Source of the DNA: Lachnospiraceae bacterium
GTDB taxonomy: Bacteria > Bacillota > Clostridia > Lachnospirales > Lachnospiraceae
Direction: 5' to 3'
NCBI GenBank assembly: GCA_014804245.1
Contig: JAAVAE010000015.1
Span: forward strand, 38,843 to 102,842
DNA: 64,000 nt
Under the pieces are notes generated by a model. The model was given only the letters and a program-made list of their open reading frames with translations. It had not been told where the DNA came from and ran no database searches. Made by a program: the position numbers and the translations under genes. Of the stretch, positions 1 to 64,000 are shown one piece after another. Positions within the stretch are counted from its first letter, which is position 1; the number at the start of each line of letters is the position of its first letter.

Positions 1-1125
1 CATAGCAAAAATATTGCGGTCTACGCTTGCCGGAGGCTCTATTTTATTGGCAATTCCATCTAATCCTGCGCGCAGACAGACTGCCAGAGCCAGATAAGGA
101 TTTGCTGATGGATCGGGGCATCGCAGTTCGATTCTCGTGCCCTCTCCTCTTGATGCGGGAATACGGATCAACGGACTTCTGTTGGTGGCGCTCCATGCGA
201 TATAAACCGGAGCTTCATATCCCGGTACCAGCCTCTTGTAAGAGTTCACAAGCGGATTGGTGATTGCGGTCATTCCTTTCATATGCTTTATGATACCGCC
301 GATAAAGTAGTAGGCTTCCTGACTTAACCCAAGCTGATCGGAAGAGTCATTGAAAATGTTTTTTCCATCCTTTGATAAAGACATATTGATATGCATTCCA
401 GAGCCATTTACACCAAACTTCGGCTTCGGCATAAAGGTTGCATGCAGTCCATGCCTTTTGGCAATCGTCTTGACTGCCAGCTTGAAAGTCATGATATTAT
501 CGGCTGTCGCCAGCGCTTCATCATACTGGAAATCAATCTCGTGCTGTGCAGGCGCCACTTCATGATGAGATGCCTCAACCACAAATCCCATATCCTCCAG
601 ATTTAAGACCATATCCCGTCTTGCGTTTTCGCCCAGATCCAATGGTCCTAAATCAAAATATCCTGCTTTCTCATGAGTCAGCGTCGTAGGCATACCGTTT
701 TCATCTGTATGGAACAGGAAAAATTCACACTCCGGTCCTACTTCAAAGGTATATCCCATATCCGCCGCTTCCTTGATGGCGCGCTTTAAAATGTACCTGG
801 GATCTCCCTCAAAAGGCTCTCCATTCGGACGATACACGTCACAGATCAGCCTCGCCACCTTGCCCTGCTGGGGTCTCCATGGGAAAATCTCCAATGTGCT
901 TAAATCAGGATACAGGTACATATCCGACTCTTCAATCCGTACAAATCCCTCTATGGAGGAACCGTCAAACATACATTTATTATCCAGCGCCTTCTCAAGC
1001 TGGCTGGCGGTAATCGCTACATTCTTAAGACTGCCGAACATATCTGTGAACTGCAGTCTGATAAATTCCACATCTTCATCACCTACCAGTTCCATGATAT
1101 CTTCTTTTGAATAATGTTTCCTCAT
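1..1125 (-). CDS. glnA: Glutamine synthetase, type I (C-terminus cut by window edge)
   Basis: My translation of the minus strand from ATG at 1125 gives [39 protein letters not shown]...[20 protein letters not shown]...[10 protein letters not shown], typical GlnA motifs; open to the window edge. Confidence 0.95.
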
Positions 1126-1155
1126 AATCAATCTATCCCTTTCCTTAAACTAAGC

Positions 1156-1213
1156 CAAAAGGCGTTCCTATACCAGCTATCGGCATATGCCTGCTGCGAT
1201 AAGAACGCCTTTG
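1156..1213 (-). promoter_or_regulatory. Leader hairpin in glnA 5' region
   Basis: Inverted repeat CAAAAGGCGTTC / GAACGCCTTTG with inner palindrome GGCATATGCC, about 30 nt upstream of the glnA start. Confidence 0.55.
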
Positions 1214-1263
1214 TTCCGTCTTATAATAACAATCCTGTTACATCTTTGTCAATAGTAAATGTT

Positions 1264-1734
1264 TCAGGTCGGCGATGGTGATGCGGAAGGGGACGGGACT
1301 GCCGCCTTTTCCAGTGAAGTCTTGATGGCATTTAGTAAGACCATGGATGTATATTTGTTGTCATCCGAATAGGTAATGCTGTCCAATGACTGTTTTTTGA
1401 TGATCTGGCTTGCAAGGTCGTCGAAAGACGGCTCCAGCAGCGGGAACATCGTTGTCACAGCTTCATCCAGATTTACGATACGGATATCGTTGATGTTGGT
1501 CTCATCTACCGTAACCTCTACATCCACCGCATTATCGTTTAGGATCAGGGATGTGGTATAGATGCCGGGTACGTAAGAAGCGGAAGGCGTCTCCACGGCG
1601 GAGTTTTCCTTTTTATCTTTTGGTACGAACATGATAATGAGGAGAATGATAAATAATATTCCCAGCAATGCAAAGATGCCGGTATATATTAATTCTTTCA
1701 GATGAAGTACAACAATTTTGGTCTTGGAGCTCAT
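1264..1734 (-). CDS. Membrane-anchored small protein, FMN-binding-like fold suspected
   Basis: 156-aa ORF, one N-terminal TM segment, Ser/Pro-rich C-terminus (PSPSASPSPT). Confidence 0.75.
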   Translation of the reverse strand: MSSKTKIVVLHLKELIYTGIFALLGILFIILLIIMFVPKDKKENSAVETPSASYVPGIYTTSLILNDNAVDVEVTVDETNINDIRIVNLDEAVTTMFPLLEPSFDDLASQIIKKQSLDSITYSDDNKYTSMVLLNAIKTSLEKAAVPSPSASPSPT

Positions 1735-1834
1735 AGGCTATCCCCGTTACATTCTTTTTACTATAGTATTATTTATGATGGGGATTTATGCATGGGAGGG
1801 GAGTTTTTTATCTGGAGGATATTTGTAAAAGGAC

Positions 1835-2112
1835 GAAGAGGCTGGGGGAAGTGAGGACGGGGGAGGGGCGGCATCCATCTGTACGGCTCCTATGTGCAGG
1901 AATAAGAAATTCTAGGAATTCCTCATGAAGGAAATTGGTACCGGACGCAAACGGCGCATTGGTCATCCATGACCAAGTTGCGCCTGAATCGGACCTCCTG
2001 TCCGATTCTTGCTGGTAATCAGAGGAATTCTGAGAATTTCTAATTCCTTTCCATAAGGAGCCGTACAGATATATGCCGCCCCTCCCCCGCCCTCACTTCC
2101 CCCAGCCTCTTC
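1835..2112 (+). repeat. Long imperfect inverted-repeat element, copy A (hairpin family)
   Basis: Arms GAAGAGGCTGGGGGAAGTGAGGRCGGGGGAGGGGCGGCAT... pair end to end; core GAAATTGGTACCGGACGCAAACGGCGCATTGGTCATCCATGACCAAGTTGCGCC matches copies B-D read on the minus strand. Confidence 0.85.
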
Positions 2113-2230
2113 TGACATTCTAAATCTCTATGAGATAAAAAATCTGTGATTTAACTCATTCGTTACCAAGAAAAACATTCGTATATTTTATAGTTAAAGC
2201 TTTTCTCTTTAGTAAACATTGTGCGCCTGC

Positions 2231-2515
2231 GGCAGCGTCGGGGTAGATATCCTTCTGCATCAGGCTGGACAAAAATCTATGGCGGTTCCTTATGGAAAGC
2301 GATTAGAAGGACTTAACAGCCCTCCAAATACCAGCAATCGGCGGACAGGACGTCCGCCGAAGGCGTAACTTGACCCATGGATGGGTCAATACGCCGTTTG
2401 CGTCCGGCGCCGATTTCTAACCAAGGGCTGTTTAGTCCTTCTTATCGCTGTACATAGGAACCAACATAGACTTTTGTCCAGCCTGATGCAGAAGGATATC
2501 TACCCCGACGCTGCC
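2231..2515 (-). repeat. Long imperfect inverted-repeat element, copy B
   Basis: Arms GGCAGCGTCGGGGTAGATATCCTTCTGCATCAGGCTGGACAAAA...; core shared with copies C and D; lies 7 nt beyond the nadE stop codon. Confidence 0.9.
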
Positions 2516-2522
2516 CCACCTC

Positions 2523-4439
2523 CTAAGCCAAAAGCCCCTCAATCTGTTCCATCCAGATACGGACACATGCATCGGAGGGCATTCGTAAATCTCCTCGAGG
2601 CGAAAGAGCAACGCTTCCTACTTTAGGTCCGTCCGGGAGGCAGGAGCGTTTGAATTGCTGGGTGAAAAATCTGGTGTAGAAGATTTTCATCCACTTGAGG
2701 ATTTCTTCCGCTTCGTACTGTCCGGCGAAGGACGCTCTGGCAATGCGGTAGATTTTTGAAGGTTCAAAGCCGCATCTGAGCATATAGTATAGGAAGAAAT
2801 CATGGAGTTCATAAGGTCCTACCAGGTCTTCCGTCTTCTGGGAGATGGAACCGTCAACGGGGGGAAGCAACTCGGGGCTTACCGGCGTATCCAGTACATC
2901 CAGGAGAACCTGCATAAGTTCTTCATTTTTGCAGGTATCTGCATAGTATTGTACCAAGTGGCGCACCAAGGTTTTGGGGACACCTGCATTCACACCGTAC
3001 ATGGACATGTGGTCGCCGTTGTAGGTTGCCCATCCTAAGGCAAGTTCCGACATATCTCCGGTGCCGATGACCATGCCGTTTTCTTGGTTGGCAATGTCCA
3101 TAAGGACCTGGGTTCGCTCTCTCGCCTGACCGTTTTCATAAGTCACATCATGGTGCTCTGGCTTCTGTCCGATATCTTTAAAATGAACCGTGACGGCTTC
3201 CCTTAAATCCACCTCTTTCAGTGTTGCTCCAAGGACTTCTGTCAGCTTGCATGCATTGTCGTAGGTTCTGTCGGTAGTTCCGAAACAGGGCATGGTGACT
3301 GCAATGATATTTTTCCGTTCTATTTTCAGCATATCAAAGGTCCTAACTGTGACAAGAAGGGCTAGGGTGGAGTCCAGTCCGCCTGACACGCCGATTACTG
3401 CCTTACGGCATCCGGTATGCTCGTATCGCTTTTTCAATCCCATAGACTGGATGGAGAGAATTTCTTCGCAGCGCCTTTGCCGCTCGCTTACATCAGAAGG
3501 TACAAAGGGCATACTCGGGAAGGTTCTTGTAAGTTCGGTTTCCTCCTCCCTAATAGCAAATGGAAGAACCAGATACCCCCGGCGGGCATCGCATGCAAAT
3601 GTGTTCATTCTTCTGCGCTCCATCCGCAGCCTGCTTATATCGATATCTCCATACAGAATCTGACTTTCAAAACGCTTACTCTGGGCAATCACCGTTCCGT
3701 TTTCCGCTATGATATCATGACCGCCGAAAACCAGGTCCTGGGTGGACTCTCCTTCCCCAGCGCTGCAATAGACATATCCCGCAATCAGCTTTGCGCTGGA
3801 GGATTTGACCAGCATTTCCCGATAGGCATCCTTGCCGATGGTTTCATCGGACGCAGACAGATTGACCAATAAAGTGGCTCCTGCCAGTGCGTGGGAAATT
3901 CCCGGTGCGTCCGGCATCCAAATATCTTCACAAATCTCACAGCCTACTACCAGTCCGTCCATTCCGTCCGCTTCCAAAAGAATATTGGTGCCAAAAGGAA
4001 CCGTCTCTCCCTGAAAAAGTACGGTTACCGCCTCTTTGTTCCCCGGCATAAAATGCCTCGTCTCATAAAACTCCCCGTAGGCAGGGATAAATGCCTTGGG
4101 AATAAAACAGAGCACTTCCCCGTCGTGGATTGCAGCTGCAACATTATAAAGCTTTCCTTCCCTCTCCATAGGAAGTCCTACAAACACAAGCGCATCTATA
4201 TCTTTGGTGCACTCTGTCACCTTAACAAGTGCCTCTTTGCAAGCTGTAAGGAGCCTCTCCTGCAAAAACAGATCGCCGCAGGTATAACCACTTATACAAA
4301 GTTCCGGGAAAACGATTATTTTCGCACCTTTCCCGGAAGCTTCTTTGATTCCTGCACAAATCTGTTCTCCATTATAAACGGTATCCGCCACCTTGATCTT
4401 CGGCGTAACAGCCGCCGTCTTCACAAATCCATGCTTCAT
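2523..4439 (-). CDS. nadE: Glutamine-dependent NAD(+) synthase
   Basis: Nitrilase-like N-terminus (VFPELCISGYTCGDLF) plus synthetase P-loop motif (GVSGGLDSTLAL); ATG at 4439 has an RBS (gaggaattgtatATG). Confidence 0.95.
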   Translation of the reverse strand: MKHGFVKTAAVTPKIKVADTVYNGEQICAGIKEASGKGAKIIVFPELCISGYTCGDLFLQERLLTACKEALVKVTECTKDIDALVFVGLPMEREGKLYNVAAAIHDGEVLCFIPKAFIPAYGEFYETRHFMPGNKEAVTVLFQGETVPFGTNILLEADGMDGLVVGCEICEDIWMPDAPGISHALAGATLLVNLSASDETIGKDAYREMLVKSSSAKLIAGYVYCSAGEGESTQDLVFGGHDIIAENGTVIAQSKRFESQILYGDIDISRLRMERRRMNTFACDARRGYLVLPFAIREEETELTRTFPSMPFVPSDVSERQRRCEEILSIQSMGLKKRYEHTGCRKAVIGVSGGLDSTLALLVTVRTFDMLKIERKNIIAVTMPCFGTTDRTYDNACKLTEVLGATLKEVDLREAVTVHFKDIGQKPEHHDVTYENGQARERTQVLMDIANQENGMVIGTGDMSELALGWATYNGDHMSMYGVNAGVPKTLVRHLVQYYADTCKNEELMQVLLDVLDTPVSPELLPPVDGSISQKTEDLVGPYELHDFFLYYMLRCGFEPSKIYRIARASFAGQYEAEEILKWMKIFYTRFFTQQFKRSCLPDGPKVGSVALSPRGDLRMPSDACVRIWMEQIEGLLA

Positions 4440-4485
4440 ATACAATTCCTCACTATCGGACACGCCCACACTTCGCGCGATCCTG

Positions 4486-5367
4486 TCATCTGCTCTTTTT
4501 TAACAGTTCCTTAAGTTCTTCCACTGAAAAAGTGTAGGAAGTATTGCAGAAATGGCAATTGACCTCAATGCTCTTGTTGTCTGAAATCATGTCCTGAATA
4601 TCTTTTTTGCCGATGCTGATAATCGCCTTTTCCACTCTCTTTTTGTCACAGTTACAGTAAAACTGTGCGGGCATGGTGTCCGTGATTTCCAGATCCAGTC
4701 CCTTTAAAAGCAGTCCCAGCATCTCCTCCGGCGTTTTTCCTTCGTCAAGCACCTGGGTCACAGAGGTGAATTCCGCCAGATTCCTCTCCAGCGAGGCAAT
4801 CACCTGATCATCTGTAAAGGGCATCAGCTGTATGATAAAACCGCCTGCCTGCTTCACGGTATTGTCCTTTTCCATCAAAACGCCTAATCCCACACTGGAA
4901 GGCACCTGCTCCGAAGTGGCAAAATAATACGTAAGATCTTCTGCAATTTCACCTGTCTGTAGTACAGTCTGCCCCACATAAGGCTCTTTTAATCCCATAT
5001 CCTTGATCACGCGCAAAAGTCCCTGTCCTACGGCTCCGCCCACGTCCAGCTTTCCAAGCCCGTTGGGGGGAAGCATTACCTGGGGTTCATTGGCATAGCC
5101 TTTTACATTTCCCTTGCTGTCAGCCGTCACCGTCATTCCTTTTAAAGGTCCATCTCCGCTGACCTGCAAAGTCAATAAATCCTTATCCTCTTTCAGCATC
5201 GCGCCCATCATCACACCGCCGGTCATAAGACGTCCAAGGGCGGCGCTCACCACGGGACTTGTATCATGCGCTTTTCTTGCTGTCTCCACCAGATCTCTGG
5301 TGGTTGCCGCGAATGCTCTGATCTGGGCATTTGCAGCCGTAGCCCTGACAATATAATCTGACATCAT
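4486..5367 (-). CDS. hslO: Hsp33 family molecular chaperone
   Basis: MSDYIVRATAANAQIRAFAATTRDLVETAR... with C-terminal CNCDKKR...CHFCN zinc motif. Confidence 0.95.
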   Translation of the reverse strand: MMSDYIVRATAANAQIRAFAATTRDLVETARKAHDTSPVVSAALGRLMTGGVMMGAMLKEDKDLLTLQVSGDGPLKGMTVTADSKGNVKGYANEPQVMLPPNGLGKLDVGGAVGQGLLRVIKDMGLKEPYVGQTVLQTGEIAEDLTYYFATSEQVPSSVGLGVLMEKDNTVKQAGGFIIQLMPFTDDQVIASLERNLAEFTSVTQVLDEGKTPEEMLGLLLKGLDLEITDTMPAQFYCNCDKKRVEKAIISIGKKDIQDMISDNKSIEVNCHFCNTSYTFSVEELKELLKKSR

Positions 5368-5399
5368 AATTCCTTTGTAACTGTTCAGTACCTTCACAG

Positions 5400-6227
5400 T
5401 TACATCCCTTTCTGCTGTTTCTTACTTTCCCTTGCCACCACATAAATCCGCTCGCTGTCCGCCTCCGGACATTCGTGGGTATCTGCATCCAACACAAGCA
5501 CCACTTCCATCCCTGCCTTTTCCACAAAAGCAGTCATCTCGGAAAGGGTATACCCTCTCTGCAAATGTGTTTCCGCAAAACGCCGGAACAGCCCTGTCTC
5601 TTCCTTTGCAAAAATGGTCAGATCATATTCATTGATCCTTTCTTCTTCATGGTAAAAATTTTCCCATATGAAACTGCATTCTTCCCTGTTTTCTGCAATG
5701 GTCGTGTCTCCAATGACTTTTTCATATTTATAGACGGTATTAAAATCAAAAATAAAAATGCCCCCGGGATACAGATAATTGTGAACCAGTGCAAATGTAT
5801 CCTCCACCTCCTCATCTTCCAAAAGGTAGTTAATGGAGTCACAGACACATACCACTGTCCCAACGGTACTGTATAGATCCAGTTCCCGCATATCCTGACA
5901 GAGATACAAAATTTCACTGCCCGTCTTTTCCCTTTTTGCAAGGGCAATGCCCAGCATATCCTCAGAGTTGTCCACGCCAATCATATCATAGCCCTTCTGA
6001 TACAAAAGCTCTGTCAACGTTCCGGTCCCGCACCCTAAGTCCAGCACCAAATTTCTTTCGCTCTTTAAGATTTCTTCCTCACCATCACCATTGTCCCTTC
6101 GAAATACACAGGGCTTGGAAATTCCATGCTTCTCTATCAACGCGGCAAGGAAATCCGCCCACGCTTCATAGGGCGTATCATCCATGAAAATATCATACAC
6201 ACTTGCAAAATCTGTATACGCTTCCAA
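5400..6227 (-). CDS. Class I SAM-dependent methyltransferase
   Basis: LVLDLGCGTGTLTELL motif I. Confidence 0.9.
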   Translation of the reverse strand: MEAYTDFASVYDIFMDDTPYEAWADFLAALIEKHGISKPCVFRRDNGDGEEEILKSERNLVLDLGCGTGTLTELLYQKGYDMIGVDNSEDMLGIALAKREKTGSEILYLCQDMRELDLYSTVGTVVCVCDSINYLLEDEEVEDTFALVHNYLYPGGIFIFDFNTVYKYEKVIGDTTIAENREECSFIWENFYHEEERINEYDLTIFAKEETGLFRRFAETHLQRGYTLSEMTAFVEKAGMEVVLVLDADTHECPEADSERIYVVARESKKQQKGM

Positions 6228-6228
6228 A

Positions 6229-7074
6229 TCATTCTCCCAGCTTCATCGCTACCACAAATCCAACTGCAAATGTCACCACACTTACCAGCACACTTGCCAC
6301 CGTCACAGTTCCCACTTCTCCCAATAAAAAGATGGCAAACGGAGATGCCACAATCAGACCGATGATTGCCCAATATGCCTGAATAGGAAATTTTTCAAAA
6401 ATAATCTCAATGATCTTTGCAATGGCAAAAACTCCCACCACAATCCCCAATCCCATGGGAACCAGAACACCGCATCCCTGCAGGATGCCATTTATGTCAA
6501 AAGAAACCAAAGCGGTTACAAAGTTCTTGATGGAAGCTACAATAGGATTGTAATATCCCATAAGCAGCAACATCATGGATCCGCTGACGCCGGGGATAAC
6601 CATAGTTGCGGAGGCAATGATACCAACTACAAATAACTTGATGACTGACCAGAGGCTAAAGGACAGATCCGCCGAAACGCCTTCCTTTTCTCCCATGGCT
6701 GCCATACCGACTACTATGGCAAAGAAAATCAAAAAGGGAAGCACATAACTTACTTTGATTCCTTTTCCCTTTACCTTCTTAATAACCGCCGGAAGTCCAC
6801 CCACGATCAGACCCACGAACAGACAATTCGTCTGCAGCGGAAAATGGACAAACGCGGGCTCTATGATAAAAGATAATCCCACCAGTGCAATTCCCATTCC
6901 AATAGCAACCGGAATCAGGAACTTCATGCTCTCCTTAAATTCCTTGAACAAATGTGTTACGCAATGAATCAGTTTGTCATAGATTCCCATGGAAACCGCC
7001 ATAGTTCCTCCGCTGACACCGGGAATAATATTTGCAATCCCCATCACCATACCTTTTAAAATCGTCTTAATCAT
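6229..7074 (-). CDS. DUF368 family membrane protein
   Basis: MIKTILKGMVMGIANIIPGVSGGTMAVSMGIY... and second MVIPGVSGSMMLLLMGYY motif. Confidence 0.9.
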   Translation of the reverse strand: MIKTILKGMVMGIANIIPGVSGGTMAVSMGIYDKLIHCVTHLFKEFKESMKFLIPVAIGMGIALVGLSFIIEPAFVHFPLQTNCLFVGLIVGGLPAVIKKVKGKGIKVSYVLPFLIFFAIVVGMAAMGEKEGVSADLSFSLWSVIKLFVVGIIASATMVIPGVSGSMMLLLMGYYNPIVASIKNFVTALVSFDINGILQGCGVLVPMGLGIVVGVFAIAKIIEIIFEKFPIQAYWAIIGLIVASPFAIFLLGEVGTVTVASVLVSVVTFAVGFVVAMKLGE

Positions 7075-8137
7075 TTTTTCTCTCCTTTAGGTAATCTTCT
7101 AAAAATGCAACCAGTTTTTCCATCTGCTCATCTGTTCCAATGGTGATACGCAGATAATTGTCTATTCTGGGTTTATTCCAATATCGTACATAAATATTGT
7201 TTTCTTTCAGTGCAAGAAAAATCTCCTTCGCCGGAGCGCTCTTATGGGTAACGAACAGGAAATTACTCTGGGAATCCGAAAAAGCAAATCCAAGCCTTCC
7301 CAGCTGTTCCTTCGTCCATTCCCTTGTCTTTATGATTTTTCCCACAATCTCTTTAAAATAAGCGTCGTCTAAAACAGCCGCCGTCCCCATTTCAATAGCA
7401 GGCATATTCATAGTATAAGAATTAAAGGAAAATTTCACGTCCTTTAAATACCCAATCATCTTTTCGTTTGCAATGGCAAAGCCAATCCGCATTCCAGCCA
7501 TTGCCCGGGATTTTGAAAAAGTCTGCACCACCATCAGATTGTCATATTTGTCAACAAGGGGTATCATACTCCTGCCGCCAAAATCCACATATGCTTCGTC
7601 AACAATCACCACGGAATCAGGATTGGCGGAAGCAATTTCCTCAAACATGCTGATATCCTCCAGCACGCCTGTAGGCGCATTGGGATTTGGTATGATGATT
7701 CCTCCGTTGGGCGCCAGATAGTCTTCTTTTTTTATACAAAAATTTTCATCCAGCGGGCATCTTTTATAGGGTATTCGAAGCAGTTCTGCCCACACATCAT
7801 AAAAGGAGTACGTAATATCGGGAAACAAGATCGGCTGCTCCCCATTAAAAAAAGTCATAAATGCCATTGCAAGCACGTCATCCGACCCCACTCCCACAAA
7901 AACCTGGGCGGGTGATACATGATAGTATTCTGCCAGCGCATTCACCAGTTTCTCCGCATTCATATCCGGGTAGAGGCGAAGTTTGTCACAATCTAAATTT
8001 TCTGCAATCCGCCTAACAGCCGGTGCAGGCGGATAGGGGCATTCATTGGTGTTTAGTTTGATTACGTCTTCTGCCTTGGGCTGCTCCCCTGCAACATAGG
8101 GTTCTACCCTCCTCACGTTTTTTTCCCAGTTCATCAT
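7067..8137 (-). CDS. hisC: Histidinol-phosphate aminotransferase family protein
   Basis: Class I/II aminotransferase; IKLNTNECPYPPAPAV, FSKSRAMAGMRIGFAI (PLP lysine region). Confidence 0.85.
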   Translation of the reverse strand: MMNWEKNVRRVEPYVAGEQPKAEDVIKLNTNECPYPPAPAVRRIAENLDCDKLRLYPDMNAEKLVNALAEYYHVSPAQVFVGVGSDDVLAMAFMTFFNGEQPILFPDITYSFYDVWAELLRIPYKRCPLDENFCIKKEDYLAPNGGIIIPNPNAPTGVLEDISMFEEIASANPDSVVIVDEAYVDFGGRSMIPLVDKYDNLMVVQTFSKSRAMAGMRIGFAIANEKMIGYLKDVKFSFNSYTMNMPAIEMGTAAVLDDAYFKEIVGKIIKTREWTKEQLGRLGFAFSDSQSNFLFVTHKSAPAKEIFLALKENNIYVRYWNKPRIDNYLRITIGTDEQMEKLVAFLEDYLKERKND

Positions 8138-8264
8138 TTATCCTCTTTTACCTATTATAAGTTATAAGATTAGCGTTCTTAAATCTCTGCTCCCTATGGT
8201 AACATTATCCAGACTTGCCTGCAAGTATTATTCGTCTAAAATGTCATAGGTTATCAAGGCGCGG

Positions 8265-8570
8265 CTCCGGGGATAGGGGACAGCGGCGGCTGGGATGAAA
8301 TGGCTGAGGGGCGGTGTGCTTCCGGTTGCAGGGCTAGTCTTCAAATCGGATTTCACTAACGGAATGGATGTAGGTATTGCAAGTCGGACGGGGCGGAGCC
8401 GGGCGGCATCCTGCCTTGTGGCTCCTAAAATCGCCATCCATGGCGATTTTACCCTGACAGTCCACCATTCCGTAAGTGAAATTACCGATTTTCCGCCATA
8501 GCCCTGCAACCGGAAGCACACCGCCCCTCAGCCATTTCATCCCAGCCGCCGCTGTCCCCTATCCCCGGAG
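8265..8570. repeat. Long inverted repeat with 72-nt perfect arms (related architecture, diverged core)
   Basis: CTCCGGGGATAGGGGACAGCGGCGGCTGGGATGAAATGGCTGAGGGGCGGTGTGCTTCCGGTTGCAGGGCTA occurs at the left and as exact reverse complement at the right. Confidence 0.9.
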
Positions 8571-8686
8571 CAGATTATCCCTCACTTATTCTATCTATTT
8601 CGATGCTATACCTCATACCCGAAGCCGAGCATCTCCCACTCATTCCATCTAAATCGCAGCTGTGCTCTCTACCTAACGCAAAGTCT

Positions 8687-9022
8687 GTCCCAATGTCCTT
8701 TCGCTTAGGGGCGGCACTGGCAGGACAGAGTTCCCACTGCACCCAAGTGGGCATAAATCTATATCGGAGCCTTATGGGAAGCGATTAGAAGTACTTAACA
8801 GCCCGTCACTCTCAGCAATCGCCGGACAGGACGTCCGGCGAAGGCGTAATTTGACCCATGGATGGGTCAATACGCCGCTTGCGTACGATGCCAGTTCCTA
8901 AATTAGGGCTGTTTAGTCCTTCTTATCGCTGTACATAGGATTCGATATAGACTTATGCCCACTCGGGTGCAGTGGGAACTCTGTCCTGCCAGTGCCGCCC
9001 CTAAGCGAAAGGACATTGGGAC
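8687..9022 (-). repeat. Long imperfect inverted-repeat element, copy C
   Basis: Arms GTCCCAATGTCCTTTCGCTTAGGGGCGGCACTGGCAGGACAGAGTTCCCACTGCACCC...; core shared with B and D; 8 nt beyond the downstream-labelled glycosyltransferase stop codon. Confidence 0.9.
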
Positions 9023-9030
9023 CCTAACCG

Positions 9031-10059
9031 TTATAGTTCCTCCGCTGCTCGCTCATACTCCTTTGCTTGTTCCGGCATTCCCATTTTTTCGTAGCAGCGT
9101 GCAAGTCCTTTGAGGGGAAGGTCGCTGCTGCAGTGGATGTTTAAAATGCTCTGGGTCTCATAAGCCGCATTATAGAACCAGATTGCCGCCTCCTGGTATT
9201 CTCCCTGTGCAAAATAATATTCTCCCAGTTCATAGCAGACCTCGCTTACGCCCTCACTTGCAACGTCCTTCATTGCATAGCGGTACATTTTAAGGAAGTC
9301 TCCCCGCATTCTTGCGGCGCGTACTACCACGCACACAGCTTCTTTCATCTGGTCCGGCTCTGTCTCTTCTCCGTCGGCAAGGCGGGTGAAATAATCCTCT
9401 GCTTTTTTAAGTTCCTTCTCGGTACCGGAAATGAGCAGTTCCTTTGCATACATATTGGCAAGGCGTTTAGACAGTAACTGTCCTTTGTCCGTCATTCCTG
9501 CAAAGATTTCCATGTCTCTACCTGCATGGCTTCTTTCTGGCAGGTGGGTAATTTCTATATCGCTGTCAAAGACCACCGGAAGTAGGCGTACCGTTTCATG
9601 TACCGGCTCAATCCAGCAAAAACTGCGGAGTCTTTTAAAAAGCTTGGGGCGCAGTTCTTTATCATAATTATATACCGTACCGTGGGAAAGCTGGTTTCCG
9701 TAATACATCTGGACAATTTCCACTTCGCTTACTAACGTTTCTTTTAAGATTCGGAATTTTTCACGGTTTTCTTCATCTAATACCTCGTCCGCATCTGCTG
9801 CATAAATATAATCACACCCCGCCTTAGAAAAGGAAAAGTTTCTTGCCTCAGAGAAGTCGCCCGTCCACGTGAAATCATATACTTTGTCCGTATACTCCGC
9901 TGCAATCTCCTTCGTCCTGTCTGTAGATCCGGTATCTACAATAATCATTTCATCCATCAAATCCCTGATGCTGTCAAGACAGCGCCTCAAAACCTTTTCT
10001 TCATTCTTTACGATCATGCACAGACTGATTGTAATACTGGAATGCTTTTCTTTCTGCAT
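9031..10059 (-). CDS. Glycosyltransferase family 2 with C-terminal helical/TPR-like region
   Basis: SLCMIVKNEEKVLRRCLDSIRDLMDEMIIVDTGSTDRTKEIA...YAADADEVL. Confidence 0.9.
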   Translation of the reverse strand: MQKEKHSSITISLCMIVKNEEKVLRRCLDSIRDLMDEMIIVDTGSTDRTKEIAAEYTDKVYDFTWTGDFSEARNFSFSKAGCDYIYAADADEVLDEENREKFRILKETLVSEVEIVQMYYGNQLSHGTVYNYDKELRPKLFKRLRSFCWIEPVHETVRLLPVVFDSDIEITHLPERSHAGRDMEIFAGMTDKGQLLSKRLANMYAKELLISGTEKELKKAEDYFTRLADGEETEPDQMKEAVCVVVRAARMRGDFLKMYRYAMKDVASEGVSEVCYELGEYYFAQGEYQEAAIWFYNAAYETQSILNIHCSSDLPLKGLARCYEKMGMPEQAKEYERAAEEL

Positions 10060-10173
10060 GTGTTTTCTCCTTAAAACTATGTGATTGACAACTTTGTCGC
10101 TTTCAACTATAGTGTTTTATAATACACTGTATATCATATCACAGGATTTATTTTTAGAACAGGAGTTATTGCC

Positions 10174-11985
10174 ATGAATACCATGCCAAGGATCAGACTG
10201 ATTTTAAAAGCCGCTCAGAGTTTTTTCACCACATGGGCACTCATGAAAGCCAGCCGCATGGAGCCGGGCAATATCCTGACCCTCATCTTTTTTTTGCTGA
10301 GTTTCATTTTTTATTTGTATGCAGATGAAAAATTTTCAAAGTCCGCCTGTCAAAATAAGAAGCAGCTATCCCGTGTATCTAAAATCACTGCCGCATTATT
10401 TACAATTCTTTATATGGCTGTGGATTATACCCATTACATAGAAACCCTGACCAGTCCTTTGTTTAAACTTGGAATTATTTGCGCTGTGTTTTTGGGTTTT
10501 GTGACGATTTTTTATTATTTGTTGAGACTGCTGTTTTCCTTGGTGGAAGATAAAAACTCTTTGCGTTCCATGATTTTTACAGACTGCCATGACGGCACAG
10601 ACCAGCGCAGGGTGCTTGCTTTCTACGTGAAGCATACCGTTTTGTGCGCATTTTTACTCACCATGCTCTGCTGGATCCCTTATTTTCTTTATCAGTATCC
10701 GGGAATCATGACTCCCGACAGTCTGAATCAGTTTGAGCAGGTGCTGGGGGTGATTCCTTACAGCAACCACCATCCCTTTATGCATACACTTTTGATCAAA
10801 CTCTTATACACCATCGGTCTTAAAATAACCGGCAGCATGCTCATTGCCTTGTCCTTTTATACTTTTTTCCAGATGTGCATGCTCGCATTAAGCATATCCT
10901 ATTTCATTGGGACCTTAAAGAAGTATCAGGTAAGACCTGCGATCTGCTTTGTCATCACGCTGTTTTATGCGCTGGTGCCCTATCATGCGGTGTACTCTGT
11001 CACCATCTGGAAGGATATTCTCTTTGCGGCTGCTGTGCTGGGTTTTGGGTGCGCGCTTCTAAGACTTTTTAGAAGAACAAATGCTTTTGATTTGTGCGTT
11101 TTGGGGATATGCGGTCTGATGCTGTGCCTGTTCCGTTCCAATGGCTGGTATGCATTTCTCCTGTGTCTTCCCTTTTTATTTTTCTATTTCAGAAAAAAGA
11201 AAAAAACGATGTTTCCTGTTTTGTGCGGAATTTTTCTGGCCGCTGTCATCATAAAGTATCCGGTTATGAATCACCTGCATGTGGTGCAGCCGGATTTCAT
11301 TGAATCTCTTTCCATCCCCGCCCAGCAGATTACCGCTGTCATATGCAATGACCGGGAACTGACAAGCGAGGAGCGGGCACTGATCGAACAGGTTGTAGAC
11401 CTCACTTATATCAAAGAATTATATGATCCTTATTTTGCCGACAACATCAAGGAGCTGGTGAGAGCCGGCAATCAAGACTACTTAGTGCAGCACAAGGGAG
11501 CGTTTTTAAAACTGTGGGCATCGCTTTTGCTGCGCTATCCAGGGGATTATCTGACTGCCTATATTCATCAGACTTACGGCTACTGGTACCCCGATTCCTT
11601 CTATCTGGTGGCAGAAGCAGAGGGCGTAAGCGCTACTTCCCTGGGCGTATCACACACCCCTTTAATCGGAGGACCCTTGGTCATCAAAACCAAAGAAATC
11701 GCAATCAAGCTTGGGGGCATGCTTCCCCTTTACGGAACCCTCTGGAGCATGGGCGTCGTGTGCTGGGTGCTGATTTTCTGCATCGGCAGTGCTTTTGTCC
11801 GCAATGAAAAAAAGAAACTGATTCTTTATCTGCCAAGCTTTACGCTGCTCTTAACGGTGCTCATTGCAACCCCTGTTGCTACGGAATTCCGGTATGTATA
11901 TTTTATGGTACTATCTCTTCCCTTTTATCTGATGTCCTCCGTGCTTATGCTGCCGGAGGAAGCAGATGCGGAGATATCCAGATAA
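10174..11985 (+). CDS. Polytopic membrane protein, DUF6020-like
   Basis: 603 aa, many TM segments; YQYPGIMTPDSLNQFEQVLG...NHHPFMHTLLIK pattern. Confidence 0.8.
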   Translation: MNTMPRIRLILKAAQSFFTTWALMKASRMEPGNILTLIFFLLSFIFYLYADEKFSKSACQNKKQLSRVSKITAALFTILYMAVDYTHYIETLTSPLFKLGIICAVFLGFVTIFYYLLRLLFSLVEDKNSLRSMIFTDCHDGTDQRRVLAFYVKHTVLCAFLLTMLCWIPYFLYQYPGIMTPDSLNQFEQVLGVIPYSNHHPFMHTLLIKLLYTIGLKITGSMLIALSFYTFFQMCMLALSISYFIGTLKKYQVRPAICFVITLFYALVPYHAVYSVTIWKDILFAAAVLGFGCALLRLFRRTNAFDLCVLGICGLMLCLFRSNGWYAFLLCLPFLFFYFRKKKKTMFPVLCGIFLAAVIIKYPVMNHLHVVQPDFIESLSIPAQQITAVICNDRELTSEERALIEQVVDLTYIKELYDPYFADNIKELVRAGNQDYLVQHKGAFLKLWASLLLRYPGDYLTAYIHQTYGYWYPDSFYLVAEAEGVSATSLGVSHTPLIGGPLVIKTKEIAIKLGGMLPLYGTLWSMGVVCWVLIFCIGSAFVRNEKKKLILYLPSFTLLLTVLIATPVATEFRYVYFMVLSLPFYLMSSVLMLPEEADAEISR

Positions 11986-13346
11986 AAATATGCCCCCTGT
12001 TCATCTACCGCTGAAAAGCAGTATATGCCATTCGAATTAATGCTTGCGATGCTCTCCCAGCCCAGCTTATAGAAATTAACTGTCTTAAGTGGCAGATCGT
12101 ATATCCATCCTGTTCTTGCTCTGTTTGGATTGGTATTTCTTAAAGTATAATACTCCACATCTCTTATTTCACTGGTCACATATTCGCTCACAAACACTTG
12201 TCCGTCATCTGTTAAGAAAAGAACATTCTCACTGCCGGCACACATATCTACAATCTTCGGTATGTGTTCCTCCTTATCATCTATTCCCAGAATTTTTTTC
12301 AAATCAACTTCTTCAAATCCGCCCTGATAATCCTCTCCATAAATTTCCGGATCAGCCATGGCAATTTTATTATCATGATACTTTACCGTCCCGCTATTCC
12401 AATACCAGAGGGTACCGTCTTCTTTATATAGATACATGGTATAGGGGTCTGACGCAATCCTTTCAATGCCTTCTTCTGATCCGAGTTCATATAGGATTGT
12501 CATTCCATATTTTGTTCCCTGATTTAAATTCCTAAATGGAATTTCATTCCCTGTTAGCGGTGCCGCATCAGCATCAAACCTGTTTTCCTCTACAGGAAGT
12601 CTTGGAAAAATAAAATCCCGTGTTCTTTCCCAGAGGGTAGTTTCCATAATTGAAAAAACAGAGCCATCCTCCGTGATAAAATAATTATAATTGCCTGTTC
12701 CTGTAAATAACTTTTTGGTTCCTTGGACTAATTCTATATTTTCCTGCGGAAAACCTGGCTCCCAATCTTTCGCTTCCTCAAAATACAGATATAATCCCCA
12801 TTCATAGAAATTGCCGTTTTCATCTATACAAAATCCCTTTGCTTTTTCCGAATCTACATCCAGATTGACGTCCATATCTACAATATCTGATAGCCCAGAC
12901 AACTGTATCGCTTCATCAAAATAGGCATCCCTATCTTCTACATTCATCTGCCCCCATTCATTGCTTCCCCATGCATATACATGCCCATCCTCCGACAACG
13001 CATACATCGCGGGACCTGCATCTACAATTTTGATAATATTATTTAAATTTGATATTTTATGCAGATTGTTCCTGCTGTAAATGTTCTCCCATGCCCACAC
13101 ACTCCCATCCTCACATAATGCAGTGCAACAGTCGTCTTCTATGATAATGTCTATTAATTTAGCCATAGAATTAGTCTCTTTCCCTACTTCCTTCTCCTCA
13201 ATTTCCTCTTCAGTAGCATTCTTCAATTCGTCTACTACCGCCTGCTGTTTCTCTGTATAAGAATCAGTTTGCCAAATATAACTTACTACAATAAATAACA
13301 CTATTATGAATACCACAATTGAACATAACATCCAAAATCGTTTCAT
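11925..13346 (-). CDS. Membrane-anchored RCC1-repeat (beta-propeller) protein
   Basis: Repeats ALCEDGSVWAWE, ALSEDGHVYAWGSNEWGQ; N-terminal TM; internal ATG at 13346 has RBS gcaggagaatttgcaATG. Confidence 0.85.
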   Translation of the reverse strand: MKRFWMLCSIVVFIIVLFIVVSYIWQTDSYTEKQQAVVDELKNATEEEIEEKEVGKETNSMAKLIDIIIEDDCCTALCEDGSVWAWENIYSRNNLHKISNLNNIIKIVDAGPAMYALSEDGHVYAWGSNEWGQMNVEDRDAYFDEAIQLSGLSDIVDMDVNLDVDSEKAKGFCIDENGNFYEWGLYLYFEEAKDWEPGFPQENIELVQGTKKLFTGTGNYNYFITEDGSVFSIMETTLWERTRDFIFPRLPVEENRFDADAAPLTGNEIPFRNLNQGTKYGMTILYELGSEEGIERIASDPYTMYLYKEDGTLWYWNSGTVKYHDNKIAMADPEIYGEDYQGGFEEVDLKKILGIDDKEEHIPKIVDMCAGSENVLFLTDDGQVFVSEYVTSEIRDVEYYTLRNTNPNRARTGWIYDLPLKTVNFYKLGWESIASINSNGIYCFSAVDEQGAYFYLDISASASSGSISTEDIR

Positions 13347-13368
13347 TGCAAATTCTCCTGCTGCTTTT

Positions 13369-14346
13369 TTATCCCCTGTCCAAAGGTATCTTATCTTCTG
13401 CCTTATTTCTACACTTCCATAATGCCATAGGATGCTTTGCAATATTTACAAGTTCATTACTTTCCCCAAATATCCAATCCGGATGATAACCTCCTTCTGA
13501 AAAAGCTTTCCAGAACAGTTCTTCTTCCTTGGTCGGCATTAGGATAGACGAAAGATATTCCCGAACTTCCTGCTGAACCAGTTCCAAATCAAATCGTTCT
13601 CCCTTACGAAGCACCGGATTTAAATCACGCTTAATCTGCTGAGATGAAACTTTCCCGATACTATCAAGTTCAAATCTTTTCGGAGGCTGTTCTGCTCCTA
13701 TTGCACTGTAAAATACAGCACATTTACGAAGCATTTCTTCCTCACTTTCATCAAACAACCCATATTTGACCATATTATGCATATCATATAAATCTCTCGG
13801 TGCCATTCTGGTAAGCAATGCTACTGTTTTAGAGGCAAATATCTCTAACGGTGCCACTGAAAGCACGGCAAGTGCCTCATCATTCCATGGCAATTTCACT
13901 TCTCTTCTTGCTACTGGGCGCACATGACAACGAAGCATATAGTTAATCTCAATCTTAAGATTATCCTTCACGCCTCCACAATTCACATACTCATACACAA
14001 ATGAATCCAGTGCATGGTAATTCTTGGATTTTGGACTTAAAACGTATCCATTAGCCGTCATATACTTGCTAATTTTGTCCGTAATAACATCTCGGTCCGC
14101 AAGCATTTCTTCCCTATCAATACTTCTACAATAATCCAAATCAATATCGACAGAAAGCCTTGGCAGATCAAAAATAGTAAGATTAATGGCTGTACCGCCT
14201 TTTAAGGCAATCCCTTTTGACAAAAGTTCATCCGATTCCATAAACTTCAAAACATCTGCCAAACGACAAACTTTTTCCAGTGTATCTCTTACAAATCCTA
14301 ATTCTTTTGCCATTCTACCAAGGGTTAATCTATCCAATTGCATCAT
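13369..14346 (-). CDS. AbiEii/AbiGii-type nucleotidyltransferase (toxin component)
   Basis: ALKGGTAINLTIFDLPRLSVDIDLDY nucleotidyltransferase motif; ATG at 14346 has RBS aaaggag. Confidence 0.9.
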   Translation of the reverse strand: MMQLDRLTLGRMAKELGFVRDTLEKVCRLADVLKFMESDELLSKGIALKGGTAINLTIFDLPRLSVDIDLDYCRSIDREEMLADRDVITDKISKYMTANGYVLSPKSKNYHALDSFVYEYVNCGGVKDNLKIEINYMLRCHVRPVARREVKLPWNDEALAVLSVAPLEIFASKTVALLTRMAPRDLYDMHNMVKYGLFDESEEEMLRKCAVFYSAIGAEQPPKRFELDSIGKVSSQQIKRDLNPVLRKGERFDLELVQQEVREYLSSILMPTKEEELFWKAFSEGGYHPDWIFGESNELVNIAKHPMALWKCRNKAEDKIPLDRG

Positions 14347-15094
14347 AATCACCAACTCCTTTATCTATTATTCCCTTCAATGACTGTGGTGTATAAAGCT
14401 TCCACCGTTTATAAAACACATTATCCTTTGACTCTTTCATTAAATACCTCTTTGCATCAGAGGAATATTTCTGACACTCTTCAAAAAAAGTTGCAGAAAA
14501 ATGAAATTCCTCTTTCAGTTCTTCAAAAAGAAATCCGCATTTCTGATATAGAAATCCGTTATTATTTCTTGCAAGACATTCAAGCACTTTTCGTTCATTC
14601 AACCCCGGCACCAGCATCATGCAGCGTATTATTTCCTCCAAACCTGCAATCTTTTCAAAATCCCGGATACTGTCTACCACCGTCTGTTCCACAGATGTTA
14701 CCCGTATGTTTCCCTGCTGTATTACTTCTGTATCAGGCTTACGCTCTACACGACGATATACCACTCCATCATATACAAAATCTGAAAATCGTTTGTCTGT
14801 TGCAACAAAGCACTCATAAAACACTTGACTTCCATATCCAAACACTTCAAATGCGCTGTGATGCGTGATACAAGCATCTGAAAACAGATTGGAACCTATC
14901 TGATAACGTGAAAGAACAGGCTGCTTTGTTTCTATGCTGATTACGACATAAAAATCCCTTTTCACCTTTTCTATTAGTCCCTTTTTCTGATATTCATAGA
15001 TTACCTGATTCGCTGCGCTTGGTGTTCCTACAATTTCTATCAATTGTTCCCTTGAAAAGCATCCCTTTGTTAACAAATTTTCATAATGTTTCAT
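14330..15094 (-). CDS. AbiEi-like antitoxin/transcriptional regulator
   Basis: wHTH N-terminus, YRRVERKPD...VTSVEQTVVDSIRDFEKIAGLEEIIRC; overlaps the AbiEii start by 17 nt. Confidence 0.85.
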   Translation of the reverse strand: MKHYENLLTKGCFSREQLIEIVGTPSAANQVIYEYQKKGLIEKVKRDFYVVISIETKQPVLSRYQIGSNLFSDACITHHSAFEVFGYGSQVFYECFVATDKRFSDFVYDGVVYRRVERKPDTEVIQQGNIRVTSVEQTVVDSIRDFEKIAGLEEIIRCMMLVPGLNERKVLECLARNNNGFLYQKCGFLFEELKEEFHFSATFFEECQKYSSDAKRYLMKESKDNVFYKRWKLYTPQSLKGIIDKGVGDYDAIG

Positions 15095-15248
15095 CCCGCA
15101 TCATCCCCTGTTTTTCATTTCGCACAATGTATCTTCCTTTAGCAATACTTCGTGACATTTTCAAAATGAATATTTTAACTTTATCACATAGTATTAGAAA
15201 TATCAAATATATTGCGCATTTTTTAAAATTCAACCTTCCTCATCATTT

Positions 15249-15347
15249 CTAAACATAGCTGATAAGGCAGCCCAAAAACACGCATACTATCGTTATGGCT
15301 AATATTAAAAATGTAAAAAACAAAGCAAATTTTGTTCTTTTTCTCAT
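15249..15347 (-). CDS. Putative 32-aa single-TM peptide (not in ORF track)
   Basis: Translated by hand: MRKRTKFALFFTFLILAITIVCVFLGCLISYV stop; GGAG about 8 nt upstream of ATG. Confidence 0.5.
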   Translation of the reverse strand: MRKRTKFALFFTFLILAITIVCVFLGCLISYV

Positions 15348-15496
15348 AGCTTATTCTCCGTGCCCTCTCTAAGGTGTCAAGTTTATGTAAAAGAAATCTC
15401 CGGATTTATTCACTGCCGAAAAACAATAGTATTTTAATATAAGCTTGCATCATTTTTGCATCATGACTATTCTTTTTTATATAATAAGCGAAAATT

Positions 15497-15980
15497 TTGT
15501 CATATTCAGATATAAGTACTCTCCCTGCCGCAATGTCGAGTAGTAAATTGAATTTAAGGACAAAATCTGTAACTCTGATGACAAGTGTGAAGGATTATAG
15601 GATAGAAGATACAAATGATATTATATACATAGGGAATGACTTACCAAATGAATATACCGGCTCAGTCTACACTTACAAACTTAAAGGGGCAGCAGCAAAA
15701 GCGAAAGCAAATGCCGCACAGGGACTACCAGAAATGCTTAAGATAGCTGTTGGCAGGCGTTTTCGTAAAAAACAACGAAAAACACTACAGAAATGCAGCT
15801 TTAGGCTGGTATCGTTATGATTCAAAATTTACTCTACCTGTTTACAGTGAAAATGGAGAACTTGAGCGGTATAACGTGTTCCATGCATCCATGCTTGTGC
15901 GCCATGACGAAAATGGAAGGATGTACCTGTACGACGTTATGGACATAAAAAAAGAAACAAGCAACCCGCTTGAGCTGTAA
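15497..15980 (+). pseudogene. Frameshifted fragment resembling the C-terminal nuclease-like domain of phage MuF/polyvalent proteins
   Basis: IYIGNDLPNEYTGSVYTYKLKGAAAKAKANAAQGLPEML...AVG in one frame continues as NEKHYRNAALGWYRYDSKFTLPVYSENGELERYNVFHASMLVRHDENGRMYLYDVMDIKKETSNPLEL in another. Confidence 0.65.
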
Positions 15981-16185
15981 AAGCTGTACACGACACAAAA
16001 CCCGCTTCTTTTTGGTTATGATTCTATGCTGGGCAGATTCTTTTGTCAAGATGCAAAATCTGCATTTTTGAAGCAAAAAATTATTCTCCTAATTCTTGAC
16101 TTTCCAACAATAAGTGGTATCACAAATAAACAGAACATTGTTCTTTTAATTTGCTCAAAATGGTTATGAGGGAACATCAGTAAGA

Positions 16186-16410
16186 ATGATTTTGACACTT
16201 AATGCGAAACGTATTAAAGAATTGCACTTAGGAAAGAAGTTAAAATACAAAAATATTACAAGTGAAGCTATACGAACGACAACATTATCAGTCATGGAAA
16301 ATTCGTCAATTCATAAGCAGACTTTAGAAATGAAAAAAGAAATGCGTTCTAAAAATGCGAATGTTTTTGGAGCAAATGTAATTGCCGAATATATGTCTAA
16401 ATATAGCTAA
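16186..16410 (+). pseudogene. C-terminal fragment resembling an MGT-type UDP-glycosyltransferase
   Basis: RIKELHLGKKLKYKNITSEAIRTTTLSVMENSSIHKQTLEMKKEM; no upstream catalytic part. Confidence 0.5.
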
Positions 16411-16619
16411 TTGCTTTTATTAGAAATCTGTTTACTGATAATCAATGAGTGGTATTTTCTGTCCCTATGAATTATAAAAACGCAACTGTAAACCATACAA
16501 CGCCCTTTGCGGAAGAAAGGGGGAATTTTCTATGACTTGCACAAAAGCATATTTTATTTTGGGGGAAATGAATATATAATAAAATCAACGACAAATCGGG
16601 ATCTATGGAGGAAGAAGTT

Positions 16620-17054
16620 ATGGATATTTGGGAACAGTTATATGCAAAAGCGAAAGGACAGTATCATCCAGAAGCTGTTTCTCCTTTTCTTTATGCACAT
16701 CATGTTGTGTGTGCTTTAGAAAGCGAGAATGGAGAAATATATACAGGTTTTTGCATTGAAAGCTGTAGTGGTGTTATGGATTTGTGTGCTGAAAGAGTAG
16801 CTGCACTTAATATGTATGTAAATAGTGGTCAGTCTGTAATAAAGAGAATGATCGCATTTAGAGATACCCCTCCTTATGGAGAAGGAAGCGGTATGCCTTG
16901 TGGTGCCTGTAGGGAATTTTTTATGCAGCTTTCTCTTAAAAATAAGGATATGGAAATCATGGTTGATTATGAGAAACGAGAAATTGTTACTTTGGAAGAA
17001 TTGATACCTAAGTGGTGGGGAATGGAAAGATACACCGCTGCCCATAACAGGTAG
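16620..17054 (+). CDS. Cytidine deaminase-like (CDA/blasticidin-deaminase type) protein
   Basis: CAERVAALN and PCGACREF zinc motifs; RBS ggagg before ATG 16620. Confidence 0.85.
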   Translation: MDIWEQLYAKAKGQYHPEAVSPFLYAHHVVCALESENGEIYTGFCIESCSGVMDLCAERVAALNMYVNSGQSVIKRMIAFRDTPPYGEGSGMPCGACREFFMQLSLKNKDMEIMVDYEKREIVTLEELIPKWWGMERYTAAHNR

Positions 17055-17066
17055 CATCGCCAAAAC

Positions 17067-17097
17067 AGGAAATCAAGAAAAGATTTCCTGTTTTTTT
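17067..17097 (+). terminator. Intrinsic terminator
   Basis: aacaggaaatc-aagaaaa-gatttcctgttttttt. Confidence 0.85.
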
Positions 17098-17136
17098 GCA
17101 TCCATTTTTGATATTTGAGGAAGTCGTCTGTATTGC

Positions 17137-17859
17137 CTACAAAACCTTAGACAAGAAATCCTGCAGCCGTTCGCATTTAGGATTATTGAAGAATTCCGCC
17201 GGTTCGTTTTCTTCCATGATGATTCCCTCGTCCATAAACAGAACCTTGGTTCCCACTTCTCTTGCAAATCCCATTTCGTGGGTTACGACCACCATGGTCA
17301 TGCCGCTTTCTGCCAGTTCCTTCATAACATCCAAAACCTCGCCCACCATTTCCGGGTCAAGGGCAGATGTGGGTTCATCAAAAAGCATGACCCTGGGATT
17401 CATGGCAAGGGATCTCACAATGGCAATCCTCTGTTTTTGTCCGCCGGAAAGCTGGCTTGGATAAGCATCCGCCTTTTCGCTGAGACCAACTCTTGCAAGA
17501 AGCTTCAATGCATTCTCGCACGCTTCCTCTTTGCTCATCAATTTCAGTTTTACAGGCGCCAGCGTAATATTGTCCATGATGGACAGGTTATTGAACAGAT
17601 TGAAGTTCTGGAATACCATTCCCATATGTTCTCTGATTTTATCAATATTTACTTTAGGATCCGTGATCAGCTGTCCATCAAACCAGATTTCGCCGCCAGT
17701 GGGCGTCTCCAAAAGATTCAGGCAGCGTAAAAAGGTACTTTTCCCTGAGCCGGAAGGTCCCACGATGACGATTTTTTCGCCTTGATGTATATGGTAATTC
17801 ACTCCGCGCAGTACATGATTGTCTTCAAACTTTTTATGCAGGTCTTTAACGATTATCAC
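17137..17859 (-). CDS. Amino-acid ABC transporter ATP-binding protein
   Basis: [52 protein letters not shown]. Confidence 0.95.
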
Positions 17860-18547
17860 TTTTACGCAGCCTCCTCTCCAGTCTGTCCAGTAAGATGGTC
17901 AATATTTTAATAATGACAAAGTATATAACAGCTGCCCCGATCAACGGCATGAATGCCTCGTAAGTTCTTGAGGAAATCTGGTTCGCCACTCTGGTAAGGT
18001 CTGTCAGGCTCACATAACCTACAATTGCCGTTTCCTTAAGCAGAACGATAAACTCATTTCCGATGGGGGGAAGCACGTTTTTGACTGCCTGGGGAATCAC
18101 AATATAAATCATGGTCTGTGCCTTGGATAGTCCTAAGGAGCGTCCCGCTTCTGTCTGCCCTTTATCTACCGCCATGATACCGGCACGTACAATCTCCGCC
18201 ACATAAGCGCCGCTGTTAATACCAAAGGATAAGCTTGCAACCAGCATCCCGTTTTTGCAGTTTGCCATGATGATAAACCACATGATCAAAAGCTGCAGTA
18301 CCGAAGGCGTTCCTCTGATAATGTCAATATAAGCATTGGCGATTCTCGCCCATATAGTCTTCTTGCCATTTCTTTTTGTGGACAGCTTCATAAGTGCAAG
18401 GACTGTACCGATCAGGAGACCTAAAATTGCTGCAAAAAGAGCAATTTGAAGTGTAACTCCCAGACCATTTATGTATAGCTTCCACCTATCGCCTTCAATG
18501 AATGCCGTCTCGAACATTCCGCCAACTTTTTCCAACCATGCCCGCAT
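17846..18547 (-). CDS. Amino-acid ABC transporter permease
   Basis: HisM/GlnP-type [50 protein letters not shown]. Confidence 0.95.
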
Positions 18548-18576
18548 ATCATCTGTTCCTTTCTCTTTCTAAAAGA

Positions 18577-18601
18577 GGATAGCATGTATTTTATGCTATC
18601 C
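18577..18601 (-). terminator. Stem-loop between substrate-binding protein and permease genes
   Basis: GGATAGCAT-gtatttt-ATGCTATCC, followed on the minus strand by ctcttttag. Confidence 0.6.
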
Positions 18602-18646
18602 CCTTTACCTGTCTCCTATATCACGGATGCAAGCCTCTTTGATTTA

Positions 18647-19534
18647 TTACTCGGCTTCGATATAAGTCTTTACTAATTCATCAAAAGTTCCGTCTGCCTT
18701 GATTTCTTCCAAAGCTGCGTTGATCTGCTCTGTCAAAGCTGTATCTCCCTTAGGCAGTGCGATTGCATATTCTTCTGTTCCGAAATCAAACTGTGCACCG
18801 TCAAGGGCAATCAACTGGCCTTCAAATTTACTTGCAAATACAAGTGCAGGGTTCTTGTCGATGATTACACAGTCAACTCTGCCATTGATCAGATCGTTTA
18901 CAGCATCTACGCCCTTATTGTACTGGTTTACAGTGGTATCTGCAATATCATCAGTTGCAATGAAATCCCCTGTTGTTCCTAACTGAACACCGATCGTCTT
19001 ACCCTCAAGATCCTGTGCTGTTGCGATTTCAGAATCTGCAGGAAGGATTACATACTGAACTGCTTCATAATATGCATCAGAAAAATCAACGGACTGCTGT
19101 CTTTCTTCTGTCACTGTCATACCGGCAATAGCAACATCGATCTTGCTTCCGATAGAAGATACCAGTGAAGCAAATTCCATATTCTCCACTTCAACTTCTA
19201 CACCAAGTTTTTCACCGATTGCTTTAATCAGCGCGATGTCAAATCCATCCGGTTCGCCATTGTCATCAACATACTCAAAAGGCGGGAACTCTGCGTTGGT
19301 GCCCACTGTAAGCACGCCATCAGACAGCGCTGCTGCCTCGGCTGCCTCTTCTACATTTGCTTCTGCATCTGCCTGTGCCTCTTCATTTCCTGCTTCTGCA
19401 TCTGCTTCTTCGTTTCCAACTTCTGCCTGTGTCTCTTCGTTTCCGGCTTCTGCTGCAGTCTCGCTGCTTCCGCAGGCTGTGAGCAGACTCATTGTCATTA
19501 CTGTTGCCAGTAACAATGCTAATAATTTTTTCAT
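18647..19534 (-). CDS. Amino-acid ABC transporter substrate-binding lipoprotein
   Basis: MKKLLALLLATVMTMSLLTACG lipobox; LTVGTNAEFPPFEYVDDNGEPDGFDIALIKAIGEKLG; ATG at 19534. Confidence 0.95.
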   Translation of the reverse strand: MKKLLALLLATVMTMSLLTACGSSETAAEAGNEETQAEVGNEEADAEAGNEEAQADAEANVEEAAEAAALSDGVLTVGTNAEFPPFEYVDDNGEPDGFDIALIKAIGEKLGVEVEVENMEFASLVSSIGSKIDVAIAGMTVTEERQQSVDFSDAYYEAVQYVILPADSEIATAQDLEGKTIGVQLGTTGDFIATDDIADTTVNQYNKGVDAVNDLINGRVDCVIIDKNPALVFASKFEGQLIALDGAQFDFGTEEYAIALPKGDTALTEQINAALEEIKADGTFDELVKTYIEAE

Positions 19535-19664
19535 AATACTCTCCTCCTTATGCATAATTATGCACAAACTTAATAAACACTACGAGTCTATCACGTTCGC
19601 CATGCAAAATCAAGGCTTTATCCTTAAAATGAATGCACTTTTTTCAATTCAATTTTGCATGCTG

Positions 19665-21605
19665 TCACAGCATCACAATCATTTCTCTTCCCAGACAGAC
19701 TGCAATCCTCTTTGCTTCTTTATGCACGATCAGTTCTTCTCCCTCTTTCTTTCCAATGAGGAACAGTCCCGGTTTGATGCAATACCGATTGGTATATGCC
19801 TTTTCCACCATAGCATCCGTAATCGTGACAGCATATGCATTCTCTTCCTCTTCGACCATACATCTTCCCAGATAGATCATCCTGCCTTTTCCATCGTCAT
19901 TGTATACTTTTACACTGTTCCTTAAGTACAGCAGCAGTAAAGCAATGCCCAGAAGCAGCAACGCCAGACCTGCTGTTATGGAAACCACCCTGACCGCAGG
20001 AGATGCAAAGAAACTGTTTCCTTTTGTCTGCTGTCCTGTCTTATATTGGCTGTCCCCTGCCGCTTTCTTTTCTGGTACGGTTACTTCTTTTGTCTCCTTT
20101 TGAATCGGCTTTACTGCCGCAGGTGATGGACTTGGCGTGGTTTCCGGCACAGGACCAGTAAACTTCCTGCCGCTATTGCCTGTGGGTTTATTACCATTTT
20201 CTCCTTCGCCATGAATGATATCCGTCTTTTCCTCTTTTTTCCGCTGTTCATGTTCTTCTGTTTCACCTGCGTTATTACTGTTTTCTTCGTTTCCATTGGA
20301 ACCGGAATCTCCCGAATCATCGGGTCTGTCATCTTTGGAATCCGGTTTCGGCGTGCCGGACGGTACGGCGGATGCCGTCGGAGATGGTGTCTTCGAGGGT
20401 GTGGGAGCAATTGTCGGTTCTGGCTTATCGGTCGGTACCGGTGTGCCGGTGGGGTTCGGTTTCCCGGAAGGTGTTGCTGTCGGTTTAGGTGACGCGGTTA
20501 TCTGGGCTTTGTATATATTATCTACTAAAATTTTGCTGCTGAGCCCTTTTTTATCTACATCATCATTTTCCAGGTTTACTGCAACAGCGTAGGTGCCGTT
20601 TTCATTTACCTGAATCCGTTCACCTTCTCCCAGAATATTTCCGCTTTCATCCTTCCACGTAAATGGCTGATCGCTCAGCTTCAATTTTCCGCCGGATAAA
20701 TCTTCCACCCTGACGCTTAAGGTGACCTGCTCTTCTTTTCCCGGCGTTTCATTGGTTACGATAAGTCTGCCACACACTTCATTTTCTTCAAATCCGCATC
20801 CAAGCTTATATCCATCCACTTCCTTTTCGCAGGTTTTCTGATATGAATCAGCATCTTCCTTCTCTTTTCCGCAGCCTATGTCATACCGGTCTACCGTCTT
20901 GGGACAGACAATGACATAACGGAGCACCTGCCCGTCTTCCATTCCGCAGATTTTCTTCTGATAATAATGAATGGATGGTGATATAGGCCCGCAAATCTGG
21001 CAGTAACTCCGCTCATTGCTTGTGATTCCTTGGGGACAGCTGTCATGTACCTCCCTGACTCTTGCTATTGCATAAGTCGTTTCCCCATGGTCAAAACATC
21101 TTCTCTGCTCCGTCCCAATAACCTCCTCTACTGTGAAAGAAAGCATACAGCTCTCCTCCACAAAGCACGCGTCTGTGCAGTTGTGTACCTCCGCGGGTCC
21201 ATAGCAGGGTCCTCCGTTTGTCTCATCTCCCACATGATGATGCTCCACCGCCGTCACATAGCATCCGCCTTCTTCATTCGGATTTCCTTTATGGGTATGA
21301 GGTACCGGAAGCAGAAAGCACGGTCCTCCCGTCATTTCGTTTCCGATATGCTCATGTTTAATCGCATTGTTGTAGCATCCCCCAAAAACAGAGGCATTAC
21401 CTATATGCCTGTGATTTATATCGGTGACAACCGTCCGGGGAGCCTGCTGACTGCCAGATGTTGTTTCCGCTTCTTTACCGCAGACCGGTACTGCTGCCGT
21501 TAAAAACAAACAGATTGCCGCTGCAAGAGTAAGCGCCTTTCCGGCTCCCTTACGTTTCTTGTATACATTTACTTTCTTTTTCCGCTTTAAAATCCTTTTT
21601 CTCAT
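19665..21605 (-). CDS. Secreted/surface protein with HxHxG...GGxCY repeats, Pro/Thr-rich stalk and C-terminal TM
   Basis: Signal peptide; four HRHIGN/HEHIGN/HTHKGN/HHHVGD repeats; TATPSGKPNPTGTPVPTDKPEPT stalk; TM near 19950. Confidence 0.8.
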   Translation of the reverse strand: MRKRILKRKKKVNVYKKRKGAGKALTLAAAICLFLTAAVPVCGKEAETTSGSQQAPRTVVTDINHRHIGNASVFGGCYNNAIKHEHIGNEMTGGPCFLLPVPHTHKGNPNEEGGCYVTAVEHHHVGDETNGGPCYGPAEVHNCTDACFVEESCMLSFTVEEVIGTEQRRCFDHGETTYAIARVREVHDSCPQGITSNERSYCQICGPISPSIHYYQKKICGMEDGQVLRYVIVCPKTVDRYDIGCGKEKEDADSYQKTCEKEVDGYKLGCGFEENEVCGRLIVTNETPGKEEQVTLSVRVEDLSGGKLKLSDQPFTWKDESGNILGEGERIQVNENGTYAVAVNLENDDVDKKGLSSKILVDNIYKAQITASPKPTATPSGKPNPTGTPVPTDKPEPTIAPTPSKTPSPTASAVPSGTPKPDSKDDRPDDSGDSGSNGNEENSNNAGETEEHEQRKKEEKTDIIHGEGENGNKPTGNSGRKFTGPVPETTPSPSPAAVKPIQKETKEVTVPEKKAAGDSQYKTGQQTKGNSFFASPAVRVVSITAGLALLLLGIALLLLYLRNSVKVYNDDGKGRMIYLGRCMVEEEENAYAVTITDAMVEKAYTNRYCIKPGLFLIGKKEGEELIVHKEAKRIAVCLGREMIVML

Positions 21606-21642
21606 TTTATGATTCTCCTTTTCTGCTGCTTTTGGCAGCGCA

Positions 21643-21680
21643 AAAAACCTGCCTATGACATTTCCATAGACAGGTCAACT
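21643..21680 (-). terminator. Intrinsic terminator after acyltransferase gene
   Basis: Minus strand CCTGTCTATGgaaatgtCATAGGCAGGttttttgcg. Confidence 0.8.
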
Positions 21681-21757
21681 GTACATAACTCATGATTCAC
21701 TTGATTAGATTTCTAAGCGGTAAGTGAACTTAGTTTATCATGGAGCGAGGGGCGTTG

Positions 21758-22879
21758 TCAAACATTTTGTGTTTTTTTATCCATTACCCCGCTTATCCTC
21801 TTGCTCACGCATTGCTGAAGCTCAGCAATGGCAAGCGGCAGTGCAATTCCCACGAAGAGATAGATCCATTTGCTCGCCTCCGCCCCTCCTGCAAGATAAA
21901 CAAATCCAATCTCATGGAAGAACATCTCCTGATCAAATTCACTGCACAGCGGCGTATACAGACTGCATAAATAAAAGAACCCCTTCACCAGCATAAAACA
22001 CGCCGCATGATGCATCATGATGGAATAAGTGTTTCTTCCTATGTAAGTCATTTTTCCTGCCAGATAAGGAATACCGCTTATGATTTTGGCAATTCTGAGC
22101 CAAAAAGCAATTCCGGTCACGACAGTAAGGTAAGGAACGATTGGTCCATTGGCAAAGCTGCTGACCCATACCGCACTGAACGCCAGCCCGCCGCATAAAA
22201 TCGTAATCAGGATCTGCATTCCCATCACGATCAGGAAATACGGTCCGGCCTCCAATGTATCATGCATCTCCAGCTTTTCACGGTAAATCCTTCCCATCTG
22301 AAAGCCCGGCATCATAAAAAGCAGCCTTCCCGGCAGTTTGTAATACCCCCACACATGTCCTCCGATTGCCAGCCACACCGTCAGTATGCCTGCTGCAAGG
22401 CATCCGACAAATATCAGCCACTCAAAATTCAAGTGAATCAGGGACAATACCTTGCGCATCAGCACATTAATGACCTCCAGCATAAACAACACAGGAACAA
22501 ACCATGCCGGAAAGTTGTACATGAACTGATGTCCATCCAGAAAAGGGGATAAAAACAAGGTCTTTAGGGATAACGGCTCTCCCATGGAAAATCCTGCACC
22601 ATGCAGGAGATTCGCAAGAATTCCATAAAATAGATTCCACAAAAAATAAGGTACAAGGAGCGTCACACATTTTCCGATGATATAGCTTCCAATTCTCTCT
22701 TCCGCCTCTTTTTTATAAAAATATCCTGAGACAAACAAAAAAATGAAGACATGAAACGAATAATAGGGGAATAGATCTCCTATCTCAAAAAGATTATATC
22801 CCAGATGCCCCGCTACCACGAGGATGATCCCTATCGCTGATAAGATGCGGAAGGTTTTATTTTCTTTGTAAACTGTCAT
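21758..22879 (-). CDS. Acyltransferase 3 family membrane protein
   Basis: MTVYKENKTFRILSAIGIILVVAGHLGYNL...YSFHVFIFLFVSGYFYKKE. Confidence 0.85.
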   Translation of the reverse strand: MTVYKENKTFRILSAIGIILVVAGHLGYNLFEIGDLFPYYSFHVFIFLFVSGYFYKKEAEERIGSYIIGKCVTLLVPYFLWNLFYGILANLLHGAGFSMGEPLSLKTLFLSPFLDGHQFMYNFPAWFVPVLFMLEVINVLMRKVLSLIHLNFEWLIFVGCLAAGILTVWLAIGGHVWGYYKLPGRLLFMMPGFQMGRIYREKLEMHDTLEAGPYFLIVMGMQILITILCGGLAFSAVWVSSFANGPIVPYLTVVTGIAFWLRIAKIISGIPYLAGKMTYIGRNTYSIMMHHAACFMLVKGFFYLCSLYTPLCSEFDQEMFFHEIGFVYLAGGAEASKWIYLFVGIALPLAIAELQQCVSKRISGVMDKKTQNV

Positions 22880-22999
22880 GTTTTTATCCCTTTCTATACA
22901 GTAAATTCTCTAACGTTTTGCCGCTTGTCTAAAAATAAATCTATCTATAGTATACAAAAAAGCATTGTACAATAAAAGCAAAAAAACTATAATAACGAT

Positions 23000-24055
23000 A
23001 TGAACAGATTATCAACCACTCCATCAAATTACATAAAAAAGCTTGCCCTTTTGTCTTTTGTATGTGTTATAACAGGTCTGCTCACGGCATGCGGTGCATC
23101 CGGCCCTAAGCCGGCAGAGGATTACGTCCCGGAGAATTACCTGCTTAAATCGCAGCTTATATCCTTCGACCGCTCCTCCCTAAACGCCATACCGGACAAT
23201 CCCAATGCTTCCTTAAGTGTGCCCACCTATATCACCAAAGTGGACGATACCTATTTTATTGTGGATTGTTATAACAATCAGGTTATCTATCACGACAACC
23301 TGACCGATCCTCTATATGAATGGCAGATCATGACAAATGATATTGCTATGGGGCACACTCTTGCAAGCGACGGGCTTGTGTATCTGATCGATGACACGGA
23401 AAACAACCGGGTACTCGTCATGGAGAAGGATCAGAACGAAAACGGGCAGACCATCTTTGTACCCACACAGGAATTTCTAGATATTGGCAACCGTCCGCAC
23501 TATATCATTTATGATGAATATACCGATACTTTTTATGTGTGGAGTTCCCAGAATGGGGAAATGTATCTATTCCGCCATGCCAAAGAGGATTCCCGTATGT
23601 ATCTGACCGAAGTGCGCTCCATCCCCTCTCTGTCCAATGTGTATGTGCGCTCGTTCACGATTATCGGGGACCGCATTTATTTTGTATCCGGTAATTCCAG
23701 TATCATAGAAGCGGATCTATACAGTTTTAAGATCAAAAAGGAATATCCCGTTCCACCGGAAATGGCAGGTATGGTTCAGATCACACGGATTCAGGATTAC
23801 TACTATATCACCATATCTACCGATGTGACCGGTAATCAGGATTATGCAACCATGCTCCGGGTTAAAGATTTAGGCGACTTATCCGCCGGCAATTATGAGG
23901 ATGTTTACCATTACTTTATCGGAGGCGGCACTCCTTACTATATAACCATGATAGAGGATAGCTGGTACCTGACGGAACACCGTCTTCCCGGCCATTCAAT
24001 CTGGCGCTTTCAGATACTTGACAATGAAATCGTTAACGTTACTTCCGTTTACTGA
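23000..24055 (+). CDS. Lipoprotein, possible beta-propeller
   Basis: LLSFVCVITGLLTACGASG lipobox; repeated extended segments. Confidence 0.75.
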   Translation: MNRLSTTPSNYIKKLALLSFVCVITGLLTACGASGPKPAEDYVPENYLLKSQLISFDRSSLNAIPDNPNASLSVPTYITKVDDTYFIVDCYNNQVIYHDNLTDPLYEWQIMTNDIAMGHTLASDGLVYLIDDTENNRVLVMEKDQNENGQTIFVPTQEFLDIGNRPHYIIYDEYTDTFYVWSSQNGEMYLFRHAKEDSRMYLTEVRSIPSLSNVYVRSFTIIGDRIYFVSGNSSIIEADLYSFKIKKEYPVPPEMAGMVQITRIQDYYYITISTDVTGNQDYATMLRVKDLGDLSAGNYEDVYHYFIGGGTPYYITMIEDSWYLTEHRLPGHSIWRFQILDNEIVNVTSVY

Positions 24056-24099
24056 ATCACAATTATGATACTGCTGAAATATTCCGAAAGGATTTACAA

Positions 24100-25701
24100 A
24101 TGAAAACTTTACTTTTTAAAAATACAAAAGCTTTCACAAGCAGCACCGCAACTCAAAGGACAAGCGCCTGCCTAATCATCACCATCCTTCTGTCCTGCCT
24201 GATTACCGCAGTTGCACAGGGCAGCAGCTTCTTTTACAGCACCCATTATACGAAGGTTCTGGTTTTATCCTGTTTTTTCCTTGCTTATGCGGGTATTTTC
24301 TTTTACCTGAAAGCTACCCGCCGCATTGATGAAAACAGTGCTGTTTTCATGATGATTCTACTAGGCGTCCTTTTACGATGTGCTTATGTCCTCTTATCCG
24401 GTCTTTATGACCGGCAGCATGATGCCGGCGCCTATACAGGCATGGGAACAGACTTTGTCAATCCCGGTCACATTGGGTATATTGAATATATTTATAAATT
24501 TCATAAACTACCGGATTTAAACCCTTATGAGTTGTTTGCATATTATCATCCGCCGCTCCACCATATCCTTTCCTTTATCTGGCTGCAGCTCAACATCTGG
24601 CTCGGCGTGGCGGAAGATCTTGCTTTTGAAAACCTGCAGATTTTAACGCTCTTTTATTCGTGTCTGTGCATGGTCATTACCTGGAAGATACTCAAGGTAC
24701 TTGAAATAAGAGGAAACGGGCTTTACATAGGGCTTGCCTTTATTGTATTCCATCCTGCCACCATCGTAATGGCAGGCAGCGTCAACAATGATATGCTGAC
24801 CATACTTTTTATGTGCCTGATTATTCTGGAATCCCTAAAGTGGCTGCGGGACAAAAACCTTGCAGGGCTGGTGCGGCTGGCGCTCTATATCGGTTTTGGC
24901 ATGATTACCAAGCTTAATTCCGCGGTTCTTGCCATACCTTTAGCCCTCCTTTTTCTTAAGCATTTTATTTCCGTAATCCGCTCTAAGGATAAATCCGCTA
25001 TCCTGCAATGGATTAAAAATTACTGTGTTTTTGGAGTGATTGTTGCCCCTATCGGTCTTTCCTGGATTGTACGGAATCTGATACGTTTCAGCGAAAAGCC
25101 CGGTGTCCCTGTCCCTGGAGAAACTTCTCCCATGTACACTGCCCCCTTTAGTCTGTGGAGCCGGCTGGGTATTCCTGCCTTTTCTGACTGGAACTTTGCC
25201 TTTCCCTTCCACCCCATCAGCGCCAAAGCGTGCAACAACACTTGGGTCATCATGTTCCACACTTCACTGTTTGCGGAGGAATATCCTGTGGATTTACCCG
25301 ACATTCTTCTTGTGCTGTGTCAGATTACCTTTGTACTTGCCGTTATCCTTGGGATTGCCACTGCCATTCTGCTGGCGGCTGTCCTTTTAAATAAAAGAAC
25401 CAACAGAGAAGATACCATCTTTCTTTTGACGGGCTATGTGATTATGCTGATTTCCTTTGCAGCATTTGTCATCATCTATCCATACACATGCAGCAGCGAT
25501 TTTCGTTACGTGGCAATCTGTCTGGTTTATATTGCCATTGCTTTGGGGCTTGGTAACAAATATTACATCTCGCCCTCCTTCCGTCAGGAAAATGATAAAC
25601 ATGCAAAGATAAAAACGGCATGCATGCATATGATTAATAGCGGAATCATTACGATTCTTGCTTTCATTACAATTATCTACGTTTTTTGGGAACGCTGGTA
25701 A
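24100..25701 (+). CDS. Polytopic glycosyltransferase-like membrane protein (GT39/ArnT type)
   Basis: Many TM segments, luminal YDRQHDAGAYTGMGTD and YHPPLHHILSFIWL motifs. Confidence 0.8.
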   Translation: MKTLLFKNTKAFTSSTATQRTSACLIITILLSCLITAVAQGSSFFYSTHYTKVLVLSCFFLAYAGIFFYLKATRRIDENSAVFMMILLGVLLRCAYVLLSGLYDRQHDAGAYTGMGTDFVNPGHIGYIEYIYKFHKLPDLNPYELFAYYHPPLHHILSFIWLQLNIWLGVAEDLAFENLQILTLFYSCLCMVITWKILKVLEIRGNGLYIGLAFIVFHPATIVMAGSVNNDMLTILFMCLIILESLKWLRDKNLAGLVRLALYIGFGMITKLNSAVLAIPLALLFLKHFISVIRSKDKSAILQWIKNYCVFGVIVAPIGLSWIVRNLIRFSEKPGVPVPGETSPMYTAPFSLWSRLGIPAFSDWNFAFPFHPISAKACNNTWVIMFHTSLFAEEYPVDLPDILLVLCQITFVLAVILGIATAILLAAVLLNKRTNREDTIFLLTGYVIMLISFAAFVIIYPYTCSSDFRYVAICLVYIAIALGLGNKYYISPSFRQENDKHAKIKTACMHMINSGIITILAFITIIYVFWERW

Positions 25702-25742
25702 TTCATACATAACTGTAAATATTTTAATTTTGGAGGTCAATT

Positions 25743-27653
25743 ATGGGAAGAGAAGATTACAGCAGAGCATTCAAGCTTGGGAAAAGAGATTATCAGACGC
25801 GGATGCTTCGGGGAGAAAAACCTACTTTACAGGTTTTGGACGATATTATGCCGGAAAAAGGCGCTTACTATGAGATGCCTCTTGGTCTGGTCCAGATTCC
25901 TACCGAGCAGATTGCAGGAACCAAAACGATTGGACGAAGCAATTCCTTTGCAGGAAACTTTATGCCAATCTTAAAAGAGAACTCTGAATTCGCAAGTAAA
26001 TGGGCTGCCTTAAGCACCAGTCATGTAAAGGAAGGTATCCGCGACCCAATTATTGCTTACGAGTTTATGAACAAATTTTATATACTGGAAGGAAATAAGC
26101 GTGTCAGCGTCATGAAATATCACGGGGCAGTCTCCATTCCAGGCACTGTCACACGAATCGTGCCAAAGCGCACCGAAGAAAAAGAAAACAAAATCTATTA
26201 CGAGTTCATGGAATTCTACCAGTCCGCGCCCATCAACTATATCTGGTTTTCCCAGGAGGGAAATTTTGCAAAGTTGCAGAAGGCAGTGGGTAAAGAGCCT
26301 GGCGAAATGTGGAGTCACGAAGATCTCTTGACCTTCAGTGCCCTGTATACACGTTTCAAAACCGAATACCTTGCAAAGGGCGGCAACAAACTGCATATCA
26401 CACCCGGGGATGCCTTTCTCGCCTTCATTACGCTGCACGGATATAACGAGGTCGAAGACAAAACCACAAATGAGTTAAAGACCCTGATTACAAAGAGTTG
26501 GAAAGAATTCGAACTTCTTCAGGAGGAAGAAGATATTGAACTTAAGATGAATCCCAGCCAGGAGAAGAAGCCTCTTCTCAGCATTATTCTGCCCGTAAGT
26601 TCTCCGAAGCTGAAGGCTGCTTTTATCTATGAAAAAACCTCCGGCACCTCGGCATGGACCTATGCCCATGAACTTGGCAGGCTTTATCTGGAACAGACCT
26701 TCCCAGAGGAACTGCAGACCCTCTGCTATGAGAACGGAACACCTGAGAACGCAGATGCCCTGATTGAGCAGGCAATTGCTGAGGGCTGCAATCTGATCTT
26801 TACCACCACTCCTGCTTTTGTGCAGGCAAGCGTAAAGGCTGCCATTGCAAATCCGAATGTCCGTATTTTGAACTGTTCCTTAAATACATCGCACAGATAC
26901 ATCCGCACTTACTATTCCAGGATGCATGAGGCAAAATTCCTGATGGGCGCTATCGCAGGTGCAATGGCCGCAAACGACACTCTGACCTATATTGCAGACT
27001 ATCCTATTTTCGGTACCATTGCCAACATCAACGCATTTGCCCTCGGTGCAAAGATGATCAATCCCAGAGCCAAGGTTCATCTGGAGTGGTCCAGCATGAA
27101 GGAAGTGGACATTGATGAGAGAATCCGGGAGACACAGTCCTCCTGTATTTCCGGCAGAGATATGACCATCCCCGAGGAGACTTCCCGTTTCTTCGGTCTG
27201 TATCATATGGAAGGCGATCATCCGAGAAATCTTGCCGTGCCGTTATATCATTGGGGCAAGTTTTATGAACAGCTCTTACGTACCATTGTTGACGGCACCT
27301 GGAAATATGACGAAAAATCATCCTCCTCCAAGGCAATCAACTACTGGTGGGGTATGTCGGCAGGCGTCATAGACGTCGTCTGCTCCAACCATCTGCCAAT
27401 TGGCACCAAGCGTCTGGTGGAATTGCTTAAAGCTACCATCAGTTCAGAATTATTTAATCCTTTTTCGGGTATCTTATATTCTCAGACAGGTATTGTCATA
27501 GATGACCCTGAGCGAAAGCTTACGCCTGAAGAAATCATGAACATGGACTGGCTCGCAGAAAATGTGATTGGTTCCATTCCTAAAAAGGAAGACTTGAATG
27601 AGCAGGCTGCGCCTGTCATCAATCAGCAGGGAGTAATGAAAGAGGAAGGCTGA
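25743..27653 (+). CDS. BMP-family substrate-binding-like protein with N-terminal ParB-like domain
   Basis: N-term RDPIIAYEFMNKFYILEGNKRVSVMKYHGA; C-term LIFTTTPAFVQASVKAA...RTYYSRMHEAKFLMGAIAGAM; no signal peptide. Confidence 0.8.
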   Translation: MGREDYSRAFKLGKRDYQTRMLRGEKPTLQVLDDIMPEKGAYYEMPLGLVQIPTEQIAGTKTIGRSNSFAGNFMPILKENSEFASKWAALSTSHVKEGIRDPIIAYEFMNKFYILEGNKRVSVMKYHGAVSIPGTVTRIVPKRTEEKENKIYYEFMEFYQSAPINYIWFSQEGNFAKLQKAVGKEPGEMWSHEDLLTFSALYTRFKTEYLAKGGNKLHITPGDAFLAFITLHGYNEVEDKTTNELKTLITKSWKEFELLQEEEDIELKMNPSQEKKPLLSIILPVSSPKLKAAFIYEKTSGTSAWTYAHELGRLYLEQTFPEELQTLCYENGTPENADALIEQAIAEGCNLIFTTTPAFVQASVKAAIANPNVRILNCSLNTSHRYIRTYYSRMHEAKFLMGAIAGAMAANDTLTYIADYPIFGTIANINAFALGAKMINPRAKVHLEWSSMKEVDIDERIRETQSSCISGRDMTIPEETSRFFGLYHMEGDHPRNLAVPLYHWGKFYEQLLRTIVDGTWKYDEKSSSSKAINYWWGMSAGVIDVVCSNHLPIGTKRLVELLKATISSELFNPFSGILYSQTGIVIDDPERKLTPEEIMNMDWLAENVIGSIPKKEDLNEQAAPVINQQGVMKEEG

Positions 27654-27660
27654 TTTACAT

Positions 27661-28281
27661 ATGAGAATACTTGCAATTGCAGACGAAGAATCGAAATACC
27701 TTTGGGATTATTACGAAAAAAGCAAGCTGGAGGGAATCGACCTTATTATCTCCTGCGGTGACTTAGATCCCAGATATCTCTCTTTCCTCGTGACACTTTC
27801 CAATGTGCCTGTTCTATATGTGCACGGAAATCATGACGGAAAATACGAAAAGACCCCGCCGGAAGGATGCATCTGTATTGAAGACCAGATTTATGTCCAC
27901 AACGGCATCCGCATCCTGGGGCTTGGCGGATCCATGCGATATAAGCAGGGACCGCACCAGTACACCGAAATGGGCATGAAGAAACGAGTTGCCCGATTAT
28001 GGTTCCAGTTACTGCGCCACCGCGGTTTTGACATTTTAGTGACCCATTCACCCGCCTATCAGCTGAATGATGGGCGGGATCTTCCCCATCAAGGTTTTCA
28101 GGTGTTTCGGACTTTGCTTGAAAAATACAAGCCCAAATTTTTTCTCCATGGGCATGTGCATATGTCCTATGGGCGGGCGCACAAACGATATGACAAATAT
28201 TTGGATACCCACATTATCAACGCATTTGAACGATGTGTGTTTGATTTTGAAGATGATGACTTGAAAGAACACATCCGCTAG
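27661..28281 (+). CDS. Metallophosphoesterase
   Basis: LIISCGDLD, VHGNHD, VTHSP, LHGHVH motifs. Confidence 0.95.
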   Translation: MRILAIADEESKYLWDYYEKSKLEGIDLIISCGDLDPRYLSFLVTLSNVPVLYVHGNHDGKYEKTPPEGCICIEDQIYVHNGIRILGLGGSMRYKQGPHQYTEMGMKKRVARLWFQLLRHRGFDILVTHSPAYQLNDGRDLPHQGFQVFRTLLEKYKPKFFLHGHVHMSYGRAHKRYDKYLDTHIINAFERCVFDFEDDDLKEHIR

Positions 28282-31082
28282 GAATTTTCCTCAAAGCTTT
28301 CCTTAAATGCATTCATTTCTTTTCTAGTTTCACTGGAAAGCATGTCCTTTAGCGAATTTTTCCTCCCCGGATGTGCATTCTTAAAGTCCTCAAGTATCTG
28401 ACTGGAAGCGCGTTCCATTTCTTCTTTCAATTCTCTTGAGGAAATAAGCCTGCACCCCTGCCCTGTGATGATGATCTGCTCAAGACCGTCTGAGGTAGCA
28501 ACCGTCACATCATATTTTCTGCCGTTTTCATGGGCAAATTTTTCGATATACTGGTCGGCAGTCTCCGCTTCTTTCGTATATACCACATGGATATTGTGAT
28601 AATCCAGAACTTCCGTGGGATGTCCCGCTAAGCGATAAGCATCGAATACCGCAATCAGACTGCATTTCCTGACTGCCTGATAATTACACAATAAATCAAG
28701 AAGCTTTCCCCTTGCTCCATCTAAATTCTGCTCAGCCACCCCCCGCAGTTCCTCCCATGCAAATATTACATTGTATCCATCTACCAGCAGATATTCTTCC
28801 TTCTTCTGCACAGGCTGATAAGTCCTTATCTGGGGCTGTCTCTCTGTTAAATCACTCTTTCCTCTGGTTCTTTTCCATCCGGTTCTTATTCCTGCCTTGT
28901 TTTCCTTTCGATTGGCATGGGAAGTGCGGCTCAATATCTCGTTGATTTCATCCTGCCCGATCCACTTTTCTTCCTCACCGCCTTCATGCGTCCTCCCGAA
29001 TCGTTCCCTGCCGCTCACACCGGATTTTTCTTCGCCCAGATATCTTTCCCAATATTGCTCTTCCTTCATGGAATCCTTTTTCTCAGGTAGGCAGCTCTCT
29101 AAGTGCATATAGGCAGGAACCTGATCCCATTCCACAATAAACCCGGCTCCATGGGCGCAAAAGACCGAGGCGGATGGATTGTCCATATCATGCAACGGAT
29201 CATACCCTGCTTTTTCCAGTACCTCCTCCGTATTGTGGCAGGGGTAGTAACCTTTCATAGTGCAATATAACTGCCCTTCTCCCTTCGTGTAGGCAAGCAC
29301 CTCCTGCTGATATTCCCGTAAAAGCGCCATAGGCGCCATTCCTTTAAGAACAGTCGTTCCCTCTGCGCTGTGATGTAGGGTGAATGTGCCATGCATCTTA
29401 TCTAAATCCGTCATAGCCCGTCCCACCATGTGATCCGGCACTTCCAAAGAGAAGTCGTAATATGGCTCAAGCAGTACGCTTTCCGCCTGCATCAGCCCCT
29501 GCCGCAGCGCCCTGTAAGTGGCCTGTCTGAAATCTCCGCCCTCGGTATGCTTTTGATGAGCGCGCCCTGATTTCAGTGTAATTTTCATATCTGTGATGGG
29601 CGCTCCTACCAGCACACCCAGATGTTCTTTTTCTTCCAGATGGGTCAGCACCAATCTCTGCCAGTTCAGATCCAGAATATCCTCTCTGCAGTCCGCCTCA
29701 ATTACAAGACCGCTGCCCGCTTCCCCCGGTTCTAAGAGAAGATGCACTTCCGCATAGTGGCGGAGAGGCTCAAAATGCCCCACCCCTTCTACCGTATCTG
29801 CAATGGTTTCTTTATAAACAATGCTCCCTGCCCCGAACTCCACATTGATGCCAAACCTCTCTTTAATCAGATTTTGATAGATTTCTATCTGAACCTGTCC
29901 CATAATCTGAACCTTGATTTCCTGGCTCTTTTCATCCCAGACAATATGAAGCTGCGGTTCCTCCTCCTCAAGCTGTCTCAATTTGGGAAGCACCTGCGGA
30001 GCATCATAACCTTCCGGCAAAAGAATGCTGTAGCAAAGAACCGGCGAAAGTTCCGGATAAATGATTTCCTTCGTCATTCCCAGCCCCTGCCCTGCAAAGG
30101 TTTCTGTCAGCCCCGTGACAGCACAGATCATGCCGGCAGCAGCTTCGCTCACAGCTTCAAATTTTTCTCCTGAATAAACCCTGATTTGGTTTACCTTTTC
30201 TTCCCACTCTCCTTCTTTTCCGGATCTTCCCGTAAACAGCCTGCTTCCGGTGAGCGTCTCTCTCACCTTAAGGCATCCTCCGGTAATCTTCATATGAGTG
30301 AGACGGTTCCCCTGGGCATCCCGGGTGATCTTAAAGACTCTGGCGCCAAACTTTGCCGGATATTCCTTTTCCGGGAGATATTCCTCCAGCCCGTCCAGCA
30401 TCTCTTCCACCCCTAAAAGCTTAAGGGCGGAGCCAAAAAAGCAGGGGAAGAGTTTCCTTTCCCCTATCAGCTTTTGTATATGCCCTTTCTCTATCCTGCC
30501 TTTTTCCAGAAACTCGTTCAAGGCATCTTCCTCGCAAACCGCGATATTCTCGTAAAAACCTTCTGTTTCCGGCTCCGAAAAATCAACACAGGACTCGCAC
30601 AACTGCTCCTTGATTTGATGCAGAATCAACGCTTTATCCGTGCCCTGCTGATCCATCTTATTGATAAAAAGAAAAACCGGCACTCCATAGCGTTTCAGCA
30701 GCCTCCATAAGGTAAGCGTATGCCCCTGCACACCGTCGCTTCCGCTAATCACAAGGATTGCAGCATCCAGAACCTGCAGCGTGCGCTCCATCTCTGCCGA
30801 AAAATCTACGTGCCCCGGTGTATCCAACAGAATAATCTCTAACTGCCCTCTTTTCAGAATCGCCTGCTTGGAAAAAATTGTAATTCCTCTCTCCCTTTCC
30901 AGTCCGTAGGAATCCAGAAAAGCATCCTTCTTATCCACCCTACCCAACTTGCGGATGCTGCCGCCCACATAAAGCATTGCCTCTGATAAAGTTGTCTTTC
31001 CGGCATCCACATGGGCCAGCAGCGCGATGCTGACACGTTTTGATGGCTTTCCGGATAATTTATTTTCAGACGTATCTTCCAT
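28278..31082 (-). CDS. TetM/TetO-like translational GTPase fused to C-terminal NYN (YacP/Rae1-like) domain
   Basis: LLAHVDAGKTTLSEAMLYVGG, DTPGHVDF, INKMDQ; C-term EYLLVDGYNVIFAWEELRG...YDVTVATSDGLEQIIITGQGCRLISSREL; ATG 31082 has RBS agaagggg. Confidence 0.9.
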   Translation of the reverse strand: MEDTSENKLSGKPSKRVSIALLAHVDAGKTTLSEAMLYVGGSIRKLGRVDKKDAFLDSYGLERERGITIFSKQAILKRGQLEIILLDTPGHVDFSAEMERTLQVLDAAILVISGSDGVQGHTLTLWRLLKRYGVPVFLFINKMDQQGTDKALILHQIKEQLCESCVDFSEPETEGFYENIAVCEEDALNEFLEKGRIEKGHIQKLIGERKLFPCFFGSALKLLGVEEMLDGLEEYLPEKEYPAKFGARVFKITRDAQGNRLTHMKITGGCLKVRETLTGSRLFTGRSGKEGEWEEKVNQIRVYSGEKFEAVSEAAAGMICAVTGLTETFAGQGLGMTKEIIYPELSPVLCYSILLPEGYDAPQVLPKLRQLEEEEPQLHIVWDEKSQEIKVQIMGQVQIEIYQNLIKERFGINVEFGAGSIVYKETIADTVEGVGHFEPLRHYAEVHLLLEPGEAGSGLVIEADCREDILDLNWQRLVLTHLEEKEHLGVLVGAPITDMKITLKSGRAHQKHTEGGDFRQATYRALRQGLMQAESVLLEPYYDFSLEVPDHMVGRAMTDLDKMHGTFTLHHSAEGTTVLKGMAPMALLREYQQEVLAYTKGEGQLYCTMKGYYPCHNTEEVLEKAGYDPLHDMDNPSASVFCAHGAGFIVEWDQVPAYMHLESCLPEKKDSMKEEQYWERYLGEEKSGVSGRERFGRTHEGGEEEKWIGQDEINEILSRTSHANRKENKAGIRTGWKRTRGKSDLTERQPQIRTYQPVQKKEEYLLVDGYNVIFAWEELRGVAEQNLDGARGKLLDLLCNYQAVRKCSLIAVFDAYRLAGHPTEVLDYHNIHVVYTKEAETADQYIEKFAHENGRKYDVTVATSDGLEQIIITGQGCRLISSRELKEEMERASSQILEDFKNAHPGRKNSLKDMLSSETRKEMNAFKESFEENS

Positions 31083-31104
31083 AGAAAATATCCCCTTCTG
31101 TCGT

Positions 31105-31977
31105 CTATAATTCCGCGGCTCTTCTTGCAAGCTCAAGACATCCCATTATCCCCTGATTATCCTTAAGGCTTGCCGGAACAATATAATTTTCCATATGCTC
31201 CAGTTCTTTTGTTTTAATATATCCGTTCAATATCTCTTTTACATAATTTCTGATGATAGGAAATAGCTGTTCCTGATGCATGACTCCGCCCCCTAAGATA
31301 ATCATCTCAGGGGAGAGTGTTAGAATATATCCGCTGAGCGCCTGGGCAATATAGTAACCTTCCAGATCCCAGACCTCTTCTCTTTCCTTTAATGCTGCCG
31401 CCCTTTGTCCCCACCTTTCCTCTATGGCGGGTCCCGCCGCAAGTCCCTCCAGGCAATTCTTATGATAAGGACATTTTCCCCGGTATTGATCATCGGAACG
31501 CTTTTGAATCAACACATGTCCCGCTTCAGGATGGAGCATCCCGTGAAGCAATTTCCCTTCAATGAATACACCTGCCCCTACACCGGTTCCTATGGTAACA
31601 TAAACGACACAGTTTTTACCTTTAGCCTGTCCAAATGTAACTTCTCCGAGGACAGATCCATTTACATCTGTATCAAATCCCACAGGACAGGCAAGCGCCT
31701 CCTCAAATACCCCCACAATATTATAATTCCTCCATGCCAGCTTGGGGGTACTGGTAATGTACCCATAAGTATCAGAATTCCTTTCGGGGTCAATAGGACC
31801 AAAACACCCAATTCCCAATGCATCTATTTGGGTTTTCTTGAAATACTCGATCATTTGAGGTATTGTTTCCTGTGGAGTTACGGTAGGTATTGATATCTGC
31901 TCAAAAATCTTTCCTGTTTCATCCCCAACAGCACATACCATCTTTGTGCCGCCTGCCTCTAATGCGCCCAGCCTCAT
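31105..31977 (-). CDS. ROK family sugar kinase (fructokinase-like)
   Basis: MRLGALEAGGTKMVCAVGDE, YVTIGTGVGAGVFIEGKLLHG, CPYHKNCLEGLAAGPAI. Confidence 0.92.
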   Translation of the reverse strand: MRLGALEAGGTKMVCAVGDETGKIFEQISIPTVTPQETIPQMIEYFKKTQIDALGIGCFGPIDPERNSDTYGYITSTPKLAWRNYNIVGVFEEALACPVGFDTDVNGSVLGEVTFGQAKGKNCVVYVTIGTGVGAGVFIEGKLLHGMLHPEAGHVLIQKRSDDQYRGKCPYHKNCLEGLAAGPAIEERWGQRAAALKEREEVWDLEGYYIAQALSGYILTLSPEMIILGGGVMHQEQLFPIIRNYVKEILNGYIKTKELEHMENYIVPASLKDNQGIMGCLELARRAAEL

Positions 31978-32000
31978 ACCTTTTCTCCTCCTAAATTTAT

Positions 32001-32576
32001 TTAGCGGTTCCGAAGTAAATCCACATCAAGTTCTACAATTCCGGCATTGCCGGTTTTATAGTTCTTTGCCATATCTTCAAAAGGTGTATCATAAATATAT
32101 GACAGCAAAGTCATGATCACGGCACTGTGCGTCACCATCAGTACATTTCCTTTTTCCTTCTGCGTAATCTCACGAATTGCCGGAAGAAGCCTGTCAAGGA
32201 GCTGCTGATAGGATTCTCCCAAAGGAGGCTCCTGATAACGGCGGTTGTCACGCCATAACTGATATTCATCCCAAAACAATTCCTTTACCTGCTTCCATGT
32301 ATAACCTTCCCATTTTCCGAGGCAGATTTCCTCAAGCCCCGGTTGTACCTTGGGTTCTATCTTTAGTGCAGCGCCAATGATTCTGGCGGTTTCCAGTGCT
32401 CTGCGCTTGGAACTGGTGTAAATACTATCCACCTGATAATCTCCGCCCGCAATTCTGGCAGCAAACTCTTCCGCCTGTTGTCTGCCTCTTTCATTTAATG
32501 CGATATCCGTCTGTCCCTGGATTTTGCTTTCAATGTTCCAATCGGTCTCGCCATGCCTTACTAGATAAAGCTTCAT
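32001..32576 (-). CDS. Histidine phosphatase family protein
   Basis: MKLYLVRHGETDWNIESKIQGQTDIALNERG. Confidence 0.93.
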   Translation of the reverse strand: MKLYLVRHGETDWNIESKIQGQTDIALNERGRQQAEEFAARIAGGDYQVDSIYTSSKRRALETARIIGAALKIEPKVQPGLEEICLGKWEGYTWKQVKELFWDEYQLWRDNRRYQEPPLGESYQQLLDRLLPAIREITQKEKGNVLMVTHSAVIMTLLSYIYDTPFEDMAKNYKTGNAGIVELDVDLLRNR

Positions 32577-32730
32577 TTTACACCTATGCCTTTCGTAACA
32601 TTTGCACAATACGCTGCCTCTTATTCTTGCGCATATCAACCAAACTTTCTCATATTCTCGTCTTCCGCTGACATTTTTCTCAAAAAATTGGTATAATAGA
32701 TAATATAGTTTATTTTGAAGGAGGTACGAA

Positions 32731-33246
32731 ATGTTTCAAAAAGGAGAATATGTAATCTATGGTAACAATGGAATATGCCTCATACAAGATATTACTACTC
32801 TGAATATTCCGGGTGTTGATAAAGACAGGCAATATTATCTGCTAAAACCGGTATATGCATCCGGCAGTACCGTATATACCCCTGTAGATACAGCAGAAAC
32901 TTCTCTTCGGCATGCCCTGTCAAAAGATGAAGCGGATAGTCTGATCCGGTCAATTCCCGATATTCCTCTGATTCCGCTGACCGATGAAAAAACATTGGAA
33001 AAGACCTATAAAGAATACATGCGTTCCAATAGCTGCAAAGCATGGGTCCAGCTGATCAAAACAATTTACCTGCGGAAAGAACGCCGGATTATGAAAGGTT
33101 ATAAGGTGACTGCACTGGACAACCGTTACTTTAATCTTGCAGAAACCTCTCTCTACGGGGAACTGTCCATTGCACTTGGCAAACCGCGGGATGAAGTCAA
33201 ATCCTATATCTCCAGCTGTATTGATGAAGGGCACTTGGAAGATTGA
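32731..33246 (+). CDS. CarD family transcriptional regulator
   Basis: MFQKGEYVIYGNNGICLIQDI...YYLLKPVYASGSTVYTPVD. Confidence 0.9.
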   Translation: MFQKGEYVIYGNNGICLIQDITTLNIPGVDKDRQYYLLKPVYASGSTVYTPVDTAETSLRHALSKDEADSLIRSIPDIPLIPLTDEKTLEKTYKEYMRSNSCKAWVQLIKTIYLRKERRIMKGYKVTALDNRYFNLAETSLYGELSIALGKPRDEVKSYISSCIDEGHLED

Positions 33247-33364
33247 TTACCAGCTTCGTATGAAAATAGTTTACTACAGATTTCTGACAAGTTCAATTGT
33301 GGGGGGAAAGCATTTTGATGGAAATCTTTCTGATGGTTGCTTTCCAAAGAGCAGATAATAGTCC

Positions 33365-33500
33365 GCACAGGGCAGGTAAATATACCAACGTCGTCGCGCT
33401 CCCGCTCCATAAAAACGTAGCAGTGCTAAGCTCAAAAGAACTTCGCTAAGCACTGACGTTTTTATAGGGACTCCTTATGGTATATTTACCTGTCCTGTGC
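33365..33500. repeat. Inverted-repeat hairpin element (about 136 bp)
   Basis: GCACAGGGCAGGTAAATATACC ... GGTATATTTACCTGTCCTGTGC outer stem; inner ATAAAAACGT-GCAGTGCTAAG / CTTAGCACTGACGTTTTTAT. Confidence 0.85.
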
Positions 33501-33555
33501 TACGTTATCGGTTAGCCTGCAAAATAGCAAATGTTCAGTTTCTTTCACAGAATAT

Positions 33556-33864
33556 TCAGGACTCTGGCTTTTTATAGCCGATTTCAATTTTGGGATTTCT
33601 CTTTGCAAGTTCTTCCAAAGCGCGCTTTACTACTTTCTGGGATGAAGCATCTATCTTAAGCAGTTCGCCTGCTTTTGTTTTTACTACAAGAAAATGCATG
33701 TCGAAGTTGCCGACGCTGCAACAAAGTCTTCCCCTTACCTCCTCTATTCTCATATACGCATGGGTTATTTCTTCGTATGGCAGGGCATACCACTTAAAAC
33801 CTCTTTTATACTCTAATTCCTGCTCCTGCATCCTTATTTTTCTGTCCTCAAAAATCATTTTCAT
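33556..33864 (-). CDS. Hypothetical protein (102 aa)
   Basis: ORF with consistent codon use, overlapping next gene start. Confidence 0.7.
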   Translation of the reverse strand: MKMIFEDRKIRMQEQELEYKRGFKWYALPYEEITHAYMRIEEVRGRLCCSVGNFDMHFLVVKTKAGELLKIDASSQKVVKRALEELAKRNPKIEIGYKKPES

Positions 33865-34450
33865 TTATTCTCCTTAATATTCTGCAAGGATTGCCTGCTG
33901 CCACGCAATTCTCTGGTATATCTTTTGTCACCACGCTTCCCGCTCCTATCACGCTTCCCCTTCCAATCGTAACTCCCGGCAGGATAATGACTCCGCCGCC
34001 AATCCAGCATCCATCTCCTATGGTGACCGGAAGCGCATAGGTACGGCAGAAATATTCTCCGCTTTCCGATGTCCATTCCGGCGTCAGGCGGTCTCTTAAT
34101 TCTACCGGATGCGTGGCAGTATAAATCTGTACATTGGAAGAAATAAGTACATTGCTTCCCACCGTAATCTTGTTGCAATCTACAAAAGTGCAGTTCATAT
34201 TGATGGACACATTATCGCCAAGGGAAATATTCCTGCCATAGTCGCAGATAAAGGGATTTCCTACCGACACGTTTGTTCCTATGGACTCAAACAACTGTGC
34301 AAGAACTTCTCTTCTTTTTTCTTTTTCCTCATAGGGCAACGAATTATATTCCTTCATCAGATTCCTTGCTCTGGTCTTAAATTCCAGAAATACAGGGTCA
34401 TGACAGTCATACCACTCTCCTGCCAGACACTTTTCAAGTTCACTTTTCAT
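33848..34450 (-). CDS. Sugar O-acetyltransferase (maltose/galactoside acetyltransferase-like)
   Basis: Left-handed beta-helix hexapeptides; IGDGCWIGGGVIILPGVTIGRGSVIGAGSVVTKDIPENCVAAGNP. Confidence 0.93.
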   Translation of the reverse strand: MKSELEKCLAGEWYDCHDPVFLEFKTRARNLMKEYNSLPYEEKEKRREVLAQLFESIGTNVSVGNPFICDYGRNISLGDNVSINMNCTFVDCNKITVGSNVLISSNVQIYTATHPVELRDRLTPEWTSESGEYFCRTYALPVTIGDGCWIGGGVIILPGVTIGRGSVIGAGSVVTKDIPENCVAAGNPCRILRRINENDF

Positions 34451-34505
34451 ATAGACATTCCTCCATATAGAAAAATTTGCTCATTAGATTGAAAGTAAAA
34501 TATTT

Positions 34506-35360
34506 TTAGGAGATAGATTCAATGAATTTTTCGATAAGTGAGTTTACGAATTCAGGCTGATCGGTATTGGAATTATGACCTGCTTTCTCTATCCATTCAA
34601 TCGGAATACCCGTAGTTTTATGCCATGCTTTGTTGTATCGCTTTGTGGAACCGGCCCGGTCGCATTTGCCGCATATCAGAAGAGCCGGACATTCAACTAT
34701 GTAAGACAAATCTGCTTCTATCGCCTGCGCCAATATTCGATATCCATGACCTGCTAATTTAGCATAATGTTCTTGGTCATATGTCATCATGATATCGTGC
34801 ATCAGCTTCCTGCCATATTCCGAAACTGCGCATCCATTTGCCCCTGATTTCAAAAGAGATTTCCATGGATAGTGACGGTACACAGGCTCCGTTCTTTTAA
34901 GCAGCCATATTTCCATCCCGGTTACATACCGCCTTTGAAGCGGTGCGGAGTCAATAGAAATAAATCCTCCAAGCTTCCCCGGGAACCGTTCCATAAAAGC
35001 CTGCCCCACATATCCTCCCATGGACTGTCCTATGATAATCGGTTTATCTATTTCTTCCTTTTCCAAAATCTCGCCAAGCCAACCTGCCTTGTCCATTAAG
35101 GAAAACTTTAACTCAAACGGACAGGAAGAAGCATGCCCCGGTGCATCCCAGACAAGAATCTTGTATTTACTTGCAAAATACTCTATCTGTTTGTCAAACA
35201 ACCTGTGATCAGCGGTCAATCCGGGCAAAAATACAAGCGTGTAATCACTGCTTAATTTTTCACTGCCTGACTGTTCACCGTTTGCCCAATAATGAATGTT
35301 TCCGTAAGGTGTAGCGTGCACTTTTTCTAACAAATTTATGCCCTCCCTAGTCAAATCCAT
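34506..35360 (-). CDS. Alpha/beta hydrolase
   Basis: LVFLPGLTADHRLFDKQ, IIGQSMGGYVGQ nucleophile elbow. Confidence 0.9.
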   Translation of the reverse strand: MDLTREGINLLEKVHATPYGNIHYWANGEQSGSEKLSSDYTLVFLPGLTADHRLFDKQIEYFASKYKILVWDAPGHASSCPFELKFSLMDKAGWLGEILEKEEIDKPIIIGQSMGGYVGQAFMERFPGKLGGFISIDSAPLQRRYVTGMEIWLLKRTEPVYRHYPWKSLLKSGANGCAVSEYGRKLMHDIMMTYDQEHYAKLAGHGYRILAQAIEADLSYIVECPALLICGKCDRAGSTKRYNKAWHKTTGIPIEWIEKAGHNSNTDQPEFVNSLIEKFIESIS

Positions 35361-35426
35361 GGCTCATTTTCTACTTTCTATTATATAAAAGCATACTGCT
35401 TTTCCGCTGGATATCATCCTTTATAC

Positions 35427-35903
35427 TTATATCTGATAAACAGATGCGTTCACCTTTACTTTCCAAAAAGCATTCATGAGCAGCGGTACCCTTGTCGTTC
35501 TCGTTTCCAACGCCCCCGGCGCAAAACACTTCATTCTCTCCACATACAGCAGACATGAATTCCCCTGCTCTTCAAAAGATAAATGATAGTCCTCCCCCGA
35601 AAACTCTACATTATGAAACTCTTGCTCTGGACCTGCAAACTTTATTACCATGGAGTCCCTGTCGAACACATAGCATAACCTGTCTCCTGCATTTTTATGG
35701 CTTAAAATTTCTGTAATCTGCTCTTTTGTGTGCGGTACGAAGTAAACATACGCCTTATGTATGCCATCCTGTGCATATATCACATACTTGTTCTTCTCCC
35801 TTAAATATCTTATCCGCTTCCTCATGGACATCCCAAACACAAGAATCAATAAAAAATAGAAAATCACATTAGCAGCAAAATTGTCCATGCCTTTACTCTC
35901 CAT
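35427..35903 (-). CDS. Hypothetical membrane-anchored protein
   Basis: 158-aa ORF with N-terminal TM. Confidence 0.65.
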   Translation of the reverse strand: MESKGMDNFAANVIFYFLLILVFGMSMRKRIRYLREKNKYVIYAQDGIHKAYVYFVPHTKEQITEILSHKNAGDRLCYVFDRDSMVIKFAGPEQEFHNVEFSGEDYHLSFEEQGNSCLLYVERMKCFAPGALETRTTRVPLLMNAFWKVKVNASVYQI

Positions 35904-36062
35904 AATATAATGGTTGTTGAATGCTTTGTCGTTTATAAAGCTTTTACAAGCCTTTCCACGACAAAAGCGGAATTAATGACACTCATTTTTCTTTCATATG
36001 TTCTGATTCATATTATACAAAAGAATGCTCATTTTTACCACCGAATAATATGCAACTCTTCC

Positions 36063-36614
36063 TTATTCGGGCTGCGAAGAAATCCCCTCCCCCATATTAG
36101 GATGCGTAGCACAATATGCCGCATCTATCACAAAAACAAGTAGAAAGACCAGGCACAGCGCCGTCCTCCACTTCTTCGGTATCCTCCGGTACATTTTTTC
36201 ATAGAAGGGCAAAAACAGGCACACCAGCGCGGTTCCTCCAAGTCCAAAGGTCACCGTCCCGAGCAGGCAGATTCTTCCGCTGATATTTAAAAAATGCCCG
36301 CTGTAATCCCACCATCTTACTCCAAAACGTCTTTCCAGAAAAAAGCTGGTCAGGTACTCCAGAACCGAGCAGAGTAATGCAGATAAGAAGAACGCCCTCA
36401 CCGGCTTTTTCCTAAATGAGCGGAATAAAAAGCAAAGCAAAAGTCCCCCTACACCATAAATGGGCAGATAGGGACCTCTGTATACACCTCTGTTTATAAA
36501 AGCATGTTCCGTAAACATGTATAAAATAACTTCCCAAAGCCATCCGGCAAAGGCAAGGATAAAAAACAGCAACACATAATAATCAAATTCATGGGGCATT
36601 TTTTTCTTTTTCAT
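36063..36614 (-). CDS. Putative ABC-transporter type IV / PF06541-like membrane protein
   Basis: FAGWLWEVILYMFTEHAFINRGVYRGPYLPIYGVGGLLL. Confidence 0.85.
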   Translation of the reverse strand: MKKKKMPHEFDYYVLLFFILAFAGWLWEVILYMFTEHAFINRGVYRGPYLPIYGVGGLLLCFLFRSFRKKPVRAFFLSALLCSVLEYLTSFFLERRFGVRWWDYSGHFLNISGRICLLGTVTFGLGGTALVCLFLPFYEKMYRRIPKKWRTALCLVFLLVFVIDAAYCATHPNMGEGISSQPE

Positions 36615-36675
36615 ATTACTTAGAATGCCCTGACTGTCTCATTTTCTATACCCATTTTCGTAAAAATGCAGACAT

Positions 36676-37998
36676 CTAACTGCGAATCAGGCTCTTTTCC
36701 TTCCACCTGCCGCTTAGCCAGCGCAGGAACATGCATACTGCCCTGACACATTCGTCCATTGCCAGACCAATATAAGCGCCTACCACCATCATTCCCAAAT
36801 GTATTCCAAAAAACCATGTGCCTCCTACTGCACACAGATACATGAATACTGCTCCAATTACCGTTGTAAATATAGCGTCTCCGCTGGTTTTTAGAGCATG
36901 ACCAAAGACTAAATTTGTTGTCCGGCCAATTTCAAGGAAAATATCCACTGCCAGCAGTTTGCGGACCAGCGTAATCATAACAGGGTCATCTGTGAAAATA
37001 CGCATCAGCAAACCTGAGGTGAGAGCAAATGAACTTTCCAGAACGATTGCCACTATGATTCCAATTAATGCCGCCTTCTTTGTTCCTTTATCACATTCTT
37101 CATATTCTCCGGCGCCAATCCTCCACCCTGTCAGAATCGCATTTGCCTGGGCAAGGGCTGCGCCGGCACAATAGGCAAAATTGGATATCTGTGTAGCATA
37201 AGAGCGCGCTGTCACGTTGATACCATCTGCATCCATCTGATTTAAGAAACGGATAATCAACATCATTGCAAAATTATATAGTCCCGTTTCCATCGCAGAG
37301 GGTAAACCAATACTTACAATTTGTTTCAGCACTACTTTATTTGAAATACGCTCCGGATCCTTCCACGCATCCACCAGCCGGCGGGACACCACTACCACAA
37401 GCGCAAGGTTCAACATCCTCGAAATCACTGTGGCAATTGCCACTCCCATTACCCCCATATGAAACCCAAATAAGAAAATGGAGTTTAAAATTAAATTTAT
37501 AACATTTCCTGCCATTGTTGCCGCCAACGGCTCTTTGGTATGTCCAAAAGCTCTGAGATAGCTGGAAAAAATCGGAATCAAGGCATTTAAAATGCAACAT
37601 CCGCCGACAATCCTCAGATAGACGGCAGCATAGCCATGTAACTGCTTGGCCACTCCTACCAGCGCCAGCACCTTTCCTGCAAAACAGAATAAAACGATAG
37701 ATAAAACTGCACCAATTACCGCATTAAACATCAGTCCCAGCTGTCTTGCCTGATATGCTACCCCTTTTCGGTCTGCGCCTATGTATTGCGTCATGACGGC
37801 AATCATTCCGGAAGATATAATGGAAAACATAATGATAAAGATTCCAATATATGTATTTGCCGTTCCCACTGCACCCACCGCCTGATCTCCAACCGAAGAC
37901 AGCATCATGGTATCTACCATTCCTGCCAACATATGAAACAAAACTTCCAGACAGATTGGAATGAAAAGTTGCCTTAGCGTTTTTCTTTCGCCCTCCAT
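36676..37998 (-). CDS. MATE family efflux transporter
   Basis: LEVLFHMLAGMVDTMMLSSVGDQAVGAVGTANTYIGIF. Confidence 0.93.
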   Translation of the reverse strand: MEGERKTLRQLFIPICLEVLFHMLAGMVDTMMLSSVGDQAVGAVGTANTYIGIFIIMFSIISSGMIAVMTQYIGADRKGVAYQARQLGLMFNAVIGAVLSIVLFCFAGKVLALVGVAKQLHGYAAVYLRIVGGCCILNALIPIFSSYLRAFGHTKEPLAATMAGNVINLILNSIFLFGFHMGVMGVAIATVISRMLNLALVVVVSRRLVDAWKDPERISNKVVLKQIVSIGLPSAMETGLYNFAMMLIIRFLNQMDADGINVTARSYATQISNFAYCAGAALAQANAILTGWRIGAGEYEECDKGTKKAALIGIIVAIVLESSFALTSGLLMRIFTDDPVMITLVRKLLAVDIFLEIGRTTNLVFGHALKTSGDAIFTTVIGAVFMYLCAVGGTWFFGIHLGMMVVGAYIGLAMDECVRAVCMFLRWLSGRWKEKSLIRS

Positions 37999-38203
37999 GG
38001 ATCATATGCCTCCATAATTTTATCTATATTGGCATTATACTATTTTTTCTCTTCCAATTCTTATAAAATACGCTTATTTTGCTAGCACAAAACTATTATT
38101 GATATTGTATTAAAATTATGCTCCCAGCTGCTCATAGTAACAGCATTTGCGCATTTCGGCTTTGAACAGTAACTCCGAATTTCCTAATCTGCTGGTAAGT
38201 CTC

Positions 38204-38267
38204 TTGACAATCATATAGAGCAGTGCTATACTCACTACATCGCAGTTCGATATATCGCAGTATTGAG
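38204..38267 (+). promoter_or_regulatory. SigA-type promoter plus repeated/palindromic operator of PadR gene
   Basis: TTGACA-17 nt-TATACT; then ACATCGCAGTTCGATATATCGCAGTATTGA. Confidence 0.65.
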
Positions 38268-38279
38268 TGGGGTGACGCA

Positions 38280-38594
38280 ATGGATAGTCATATCAGAAAA
38301 GTATACGTCCCAATGACTGAAACAGGTTTCTACATTTTGCTGTGTCTGAGAGAAGAAGCACATGGATACAACATTGTCAAAAAAACAGAAAGTTTAACAC
38401 ATGGAGAAATAAAAATCAGTCCCGGAACATTATATGGAAGCTTGTCCAAAATGGAAAAGGACGGTCTTATTAAATTTATCAGGGAAGAAGAAAAACGTAA
38501 AATATATTGCATTACAGAACTCGGAACACAGGTGCTCGACCTGGAAATGAAGCGAATTGAACGGTTATACAAAAGTATGCAGGAGGCAAAATAA
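38280..38594 (+). CDS. PadR family transcriptional regulator
   Basis: MTETGFYILLCLREEAHGYNIVKKTE...ISPGTLYGSLSKMEKDGLI. Confidence 0.93.
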   Translation: MDSHIRKVYVPMTETGFYILLCLREEAHGYNIVKKTESLTHGEIKISPGTLYGSLSKMEKDGLIKFIREEEKRKIYCITELGTQVLDLEMKRIERLYKSMQEAK

Positions 38595-38595
38595 T

Positions 38596-39144
38596 ATGAG
38601 GGATACCAAAACGGAATTAAAATTATTCACAATTCCAGAGTGGAAGAAAGAAGAGATTTATCTTAGGGAACAGCATAAAAATGGTTGGGAATTTGTAAAA
38701 GTGGATTTTATTGGTTTGTATCATTTTAAAAAATGTGACCCAAAAGATGTTATCTATCAACTAGACTATAACCCTGAAAGTGTCAAGCAAAAAGAGGAAT
38801 ACATTCAAATATTTCGCGATTGCGGTTGGGAATATCTGCAAAATTATGTAGGGTACAGTTATTTCCGCAAATCAGCTTCTGATATGGACGGAGAAGAAGA
38901 AATATTCTGTGATGACGCCTCCAGACTGGATGTGATGAAACAAGTTTTTAAGCAACGAATGCTGCCTCTTTTATGTATTTTCCTTTTGATTATTATTCCA
39001 GCAATTCTCATGCGGAGCCAAATAGATACACCTGTAAACCATGTTCTTATGGTTATATTTGGTATAATGTTTGGTCTATATCTTGTATTGCTCATTAAAT
39101 TTGCCATTCAATTCTGGAAATATTTTGAATCGATTCATAAATAA
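38596..39144 (+). CDS. DUF2812 domain membrane protein
   Basis: KLFTIPEWKKEEIYLREQHKNGWEFVKVDFIGLYHFKKC; two C-terminal TM; RBS aggagg. Confidence 0.85.
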   Translation: MRDTKTELKLFTIPEWKKEEIYLREQHKNGWEFVKVDFIGLYHFKKCDPKDVIYQLDYNPESVKQKEEYIQIFRDCGWEYLQNYVGYSYFRKSASDMDGEEEIFCDDASRLDVMKQVFKQRMLPLLCIFLLIIIPAILMRSQIDTPVNHVLMVIFGIMFGLYLVLLIKFAIQFWKYFESIHK

Positions 39145-39221
39145 AAGGTAAAAAAGATTCATCATTTTAAGCAAGCGGCTTTTCAGAATTTAGGGCTATC
39201 TGTAAAACTTTTATTTTTTAT

Positions 39222-39250
39222 TTGACAACTATCCATCAGTCGATTATAAT
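39222..39250 (+). promoter_or_regulatory. Consensus SigA promoter for T-box/tyrS
   Basis: TTGACA, 17 nt spacer, TATAAT. Confidence 0.85.
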
Positions 39251-39264
39251 TACAACTAATTTCA

Positions 39265-39560
39265 TACAAGTGATTGAATTTAAAAGCAATGATAAGAAGA
39301 AGTAGCATAAAGTGAAACATACAGAAAGCAGCCGGTTGATGAGAGGCGCATGAGAAGCTATATGTGAATACATCTTTGAGCTTCGCACCAAATAATCTTA
39401 TGATTTAGTAGGCTGCGACGGTTCCTGCATCCGTTAACATGCTAGAGTATAAGCCCAGGCGGGTCGTACTCGAAGAGGTAAGCAGCGTGAGCTGTTTATG
39501 AACATTAGGTGGTATCACGAGATTTGACTCTCGTCCTATTGAAGGACGGGAGTTTTTTAT
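39265..39560 (+). ncRNA. T-box leader (tyrosine)
   Basis: AGGTGGTATCACGAG T-box-like sequence followed by terminator GACTCTCGTCC..GGACGGGAGTTTTTT; TAC at 39369-39371 plausible specifier; upstream of tyrS. Confidence 0.85.
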
Positions 39561-39562
39561 TA

Positions 39563-39602
39563 CAATAAGCTGACTCGCGAAGCGTGGCAGCGTTTGTTTG
39601 TC
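39563..39602 (+). repeat. Short dispersed repeat, copy 1
   Basis: ACAATAAGCTGACTCGCGAAGCGTGGCAGCGTTTGTTT; near-identical to the reverse complement at 45019-45057. Confidence 0.75.
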
Positions 39603-39643
39603 TTGGAACAAGACAGCACTTTATATCAAGGAGGAAAAACAAA

Positions 39644-40876
39644 ATGACAGCCAATGAAACTATTTTAAGGCAGGAAGTCAACCGTCAGATGCGTATTATC
39701 CTAAAAGGCGCCGCACAACTTATCGGGGAAGAAGATCTAAGGGCAAAACTAGAATGTTCAATCCGAACAGATAAGCCCCTCATCGTCAAGCTGGGACTCG
39801 ACCCCAGCGCTCCGGACATTCACTTAGGTCACGCAGTAGTTCTTCGCAAATTGAAGCAACTACAGGATTTAGGACACCATATCGTAATCATCATCGGCGA
39901 CTTTACCGGACGCATCGGTGACCCAACCGGAAAATCAAAGGGACGCAAAGCTCTTTCCGACAGCGAAATTCTGATCAATGCACAGACCTACCAGGAACAG
40001 GTTTTCCGCGTGCTCGACAAGGATAAAACAGAAGTCCGCTATAACGGAGAATGGCTGGAACTTTTAAACATGGAGGAAATACTAAAACTTGCCGCCAGTA
40101 CTACCGTTGCCAGAATGCTGGAGCGGGATGATTTCCAGAACCGCTACTCCCACAATATCCCTATCGGTCTGCATGAATTCTTTTACCCTCTCATGCAGGC
40201 TTACGATTCCGTTGCAATAAAAGCGGATATTGAACTTGGCGGCACCGACCAGACCTTCAACATCCTAATGGGACGCTCCCTTCAAAAATCCTTAAATCAA
40301 GAGCCCCAGGCAGCACTCTTCATGCCCATATTAGAAGGACTTGACGGTGTGGAGAAAATGAGCAAAAGCCTTGGAAATTACATTGGCGTACAGGAAGAGG
40401 CAAATATCATGTTCAAAAAAATCATGGAAGTCCCTGACTCTCTCATCATCAGATACTTTGAACTGGCAACCGATATTTTGCCGGATGAACTGGATAAAAT
40501 AAAAGCCTCCCTTGATAACGGCTGTAATCCCAAAGACTGCAAACTGCTTCTGGCACGCACCATAACCGCCTTATACCACACCCCTGACGAAACCGCTGCC
40601 GCCGAAGAATTTTTCCGCCAGGCATTTACCAATAAGGGAATACCAGAAGAAGCTCCCGCACTTCCAATCCCCTCCGGAAAAGACAGCCTGCTGCAAGCAG
40701 TTCCTCTCCTTGTGCAAAACGGCTTTACGGCAAGCAGCAATGAATTCCGCCGCCTGCTCTCCCAGGGCGGCATCTCCTTAAACGGGGAAAAAATCACCTC
40801 CCTGGATACCGCTATCGTCAACGGTGATGTGCTGAAAATTGGGAAAAAGAAGTTTGTCAGATTCGTATCTGCATAA
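39644..40876 (+). CDS. tyrS: Tyrosyl-tRNA synthetase
   Basis: KLGLDPSAPDIHLGHAVVLRKLKQLQDLGH, KMSKS, C-terminal S4 domain; RBS aaggagg before ATG 39644. Confidence 0.95.
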   Translation: MTANETILRQEVNRQMRIILKGAAQLIGEEDLRAKLECSIRTDKPLIVKLGLDPSAPDIHLGHAVVLRKLKQLQDLGHHIVIIIGDFTGRIGDPTGKSKGRKALSDSEILINAQTYQEQVFRVLDKDKTEVRYNGEWLELLNMEEILKLAASTTVARMLERDDFQNRYSHNIPIGLHEFFYPLMQAYDSVAIKADIELGGTDQTFNILMGRSLQKSLNQEPQAALFMPILEGLDGVEKMSKSLGNYIGVQEEANIMFKKIMEVPDSLIIRYFELATDILPDELDKIKASLDNGCNPKDCKLLLARTITALYHTPDETAAAEEFFRQAFTNKGIPEEAPALPIPSGKDSLLQAVPLLVQNGFTASSNEFRRLLSQGGISLNGEKITSLDTAIVNGDVLKIGKKKFVRFVSA

Positions 40877-40908
40877 ATCCCCTTTTCTCCTCCATTCATT
40901 ATCAACCG

Positions 40909-41802
40909 CTATTCTGTACCAAGCTTGCGATACTCCCGGGGTGTCGTGTTATAAAAGCGTTTGAACATTTTTGCAAAATTGCTGGGACTGTCAAATCCGC
41001 ACAACCCCGCAATTTCTGAGATGCTGCTGGCAGGATTTTGCAAAAGCAAATCTGCTCCCCGCATGATTCTGTATTTCAGCAAATATTGCATAGGCGAAAG
41101 CTGGATGGTCCTCTGGAAACAGCGCAGGCATTCTCTTTCGCCTATACCCGCTACTTTGGCAATTTCCGTCAGACTTATGTTTTCTGCAAAATGATTGTGA
41201 ATATAATCCAGCATTTTGGTCGTGCGCAGATGATCCTGATGGGGTCTCTTATCCTCCACCCTTATCTCAGACTCAAACTGCTGATATAAGAAAAGACATA
41301 TGCGGGACAAATTTTCCCTGACAGCAAATTCAAATCCCGACACGTCTGATCTCAATGTATCAAACGCACTTATAAAAGCTGATACCTGCTCTTTATGCTC
41401 CTCCGCTCTTAATAAGAAGCCGTCAGGCGATGCGTCAATCAGAGGCAGTATATACTTTTGCGCAAACACAGATTCCCTGCTCCCCGTAATCAGTGTTGGA
41501 GCAAAGACCAGAGACTGCAGTTCGCATGTGAAAACAGCTTCCGCATAATGAAGCACATTAGAATTGATGATAAAACAGTCTCCCTCTTCCAATACATAAG
41601 TTTTTCCCGGTATCTGCAATTTTAATTTTCCCTTTTTCGAATGCGCAATCTCCAACTCTTCATGCCAATGCCATGGAACAATATACTTCGGCTGGCTTGT
41701 ATAAATTTCCGAATACCCTGCGCAAGGGAATTCCAGTGAACCATGTGCCCGTAACTCTTTGTAGTCACGATTGACACTCACACCGCATTTTTGCAATCCC
41801 AT
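40909..41802 (-). CDS. AraC family transcriptional regulator with N-terminal cupin
   Basis: WHWHEELEIAHSKKGKL; C-terminal double HTH SISEIAGLCGFDSPSNFAKMFKRFYNTTPREYRK. Confidence 0.93.
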   Translation of the reverse strand: MGLQKCGVSVNRDYKELRAHGSLEFPCAGYSEIYTSQPKYIVPWHWHEELEIAHSKKGKLKLQIPGKTYVLEEGDCFIINSNVLHYAEAVFTCELQSLVFAPTLITGSRESVFAQKYILPLIDASPDGFLLRAEEHKEQVSAFISAFDTLRSDVSGFEFAVRENLSRICLFLYQQFESEIRVEDKRPHQDHLRTTKMLDYIHNHFAENISLTEIAKVAGIGERECLRCFQRTIQLSPMQYLLKYRIMRGADLLLQNPASSISEIAGLCGFDSPSNFAKMFKRFYNTTPREYRKLGTE

Positions 41803-41955
41803 TTTTATTTCCTCATCTTTCCCGAATGAGTTCTTCCATTCTGTCGTTTTTATTATATTATATGTCCAAAATCAAGTTGCATCAATCCTAATATGGCGGT
41901 ATTCTTATAGCAACATCACATGTTTTGCGAATGATACGCAAAGGAGGAAAATAAA

Positions 41956-43137
41956 GTGTTTCAGTTATTACTAGCAATTATCTATCTTGCATTTATCAGT
42001 CTGGGGCTGCCCGACTCCCTTTTAGGTTCGGCATGGCCCGTCATGTATCAGGAATTAAACGTTTCCGTTTCTTATGCCGGAGGCATTTCAATGATTATCG
42101 CTCTGGGAACAATCATTTCCAGTTTGCTGAGTGACCGCCTGACAAGAAAATTCGGGACAGGACTGGTTACTGCTGTCAGTGTACTCATGACAGCCGCTGC
42201 TCTTTTCGGCTTTTCTTTAAGCCACTCCTTCTGGCTATTATGTATATGGGCAATTCCTTACGGTCTGGGTGCAGGAAGTGTGGATGCTTCCCTGAATAAC
42301 TATGTAGCGCTTCACTATGCAAGCAGGCATATGAGCTGGCTGCACTGCATGTGGGGAGTCGGCGCTTCTCTTGGACCATATATTATGGGATTTGCTTTGA
42401 CAAATGGGCAGGGATGGAATATGGGCTATCGCTATATTTCCATTTTGCAGATTGTCCTGACCTGCGTTCTGCTGCTCAGCCTTCCACTGTGGCAGAAGCG
42501 CACGCTTAAGGCTTCTGATACAGATCATGCCTCAGATACCGACAAACCGCTTTCCCTAGGCGCCATCCTGAAAATTCCCGGCGCAAAGGAAGTAATGATC
42601 ACTTTTTTCTGCTACTGTGCTCTGGAGCAGACTGCCGGCTTATGGATCAGCAGTTATCTTGTCCTTCATAAAAATCTGCCTACCGAGACGGCTGCCTCCT
42701 TTGCCGGATGGTTCTTTATTGGAATCACGATTGGCAGAGCCCTAAGCGGCTTTCTCACCATGAAGCTGAATGATACACAAATGGTTCGTTTAGGACAAAG
42801 TATTATTTTGGCAGGCTGCCTCGTTTTGCTGCTGCCTTTAGGCAGTGAGATTTCTTTTGTCGGTCTGGTTTTGATCGGTCTGGGATGTGCACCCATCTAT
42901 CCCTGCATCATTCACTCCACACCGGCACATTTCGGCGCAGATAAATCCCAGGCCATCATCGGAGTACAAATGGCCTTTGCCTATATCGGCACCTGCCTGA
43001 TGCCTCCGCTGTTCGGTCTTATTGCAAACCATATCAGCATTACATTATTTCCGATATACCTATTATTAATCTTGATCTTAATGTTCATCATGCACGAAGC
43101 GTTACTGAGAAAATGCACAAACAGGAGGATTTTATGA
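41956..43137 (+). CDS. MFS transporter
   Basis: 12-TM pattern, LGLPDSLLGSAWPVMYQELNVSVSYAGGISMII...LSDRLTRKFG. Confidence 0.92.
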   Translation: MFQLLLAIIYLAFISLGLPDSLLGSAWPVMYQELNVSVSYAGGISMIIALGTIISSLLSDRLTRKFGTGLVTAVSVLMTAAALFGFSLSHSFWLLCIWAIPYGLGAGSVDASLNNYVALHYASRHMSWLHCMWGVGASLGPYIMGFALTNGQGWNMGYRYISILQIVLTCVLLLSLPLWQKRTLKASDTDHASDTDKPLSLGAILKIPGAKEVMITFFCYCALEQTAGLWISSYLVLHKNLPTETAASFAGWFFIGITIGRALSGFLTMKLNDTQMVRLGQSIILAGCLVLLLPLGSEISFVGLVLIGLGCAPIYPCIIHSTPAHFGADKSQAIIGVQMAFAYIGTCLMPPLFGLIANHISITLFPIYLLLILILMFIMHEALLRKCTNRRIL

Positions 43138-44045
43138 CCGACTTACATATGCACAGTTTCTATAGCGAAGATGGAGAGTTTTCACCTGCTGTTCTGGTAG
43201 AAAAATGCGCCGCACTGAATATTAAAAGGATGTCCATTACTGACCACAATTGTGTGCGGGCTAATTTCGAAGCTGAAAGTTTGGCAGATAAAAAGGGAAT
43301 TGCATACCTTCCAGGCATTGAGATTGACTGCGTTCATGAAAACAATGGCTTTCATATATTAGGATATGGAATTGATTATCGTAGTGCGGATTTTGAAATG
43401 ATTGAAAAAAATATCCGTTCCCAAAGCTTTGAAGCATCTCTCAAGATGCTTGAAAAGACACAGTCGCTCGGTTTTCATGTGACCGAAAATGATATGTGGA
43501 ATCTATCTAAAAATTCCTATTGGTCTGAAACCTGGACCGGAGAAATGTTTGCAGAAGTGCTGCTTACCAATTCTGCATATAAAGACCATCCCCTGCTTGC
43601 ACCATACCGCAGCGGCGGAGCAAGAGGAGATAATCCTTATGTGAATTTTTACTGGGACTTTTATGCGCCGGGCAAACCCTGCCACGCCACAATGCACTAT
43701 CCCCAAATGCAGGAAGTCATTGACCTGATCCACAATAATCATGGTTTTGCTGTACTTGCCCATCCGGGCGTCAATTTAAAAGACCGACAGCATCTTCTCC
43801 CGGAAATCATACGCCTTGGAATTGACGGAATCGAGGCGTTCTCCAGCTATCATCTGCCTGATCAGGCTGCCGGCTTTTGCACTGTAGCAGAGCAATATCA
43901 GCTCTTCATCACTTGCGGCAGCGATTTTCATGGAAAGACCAAACCAGCCATTGAGATTGGAACTCACGGCTGTACCATTTCCGATGAAAGTCTGCCACAC
44001 ATTATTTATAACGGAAAGTCCATACAAGAACAGGTACCAGAATAA
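43134..44045 (+). CDS. PHP domain metal-dependent phosphoesterase
   Basis: MTDLHMHSFYSEDGEFSP, SITDHNC, LAHPGV, CGSDFHG. Confidence 0.92.
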   Translation: MTDLHMHSFYSEDGEFSPAVLVEKCAALNIKRMSITDHNCVRANFEAESLADKKGIAYLPGIEIDCVHENNGFHILGYGIDYRSADFEMIEKNIRSQSFEASLKMLEKTQSLGFHVTENDMWNLSKNSYWSETWTGEMFAEVLLTNSAYKDHPLLAPYRSGGARGDNPYVNFYWDFYAPGKPCHATMHYPQMQEVIDLIHNNHGFAVLAHPGVNLKDRQHLLPEIIRLGIDGIEAFSSYHLPDQAAGFCTVAEQYQLFITCGSDFHGKTKPAIEIGTHGCTISDESLPHIIYNGKSIQEQVPE

Positions 44046-44841
44046 CCGCCATAAGAAGACACATCCATAGGCTCTCACCAGTCGGAACTCTGGTAAGTAC
44101 AATAAATAGAACCAGCATGATGGCAAGCATACTACTGGAAATAAACCTGTAAATTTTTCTCTTTCCCTGCGAAATGCTGCCATCTTCCACCATCTCGGGA
44201 TGCGTCATAGTGCAATGTATCACCGCACCAAAACGCCCTATGACGCGCTCTGCCGTGTACTCCACACCATCGATTTCAAAAACCGGATACATTCCTTTCT
44301 TCCTGATTACCAGATTCACCTCATTTTCATCTGCATATGCCAGAAGTGCGTCTGTAAATTCTTGGGGATTCATGACCACGGTATCCGGTCTGAATGTAAA
44401 GGTCCGTATTGCCTCCTCTTTCTTCACCTGCTTATAATCATTTAAAATTGACATGAAAATTCCTCCCTTCTTCTTCTCCATCTCATCCATCTTAAGAAGC
44501 ACCGCGTCTGCATCCAGCGTTTTAAGTTCTTCATGACGCAAATCCTTACAGATGCTGATACACGACTCCAGTTCACTCTTCCTTTCCAGCAGACTGTCCA
44601 AATGCATTTGAATCGCCTGATCAAAGGGAGTTTCTTCATCCATAATCTTCCGAATATCTTCTATCGGCATATCCAGCTTCCGCAACACCTTAATAATCTG
44701 AAGCATTTTCACATCTTCCTGTGTATACTCCCGATAATTGTTCATTTCATTTCTTGCCGGATGGAGTAGTCCCTTTTTTTCATAGAAGCGAATATTCTGT
44801 TTGCTGATACCCGTCATGCTTTCCAGTTCATTAATATTCAC
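44002..44841 (-). CDS. MerR family regulator with C-terminal transmembrane domain
   Basis: ELESMTGISKQNIRFYEKKGLLHPARNEMNNYREYTQEDVKMLQII; two TM helices at the C-terminus. Confidence 0.88.
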   Translation of the reverse strand: MNINELESMTGISKQNIRFYEKKGLLHPARNEMNNYREYTQEDVKMLQIIKVLRKLDMPIEDIRKIMDEETPFDQAIQMHLDSLLERKSELESCISICKDLRHEELKTLDADAVLLKMDEMEKKKGGIFMSILNDYKQVKKEEAIRTFTFRPDTVVMNPQEFTDALLAYADENEVNLVIRKKGMYPVFEIDGVEYTAERVIGRFGAVIHCTMTHPEMVEDGSISQGKRKIYRFISSSMLAIMLVLFIVLTRVPTGESLWMCLLMAVILVPVLVWTFRYK

Positions 44842-45018
44842 TGCAACATCCTCCTTGCTTCTTTTGAGTAGAGTATATGGGTTATAGTTGGTATAAGGTC
44901 AAGAAATATTTCATGTTTTATGCATTTCTCTTGCTGTTTATTTTATCACAATTATTGCCGTGAGTAATTATGATATTCCACACCTAAAATTTATATTGCA
45001 ATGCTGTTCTGCAGTTAT

Positions 45019-45057
45019 AAACAAACGCCGCCACGTTTCGCGCACCAGCTTATTGTA
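45019..45057 (-). repeat. Short dispersed repeat, copy 2
   Basis: Minus strand ACAATAAGCTGGTGCGCGAAACGTGGCGGCGTTTGTTT. Confidence 0.75.
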
Positions 45058-45061
45058 AATA

Positions 45062-45100
45062 AACAGAGAGAATCTTATTGAAAAAGGTTCTCTCTGTCAA
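45062..45100 (-). terminator. Stem-loop terminator of the downstream-labelled hypothetical gene
   Basis: Minus strand GACAGAGAGAACCtttttcaataaGATTCTCTCTGTTTATTT. Confidence 0.65.
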
Positions 45101-45136
45101 TGATAGCTATTATGTTGCTGGTCAAGAATTAAATCC

Positions 45137-45610
45137 TTAACAAAATACAATGATTCTTGAAGGTGTTGTCTGAGGAGGAATACTTCTGGTGGTGGCTGTA
45201 TAATAAACCAGCAGGGTCTGATCCGCCGGATTACAGTTAAACCGTTGCCCGTTCGCAGTCCTAATGTTGGTATTTCCCGCAATATTTAACTGCAGTGAGC
45301 GATCTTCCGCCAGAAGATTCCGGTCAAAATAATTCAGCATCACCTGCTCGTTCCTGCCAATCACTGTAACGATCTGCGCACGGTACTGAGGCGGAAAAAT
45401 GAGGGGAATAGGTAGGGAAGCATCATAGAATGCCGCTATACGCATTCCCATCCGGATTTGTATATCATCAATCACCTGTGTCTGTGCATTTACTACAAAG
45501 TTCGCAATTCCATCATCCGTACGCAAAGACACCATTTGACTGCAACAGTCATTTCCTCTTGCAATATTAAATACCGTACCTATTACTGGGACAAAATCTG
45601 TGTATGCCAT
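45137..45610 (-). CDS. Conserved hypothetical protein
   Basis: 157-aa ORF MAYTDFVPVIGTVFNIARGNDCCSQMVSLRT..., no motif recognised. Confidence 0.75.
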   Translation of the reverse strand: MAYTDFVPVIGTVFNIARGNDCCSQMVSLRTDDGIANFVVNAQTQVIDDIQIRMGMRIAAFYDASLPIPLIFPPQYRAQIVTVIGRNEQVMLNYFDRNLLAEDRSLQLNIAGNTNIRTANGQRFNCNPADQTLLVYYTATTRSIPPQTTPSRIIVFC

Positions 45611-45627
45611 AAAACTACCTTTTTTAT

Positions 45628-47586
45628 TTAAAATACTCCTTTTTCAGGAAAATGTTCCTGATTTACAGGCGGAAGGCAAGTGTGATCCTTACAGATATAA
45701 TAAGTTGTTTTCCCGTTTAATAGTTTATACTCTTCCGTCTCATGCGCAAGAAGATTTACATCTGCATAAAGGGGCAGTTTTTTCCTGACCTCTTCTTCCT
45801 CCTCTCCTGCTGCCAAAATCACAGTGATTTTAGCAGGGGGATTTAAGTAAAACAGCTGGGCAGTCAGAAACATCCCATGCCCTGTGGGATAGGCTTTTGC
45901 CTCACCGGATAAAAAAGCCAGCTGTTCCTTTGCCAGATGCTCATAATCCTCATTCCCTAAAATCTGGAAAAGCCTGACAAAACAATATGCCATGACAGAA
46001 TTTCCACTAGGAAGCGCACCGTCATAAGTTTCCTTGGGTTTTATAATCAGACTGTCGTTTCCCTCCCCATACAGAAAATATCCGCTGCCCTTCTCATCGG
46101 CAAACTGCTTCTTTGCCTCTTCACAGATCTGCTGCGCACGTTCTATATAGGATGATTCTCCGGTTGCCTCATACAAACTGATAAGCGCCGCTGTATAATA
46201 AGCATATTCATCCAGAAATCCCTTAACAAAACGTATATGATTTCTAAAACTTACATAAAGAGTGTTCCCATATGCAAGACTCTTTTCAATAAACTGCTGT
46301 GCCCTCTTTGCCGCCAAAAGATACTCTTCTTTCCCCGTCACGCGGTAAAGTACCGATAACGCCCAGATCATCAGCGCATTCCATGAGGTCAGGATCTTAT
46401 CGTCCAAGTGCAGCTTAAAATGAGATTTGCGATACTCATACATAAGCTCCTTTTCCCCTTCAAAGTCATCCGGAATTTCATTTCCATTCAAGAGATTTGG
46501 AATATTCCTGCCTTCAAAATTTCCCCGCTGCGTTATCCCGAAATGTTGGCAAAAGCGCTTTCCCCTCTCTTCCCCCAAAAGCCTGCACACTTCCTCATAT
46601 CTCCACGTATAAAATCTGCCTTCTTCCCCTTCACTGTCTGCGTCCTGCGCAGAATAAAACGCTCCCTCGCTGTCAGTCAGATCACGGAAAACATAGGCGG
46701 CAGTCTTTTCCGCTGTATCTAAAAAAATTTCATTCCCCGAAACCTTATAAGCTGCCGAATATGCTATGATCAACAGTGCATTATCATACAGCATTTTTTC
46801 AAAATGCGGGAGAAAAAAATACTTATCTGTGGAATATCTGGAAAATCCAAAACCAATGTGGTCAAAAATCCCGCCTCTGCGCATCTTTTCAAGCGTAACC
46901 TCCACCTGCTTAAAAACATCCTTTTTATCATTTATCTGTGCATAAAGGGTTAAAAACAGTAGATTGTGAGGTGTCGGAAACTTCGGTGCATTTCCGAATC
47001 CGCCATATTTTTTATCAAAGTTTTCCGAAAAGATCCTTACTGCCTTCTCCGGCATCCCACTGTCGATATGTTCACAAACTCCTTCATCCTCCGTACTAAT
47101 ATGTGCAAGGATGCGTTCCGCGGACTGCAGCAGTTCCTCCTTATCCCTCTTCCATTTATCTGCAATCACAAGCAGCAGATCATGCATCCCCGCCATGCCC
47201 CGGCTGGATATGGGCGGAAAATAAGTTCCTGCAAAAAATGGCTTCTGTTCCGGCGTCATGAAAATACTCATAGGCCATCCGCCATTTCCCGTCAGAGCCT
47301 GACAAACGGACATATACACACTATCAATATCGGGACGCTCCTCCCTGTCCACCTTGACCGACACAAAGTAGCGATTGAGGATATCTGCGATTTCCATATT
47401 TTCAAAACTCTCCTGCTCCATCACATGGCACCAATGACAGGTACTATATCCAATACTCAAAAAAACAGGTTTATCTTCCCGCTTTGCCTTTTCAAAAGCT
47501 TCTTCTCCCCATGGATACCAGTCCACAGGATTTTCAGCATGCTGTAACAGATAGGGGCTGCTCTGATCTTTTAAATGATTGCTCAT
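45628..47586 (-). CDS. Thioredoxin-domain (DUF255/YyaL, SSP411-like) protein
   Basis: [56 protein letters not shown]. Confidence 0.95.
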
Positions 47587-47796
47587 AAATACCTTCCTTT
47601 CTTGTCATTTGTATTTTGTGTAATCATTTATAATTTATGCAGTTTTTCTACCTTAAAAACGCCTTATAATTTCTCCCTCAGAGCAAAATCAAATTCTTTG
47701 TGCCATATTCCTTTTGATTTTTAATAGAATTATTCTTGATTGATTTCAACATCTGCTGCCACATAACGCAGCAGCAGACATAGATTTGTTTTAGAT

Positions 47797-48591
47797 TTAT
47801 AGATGATATTCCTGCAACATTTTTTTATAAAAGTTCTCTTCTGACTTAAGCTTGGGAATCATATCTGCTTTTCCATCGGCTATCATTCGTGAAATCAATT
47901 CCCACATTTGCCAACAGCCTGCCATACGTTCTTTTTTCAACATTTCTTCAAACTGCATATACCTCTCCTCCAGTTCTCTGTTCTGCTTGAGCGCTTTTAT
48001 GCGTTCATGCATCCTACCAAGCTTTAAATCTCCTGTCTGCTTCACATAATCATCCGTAGAATTGCTTACATACCTTAAAAAACAGACCAACTCCTCTGGT
48101 ATGTCACTCTCATTCTCCCCCACGGTACTTAAAAAAATCCGTCTCGTCCCATCTTCTAAAGGAAAATCTGCTTCCAGACACCTTGTCTCAAAGGTATATC
48201 GATATAACTTTCTTCCAAATGGGTCAAATGTACAGATAAAAATTATGATGCTTGGCTTCAGTTCCTTAAAATTCTGTCCGGGCTTTAAAGATGATAAATC
48301 CATTTCTGCCTGATGATAACGGCTTCTCTGTGGAAGGTTCTTTTCGTCAGTGTTCTGCATTTCCAGATTGTAGTCTACATTCAGTTCGTCGCTGGCAAAG
48401 ATATCCAACCGCACACACCTAAAATCAGAACTGAACAAAATACTCCGCTCTGACTTCACCTTTACTTTGCCCACCTGTGTTCCCAGAATGCATTCTAACA
48501 CCAGCCTGCATATTTCTTCATCCTCCAGCGCTGAAGCGAATAAAAATGCATTGTTTAGATCCAAGTCTTTAAATTGTTTCTTTTGTGCCAT
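47797..48591 (-). CDS. Rpn/PDDEXK-family nuclease (transposase-like)
   Basis: NNAFLFASALEDEEICRLVLECILG...VRLDIFASDELNVDYNLEMQ...RSRYHQAEMDLSSLKPGQNF; RBS caggagg before ATG 48591. Confidence 0.85.
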   Translation of the reverse strand: MAQKKQFKDLDLNNAFLFASALEDEEICRLVLECILGTQVGKVKVKSERSILFSSDFRCVRLDIFASDELNVDYNLEMQNTDEKNLPQRSRYHQAEMDLSSLKPGQNFKELKPSIIIFICTFDPFGRKLYRYTFETRCLEADFPLEDGTRRIFLSTVGENESDIPEELVCFLRYVSNSTDDYVKQTGDLKLGRMHERIKALKQNRELEERYMQFEEMLKKERMAGCWQMWELISRMIADGKADMIPKLKSEENFYKKMLQEYHL

Positions 48592-48705
48592 ACATCCTCC
48601 TGTTATGGCACAAACAAGAAATGATTTTGCTCTTATCATTATTATAGAGGTACAAACCTATAATTACAATATCTGTTTTCAACCTTTAATAACGCTTATT
48701 TAAAC

Positions 48706-49269
48706 TTATAACTCTTCCATCATCATCTCAAGCAGCATAATATGATATTCTTCATCTTTTATGATTCTTCCAAGCACTGCATTGACACAAGAATCATTGA
48801 TCATATTCATATGCATCTGATACTGATTGATTGCTGCCCTCTCCGCTTCTATATCTGCAAGCAGCATTTTTCTGGTATTTTCAGGAATCGTCAGATATTC
48901 CGGTGTCCACATCCGCGCTCTCCCATTCTGCTGCCTTGCTGCGAAATCAACCGTTCCGCCCAGCAGATAAATCAGTTCACCCAATTTCTGCAAGTGCATC
49001 ATCTCTGCCATGGCAATTCCTAGGAGCGTCTTTGCCATCGCACATCTATCACATGACAGACGATTTTCATTATTGATATACTGAGTTGTTGCAGATAACT
49101 CTGACACGGCACCGCAGTAATCATTGCTTAATAGATTTGCATATGCCTGATTCCTGCCAGTGACCTGGATCGGCGGGTATGGTAAATCCACCATAATCGG
49201 CTTCACCCCTGAAAAACTACAGGTGTTAATGAGAGTATTTGCTCTTTCTTCCATTTTCATTTTCTCCAA
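48706..49269 (-). CDS. Ferritin-like domain protein
   Basis: ANLLSNDYCGAVSELSATTQYI...AMAEMMHLQKLGELI...ADIEAERAAINQYQMHM...DEEYHIMLLEEM-like carboxylate/His pattern. Confidence 0.8.
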   Translation of the reverse strand: MEKMKMEERANTLINTCSFSGVKPIMVDLPYPPIQVTGRNQAYANLLSNDYCGAVSELSATTQYINNENRLSCDRCAMAKTLLGIAMAEMMHLQKLGELIYLLGGTVDFAARQQNGRARMWTPEYLTIPENTRKMLLADIEAERAAINQYQMHMNMINDSCVNAVLGRIIKDEEYHIMLLEMMMEEL

Positions 49270-49395
49270 TATACAATCTTCTATAGATAGTATATTAGAA
49301 CTTTAATCATAATGTGCTTTTTCTTGTGGCCGAGAATATCACTCTCATTCTCTCCCACGATACTAAAAAATGATTCAATAACATTTGAGTAAAGA

Positions 49396-50367
49396 TTAAA
49401 GACTCTCCATCGCCTTCAAAAACAAGTTCCTGATAGCATCCCCAGGATAATTCCCAAGCCCTGCTACTTTATCCTGACGTATGAACCCGCCTGCCATGGC
49501 GGCATGTCCTCCTCCATTCCCCAAATCAAGCAATGCCTGATGAAGCAGGTTGCCTGCATGAATCTTTGGATCCTCAGAGCGAACCGACAACTTTATCCCA
49601 TCCTCTCTATAAGAAAACACCACTGCCACTTCCACTTCAACCAAAGCCAGAATAAAGTCCGCAAGAATTGCAATCAATGCATCCGGACAGGAAAACGGAA
49701 TGCAGGAAAAACCTGTCTTGTCGTACAACTCAATGCTCTCGATAGCGGCACCATATGCTCTCAAATCGTCAAATTCCATATTATTGCGTTCCAGCCGTGC
49801 CAGCTTCTCATGGTCACAGAAAGGAAACAAAAACCGGAACATCTCAATATCCAACTCTGTCACGCCTCGTGAAAATTGCAGAGTGTCCATCTTTATACCA
49901 TAAAGCAACGCTGTCGCTGTATCTTGATCCGGTTCATGCCCCATTTTAACATAATATTCCGCAATCAATGTAGCGCAGGCGCCGGTAATCCGGATATCCT
50001 GATATTTATACTCCATTGGAACAAAGGTAGGATGATGGTCGATACATGCCACTTCATCTCCCACAAAATCCGTAACATTCCCACCGTGCTTCTGTGTGTC
50101 CACACATATGATATAGTCATCCTCTTTCATCTCCTGAAGCAGATCTGCATATGGATATATCTGCATCTGAAATGCATCCAGTAGTTTTGAAGCGCTCAGC
50201 TTGTCTATCCTGCCATCATAGCAAAGTTTTGACTCCACACCATAAGCTTCCAGCAGTTTCTTCAACCCATATGCGGAAGAAATGGCATCCGGGTCTGGAA
50301 AGTTATGCGTCTGTATATAAACCCTGTGCCCCTGGCATAGCTTAACAAGTTCCATGAAATCACTCAT
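49396..50367 (-). CDS. DHH/DHHA1 family phosphoesterase (NrnA-like)
   Basis: HNFPDPDAISSAYGLKKLL, CIDHHPT, GNGGGHAAMAGGFI. Confidence 0.92.
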   Translation of the reverse strand: MSDFMELVKLCQGHRVYIQTHNFPDPDAISSAYGLKKLLEAYGVESKLCYDGRIDKLSASKLLDAFQMQIYPYADLLQEMKEDDYIICVDTQKHGGNVTDFVGDEVACIDHHPTFVPMEYKYQDIRITGACATLIAEYYVKMGHEPDQDTATALLYGIKMDTLQFSRGVTELDIEMFRFLFPFCDHEKLARLERNNMEFDDLRAYGAAIESIELYDKTGFSCIPFSCPDALIAILADFILALVEVEVAVVFSYREDGIKLSVRSEDPKIHAGNLLHQALLDLGNGGGHAAMAGGFIRQDKVAGLGNYPGDAIRNLFLKAMESL

Positions 50368-50513
50368 TTTTATTTCTCCTATCGTATATTCTGCAATAAA
50401 AGCAGATTTTCAGAAGAATCTACCAAACTTTTACCGTAATTGTTCCTGTTTGAATCCTATCATAATTTTTCATTTTCTACAATCTTCATTTTCTGGAAAC
50501 ATGGCACTACGCG

Positions 50514-52013
50514 TTACTCCTCTGCCGGCTGATAATCCCGGCGAATCAACCCAGACATCGGTATCGTCAATGAACCGCTGTCTCCATAACGGATAATCAA
50601 CTCCTGCTCCGCATCCTTCCATATAAAACCGCTGGAATGATCACAAAAGTCCGACCGCCCCGCTCCAACCAGATAAGTATCTTCATCAAATACATAGATC
50701 CATCCCTCATAATAAGTTCCCTTATTGTACGCTGCCATTTCTTCATCAAAAACTTCCATATACCGAAGCATGTACTTTTTCCCGGTGGTCTTATCCCTTA
50801 TTTCCTTCTCCCAGATAATGTCCTCATCATAGATCCTCCAGATATCATCAATCCGCTCTTTGTATTCTTCATACATATACTTATAATCGCAAATCATTTC
50901 TCTCTTTCCTTGATCATACCGGACGATTTCCACCTGCACACCCATCTCAGGTGAACCTATATGGTTAAATAGCTTTATCAGTTCATAATCCATCTCACCT
51001 TCCCACTGATAAGTAAATGCGGATCCACTGATTGCTGAACCATGAGACGTCATATACAGTCTTCTCGTCTCATCGTCCACACTATACGTACAATAATAAT
51101 CCAATTCTTCGTCCAGCTTCACAAACACTCTTTTTGAAGGACTAAAAACATAATGACTGGCAGTGCCTCCGTTCGCCCCATAAAAATATCTTACCGTAAG
51201 GTCTAAATAACCATCTGCATTGAAATCCTCAAATACAAACGGAGATTCATATCCATATGTGGATGTCACCTGCAATTCTTGTATAAGTTCTTCTCCCTTT
51301 TCATCATAAATCTCTACCTGATAAATATAAGGCGTTGACTCGCCTGGTTCACCCCTTCCTATTATTTTTGCCTGAAGCTGAATTTTTTCTCCCTCGCCCA
51401 AGTCTCTGATATAAAAATAATTGCTTTTAAGGTTATCCAGCAGCATGATATTCCCATCCGTTTCCTGATGCCATAAAAAAAGAGGTTCATAATCATAATC
51501 CAACTTATGTCTCACAGCACTGTCCAAATTAGGACTCTCATCTGCTTCCTTCTGACTTGCGACCTCGCAATAATATCCCTTCCAAAGGAAAAATCCTCGA
51601 ACCTCATCCGGCGTTTCCACCACATAAAAAACCTGATTACATATACCTTCCTTATAATCCCCAAATTTATATTCGCTCAACGGATAACTTATCATCCCAC
51701 ACATATCAGGATACCTGTCCTGAAAATAAGAAAACGCTTCTTCTCCCGTGGTATATCCCGGATAATCCCCCGCCGGATGCAAAATCACTTCCTGCGCATA
51801 CGGGAACAGTTTTTCATAGATTTCAATAGTGTCTTCCATTAACGCCAACACACTATGTATGCCTGTCCTTTCACATATTCTACCCGCACTCCTGAAATAC
51901 TCTCCCTGTTTAACCACTGCCGATTCATTCTGGTTAAAACATGCCATTCCCCAGATTATACCTCCCATGATCAACAACACTCCTAAAAAGATGAAACTCT
52001 TTAATCTTTTCAT
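50514..52013 (-). CDS. Membrane-anchored protein with FG-GAP-like DFNADGYLDL segment
   Basis: N-terminal TM; FEDFNADGYLDLTVRYFYG; RBS ggag before ATG 52013. Confidence 0.7.
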   Translation of the reverse strand: MKRLKSFIFLGVLLIMGGIIWGMACFNQNESAVVKQGEYFRSAGRICERTGIHSVLALMEDTIEIYEKLFPYAQEVILHPAGDYPGYTTGEEAFSYFQDRYPDMCGMISYPLSEYKFGDYKEGICNQVFYVVETPDEVRGFFLWKGYYCEVASQKEADESPNLDSAVRHKLDYDYEPLFLWHQETDGNIMLLDNLKSNYFYIRDLGEGEKIQLQAKIIGRGEPGESTPYIYQVEIYDEKGEELIQELQVTSTYGYESPFVFEDFNADGYLDLTVRYFYGANGGTASHYVFSPSKRVFVKLDEELDYYCTYSVDDETRRLYMTSHGSAISGSAFTYQWEGEMDYELIKLFNHIGSPEMGVQVEIVRYDQGKREMICDYKYMYEEYKERIDDIWRIYDEDIIWEKEIRDKTTGKKYMLRYMEVFDEEMAAYNKGTYYEGWIYVFDEDTYLVGAGRSDFCDHSSGFIWKDAEQELIIRYGDSGSLTIPMSGLIRRDYQPAEE

Positions 52014-52118
52014 AACAATCTCCATCTTAATGCCACAAAATCAAATAACACTGCTATTCTACTCCTTCCATGCATCATAATTGCATCCTTTTTGTATCAT
52101 AATTGCATAATACGGTCT

Positions 52119-52456
52119 GACCCAATGTCATTTATAGAAGGGACCGCAGCTGCGGGGCAGATATCTCGCTTCATCTGGCTGGACAAAAGTCTATGGCGGA
52201 GCCTTATGGAAAGCGATTAGAAGGACTTAACAGCCCATCCATTGCCCAGCAATCGACGTACAGGACGTCCGTCGAAGGCGTAACTTGACCCATGGATGGG
52301 TCAATACGCCGTTTGCGTCCGGTGCCAATTTCCGAACAAGGGCTGTTTAGTCCTTCTTATCGCTGTACATAGGATTCGCCATAGACTTTTGTCCAGCCAG
52401 ATGAAGCGGGATATCTGCCCAGCGGCTGTGGTCCCTTCTATAAATGACATTGGGTC
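52119..52456 (-). repeat. Long imperfect inverted-repeat element, copy D
   Basis: Arms GACCCAATGTCATTTATAGAAGGGACC...GGCAGATATCYCGCTTCATCTGGCTGGACAAAAGTCTATGGCG; core shared with copies A-C; 11 nt beyond the permease stop codon. Confidence 0.92.
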
Positions 52457-52467
52457 CAATCTCAACC

Positions 52468-54615
52468 TTACTCTATCACCTCCAATTGTCTGCACATACT
52501 TTTTATTGTATGGCGGTAAACTAGGTAGTACACTCCCGCAAGTGCAATCAGTATAAAGAAGCACACCGCCATTCCCCCAATCTCGCTGCCCGTCCATTTT
52601 CCGTCATTTCCAAACATGAGCAGCGCATAAAGCAGATACATAATACTCATCCCCACCATAGAAGGAATCTTGAACACCGGTTCTGCCTGCCCCTTGATTT
52701 CTCTGATCAAGAAAGCCGGCGAAGCGCCAAGTTTTTTTAAATCATCAAAGACATAGCGGTTGTTGAGGGCAATGGTCATACAGCGCGTATAAGTGATAAT
52801 CATTGCTGCCAGAGAACAGATGATGGCGATGAACAAAAACATCATAAAATACACTGAAAAGGTTCTTAGAAAATCCATCTGATCCAGCATCCGGCTTTTA
52901 GGCATATAAGTCCAGTACATCCGAAAATCACTTTCATCCGGTCTTGAAAAACTAATTTTTGTCATTCTATCTGTATCTCCCCAATAGACCTCCCCCTGCT
53001 GTTCTTTGTAATACTTTGTCACCCTGTCATAATATACTGGCAGCTCACACTCCGGACCAAAAGCAGAAACCAATGTATAGAAGAAGTCTTCCGCAAATGC
53101 ATAGCTATCCTCTCCGTCTATGTTGAAGAATGCAGTGCAGCCCATCCAATCGGGAGTAAGTCCCTGTGCAATGCTTTCATAATCTGTATTGTTGAGAACA
53201 TAATACCCTATCTGATCCACCAGAAAGTCATAGTGGACATACCCAGCAAAGGTTACAGTAATGCTTTGAAAAGTAACCATATTAGTGAGATTAGCAGCAC
53301 CCGAATTTAAATAGTACAATCCTGTCTCATCCGCATTGGAGACAGCGAGATAACTCCCCTGTTCCACTGAAATTTCTTCTCCGGTAAGCATTTCATAAGA
53401 ATCCTCAGAAAGAAATCTACCCTCTTCCAAAAGAGGAACATACTCATAGTGAAAGTTCCTGCCTTCATCTTCCACCTCTGTAGTGCCGTCCATTGCAAGC
53501 GACAAATAGGGTGCATTTTTAAAGTCCTTAATTTTAAGATTGTAGCTTGCAGCAAGATCGGAGACCTCTTTCTCTCCCGGAACCGTCTGATCCGCACGGT
53601 AAAGGTAATAATAATCATAAGGACGCTCCTTTATTTCCATTATTCTTCCCACCCCCATCATAGGAAGATAAAAAATAGCAAAGGTACCTCCTGCAATCAG
53701 TACCGTACTTACAAGCAGATTATTTACGGTTTGCTTTCCCTGAAACTTCATCATACTTCTGGCAATCAGATTTTTGTATGACTGCTTCCTGCGAAAGTTC
53801 CAGCCATGCACCACCGTATGAAGCATGATCATATAAAGACCAAGAAAACACGGGGCATATAAAAGATTGATCCACACGGGAGAGTAAGCACTGAACAGTG
53901 CTTGGTAAACCATGGGGGCTGTGTAACCTAAAACAGCGCCTGCAAATACCAATAAAATCCCCAGCGGACCGCACCAGGTTCCTAACTCCCTCACAGGTTC
54001 ATTTCTGTGCTCCTCATGCACTACTTCCATAATATTCGTCCGTCTCAGATACCGGTAAGCGTTCACACAAGAAAATGCCACTACAATTAAAAAAAGCAGC
54101 GCCGATAAATACAGACATTTAAAATCAAGCCTCAGCGTCATTTGTGTACTGTCTGTAATGAAAAGACGAAAGCTATTCCATAAAATCCAGACAAAAGGAA
54201 AACCTGCCAAAATGCCTGCAAAGGAAGATACGGAACTTAAGAAAAGCACCTCCCGAAGCAGCCCGGGAAGAAGACGGCGGCCAGAAGCGCCAAGCGCCAT
54301 GAGTGTTCCCAACTGTTTTGCCTTCTTCCTAAAGAAAAGCCCGGAGGCATAAACCGTAAATACCACACATCCAAATAACGCCAGTACAAAAATGGCGACC
54401 ATCTGTTTACGACTGTCTCCCCCTTCCGGCAGCACCAAAAGCACGGTAGGCGAAAGCATCATAGCAGAATAGGCAGTGATTAATAACAAAGAGACAAAAT
54501 TACAGAACAGATAAAGCCCTGCCTGCTTCCTGTCCACTTTTTGTAGTTTTTTCTCCAGACTTTTCAAGGTCATCATTTCACATCCCTCCTGCAATCTCTT
54601 GATCTGATTCAACAT
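52468..54615 (-). CDS. ABC transporter permease, FtsX/BceB type
   Basis: 715 aa, FtsX-like TM topology with large extracellular loop; directly after ATPase gene. Confidence 0.9.
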   Translation of the reverse strand: MLNQIKRLQEGCEMMTLKSLEKKLQKVDRKQAGLYLFCNFVSLLLITAYSAMMLSPTVLLVLPEGGDSRKQMVAIFVLALFGCVVFTVYASGLFFRKKAKQLGTLMALGASGRRLLPGLLREVLFLSSVSSFAGILAGFPFVWILWNSFRLFITDSTQMTLRLDFKCLYLSALLFLIVVAFSCVNAYRYLRRTNIMEVVHEEHRNEPVRELGTWCGPLGILLVFAGAVLGYTAPMVYQALFSAYSPVWINLLYAPCFLGLYMIMLHTVVHGWNFRRKQSYKNLIARSMMKFQGKQTVNNLLVSTVLIAGGTFAIFYLPMMGVGRIMEIKERPYDYYYLYRADQTVPGEKEVSDLAASYNLKIKDFKNAPYLSLAMDGTTEVEDEGRNFHYEYVPLLEEGRFLSEDSYEMLTGEEISVEQGSYLAVSNADETGLYYLNSGAANLTNMVTFQSITVTFAGYVHYDFLVDQIGYYVLNNTDYESIAQGLTPDWMGCTAFFNIDGEDSYAFAEDFFYTLVSAFGPECELPVYYDRVTKYYKEQQGEVYWGDTDRMTKISFSRPDESDFRMYWTYMPKSRMLDQMDFLRTFSVYFMMFLFIAIICSLAAMIITYTRCMTIALNNRYVFDDLKKLGASPAFLIREIKGQAEPVFKIPSMVGMSIMYLLYALLMFGNDGKWTGSEIGGMAVCFFILIALAGVYYLVYRHTIKSMCRQLEVIE

Positions 54616-55369
54616 CCATACTGCTCATTTTCCGTATAGCGTCAAGCAGACGGTCCTGGAACTTAACTCTTTTTTCTTCCCTATGCCCCGGCGATGCCTC
54701 CAACGTGTCATAGACTACGCCGTCCTTAAGGAGAATGACCCTGTCACAAAAAGAAGCGGCAAAGCTGTCATGTGTCACCATGAATATGGAAGCACCCAAT
54801 TTATTTCTGGCACTTTCAAAGGACTCTATGACCGCCCGGCTGGACTTGCTGTCCAGATTACCGGTAGGTTCGTCCGCGAGGATGAGAAGGGGCTGGTTGA
54901 TCAGGCTCCTGGCTACCGCCGTTCTCTGTCTCTCTCCGCCAGAAACATCTACCGGATATTTTCCCGCAATATGGTCAATTCCAAAAAGAGTCAATAAATG
55001 ATCCGCAAGTTTTTCCGCTTCCCGGTCCACTTTGCCCTGAATGATTCTGGGAACCAGAATATTCTCCCTTACCGTCAATCCGTCAAGGAGCATGAAATCC
55101 TGGAAGACAAAGCCCAGTTTTTCATTACGTATCTTTGCCAGAGCATTTTCATCAAGTCCTTTCAGCTCCTTACCCCCTAAGGTGATGGTTCCCTGTTCAA
55201 AGGGAATATAGCAGGAAATGCAATTGAGCAGCGTACTCTTGCCGGACCCGGAAGGTCCCATAACTGCTACAAATTCCTGATTTGCGACGGACAAGTCAAT
55301 TCCCTTAAGTACAGAATAAGACTTACTTCCGCTTTGATAAGATTTGTGAAGATTTTTTACATATAACAT
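54578..55369 (-). CDS. ABC transporter ATP-binding protein (MacB/BceA type)
   Basis: [54 protein letters not shown] 55369. Confidence 0.93.
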   Translation of the reverse strand: MLYVKNLHKSYQSGSKSYSVLKGIDLSVANQEFVAVMGPSGSGKSTLLNCISCYIPFEQGTITLGGKELKGLDENALAKIRNEKLGFVFQDFMLLDGLTVRENILVPRIIQGKVDREAEKLADHLLTLFGIDHIAGKYPVDVSGGERQRTAVARSLINQPLLILADEPTGNLDSKSSRAVIESFESARNKLGASIFMVTHDSFAASFCDRVILLKDGVVYDTLEASPGHREEKRVKFQDRLLDAIRKMSSMDVESDQEIAGGM

Positions 55370-55634
55370 AGCGCACCTCTCTATCAATGAATTTAGTGTC
55401 AGTATATCAGAAAATAAAACACATAAAATTCGGGATGTCATTTTAAGCAGCCCACATGTAATCTTTGGAAAGGCGCTGCAAAACATGGAAAGTTTTGCAG
55501 GAATTTTGTAATCTTTAGCACGGGAAAAGTTCTTTGTCTGAAAGGGCAGGATTGTTTGAAGGGGAAAATGATGGTAAGATATTCTTATTAACGCAGTATG
55601 TCAGACGTGGTCTGCGGAATTTAGGGGGATAAAA

Positions 55635-56363
55635 ATGCTTCGTATCGGAATATGTGATGATCAGACACAGGCACGTGATGCTCTGCGCTTCGGGCTGGAA
55701 AAAGTTCTGCGGGAAGAATCAGAACAGATTGTTTATGAATTTTCCACAGGTGCAAGTGCAGTGCGCTGGCTGAAAAAACATCCTGGGGAAATCGATCTTC
55801 TCTTTCTTGATGTGGAGATGGAAGGGATAAACGGAATGGAAGCCGCAGCACAAATTCGGCAATTTAACAAGGAAATATGTCTTGTGTTCGTAACAGGATA
55901 TACGGATTATGTGTTCGATGGTTATAAGGTGAATGCCCTTGATTATGTCATCAAGCCTGCCACCGCCCAAAGACTCACGGACGTTTTAAAGCGGGTACGG
56001 GAACAGATTTCGGATGGGCACGACAAAACCTTTTCTTTTAAAAATCCGGAGGGAACTTATCGCCTTCCCCTGTCTGATATCTCCTATTTTTACAGTGACA
56101 AGAGAAAAGTAAATGTGGTCTGTACAAGCAGCGTGGGAGCCCATACCTACTCCTTTTATGGAAAACTGGATGAAGTGGAGGCACAACTCTACGGCGCTTT
56201 TGTGCGGATTCATCAACGCTATCTGGTAAACCCGGTGCACGTAATGCGCATCGGAGGCGAAAACATCACCACAGATGGAGTCTGCCTTCCTATGAGCAGG
56301 GCGCTGAAAGAGGAGGCATCTGTTAAACTTGCCAAATCTATGCTGGAAGGAGAGGGATTATGA
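55635..56363 (+). CDS. LytTR family response regulator
   Basis: MLRIGICDDQTQARDALRFGL...LDVEMEGINGMEAA...C-terminal LytTR IHQRYLVNPVHV. Confidence 0.93.
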   Translation: MLRIGICDDQTQARDALRFGLEKVLREESEQIVYEFSTGASAVRWLKKHPGEIDLLFLDVEMEGINGMEAAAQIRQFNKEICLVFVTGYTDYVFDGYKVNALDYVIKPATAQRLTDVLKRVREQISDGHDKTFSFKNPEGTYRLPLSDISYFYSDKRKVNVVCTSSVGAHTYSFYGKLDEVEAQLYGAFVRIHQRYLVNPVHVMRIGGENITTDGVCLPMSRALKEEASVKLAKSMLEGEGL

Positions 56364-57634
56364 TCACTTGGGAGTATATAAAAGGACTGCCTTCAGGCGC
56401 AGTCGGCCTGATTGCTGCCGTCTTTATCTATCTCTCCTTATCCAGACTGATACAGATAAAAGAAAAATGGTGGGCCAAAGGGCTTATGTTTGTTGGATGC
56501 TGGATAACCAGCTTTACCATCATTTATATTGGCGACTGGTTCAATCTGCCCTGCGTCATGGCACTTCTTCTGCTTGTCGTGTGGGTGACCTGCAAAGGCT
56601 CCGGACTCAAAAGATTTACGCTGGGGCTGATGTTTGCCTGCACGATTTTTGCCTTTAACGGCTTATATGATAACTGCATTGGATTCGCCGCTCATTACAG
56701 CCAGAACGATTCCTTTTATGATAATATGTATCTGGTTGGGCGGCTTCTTTTTGCAGTATTTTTGTATTTATCCATCCGGTTCCGAAAAACAGAATCCAAT
56801 TTCGAACTTTCAGCTCCTTTATGGCGGCTGATGCTTTCACTCTCCCTCCCCCCGTTAGGAATCATGCTTTCCCTGATTCTGCTTCGAAGTCCGTACCAGA
56901 CACTTGGAGCAACCGTCATTGCGGATGCGGCTTTATTTCTGGTAGTCATGCTGTCTTTTGCAGGACTTTTGCGCGCTCTGAGCGTTCTCGAAAGGCAACA
57001 GCGCTTAGAATGGGAAAGCACTCTTGCTCTCCAGAATCAAAGCTACTATGAAGCCATGGAGGCACAGCAGTTTGAAGTCCGAAGGCTGCGGCACGACATG
57101 ATCAACCATCTCCAGGCACTGCTGGCACTGCCGGAACAACAGAAAAATGACTATATTATGGGTATGCTGGATAATCCTGCTTTCGTACAGACTCTTTCCT
57201 GGTGCGGCGATCCGACCATCAATGCTGTACTCACTGTGAAAGAAAATCTCATACGGCAAAAGGGCATCCATTTTTCTGTCAGGATAGATATTCCCCATGC
57301 ACTTCCCTTTGAAAAAGCTGATATCTGTGCAATTTTTGCCAATGCGCTGGACAATGCGGCGGAAAATTGCATAAAACTTGATGAATCTCTGCGAAAAATA
57401 CATCTGGAAGCAAAGATGGGAAAAGGCATTCTTGCTGTCAAAATTGAAAACACCTGCCCGGGTGCCTCTGTATCAAAAGGGCAGCTTCCCAAAACAACGA
57501 AAAAAGATGCCAAAAACCATGGTATCGGCTTAAAAAGCATTCAGAAAACCGTAAACAAGTATAACGGGAGTATAGAAATAAAACAGGAGAAGCAAAGCTT
57601 CATCCTGTTTTTGTGCCTTCCAATGGAAATATAA
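56360..57634 (+). CDS. GHKL-domain sensor histidine kinase
   Basis: N-terminal TM region; LRHDMINHLQAL; ALDNAAENC; HGIGLKSIQKTVNKYNG. Confidence 0.92.
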   Translation: MITWEYIKGLPSGAVGLIAAVFIYLSLSRLIQIKEKWWAKGLMFVGCWITSFTIIYIGDWFNLPCVMALLLLVVWVTCKGSGLKRFTLGLMFACTIFAFNGLYDNCIGFAAHYSQNDSFYDNMYLVGRLLFAVFLYLSIRFRKTESNFELSAPLWRLMLSLSLPPLGIMLSLILLRSPYQTLGATVIADAALFLVVMLSFAGLLRALSVLERQQRLEWESTLALQNQSYYEAMEAQQFEVRRLRHDMINHLQALLALPEQQKNDYIMGMLDNPAFVQTLSWCGDPTINAVLTVKENLIRQKGIHFSVRIDIPHALPFEKADICAIFANALDNAAENCIKLDESLRKIHLEAKMGKGILAVKIENTCPGASVSKGQLPKTTKKDAKNHGIGLKSIQKTVNKYNGSIEIKQEKQSFILFLCLPMEI

Positions 57635-57649
57635 TCTGTTTTGACCTCT

Positions 57650-60600
57650 TTATCTCTTTTTCGCCAACACTTCCCGAAGTGTTTTCTTGAACTGCTCAAA
57701 TACAATGGGCTTGGAGACATGGGCATCCATTCCGGCATCCAGCGCATCCCGGACATCGTCCACAAAAGCGTTCGCAGACATGGCGATGATTGGAATCGTC
57801 TGCGCGAAGGGATGTTCACTGGCACGAATAGCCCTGGTTGCTTCATAACCATTCATGACCGGCATTTGTATATCCATCAAAATAAGATCATACTTATCAG
57901 CCGGAGCATTTACTACCATCTCCACTGCTTTCTGTCCATTCTCCGCGACATCGCATTCTGCTCCCAGTGTACCCAAAAGTTTCACCAATACCAGCTGATT
58001 GACACCTATATCGTCTACCACAAGGACATGTTTGCCAGCTACCAGATTCTTATCATTGCTCTCCTGAATTCCCTTTTGTGATGTTCCCATCATCCGCTGA
58101 ATCGCATCCTTAAAATTACTCATAAAGAAGGGTTTCTGCAGAAAATGCTCAATCCCGATCTCCAGCGCTTCCTGTTCAATTTCTCCCCAGTCATAGGCAG
58201 TGAACAGCAAAATCGGTATTTTATCCAGATAATTTTCCCGAATCCGTCTGGCCGTAGTCATCCCGTCCAAATCGGGCATTTTCCAATCCAACAGAACCAA
58301 ATCATAAGGACTCCCTGCTTCCCGCGCACTTCGAATCATTTCAACAGCCCGGATGCCGCTGGTTGCATACTGTACTTCCACACCTGTGCCTGCCATCTTT
58401 TTCACAATATCACAGCAAATATCCTCGTCATCGTCTGCAACAATCATACGTGCTACACTATGCTTACTCCAGAATTTTGGATCGTCTTCTCTGGTCTGGA
58501 TACGCAGCTCCAACTCCACTATAAAAGTACTTCCCTCTCCCGGTCTGCTCTCCACTTTAATTGAACCATTCATCAGATCAACCAGACTCTTCGTAATCGT
58601 CATACCAAGACCGGTACCCTGAGCCGCGTTCAAAGTTGCATTCTGCTCACGGCTGAAAGGCTCAAATATCACCTTCTGATATTCCTCGCTCATTCCTTGA
58701 CCATTGTCACTGATGGTAAATCGAATGCGGCTGTAGCTTTCATCTACCTGAGGCAGCTCATCCACCAACATCTTGATTTCACCGCCATCTTGTGTATATT
58801 TCACTGCATTTGACAAAATATTAATCAGGATCTGGTTAATGCGCAACTTATCACCCAACAGGTGCTCGTTGGTCAGGGACATGGTAAATATATCAAATCT
58901 CTGCTTCTTTGCATTGGCCTGAGGACGGATAATTGTGTTGATTTCATCAATAATCTCCGCCAAGTTCAGCTCGGAGAGATTCAGTACTGCACTGCCGCTT
59001 TCAATTTTATTCATGTCCAGCACATCGTTAATCAGCCCCAGCAGATGTTGGCTGGCGGCAGATATCCTCTGCGTATACTCCCGCACATGTTCCGGCTTAT
59101 CCGCCTCTTCCTGCAAAAGAGGGATAAATCCCATAATCGCATTCATTGGGGTACGAATGTCATGGCTGACACTGCTTAAGAATACACTCTTCGCCTTATT
59201 TGCCATCTGGGCCATATTCAGTGCCTCAGAAAGGGTGTTCTGAACCTGTTTCTCCTTAGTCCGGTCCGAAATATAAATAACAATCTTTTTGATTCCCTGC
59301 ACCAACACACAATATACACTTTCGAGAAACCATTTGCGCTCCCCGGTCTTTCGGTGAATCCGCTCGGTCTCCATCGGCTCCAGTGACATTCCTGGCTGCA
59401 GTGCAAGCAGACCTTCCGTACCGATTTCTCTTCCTGTAATGTATCTGGCATGACCAATCTGATTCACATCATCCATGATGGCCTTCCAAGGGATGCCCAG
59501 CACACGTTCAATATTGGGACTGACAAATTCAGCCTTTTCCCCTCCCTCATCAAGCATCATATAGACATCATCTATATTATCTGACAAAAAGGTGGAGAAT
59601 GTCTCGAATATCTGCTCCTGATACTTAATTTCCTGATTCTTTTTTGCCCACCTTTGCTCATCCTTTAATTTTTGTGCAGTAAAGTCCAGCAAGAACCGTT
59701 GATAATACAGTTCACCGCTTTTCTCAATGAGCTTAATATTTCCTAAAATATGTATTTCCCTTCCATTCTTGTGCCGTATGCGGTACTCCACATTAACACT
59801 GTCCCCTATCTTTGTCAGGGACCTGATACACTCCCGAAGCCTTTCCTTATCCTCGTCCACAACAGTCTCAGCAATCAAATCAAAGCCGTCCGTCATCAAT
59901 TTCTCCTGTGATTCATAGCCCAGAAGCCTAAGCGCAGCCTGATTAACGCTGATGATCCGACTTCCATCAATACTATGGCACATCACACCGCAGTCCATTG
60001 TAGCAAAAAGCATTTCCAGAGTCCGGTTTTTTTCAAGAATTTCCTGCTCGTAAACCTGCTCTCTAGTCACATCCACTGCAATCCCCACAGTTCCCATGAC
60101 ACTTCCGTCCCAATCATACAGCGGAGATTTATAGGTAGTCAGCGTCCTTTCACCTTCACCCGTCTGGATAAACTCTCTGGCCACGCAGGTCTCCTTTTTT
60201 CGCATAACTTCCAATTCCGACTCAATGCATGCCGGATCGTCCTGCTCCACATCCCAGATATAAGCGTGCCTTTGTCCCTGCACCTGCTCTCTTGTTTTAT
60301 TGACCACCTTACAGAAACTTTCGTTTACGATTTCATGAACGCCCTCTTTGTCCTTAAACCAGATTAAATTCGGAGAACTGTTCATGCTGATCTCCCTGAA
60401 TTGCTCAGACTGCCAGAGATCCATTCTGAGCTTATAGTCCTTCTGCCATTTTCGAAAGCGGAATCTGATTTCCTTGTCTGATACAGGCATGATCCATATA
60501 TCCTCAATTTCAGGCAGGTCATCCGGTAACGCCATAACCTGCTCCCTGTCAGCAAGCAAAATCAGTTCAGCCTCTTTTTTCTTGTGTGCGGTAAGGGTTC

Positions 60601-60793
60601 GCAGTACCTTCCCTGCATCCGCTCCCTGCAGATTGACAAACAGCACATCCGCCCGTGCTGCCGTCTCTGCTTCCGCCTCATCGCTTTCCCAGAATGTGTG
60701 CGTAAAATGTTCCAGCGGCATAATCTCTTTTATGGATTTATATATGCCGTTTTGACCGCCAATAAGATAAAACCGAATATGGCAATGATACAT
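57650..60793 (-). CDS. PAS-containing hybrid sensor histidine kinase with two receiver domains
   Basis: SVSHDIRTPMNAIMGF; GTGLGMTITKSLVDLMNG; DLVLLDWKMPDLDG; DLILMDIQMPVMNGYEATRAIR. Confidence 0.95.
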   Translation of the reverse strand: MYHCHIRFYLIGGQNGIYKSIKEIMPLEHFTHTFWESDEAEAETAARADVLFVNLQGADAGKVLRTLTAHKKKEAELILLADREQVMALPDDLPEIEDIWIMPVSDKEIRFRFRKWQKDYKLRMDLWQSEQFREISMNSSPNLIWFKDKEGVHEIVNESFCKVVNKTREQVQGQRHAYIWDVEQDDPACIESELEVMRKKETCVAREFIQTGEGERTLTTYKSPLYDWDGSVMGTVGIAVDVTREQVYEQEILEKNRTLEMLFATMDCGVMCHSIDGSRIISVNQAALRLLGYESQEKLMTDGFDLIAETVVDEDKERLRECIRSLTKIGDSVNVEYRIRHKNGREIHILGNIKLIEKSGELYYQRFLLDFTAQKLKDEQRWAKKNQEIKYQEQIFETFSTFLSDNIDDVYMMLDEGGEKAEFVSPNIERVLGIPWKAIMDDVNQIGHARYITGREIGTEGLLALQPGMSLEPMETERIHRKTGERKWFLESVYCVLVQGIKKIVIYISDRTKEKQVQNTLSEALNMAQMANKAKSVFLSSVSHDIRTPMNAIMGFIPLLQEEADKPEHVREYTQRISAASQHLLGLINDVLDMNKIESGSAVLNLSELNLAEIIDEINTIIRPQANAKKQRFDIFTMSLTNEHLLGDKLRINQILINILSNAVKYTQDGGEIKMLVDELPQVDESYSRIRFTISDNGQGMSEEYQKVIFEPFSREQNATLNAAQGTGLGMTITKSLVDLMNGSIKVESRPGEGSTFIVELELRIQTREDDPKFWSKHSVARMIVADDDEDICCDIVKKMAGTGVEVQYATSGIRAVEMIRSAREAGSPYDLVLLDWKMPDLDGMTTARRIRENYLDKIPILLFTAYDWGEIEQEALEIGIEHFLQKPFFMSNFKDAIQRMMGTSQKGIQESNDKNLVAGKHVLVVDDIGVNQLVLVKLLGTLGAECDVAENGQKAVEMVVNAPADKYDLILMDIQMPVMNGYEATRAIRASEHPFAQTIPIIAMSANAFVDDVRDALDAGMDAHVSKPIVFEQFKKTLREVLAKKR

Positions 60794-60868
60794 GATATCC
60801 CTCCCTACTCAGCCAGGTAAGTCATACAGGATGCCTGCCGTAATCCGAGTAATTATGTACAAAAAAAT

Positions 60869-61978
60869 TTAAGAGCACTGTGCCTCCGGAAGATCCTGAT
60901 ACAGCTCAAAAAGCATGTCTTCCACAGAGAAAAAGCTATCCAGCAAAAGCGGATTAAAGACTCCGCATTGTCCGGTACTAATCATCTCCAACACCTTTGC
61001 TCTGGGAAAAGGGGGTTTATAAACCCGTCTGCAGTTCAGAGCATCGTAGACATCAGCCAGTGAAACTACCTGCGCCCATGGTGAAATTGCATCTCCCGCC
61101 AGCCTATCCGGATAGCCCCTGCCATCCCAACGCTCATGATGGTGTCTTGCAATATCGCAGGCATAGCCATAAATTTCACTGTCGCGCAGCTGAGGTATAC
61201 TCTCCAGAATCGCCACGCCCTTTGTAGTATGACTCTGCATAATCGCATACTCCTTGGCGGTAAGCGCTCCGGGTTTTGTCAACACAGCATCCGGAATCGT
61301 AATCTTTCCCACATCATGCATGACAGATGCAAGAGCGATATTATCAATGTCTTTCTTTTCCATCCCTTCCCCAAAAACGGTGTTCTCAAGTATCAGCCTT
61401 GTAATTTCGCTGATACGCTGCACATGACCGCCTGACTCCTCATTCCGGAACTCGATGGCAGTCGCTAAGGCTTCTATCATTCCCTGGTTGAGCTGGATAA
61501 TCTTTTCCGCCTGTTCTAACAGCGCAATGCTCTGATTTTCCACCACGATGCTCAGATGTTTACGTGCCTCGAACAGTTCAATAATAGCCCTCACACGCTT
61601 AACTACTATATAGGACACCACCGGCTTACTGATGACATCCATGACTCCCAGTTCATATGCCTCCTTCACCACGTCCGCACTCCTGTCTGCCGTGATGAGG
61701 AACACCGGAATCTTTTCCAGCAGTTCCAAATCTTTGAGACGCCTTAGAACCTCGATACCGTTCATCTTCGGCATCATTACATCCAGGAGAATCGCACATA
61801 AACGGTTATCTGCACGCAAAATCTGCTCCATACCCGCCTGTCCGTCCTCTGCCTCTATGACCGTATAAAATGTTGAGAACAACTTTCCTAATATCTTGCG
61901 GTTAACAGGGTCGTCATCCACAATCAGGATCCTATCAGCCGCCGCATTATCTGTTAGGCATTTAGGCTTTGTTTCCAT
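60869..61978 (-). CDS. Response regulator with HD-GYP domain
   Basis: ILIVDDDPVNRKIL...LDVMMPKMNG; ASVMHDVGKITIPD; ARHHHERWDGRGYPDRL. Confidence 0.95.
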   Translation of the reverse strand: METKPKCLTDNAAADRILIVDDDPVNRKILGKLFSTFYTVIEAEDGQAGMEQILRADNRLCAILLDVMMPKMNGIEVLRRLKDLELLEKIPVFLITADRSADVVKEAYELGVMDVISKPVVSYIVVKRVRAIIELFEARKHLSIVVENQSIALLEQAEKIIQLNQGMIEALATAIEFRNEESGGHVQRISEITRLILENTVFGEGMEKKDIDNIALASVMHDVGKITIPDAVLTKPGALTAKEYAIMQSHTTKGVAILESIPQLRDSEIYGYACDIARHHHERWDGRGYPDRLAGDAISPWAQVVSLADVYDALNCRRVYKPPFPRAKVLEMISTGQCGVFNPLLLDSFFSVEDMLFELYQDLPEAQCS

Positions 61979-62022
61979 TTCAACAACATCCTTCCTTTAA
62001 GGTAATCTTTTCATCGTTATAA

Positions 62023-62382
62023 TTAAATATTCATGTGCCGTTTGATACAATCCATAATCGCCGCCTGGACAGGGCATATCCGCTCATATTTCTCTTTAGC
62101 CTCCTTAGGGCGATTAGTGCGCAAAAGATCCAACATCTGCATGTATCCCTCAAAAAGCGGAGTCATAGCCAGATTGCCGGTGAGCCCCTTTAATATATGT
62201 ACTCGCTCGATGAGCACGTCAAGACCCTCCGCATCAAAATCTGCTATTTCAATTGGATTACTGTTCACCGTATCGATAAACATGCCCAGCATCATTTCAT
62301 ATAGAGGTTCGTCATCCACCACGCGCTCCAATCCCTCATCCACATCTACGCCTAGAGTTTTTAATTCTTCAAACAAACTCAA
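62023..62382 (-). CDS. Hpt (histidine phosphotransfer) domain protein
   Basis: VLIERVHILKGLTGNLAMTPL Hpt motif; likely TTG start at 62382 with RBS aaggagagg (track gives GTG at 62400). Confidence 0.8.
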   Translation of the reverse strand: MSLFEELKTLGVDVDEGLERVVDDEPLYEMMLGMFIDTVNSNPIEIADFDAEGLDVLIERVHILKGLTGNLAMTPLFEGYMQMLDLLRTNRPKEAKEKYERICPVQAAIMDCIKRHMNI

Positions 62383-64000
62383 AATTATCCTCTCCTTCAC
62401 TCATCTTTTCTTGTTTCCGCTTGTCAAATACCTGCTGTATGGTGTCACTCATCTTATCCGGACGGATTGGCTTGGCAATATGCGCATCCATCCCTGACTC
62501 AAGGGCTGTACGAACATCATCCACGAAAGCGTTAGCCGTCATAGCAATGATTGGCAGTGTTTTTGCCGAAGGATGATCGCTGCTGCGAATCGCTCTTGTG
62601 GCTGCATATCCATCTAAAACAGGCATCTGCACATCCATAAGAATCAAATCAAAATCATCCGGCGGGGAATCTAAAAATCTTTCCAAAGCTTCCTGTCCAT
62701 TGCATGCCACATCGCAGACCGCCCCCATTGAACTAAGAATCTTAGTCAGGACAAGCCGGTTTGCCTCAATATCGTCCACAACGAGAATATGTTTCCCCTT
62801 TACTACCATGCTGCCGCTTTCCGTCTTGACCCTCTTCCGACTGCCCATAACCCGTTGGATTACCTCCTGGAAAGTCGTCATAAAGAAAGGCTTGGGCATG
62901 AAATGATTCACACCGATTTCCGCAGCCTCCTTCTCGATTTCGCCCCAATCATAAGCAGAAAACAGCAAGATTGGAATCTTTTCTGAATAGTTTCTGCGAA
63001 TCAGCCGTGCAGTTTCAAAACCATCCGGATTCGGCATCTTCCAGTCTAGAAGAACCAGATTGTAAGGGGAGCCTTCCTCACTGGCGGCACACATCATTTG
63101 AACTGCACTTTCACCGTCAGTGACATAATCCAAAACAACACCCGTTTTCTCCATGGCTTTGACAATGTTGAGGCAAATCTCCTCGTCATCGTCCACCACG
63201 AGCATTTTATTAATTCCATGGTTAATCCAGAACTTAGGGTCATCTTCCTTCTTGCTTATGTATAGTTCCAGTTCCACGGTAAACACACTGCCCTCATCAA
63301 GCTTGCTCTGTACCTGAATCGTTCCTCCCATTAAATCTACCAGGCTCTTGGTAATCGCCATTCCCAGCCCTGTACCCTGAATCTGGCGGATGATCTCCGT
63401 ATTCTCACGGGTAAAGGGATCAAAGATTACCTTTAGGTATTCTTCGCTCATTCCCATGCCATTATCGCTGACGGTAAACCGGATGCGGCTGTAGTTGTCG
63501 TCCACCTGCGGCAGTTCATCCAGCCGCATCTGGATATCCCCGCCTTCCGGCGTATACTTCACGGCATTGGACAATAGGTTGATCAAAATCTGATTGATAC
63601 GCAGCTTATCCGCCTGCAGGTGCTCATGAACCACAGAGGATGAGAATATTTCAAAGGTCTGATTTTTCGCCCTCGCCTGCGGCCGGATAATCGCATTGAT
63701 CTCGTCGATGATGTCAGCAAGATCTATCTCTGACAGATTCAGTGTCGCGCTCCCAGTCTCAATCTTATTCATATCCAGCACGTCATTAATCAATCCCAGC
63801 AAATGCTGGCTGGCGGCATCAATCCGATGTGCATACTCCCGCACACGGGCAGGATTCTCCGCCTCATCCTGTAACAAAGTACCAAACCCAATGATTGCAT
63901 TCATGGGGGTACGGATATCGTGACTGACACTGCTTAGGAACGTACTTTTGGCATCATTTGCCACTTGTGCAATCTGCAGTGCCTCCGCCAGCGCATTCTG
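62369..64000 (-). CDS. Hybrid sensor histidine kinase with two receiver domains (N-terminus beyond window)
   Basis: Frame stays open past 63964 to the edge (QNALAEALQIAQVANDAKSTFLSSVSHDIRTPMNAIIGF); close paralogue of 57650-60793. Confidence 0.95.
   Translation of the reverse strand, partial: QNALAEALQIAQVANDAKSTFLSSVSHDIRTPMNAIIGFGTLLQDEAENPARVREYAHRIDAASQHLLGLINDVLDMNKIETGSATLNLSEIDLADIIDEINAIIRPQARAKNQTFEIFSSSVVHEHLQADKLRINQILINLLSNAVKYTPEGGDIQMRLDELPQVDDNYSRIRFTVSDNGMGMSEEYLKVIFDPFTRENTEIIRQIQGTGLGMAITKSLVDLMGGTIQVQSKLDEGSVFTVELELYISKKEDDPKFWINHGINKMLVVDDDEEICLNIVKAMEKTGVVLDYVTDGESAVQMMCAASEEGSPYNLVLLDWKMPNPDGFETARLIRRNYSEKIPILLFSAYDWGEIEKEAAEIGVNHFMPKPFFMTTFQEVIQRVMGSRKRVKTESGSMVVKGKHILVVDDIEANRLVLTKILSSMGAVCDVACNGQEALERFLDSPPDDFDLILMDVQMPVLDGYAATRAIRSSDHPSAKTLPIIAMTANAFVDDVRTALESGMDAHIAKPIRPDKMSDTIQQVFDKRKQEKMSEGEDNFEFV

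Follow-up and report, generated by a model that had tools for sequence, protein, structure and literature searches.

An 893-nt gap in the DNA analysed here (a 64,000-nt stretch from a Lachnospiraceae bacterium, referred to as the window) separates hisC (7067-8137, minus strand) from a glycosyltransferase-like gene (9031-10059, minus strand) and contains a long inverted repeat at 8264-8571. The initial annotation had described perfect arms of 72 nt at 8265-8570; this was borne out, the arms being slightly longer (73 nt), 100% complementary and separated by 162 nt. Chance cannot be the origin of a perfect inverted match of this length. As single-stranded DNA the 308-nt element has a folding energy of -154 kcal/mol (z = -24). 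Its core lies upstream of hisC and on the same strand. In 14 congeners the hisC gap is about 24-340 nt and holds no such element, and the genomes G015 and G004 have unrelated DNA there. The features of this element and of the four similar elements in the window (A to D) are as follows.

8264-8336, no strand: left arm, 73 nt, perfect complement of 8499-8571
8336-8498, minus strand: core, TwoAYGGAY (RF01731), subfamily S2
8350-8482, minus strand: imperfect inner stem of the core, 8350-8367 with 8465-8482, 94%
8499-8571, no strand: right arm
8572-8686, no strand: 115-nt spacer separating the outward-facing elements 8264-8571 and C
8687-9022, plus strand: element C, the partner; arms 8687-8772 and 8937-9022 (86 nt, 95%), core 8773-8937 (RF01731)
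1835-2112, minus strand: element A; arms 1835-1891 and 2056-2112, core 1891-2055 (RF01731)
2228-2518, plus strand: element B, forming an outward pair with A; arms 2228-2290 and 2456-2518, core 2291-2456 (RF01731)
52119-52456, plus strand: element D, single; arms 52119-52204 and 52371-52456, core 52205-52371 (RF01731)

The core at 8336-8498 belongs to the Rfam family TwoAYGGAY, which it matched from end to end (model positions 1-168; 74.3 bits by cmscan, gathering score 43). In all five elements, which are 278-338 nt long, the RF01731 match fills exactly the space between the arms. This accounts for the layout and the CATCCATG tip that had been noted as common to this element and A-D, and the second, imperfect stem reported inside the arms is also real. 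The proposed pairing with C holds, but C is not a minus-strand element: by the strand of the Rfam match C is on the plus and the 8336-8498 core on the minus strand, so that the two face outward. The loops of the core's hairpins are CATGGATG (first) and GCAGGATGC (second); when checked against AYGGAY the first, CAUGGAUG, fits and the second, GCA-GGAUGC, is one base short. TwoAYGGAY was originally reported from gut Clostridiales as 'probably' RNA, probably not cis-regulatory and of unknown function (PMC2864571). A pattern match in Phycisphaerales (L226) was rejected as a member of the family.

Copy number is high and patchy. There are 49 RF01731 matches, in two subfamilies, in the genome of the window (G000; 2.9 Mb, 60% complete), about 30-80 in six species of the genus and 0 in about half of the congeners; family-wide, 65 of 396 genomes have matches. 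Element sites other than the hisC gap are common to G000 and species about 88% identical at the protein level. A search of viral_contigs with one core pattern for signs of phage spread gave no match. Another short repeat, AATAAGCTGNCTCGCGAAGCGTGGCAGCGTTTG, is present in the window as two copies inverted relative to each other (39555-39599 and 45019-45063). At least two TwoAYGGAY cores (G000:C5:43078-43281; G000:C15:13903-14107) appear to carry it within their first hairpin, which would nest one repeat inside another.

The arms are private to each locus. Each of the 47 whole copies in G000 has near-perfect self-complementary arms, which continue past the Rfam core for 30-168 nt, in most cases 57-100 nt. 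When the outer segments of 24 arms were searched against the whole genome, each matched only its own two arms, apart from one with weak extra matches; a role of the arms as guides was rejected, as this search gave no strong off-site match. A recognisable common arm consensus exists in a subgroup of copies (C, D and others). Private self-complementary arms, several of them perfect over 27-60 nt, are also present in G363, a genome in two contigs; perfect arms are not universal, since in G440, a one-contig genome, arm complementarity is looser. Four copies in G363 (C1:1003536, 1101828, 1102944 and 1341486; L324, L332, L327 and L321) have arm sequence in common, over about 31, 75 and 200 nt outward from the core, and these differing lengths may be a record of copy spread.

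Both arms mutate together. The sister genome G021 has the same element at the same site as 8264-8571, with three arm substitutions, each of them matched by its exact complement on the other arm. Over 13 orthologous elements of G000 and G021 there were 70 coordinated versus 27 one-sided substitutions (about two or three coordinated ones would be expected under independence, by our own estimate from per-arm divergence), and 6 coordinated and 7 one-sided indel columns. At a single-copy locus in G021, G015 and G004 (arms about 70 bp), 22, 24 and 16 substitutions were coordinated and none one-sided. Coordinated changes comprised 74 transitions and 69 transversions and one-sided changes 22 and 7, counts that contain overlapping comparisons of one three-species locus. 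Independent divergence of the arms in relatives, named beforehand as a refuting outcome, was tested for and did not occur. At one paired locus the arms of the first element are quite different in G000, G015 and G004, each set being perfectly or almost perfectly self-complementary. G363 and its congener G456 have a site in common at which the arms of one genome bear no sequence relation to those of the other, though both sets are self-complementary; the core there is inverted. Recent formation, one of the origins offered for the perfect arms, is not needed, given the same element at the same site in G021 and the other sites common to species about 88% identical.

An effect of assembly was considered, the compared genomes being drafts. 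Short-read assemblers could collapse two diverged arms into one sequence, giving false perfect complementarity and apparent coordinated change. G000, G021, G015 and G004 are drafts made up of tens of contigs each (MAGs, as far as traced), some arms in the draft MAG assemblies contain N, and the G021 contig ends within the right arm of the 8264-8571 orthologue. Against this, these assemblies still contain the 27 one-sided differences, the arms of G363 are completely different from those of its congener at one common site, and the isolate IMSAGC_005 has a copy with 73-nt arms (97%). The private self-complementary arms are not purely a MAG artefact, since they are also found in the two-contig G363 and in one isolate copy, and it is very improbable that collapse by assemblers explains the pattern as a whole.

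Cores behave differently from arms, being about 95% identical where arms are about 91%; therefore something selects the core, which template switching between the arms leaves unnamed. The core of the G021 orthologue of 8264-8571 is 94% identical only after inversion, and cores are inverted at three of the 13 orthologues including this one, with the caveat that long arms are difficult for short reads. Recombination between the arms could in principle flip the core as a regulatory switch, altering expression of hisC or of a neighbour. The three inversions are what such a switch predicts, yet there is no promoter signal, the elements stand beside unrelated genes in all orientations and the orientation of a core may reflect assembly, so that this idea is barely credible. 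At the paired locus the subfamily of the second element's core varies as well: S1 in G000, S2 in G015 and G004. At another site (G021 C51:23923, G000 C9:40883) the arms are about 86% similar and the cores only 79% identical, a pattern that reads as a core replaced with its arms retained.

The family has been treated as a structured RNA. If the arms pair as a long stem in RNA that compensatory mutations maintain, with GGA loops that bind CsrA, the coordinated changes would follow from selection. A selected RNA stem is expected to favour G.U over A.C mismatches. In the arm columns of all elements with an aligned arm, drawn from many genomes of the family, about 95% were Watson-Crick pairs (7709) and the exceptions were 119 A.C, 109 G.U, 96 transversions and 50 gaps. 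The absence of a G.U excess therefore counts against RNA-level selection, the tRNA control for this test (seven tRNAs, poorly parsed) being too small to use. Strong selection on an RNA stem, another origin offered for the arms, is to that extent not supported. The short hairpins inside the core are almost devoid of G.U (6 in about 2480, against 97 A.C, most of these at two columns).

Genomic context also bears on a role as RNA. The RF01731 match itself, which Rfam types as 'Cis-reg', and the fact that the 8264-8571 element is co-oriented with hisC and upstream of it are in favour of such a role. Nevertheless, the elements show no fixed position or strand relative to a downstream gene: orientations of neighbouring genes are random (36/32/29/25, n = 122, none preferred) and the core is inverted in G021. 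Sense promoters are not in excess upstream of the elements (37 vs 37/47/30), and a divergent promoter between the members of a pair was rejected because this lack of excess is general. The conserved loops resemble CsrA sites, and a CsrA-titrating sRNA has been proposed (PMC4333381). CsrA is encoded in most congeners, but it was not detected in the copy-rich G004 (78 matches) and G036 (at least 31), both incomplete, and is present in many genomes without copies. Dependence of copy number on CsrA was rejected, as copy number does not track CsrA; this distribution makes the CsrA-sponge idea less probable. Taken together, an RNA stem as the reason for the arms seems unlikely.

Close copies almost always face outward. 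Among 30 neighbours less than 700 bp apart, 29 were outward, one was in the same orientation and none inward (P about 8e-17); beyond 3 kb the outward orientation is no longer favoured. Where one sister species has a pair, another can have a single element at the corresponding site, and vice versa. The window pair A/B (1835-2518) corresponds in G021 to one element (C41:31560-31726) with the left arm of A and the right arm of B, apparently a chimera of the two. A single as the ancestral state at the C9 locus is disfavoured by the pairs in G015 and G004, and the G021 single is therefore more likely a product of deletion or fusion. With outgroups included the pair may predate the single, and the single may be the outer arm of one element fused to the core of the other.

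Sites with and without an element were also found. In G015 one site holds a 425-nt insert whose arms are 97 nt long; G000 and G021 lack it, with a gap of 2 nt. Neither arm is present at this, the cleanest empty site, and derivation of the arms from the target was rejected for that reason. Such empty sites, the high and patchy copy number (49 in G000, 0 in about half of the congeners) and the arm consensus of the subgroup with C and D would suit a recently active MITE or foldback transposon, whose arms would be ordinary terminal inverted repeats carried along by every new copy. However, the tested arms are not common to different copies, and there is no target-site duplication of fixed length, the junctions overlapping by 2-7 nt or leaving gaps of 2-27 nt. 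The wide pairs checked enclose, by inspection, only ordinary genes (serine protease-like, NUDIX and GNAT-like, MATE and HEAT-like), so that a transposase carried between them was rejected; between pair members in G363 there are only short ORFs of 110 aa or less. Recent transposition with ordinary terminal repeats is thus quite improbable.

REP, BIME and REPIN sequences are likewise numerous intergenic palindromes, often in inverted pairs (PMC3116915, PMC2817692, PMC3733652). Those repeats differ in being 20-40 bp long; they carry a GTAG/CGTC tag and are associated with a RAYT transposase. The elements here are about 300 nt (278-338 nt in the window) and none is tied to such an enzyme.

An old REP-like dispersed palindromic DNA element, with a TwoAYGGAY core and arms rewritten by hairpin template switching, is the reading that we favour, at a probability of roughly two in three. 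During replication, core and arms would fold back in single-stranded DNA; when the fork stalls, the polymerase would copy one arm with the other as template. A mutation arising in one arm would then be lost or be copied into the other arm, and a switch on entering the palindrome might leave the core inverted. As an outcome, the arms would keep their complementarity while drifting in sequence, and so become private to each locus. Template switching is the probable copying mechanism because homogenised arms and spacer inversion are its two known products, and because transversions are many; of the origins first considered for the arms, homogenisation by template switching is the one that gained support, from the same three changes on both arms relative to G021. 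We infer that the element was once dispersed by some enzyme, as a non-autonomous mobile element of REP-like type. Several points weigh against the favoured reading: assemblers can merge near-identical arms and choose the orientation of a core arbitrarily, the arms of G440 are looser, the conservation of the core is left unaccounted for, and no transcript, mobilising enzyme or target-site duplication came to light. If core inversion is frequent, moreover, the strictly outward pairs would demand an extra explanation. SbcD is encoded in all copy-rich genomes checked; loss of SbcCD was on that ground rejected as an explanation, and missing palindrome cleavage is not obviously why the arms survive.

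Similar processes have been described elsewhere. Template switching within inverted repeats gives paired outcomes, arm homogenisation and spacer inversion, and a transversion bias of the process in bacteria is cited in the same study (PMC8604942). The quasipalindromes analysed there resemble the present elements in both outcomes and in many transversions among coordinated changes, but they are short and scattered, whereas here a whole repeat family is affected, at dozens of loci and for a long time. Nematomorph mitochondrial palindromes are another case of long, perfect inverted repeats in which the two arms evolve in concert (PMC6649704); they lie in organelle coding genes, whereas the present copies are intergenic and belong to one bacterial repeat whose core is conserved. 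The core agrees with TwoAYGGAY as described, scoring above gathering end to end and coming from gut Clostridiales. Rfam, however, models 168 nt only, and the present copies have long private arms beyond this on every whole copy, face outward when close together and have a substitution pattern unlike that of an RNA stem.

Neither the core, a known Rfam family, nor the process of arm homogenisation is new in itself. Apparently new, from a search of open-access full text, is a whole repeat family undergoing arm homogenisation, with private arms at every tested copy and outward pairing, together with evidence that base pairing in the family does not have to stem from an RNA. TwoAYGGAY has been among the unexplained bacterial 'RNA' motifs since 2010. 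If the favoured reading is true, covariation, the main evidence for calling structured RNAs, can arise without RNA, and a count of G.U versus A.C mismatches exposes covariation derived from DNA. The family would then also be a natural many-locus system in which to measure bacterial template switching and palindrome stability. A bolder version, in which TwoAYGGAY is a self-palindromising DNA element and not an RNA, the core actively remaking its mirror arms and the outward pairs serving a dedicated, undescribed mechanism of replication or spread, is speculative and on balance doubtful.

Elsewhere in the window, a T-box leader (RF00230, 107 bits) lies at 39280-39541 on the plus strand. Stretches of 222 and 300 nt are repeated between 58646-59186 and 63404-63944, 4758 bp apart and with 74-77% identity, and are probably duplicated genes.
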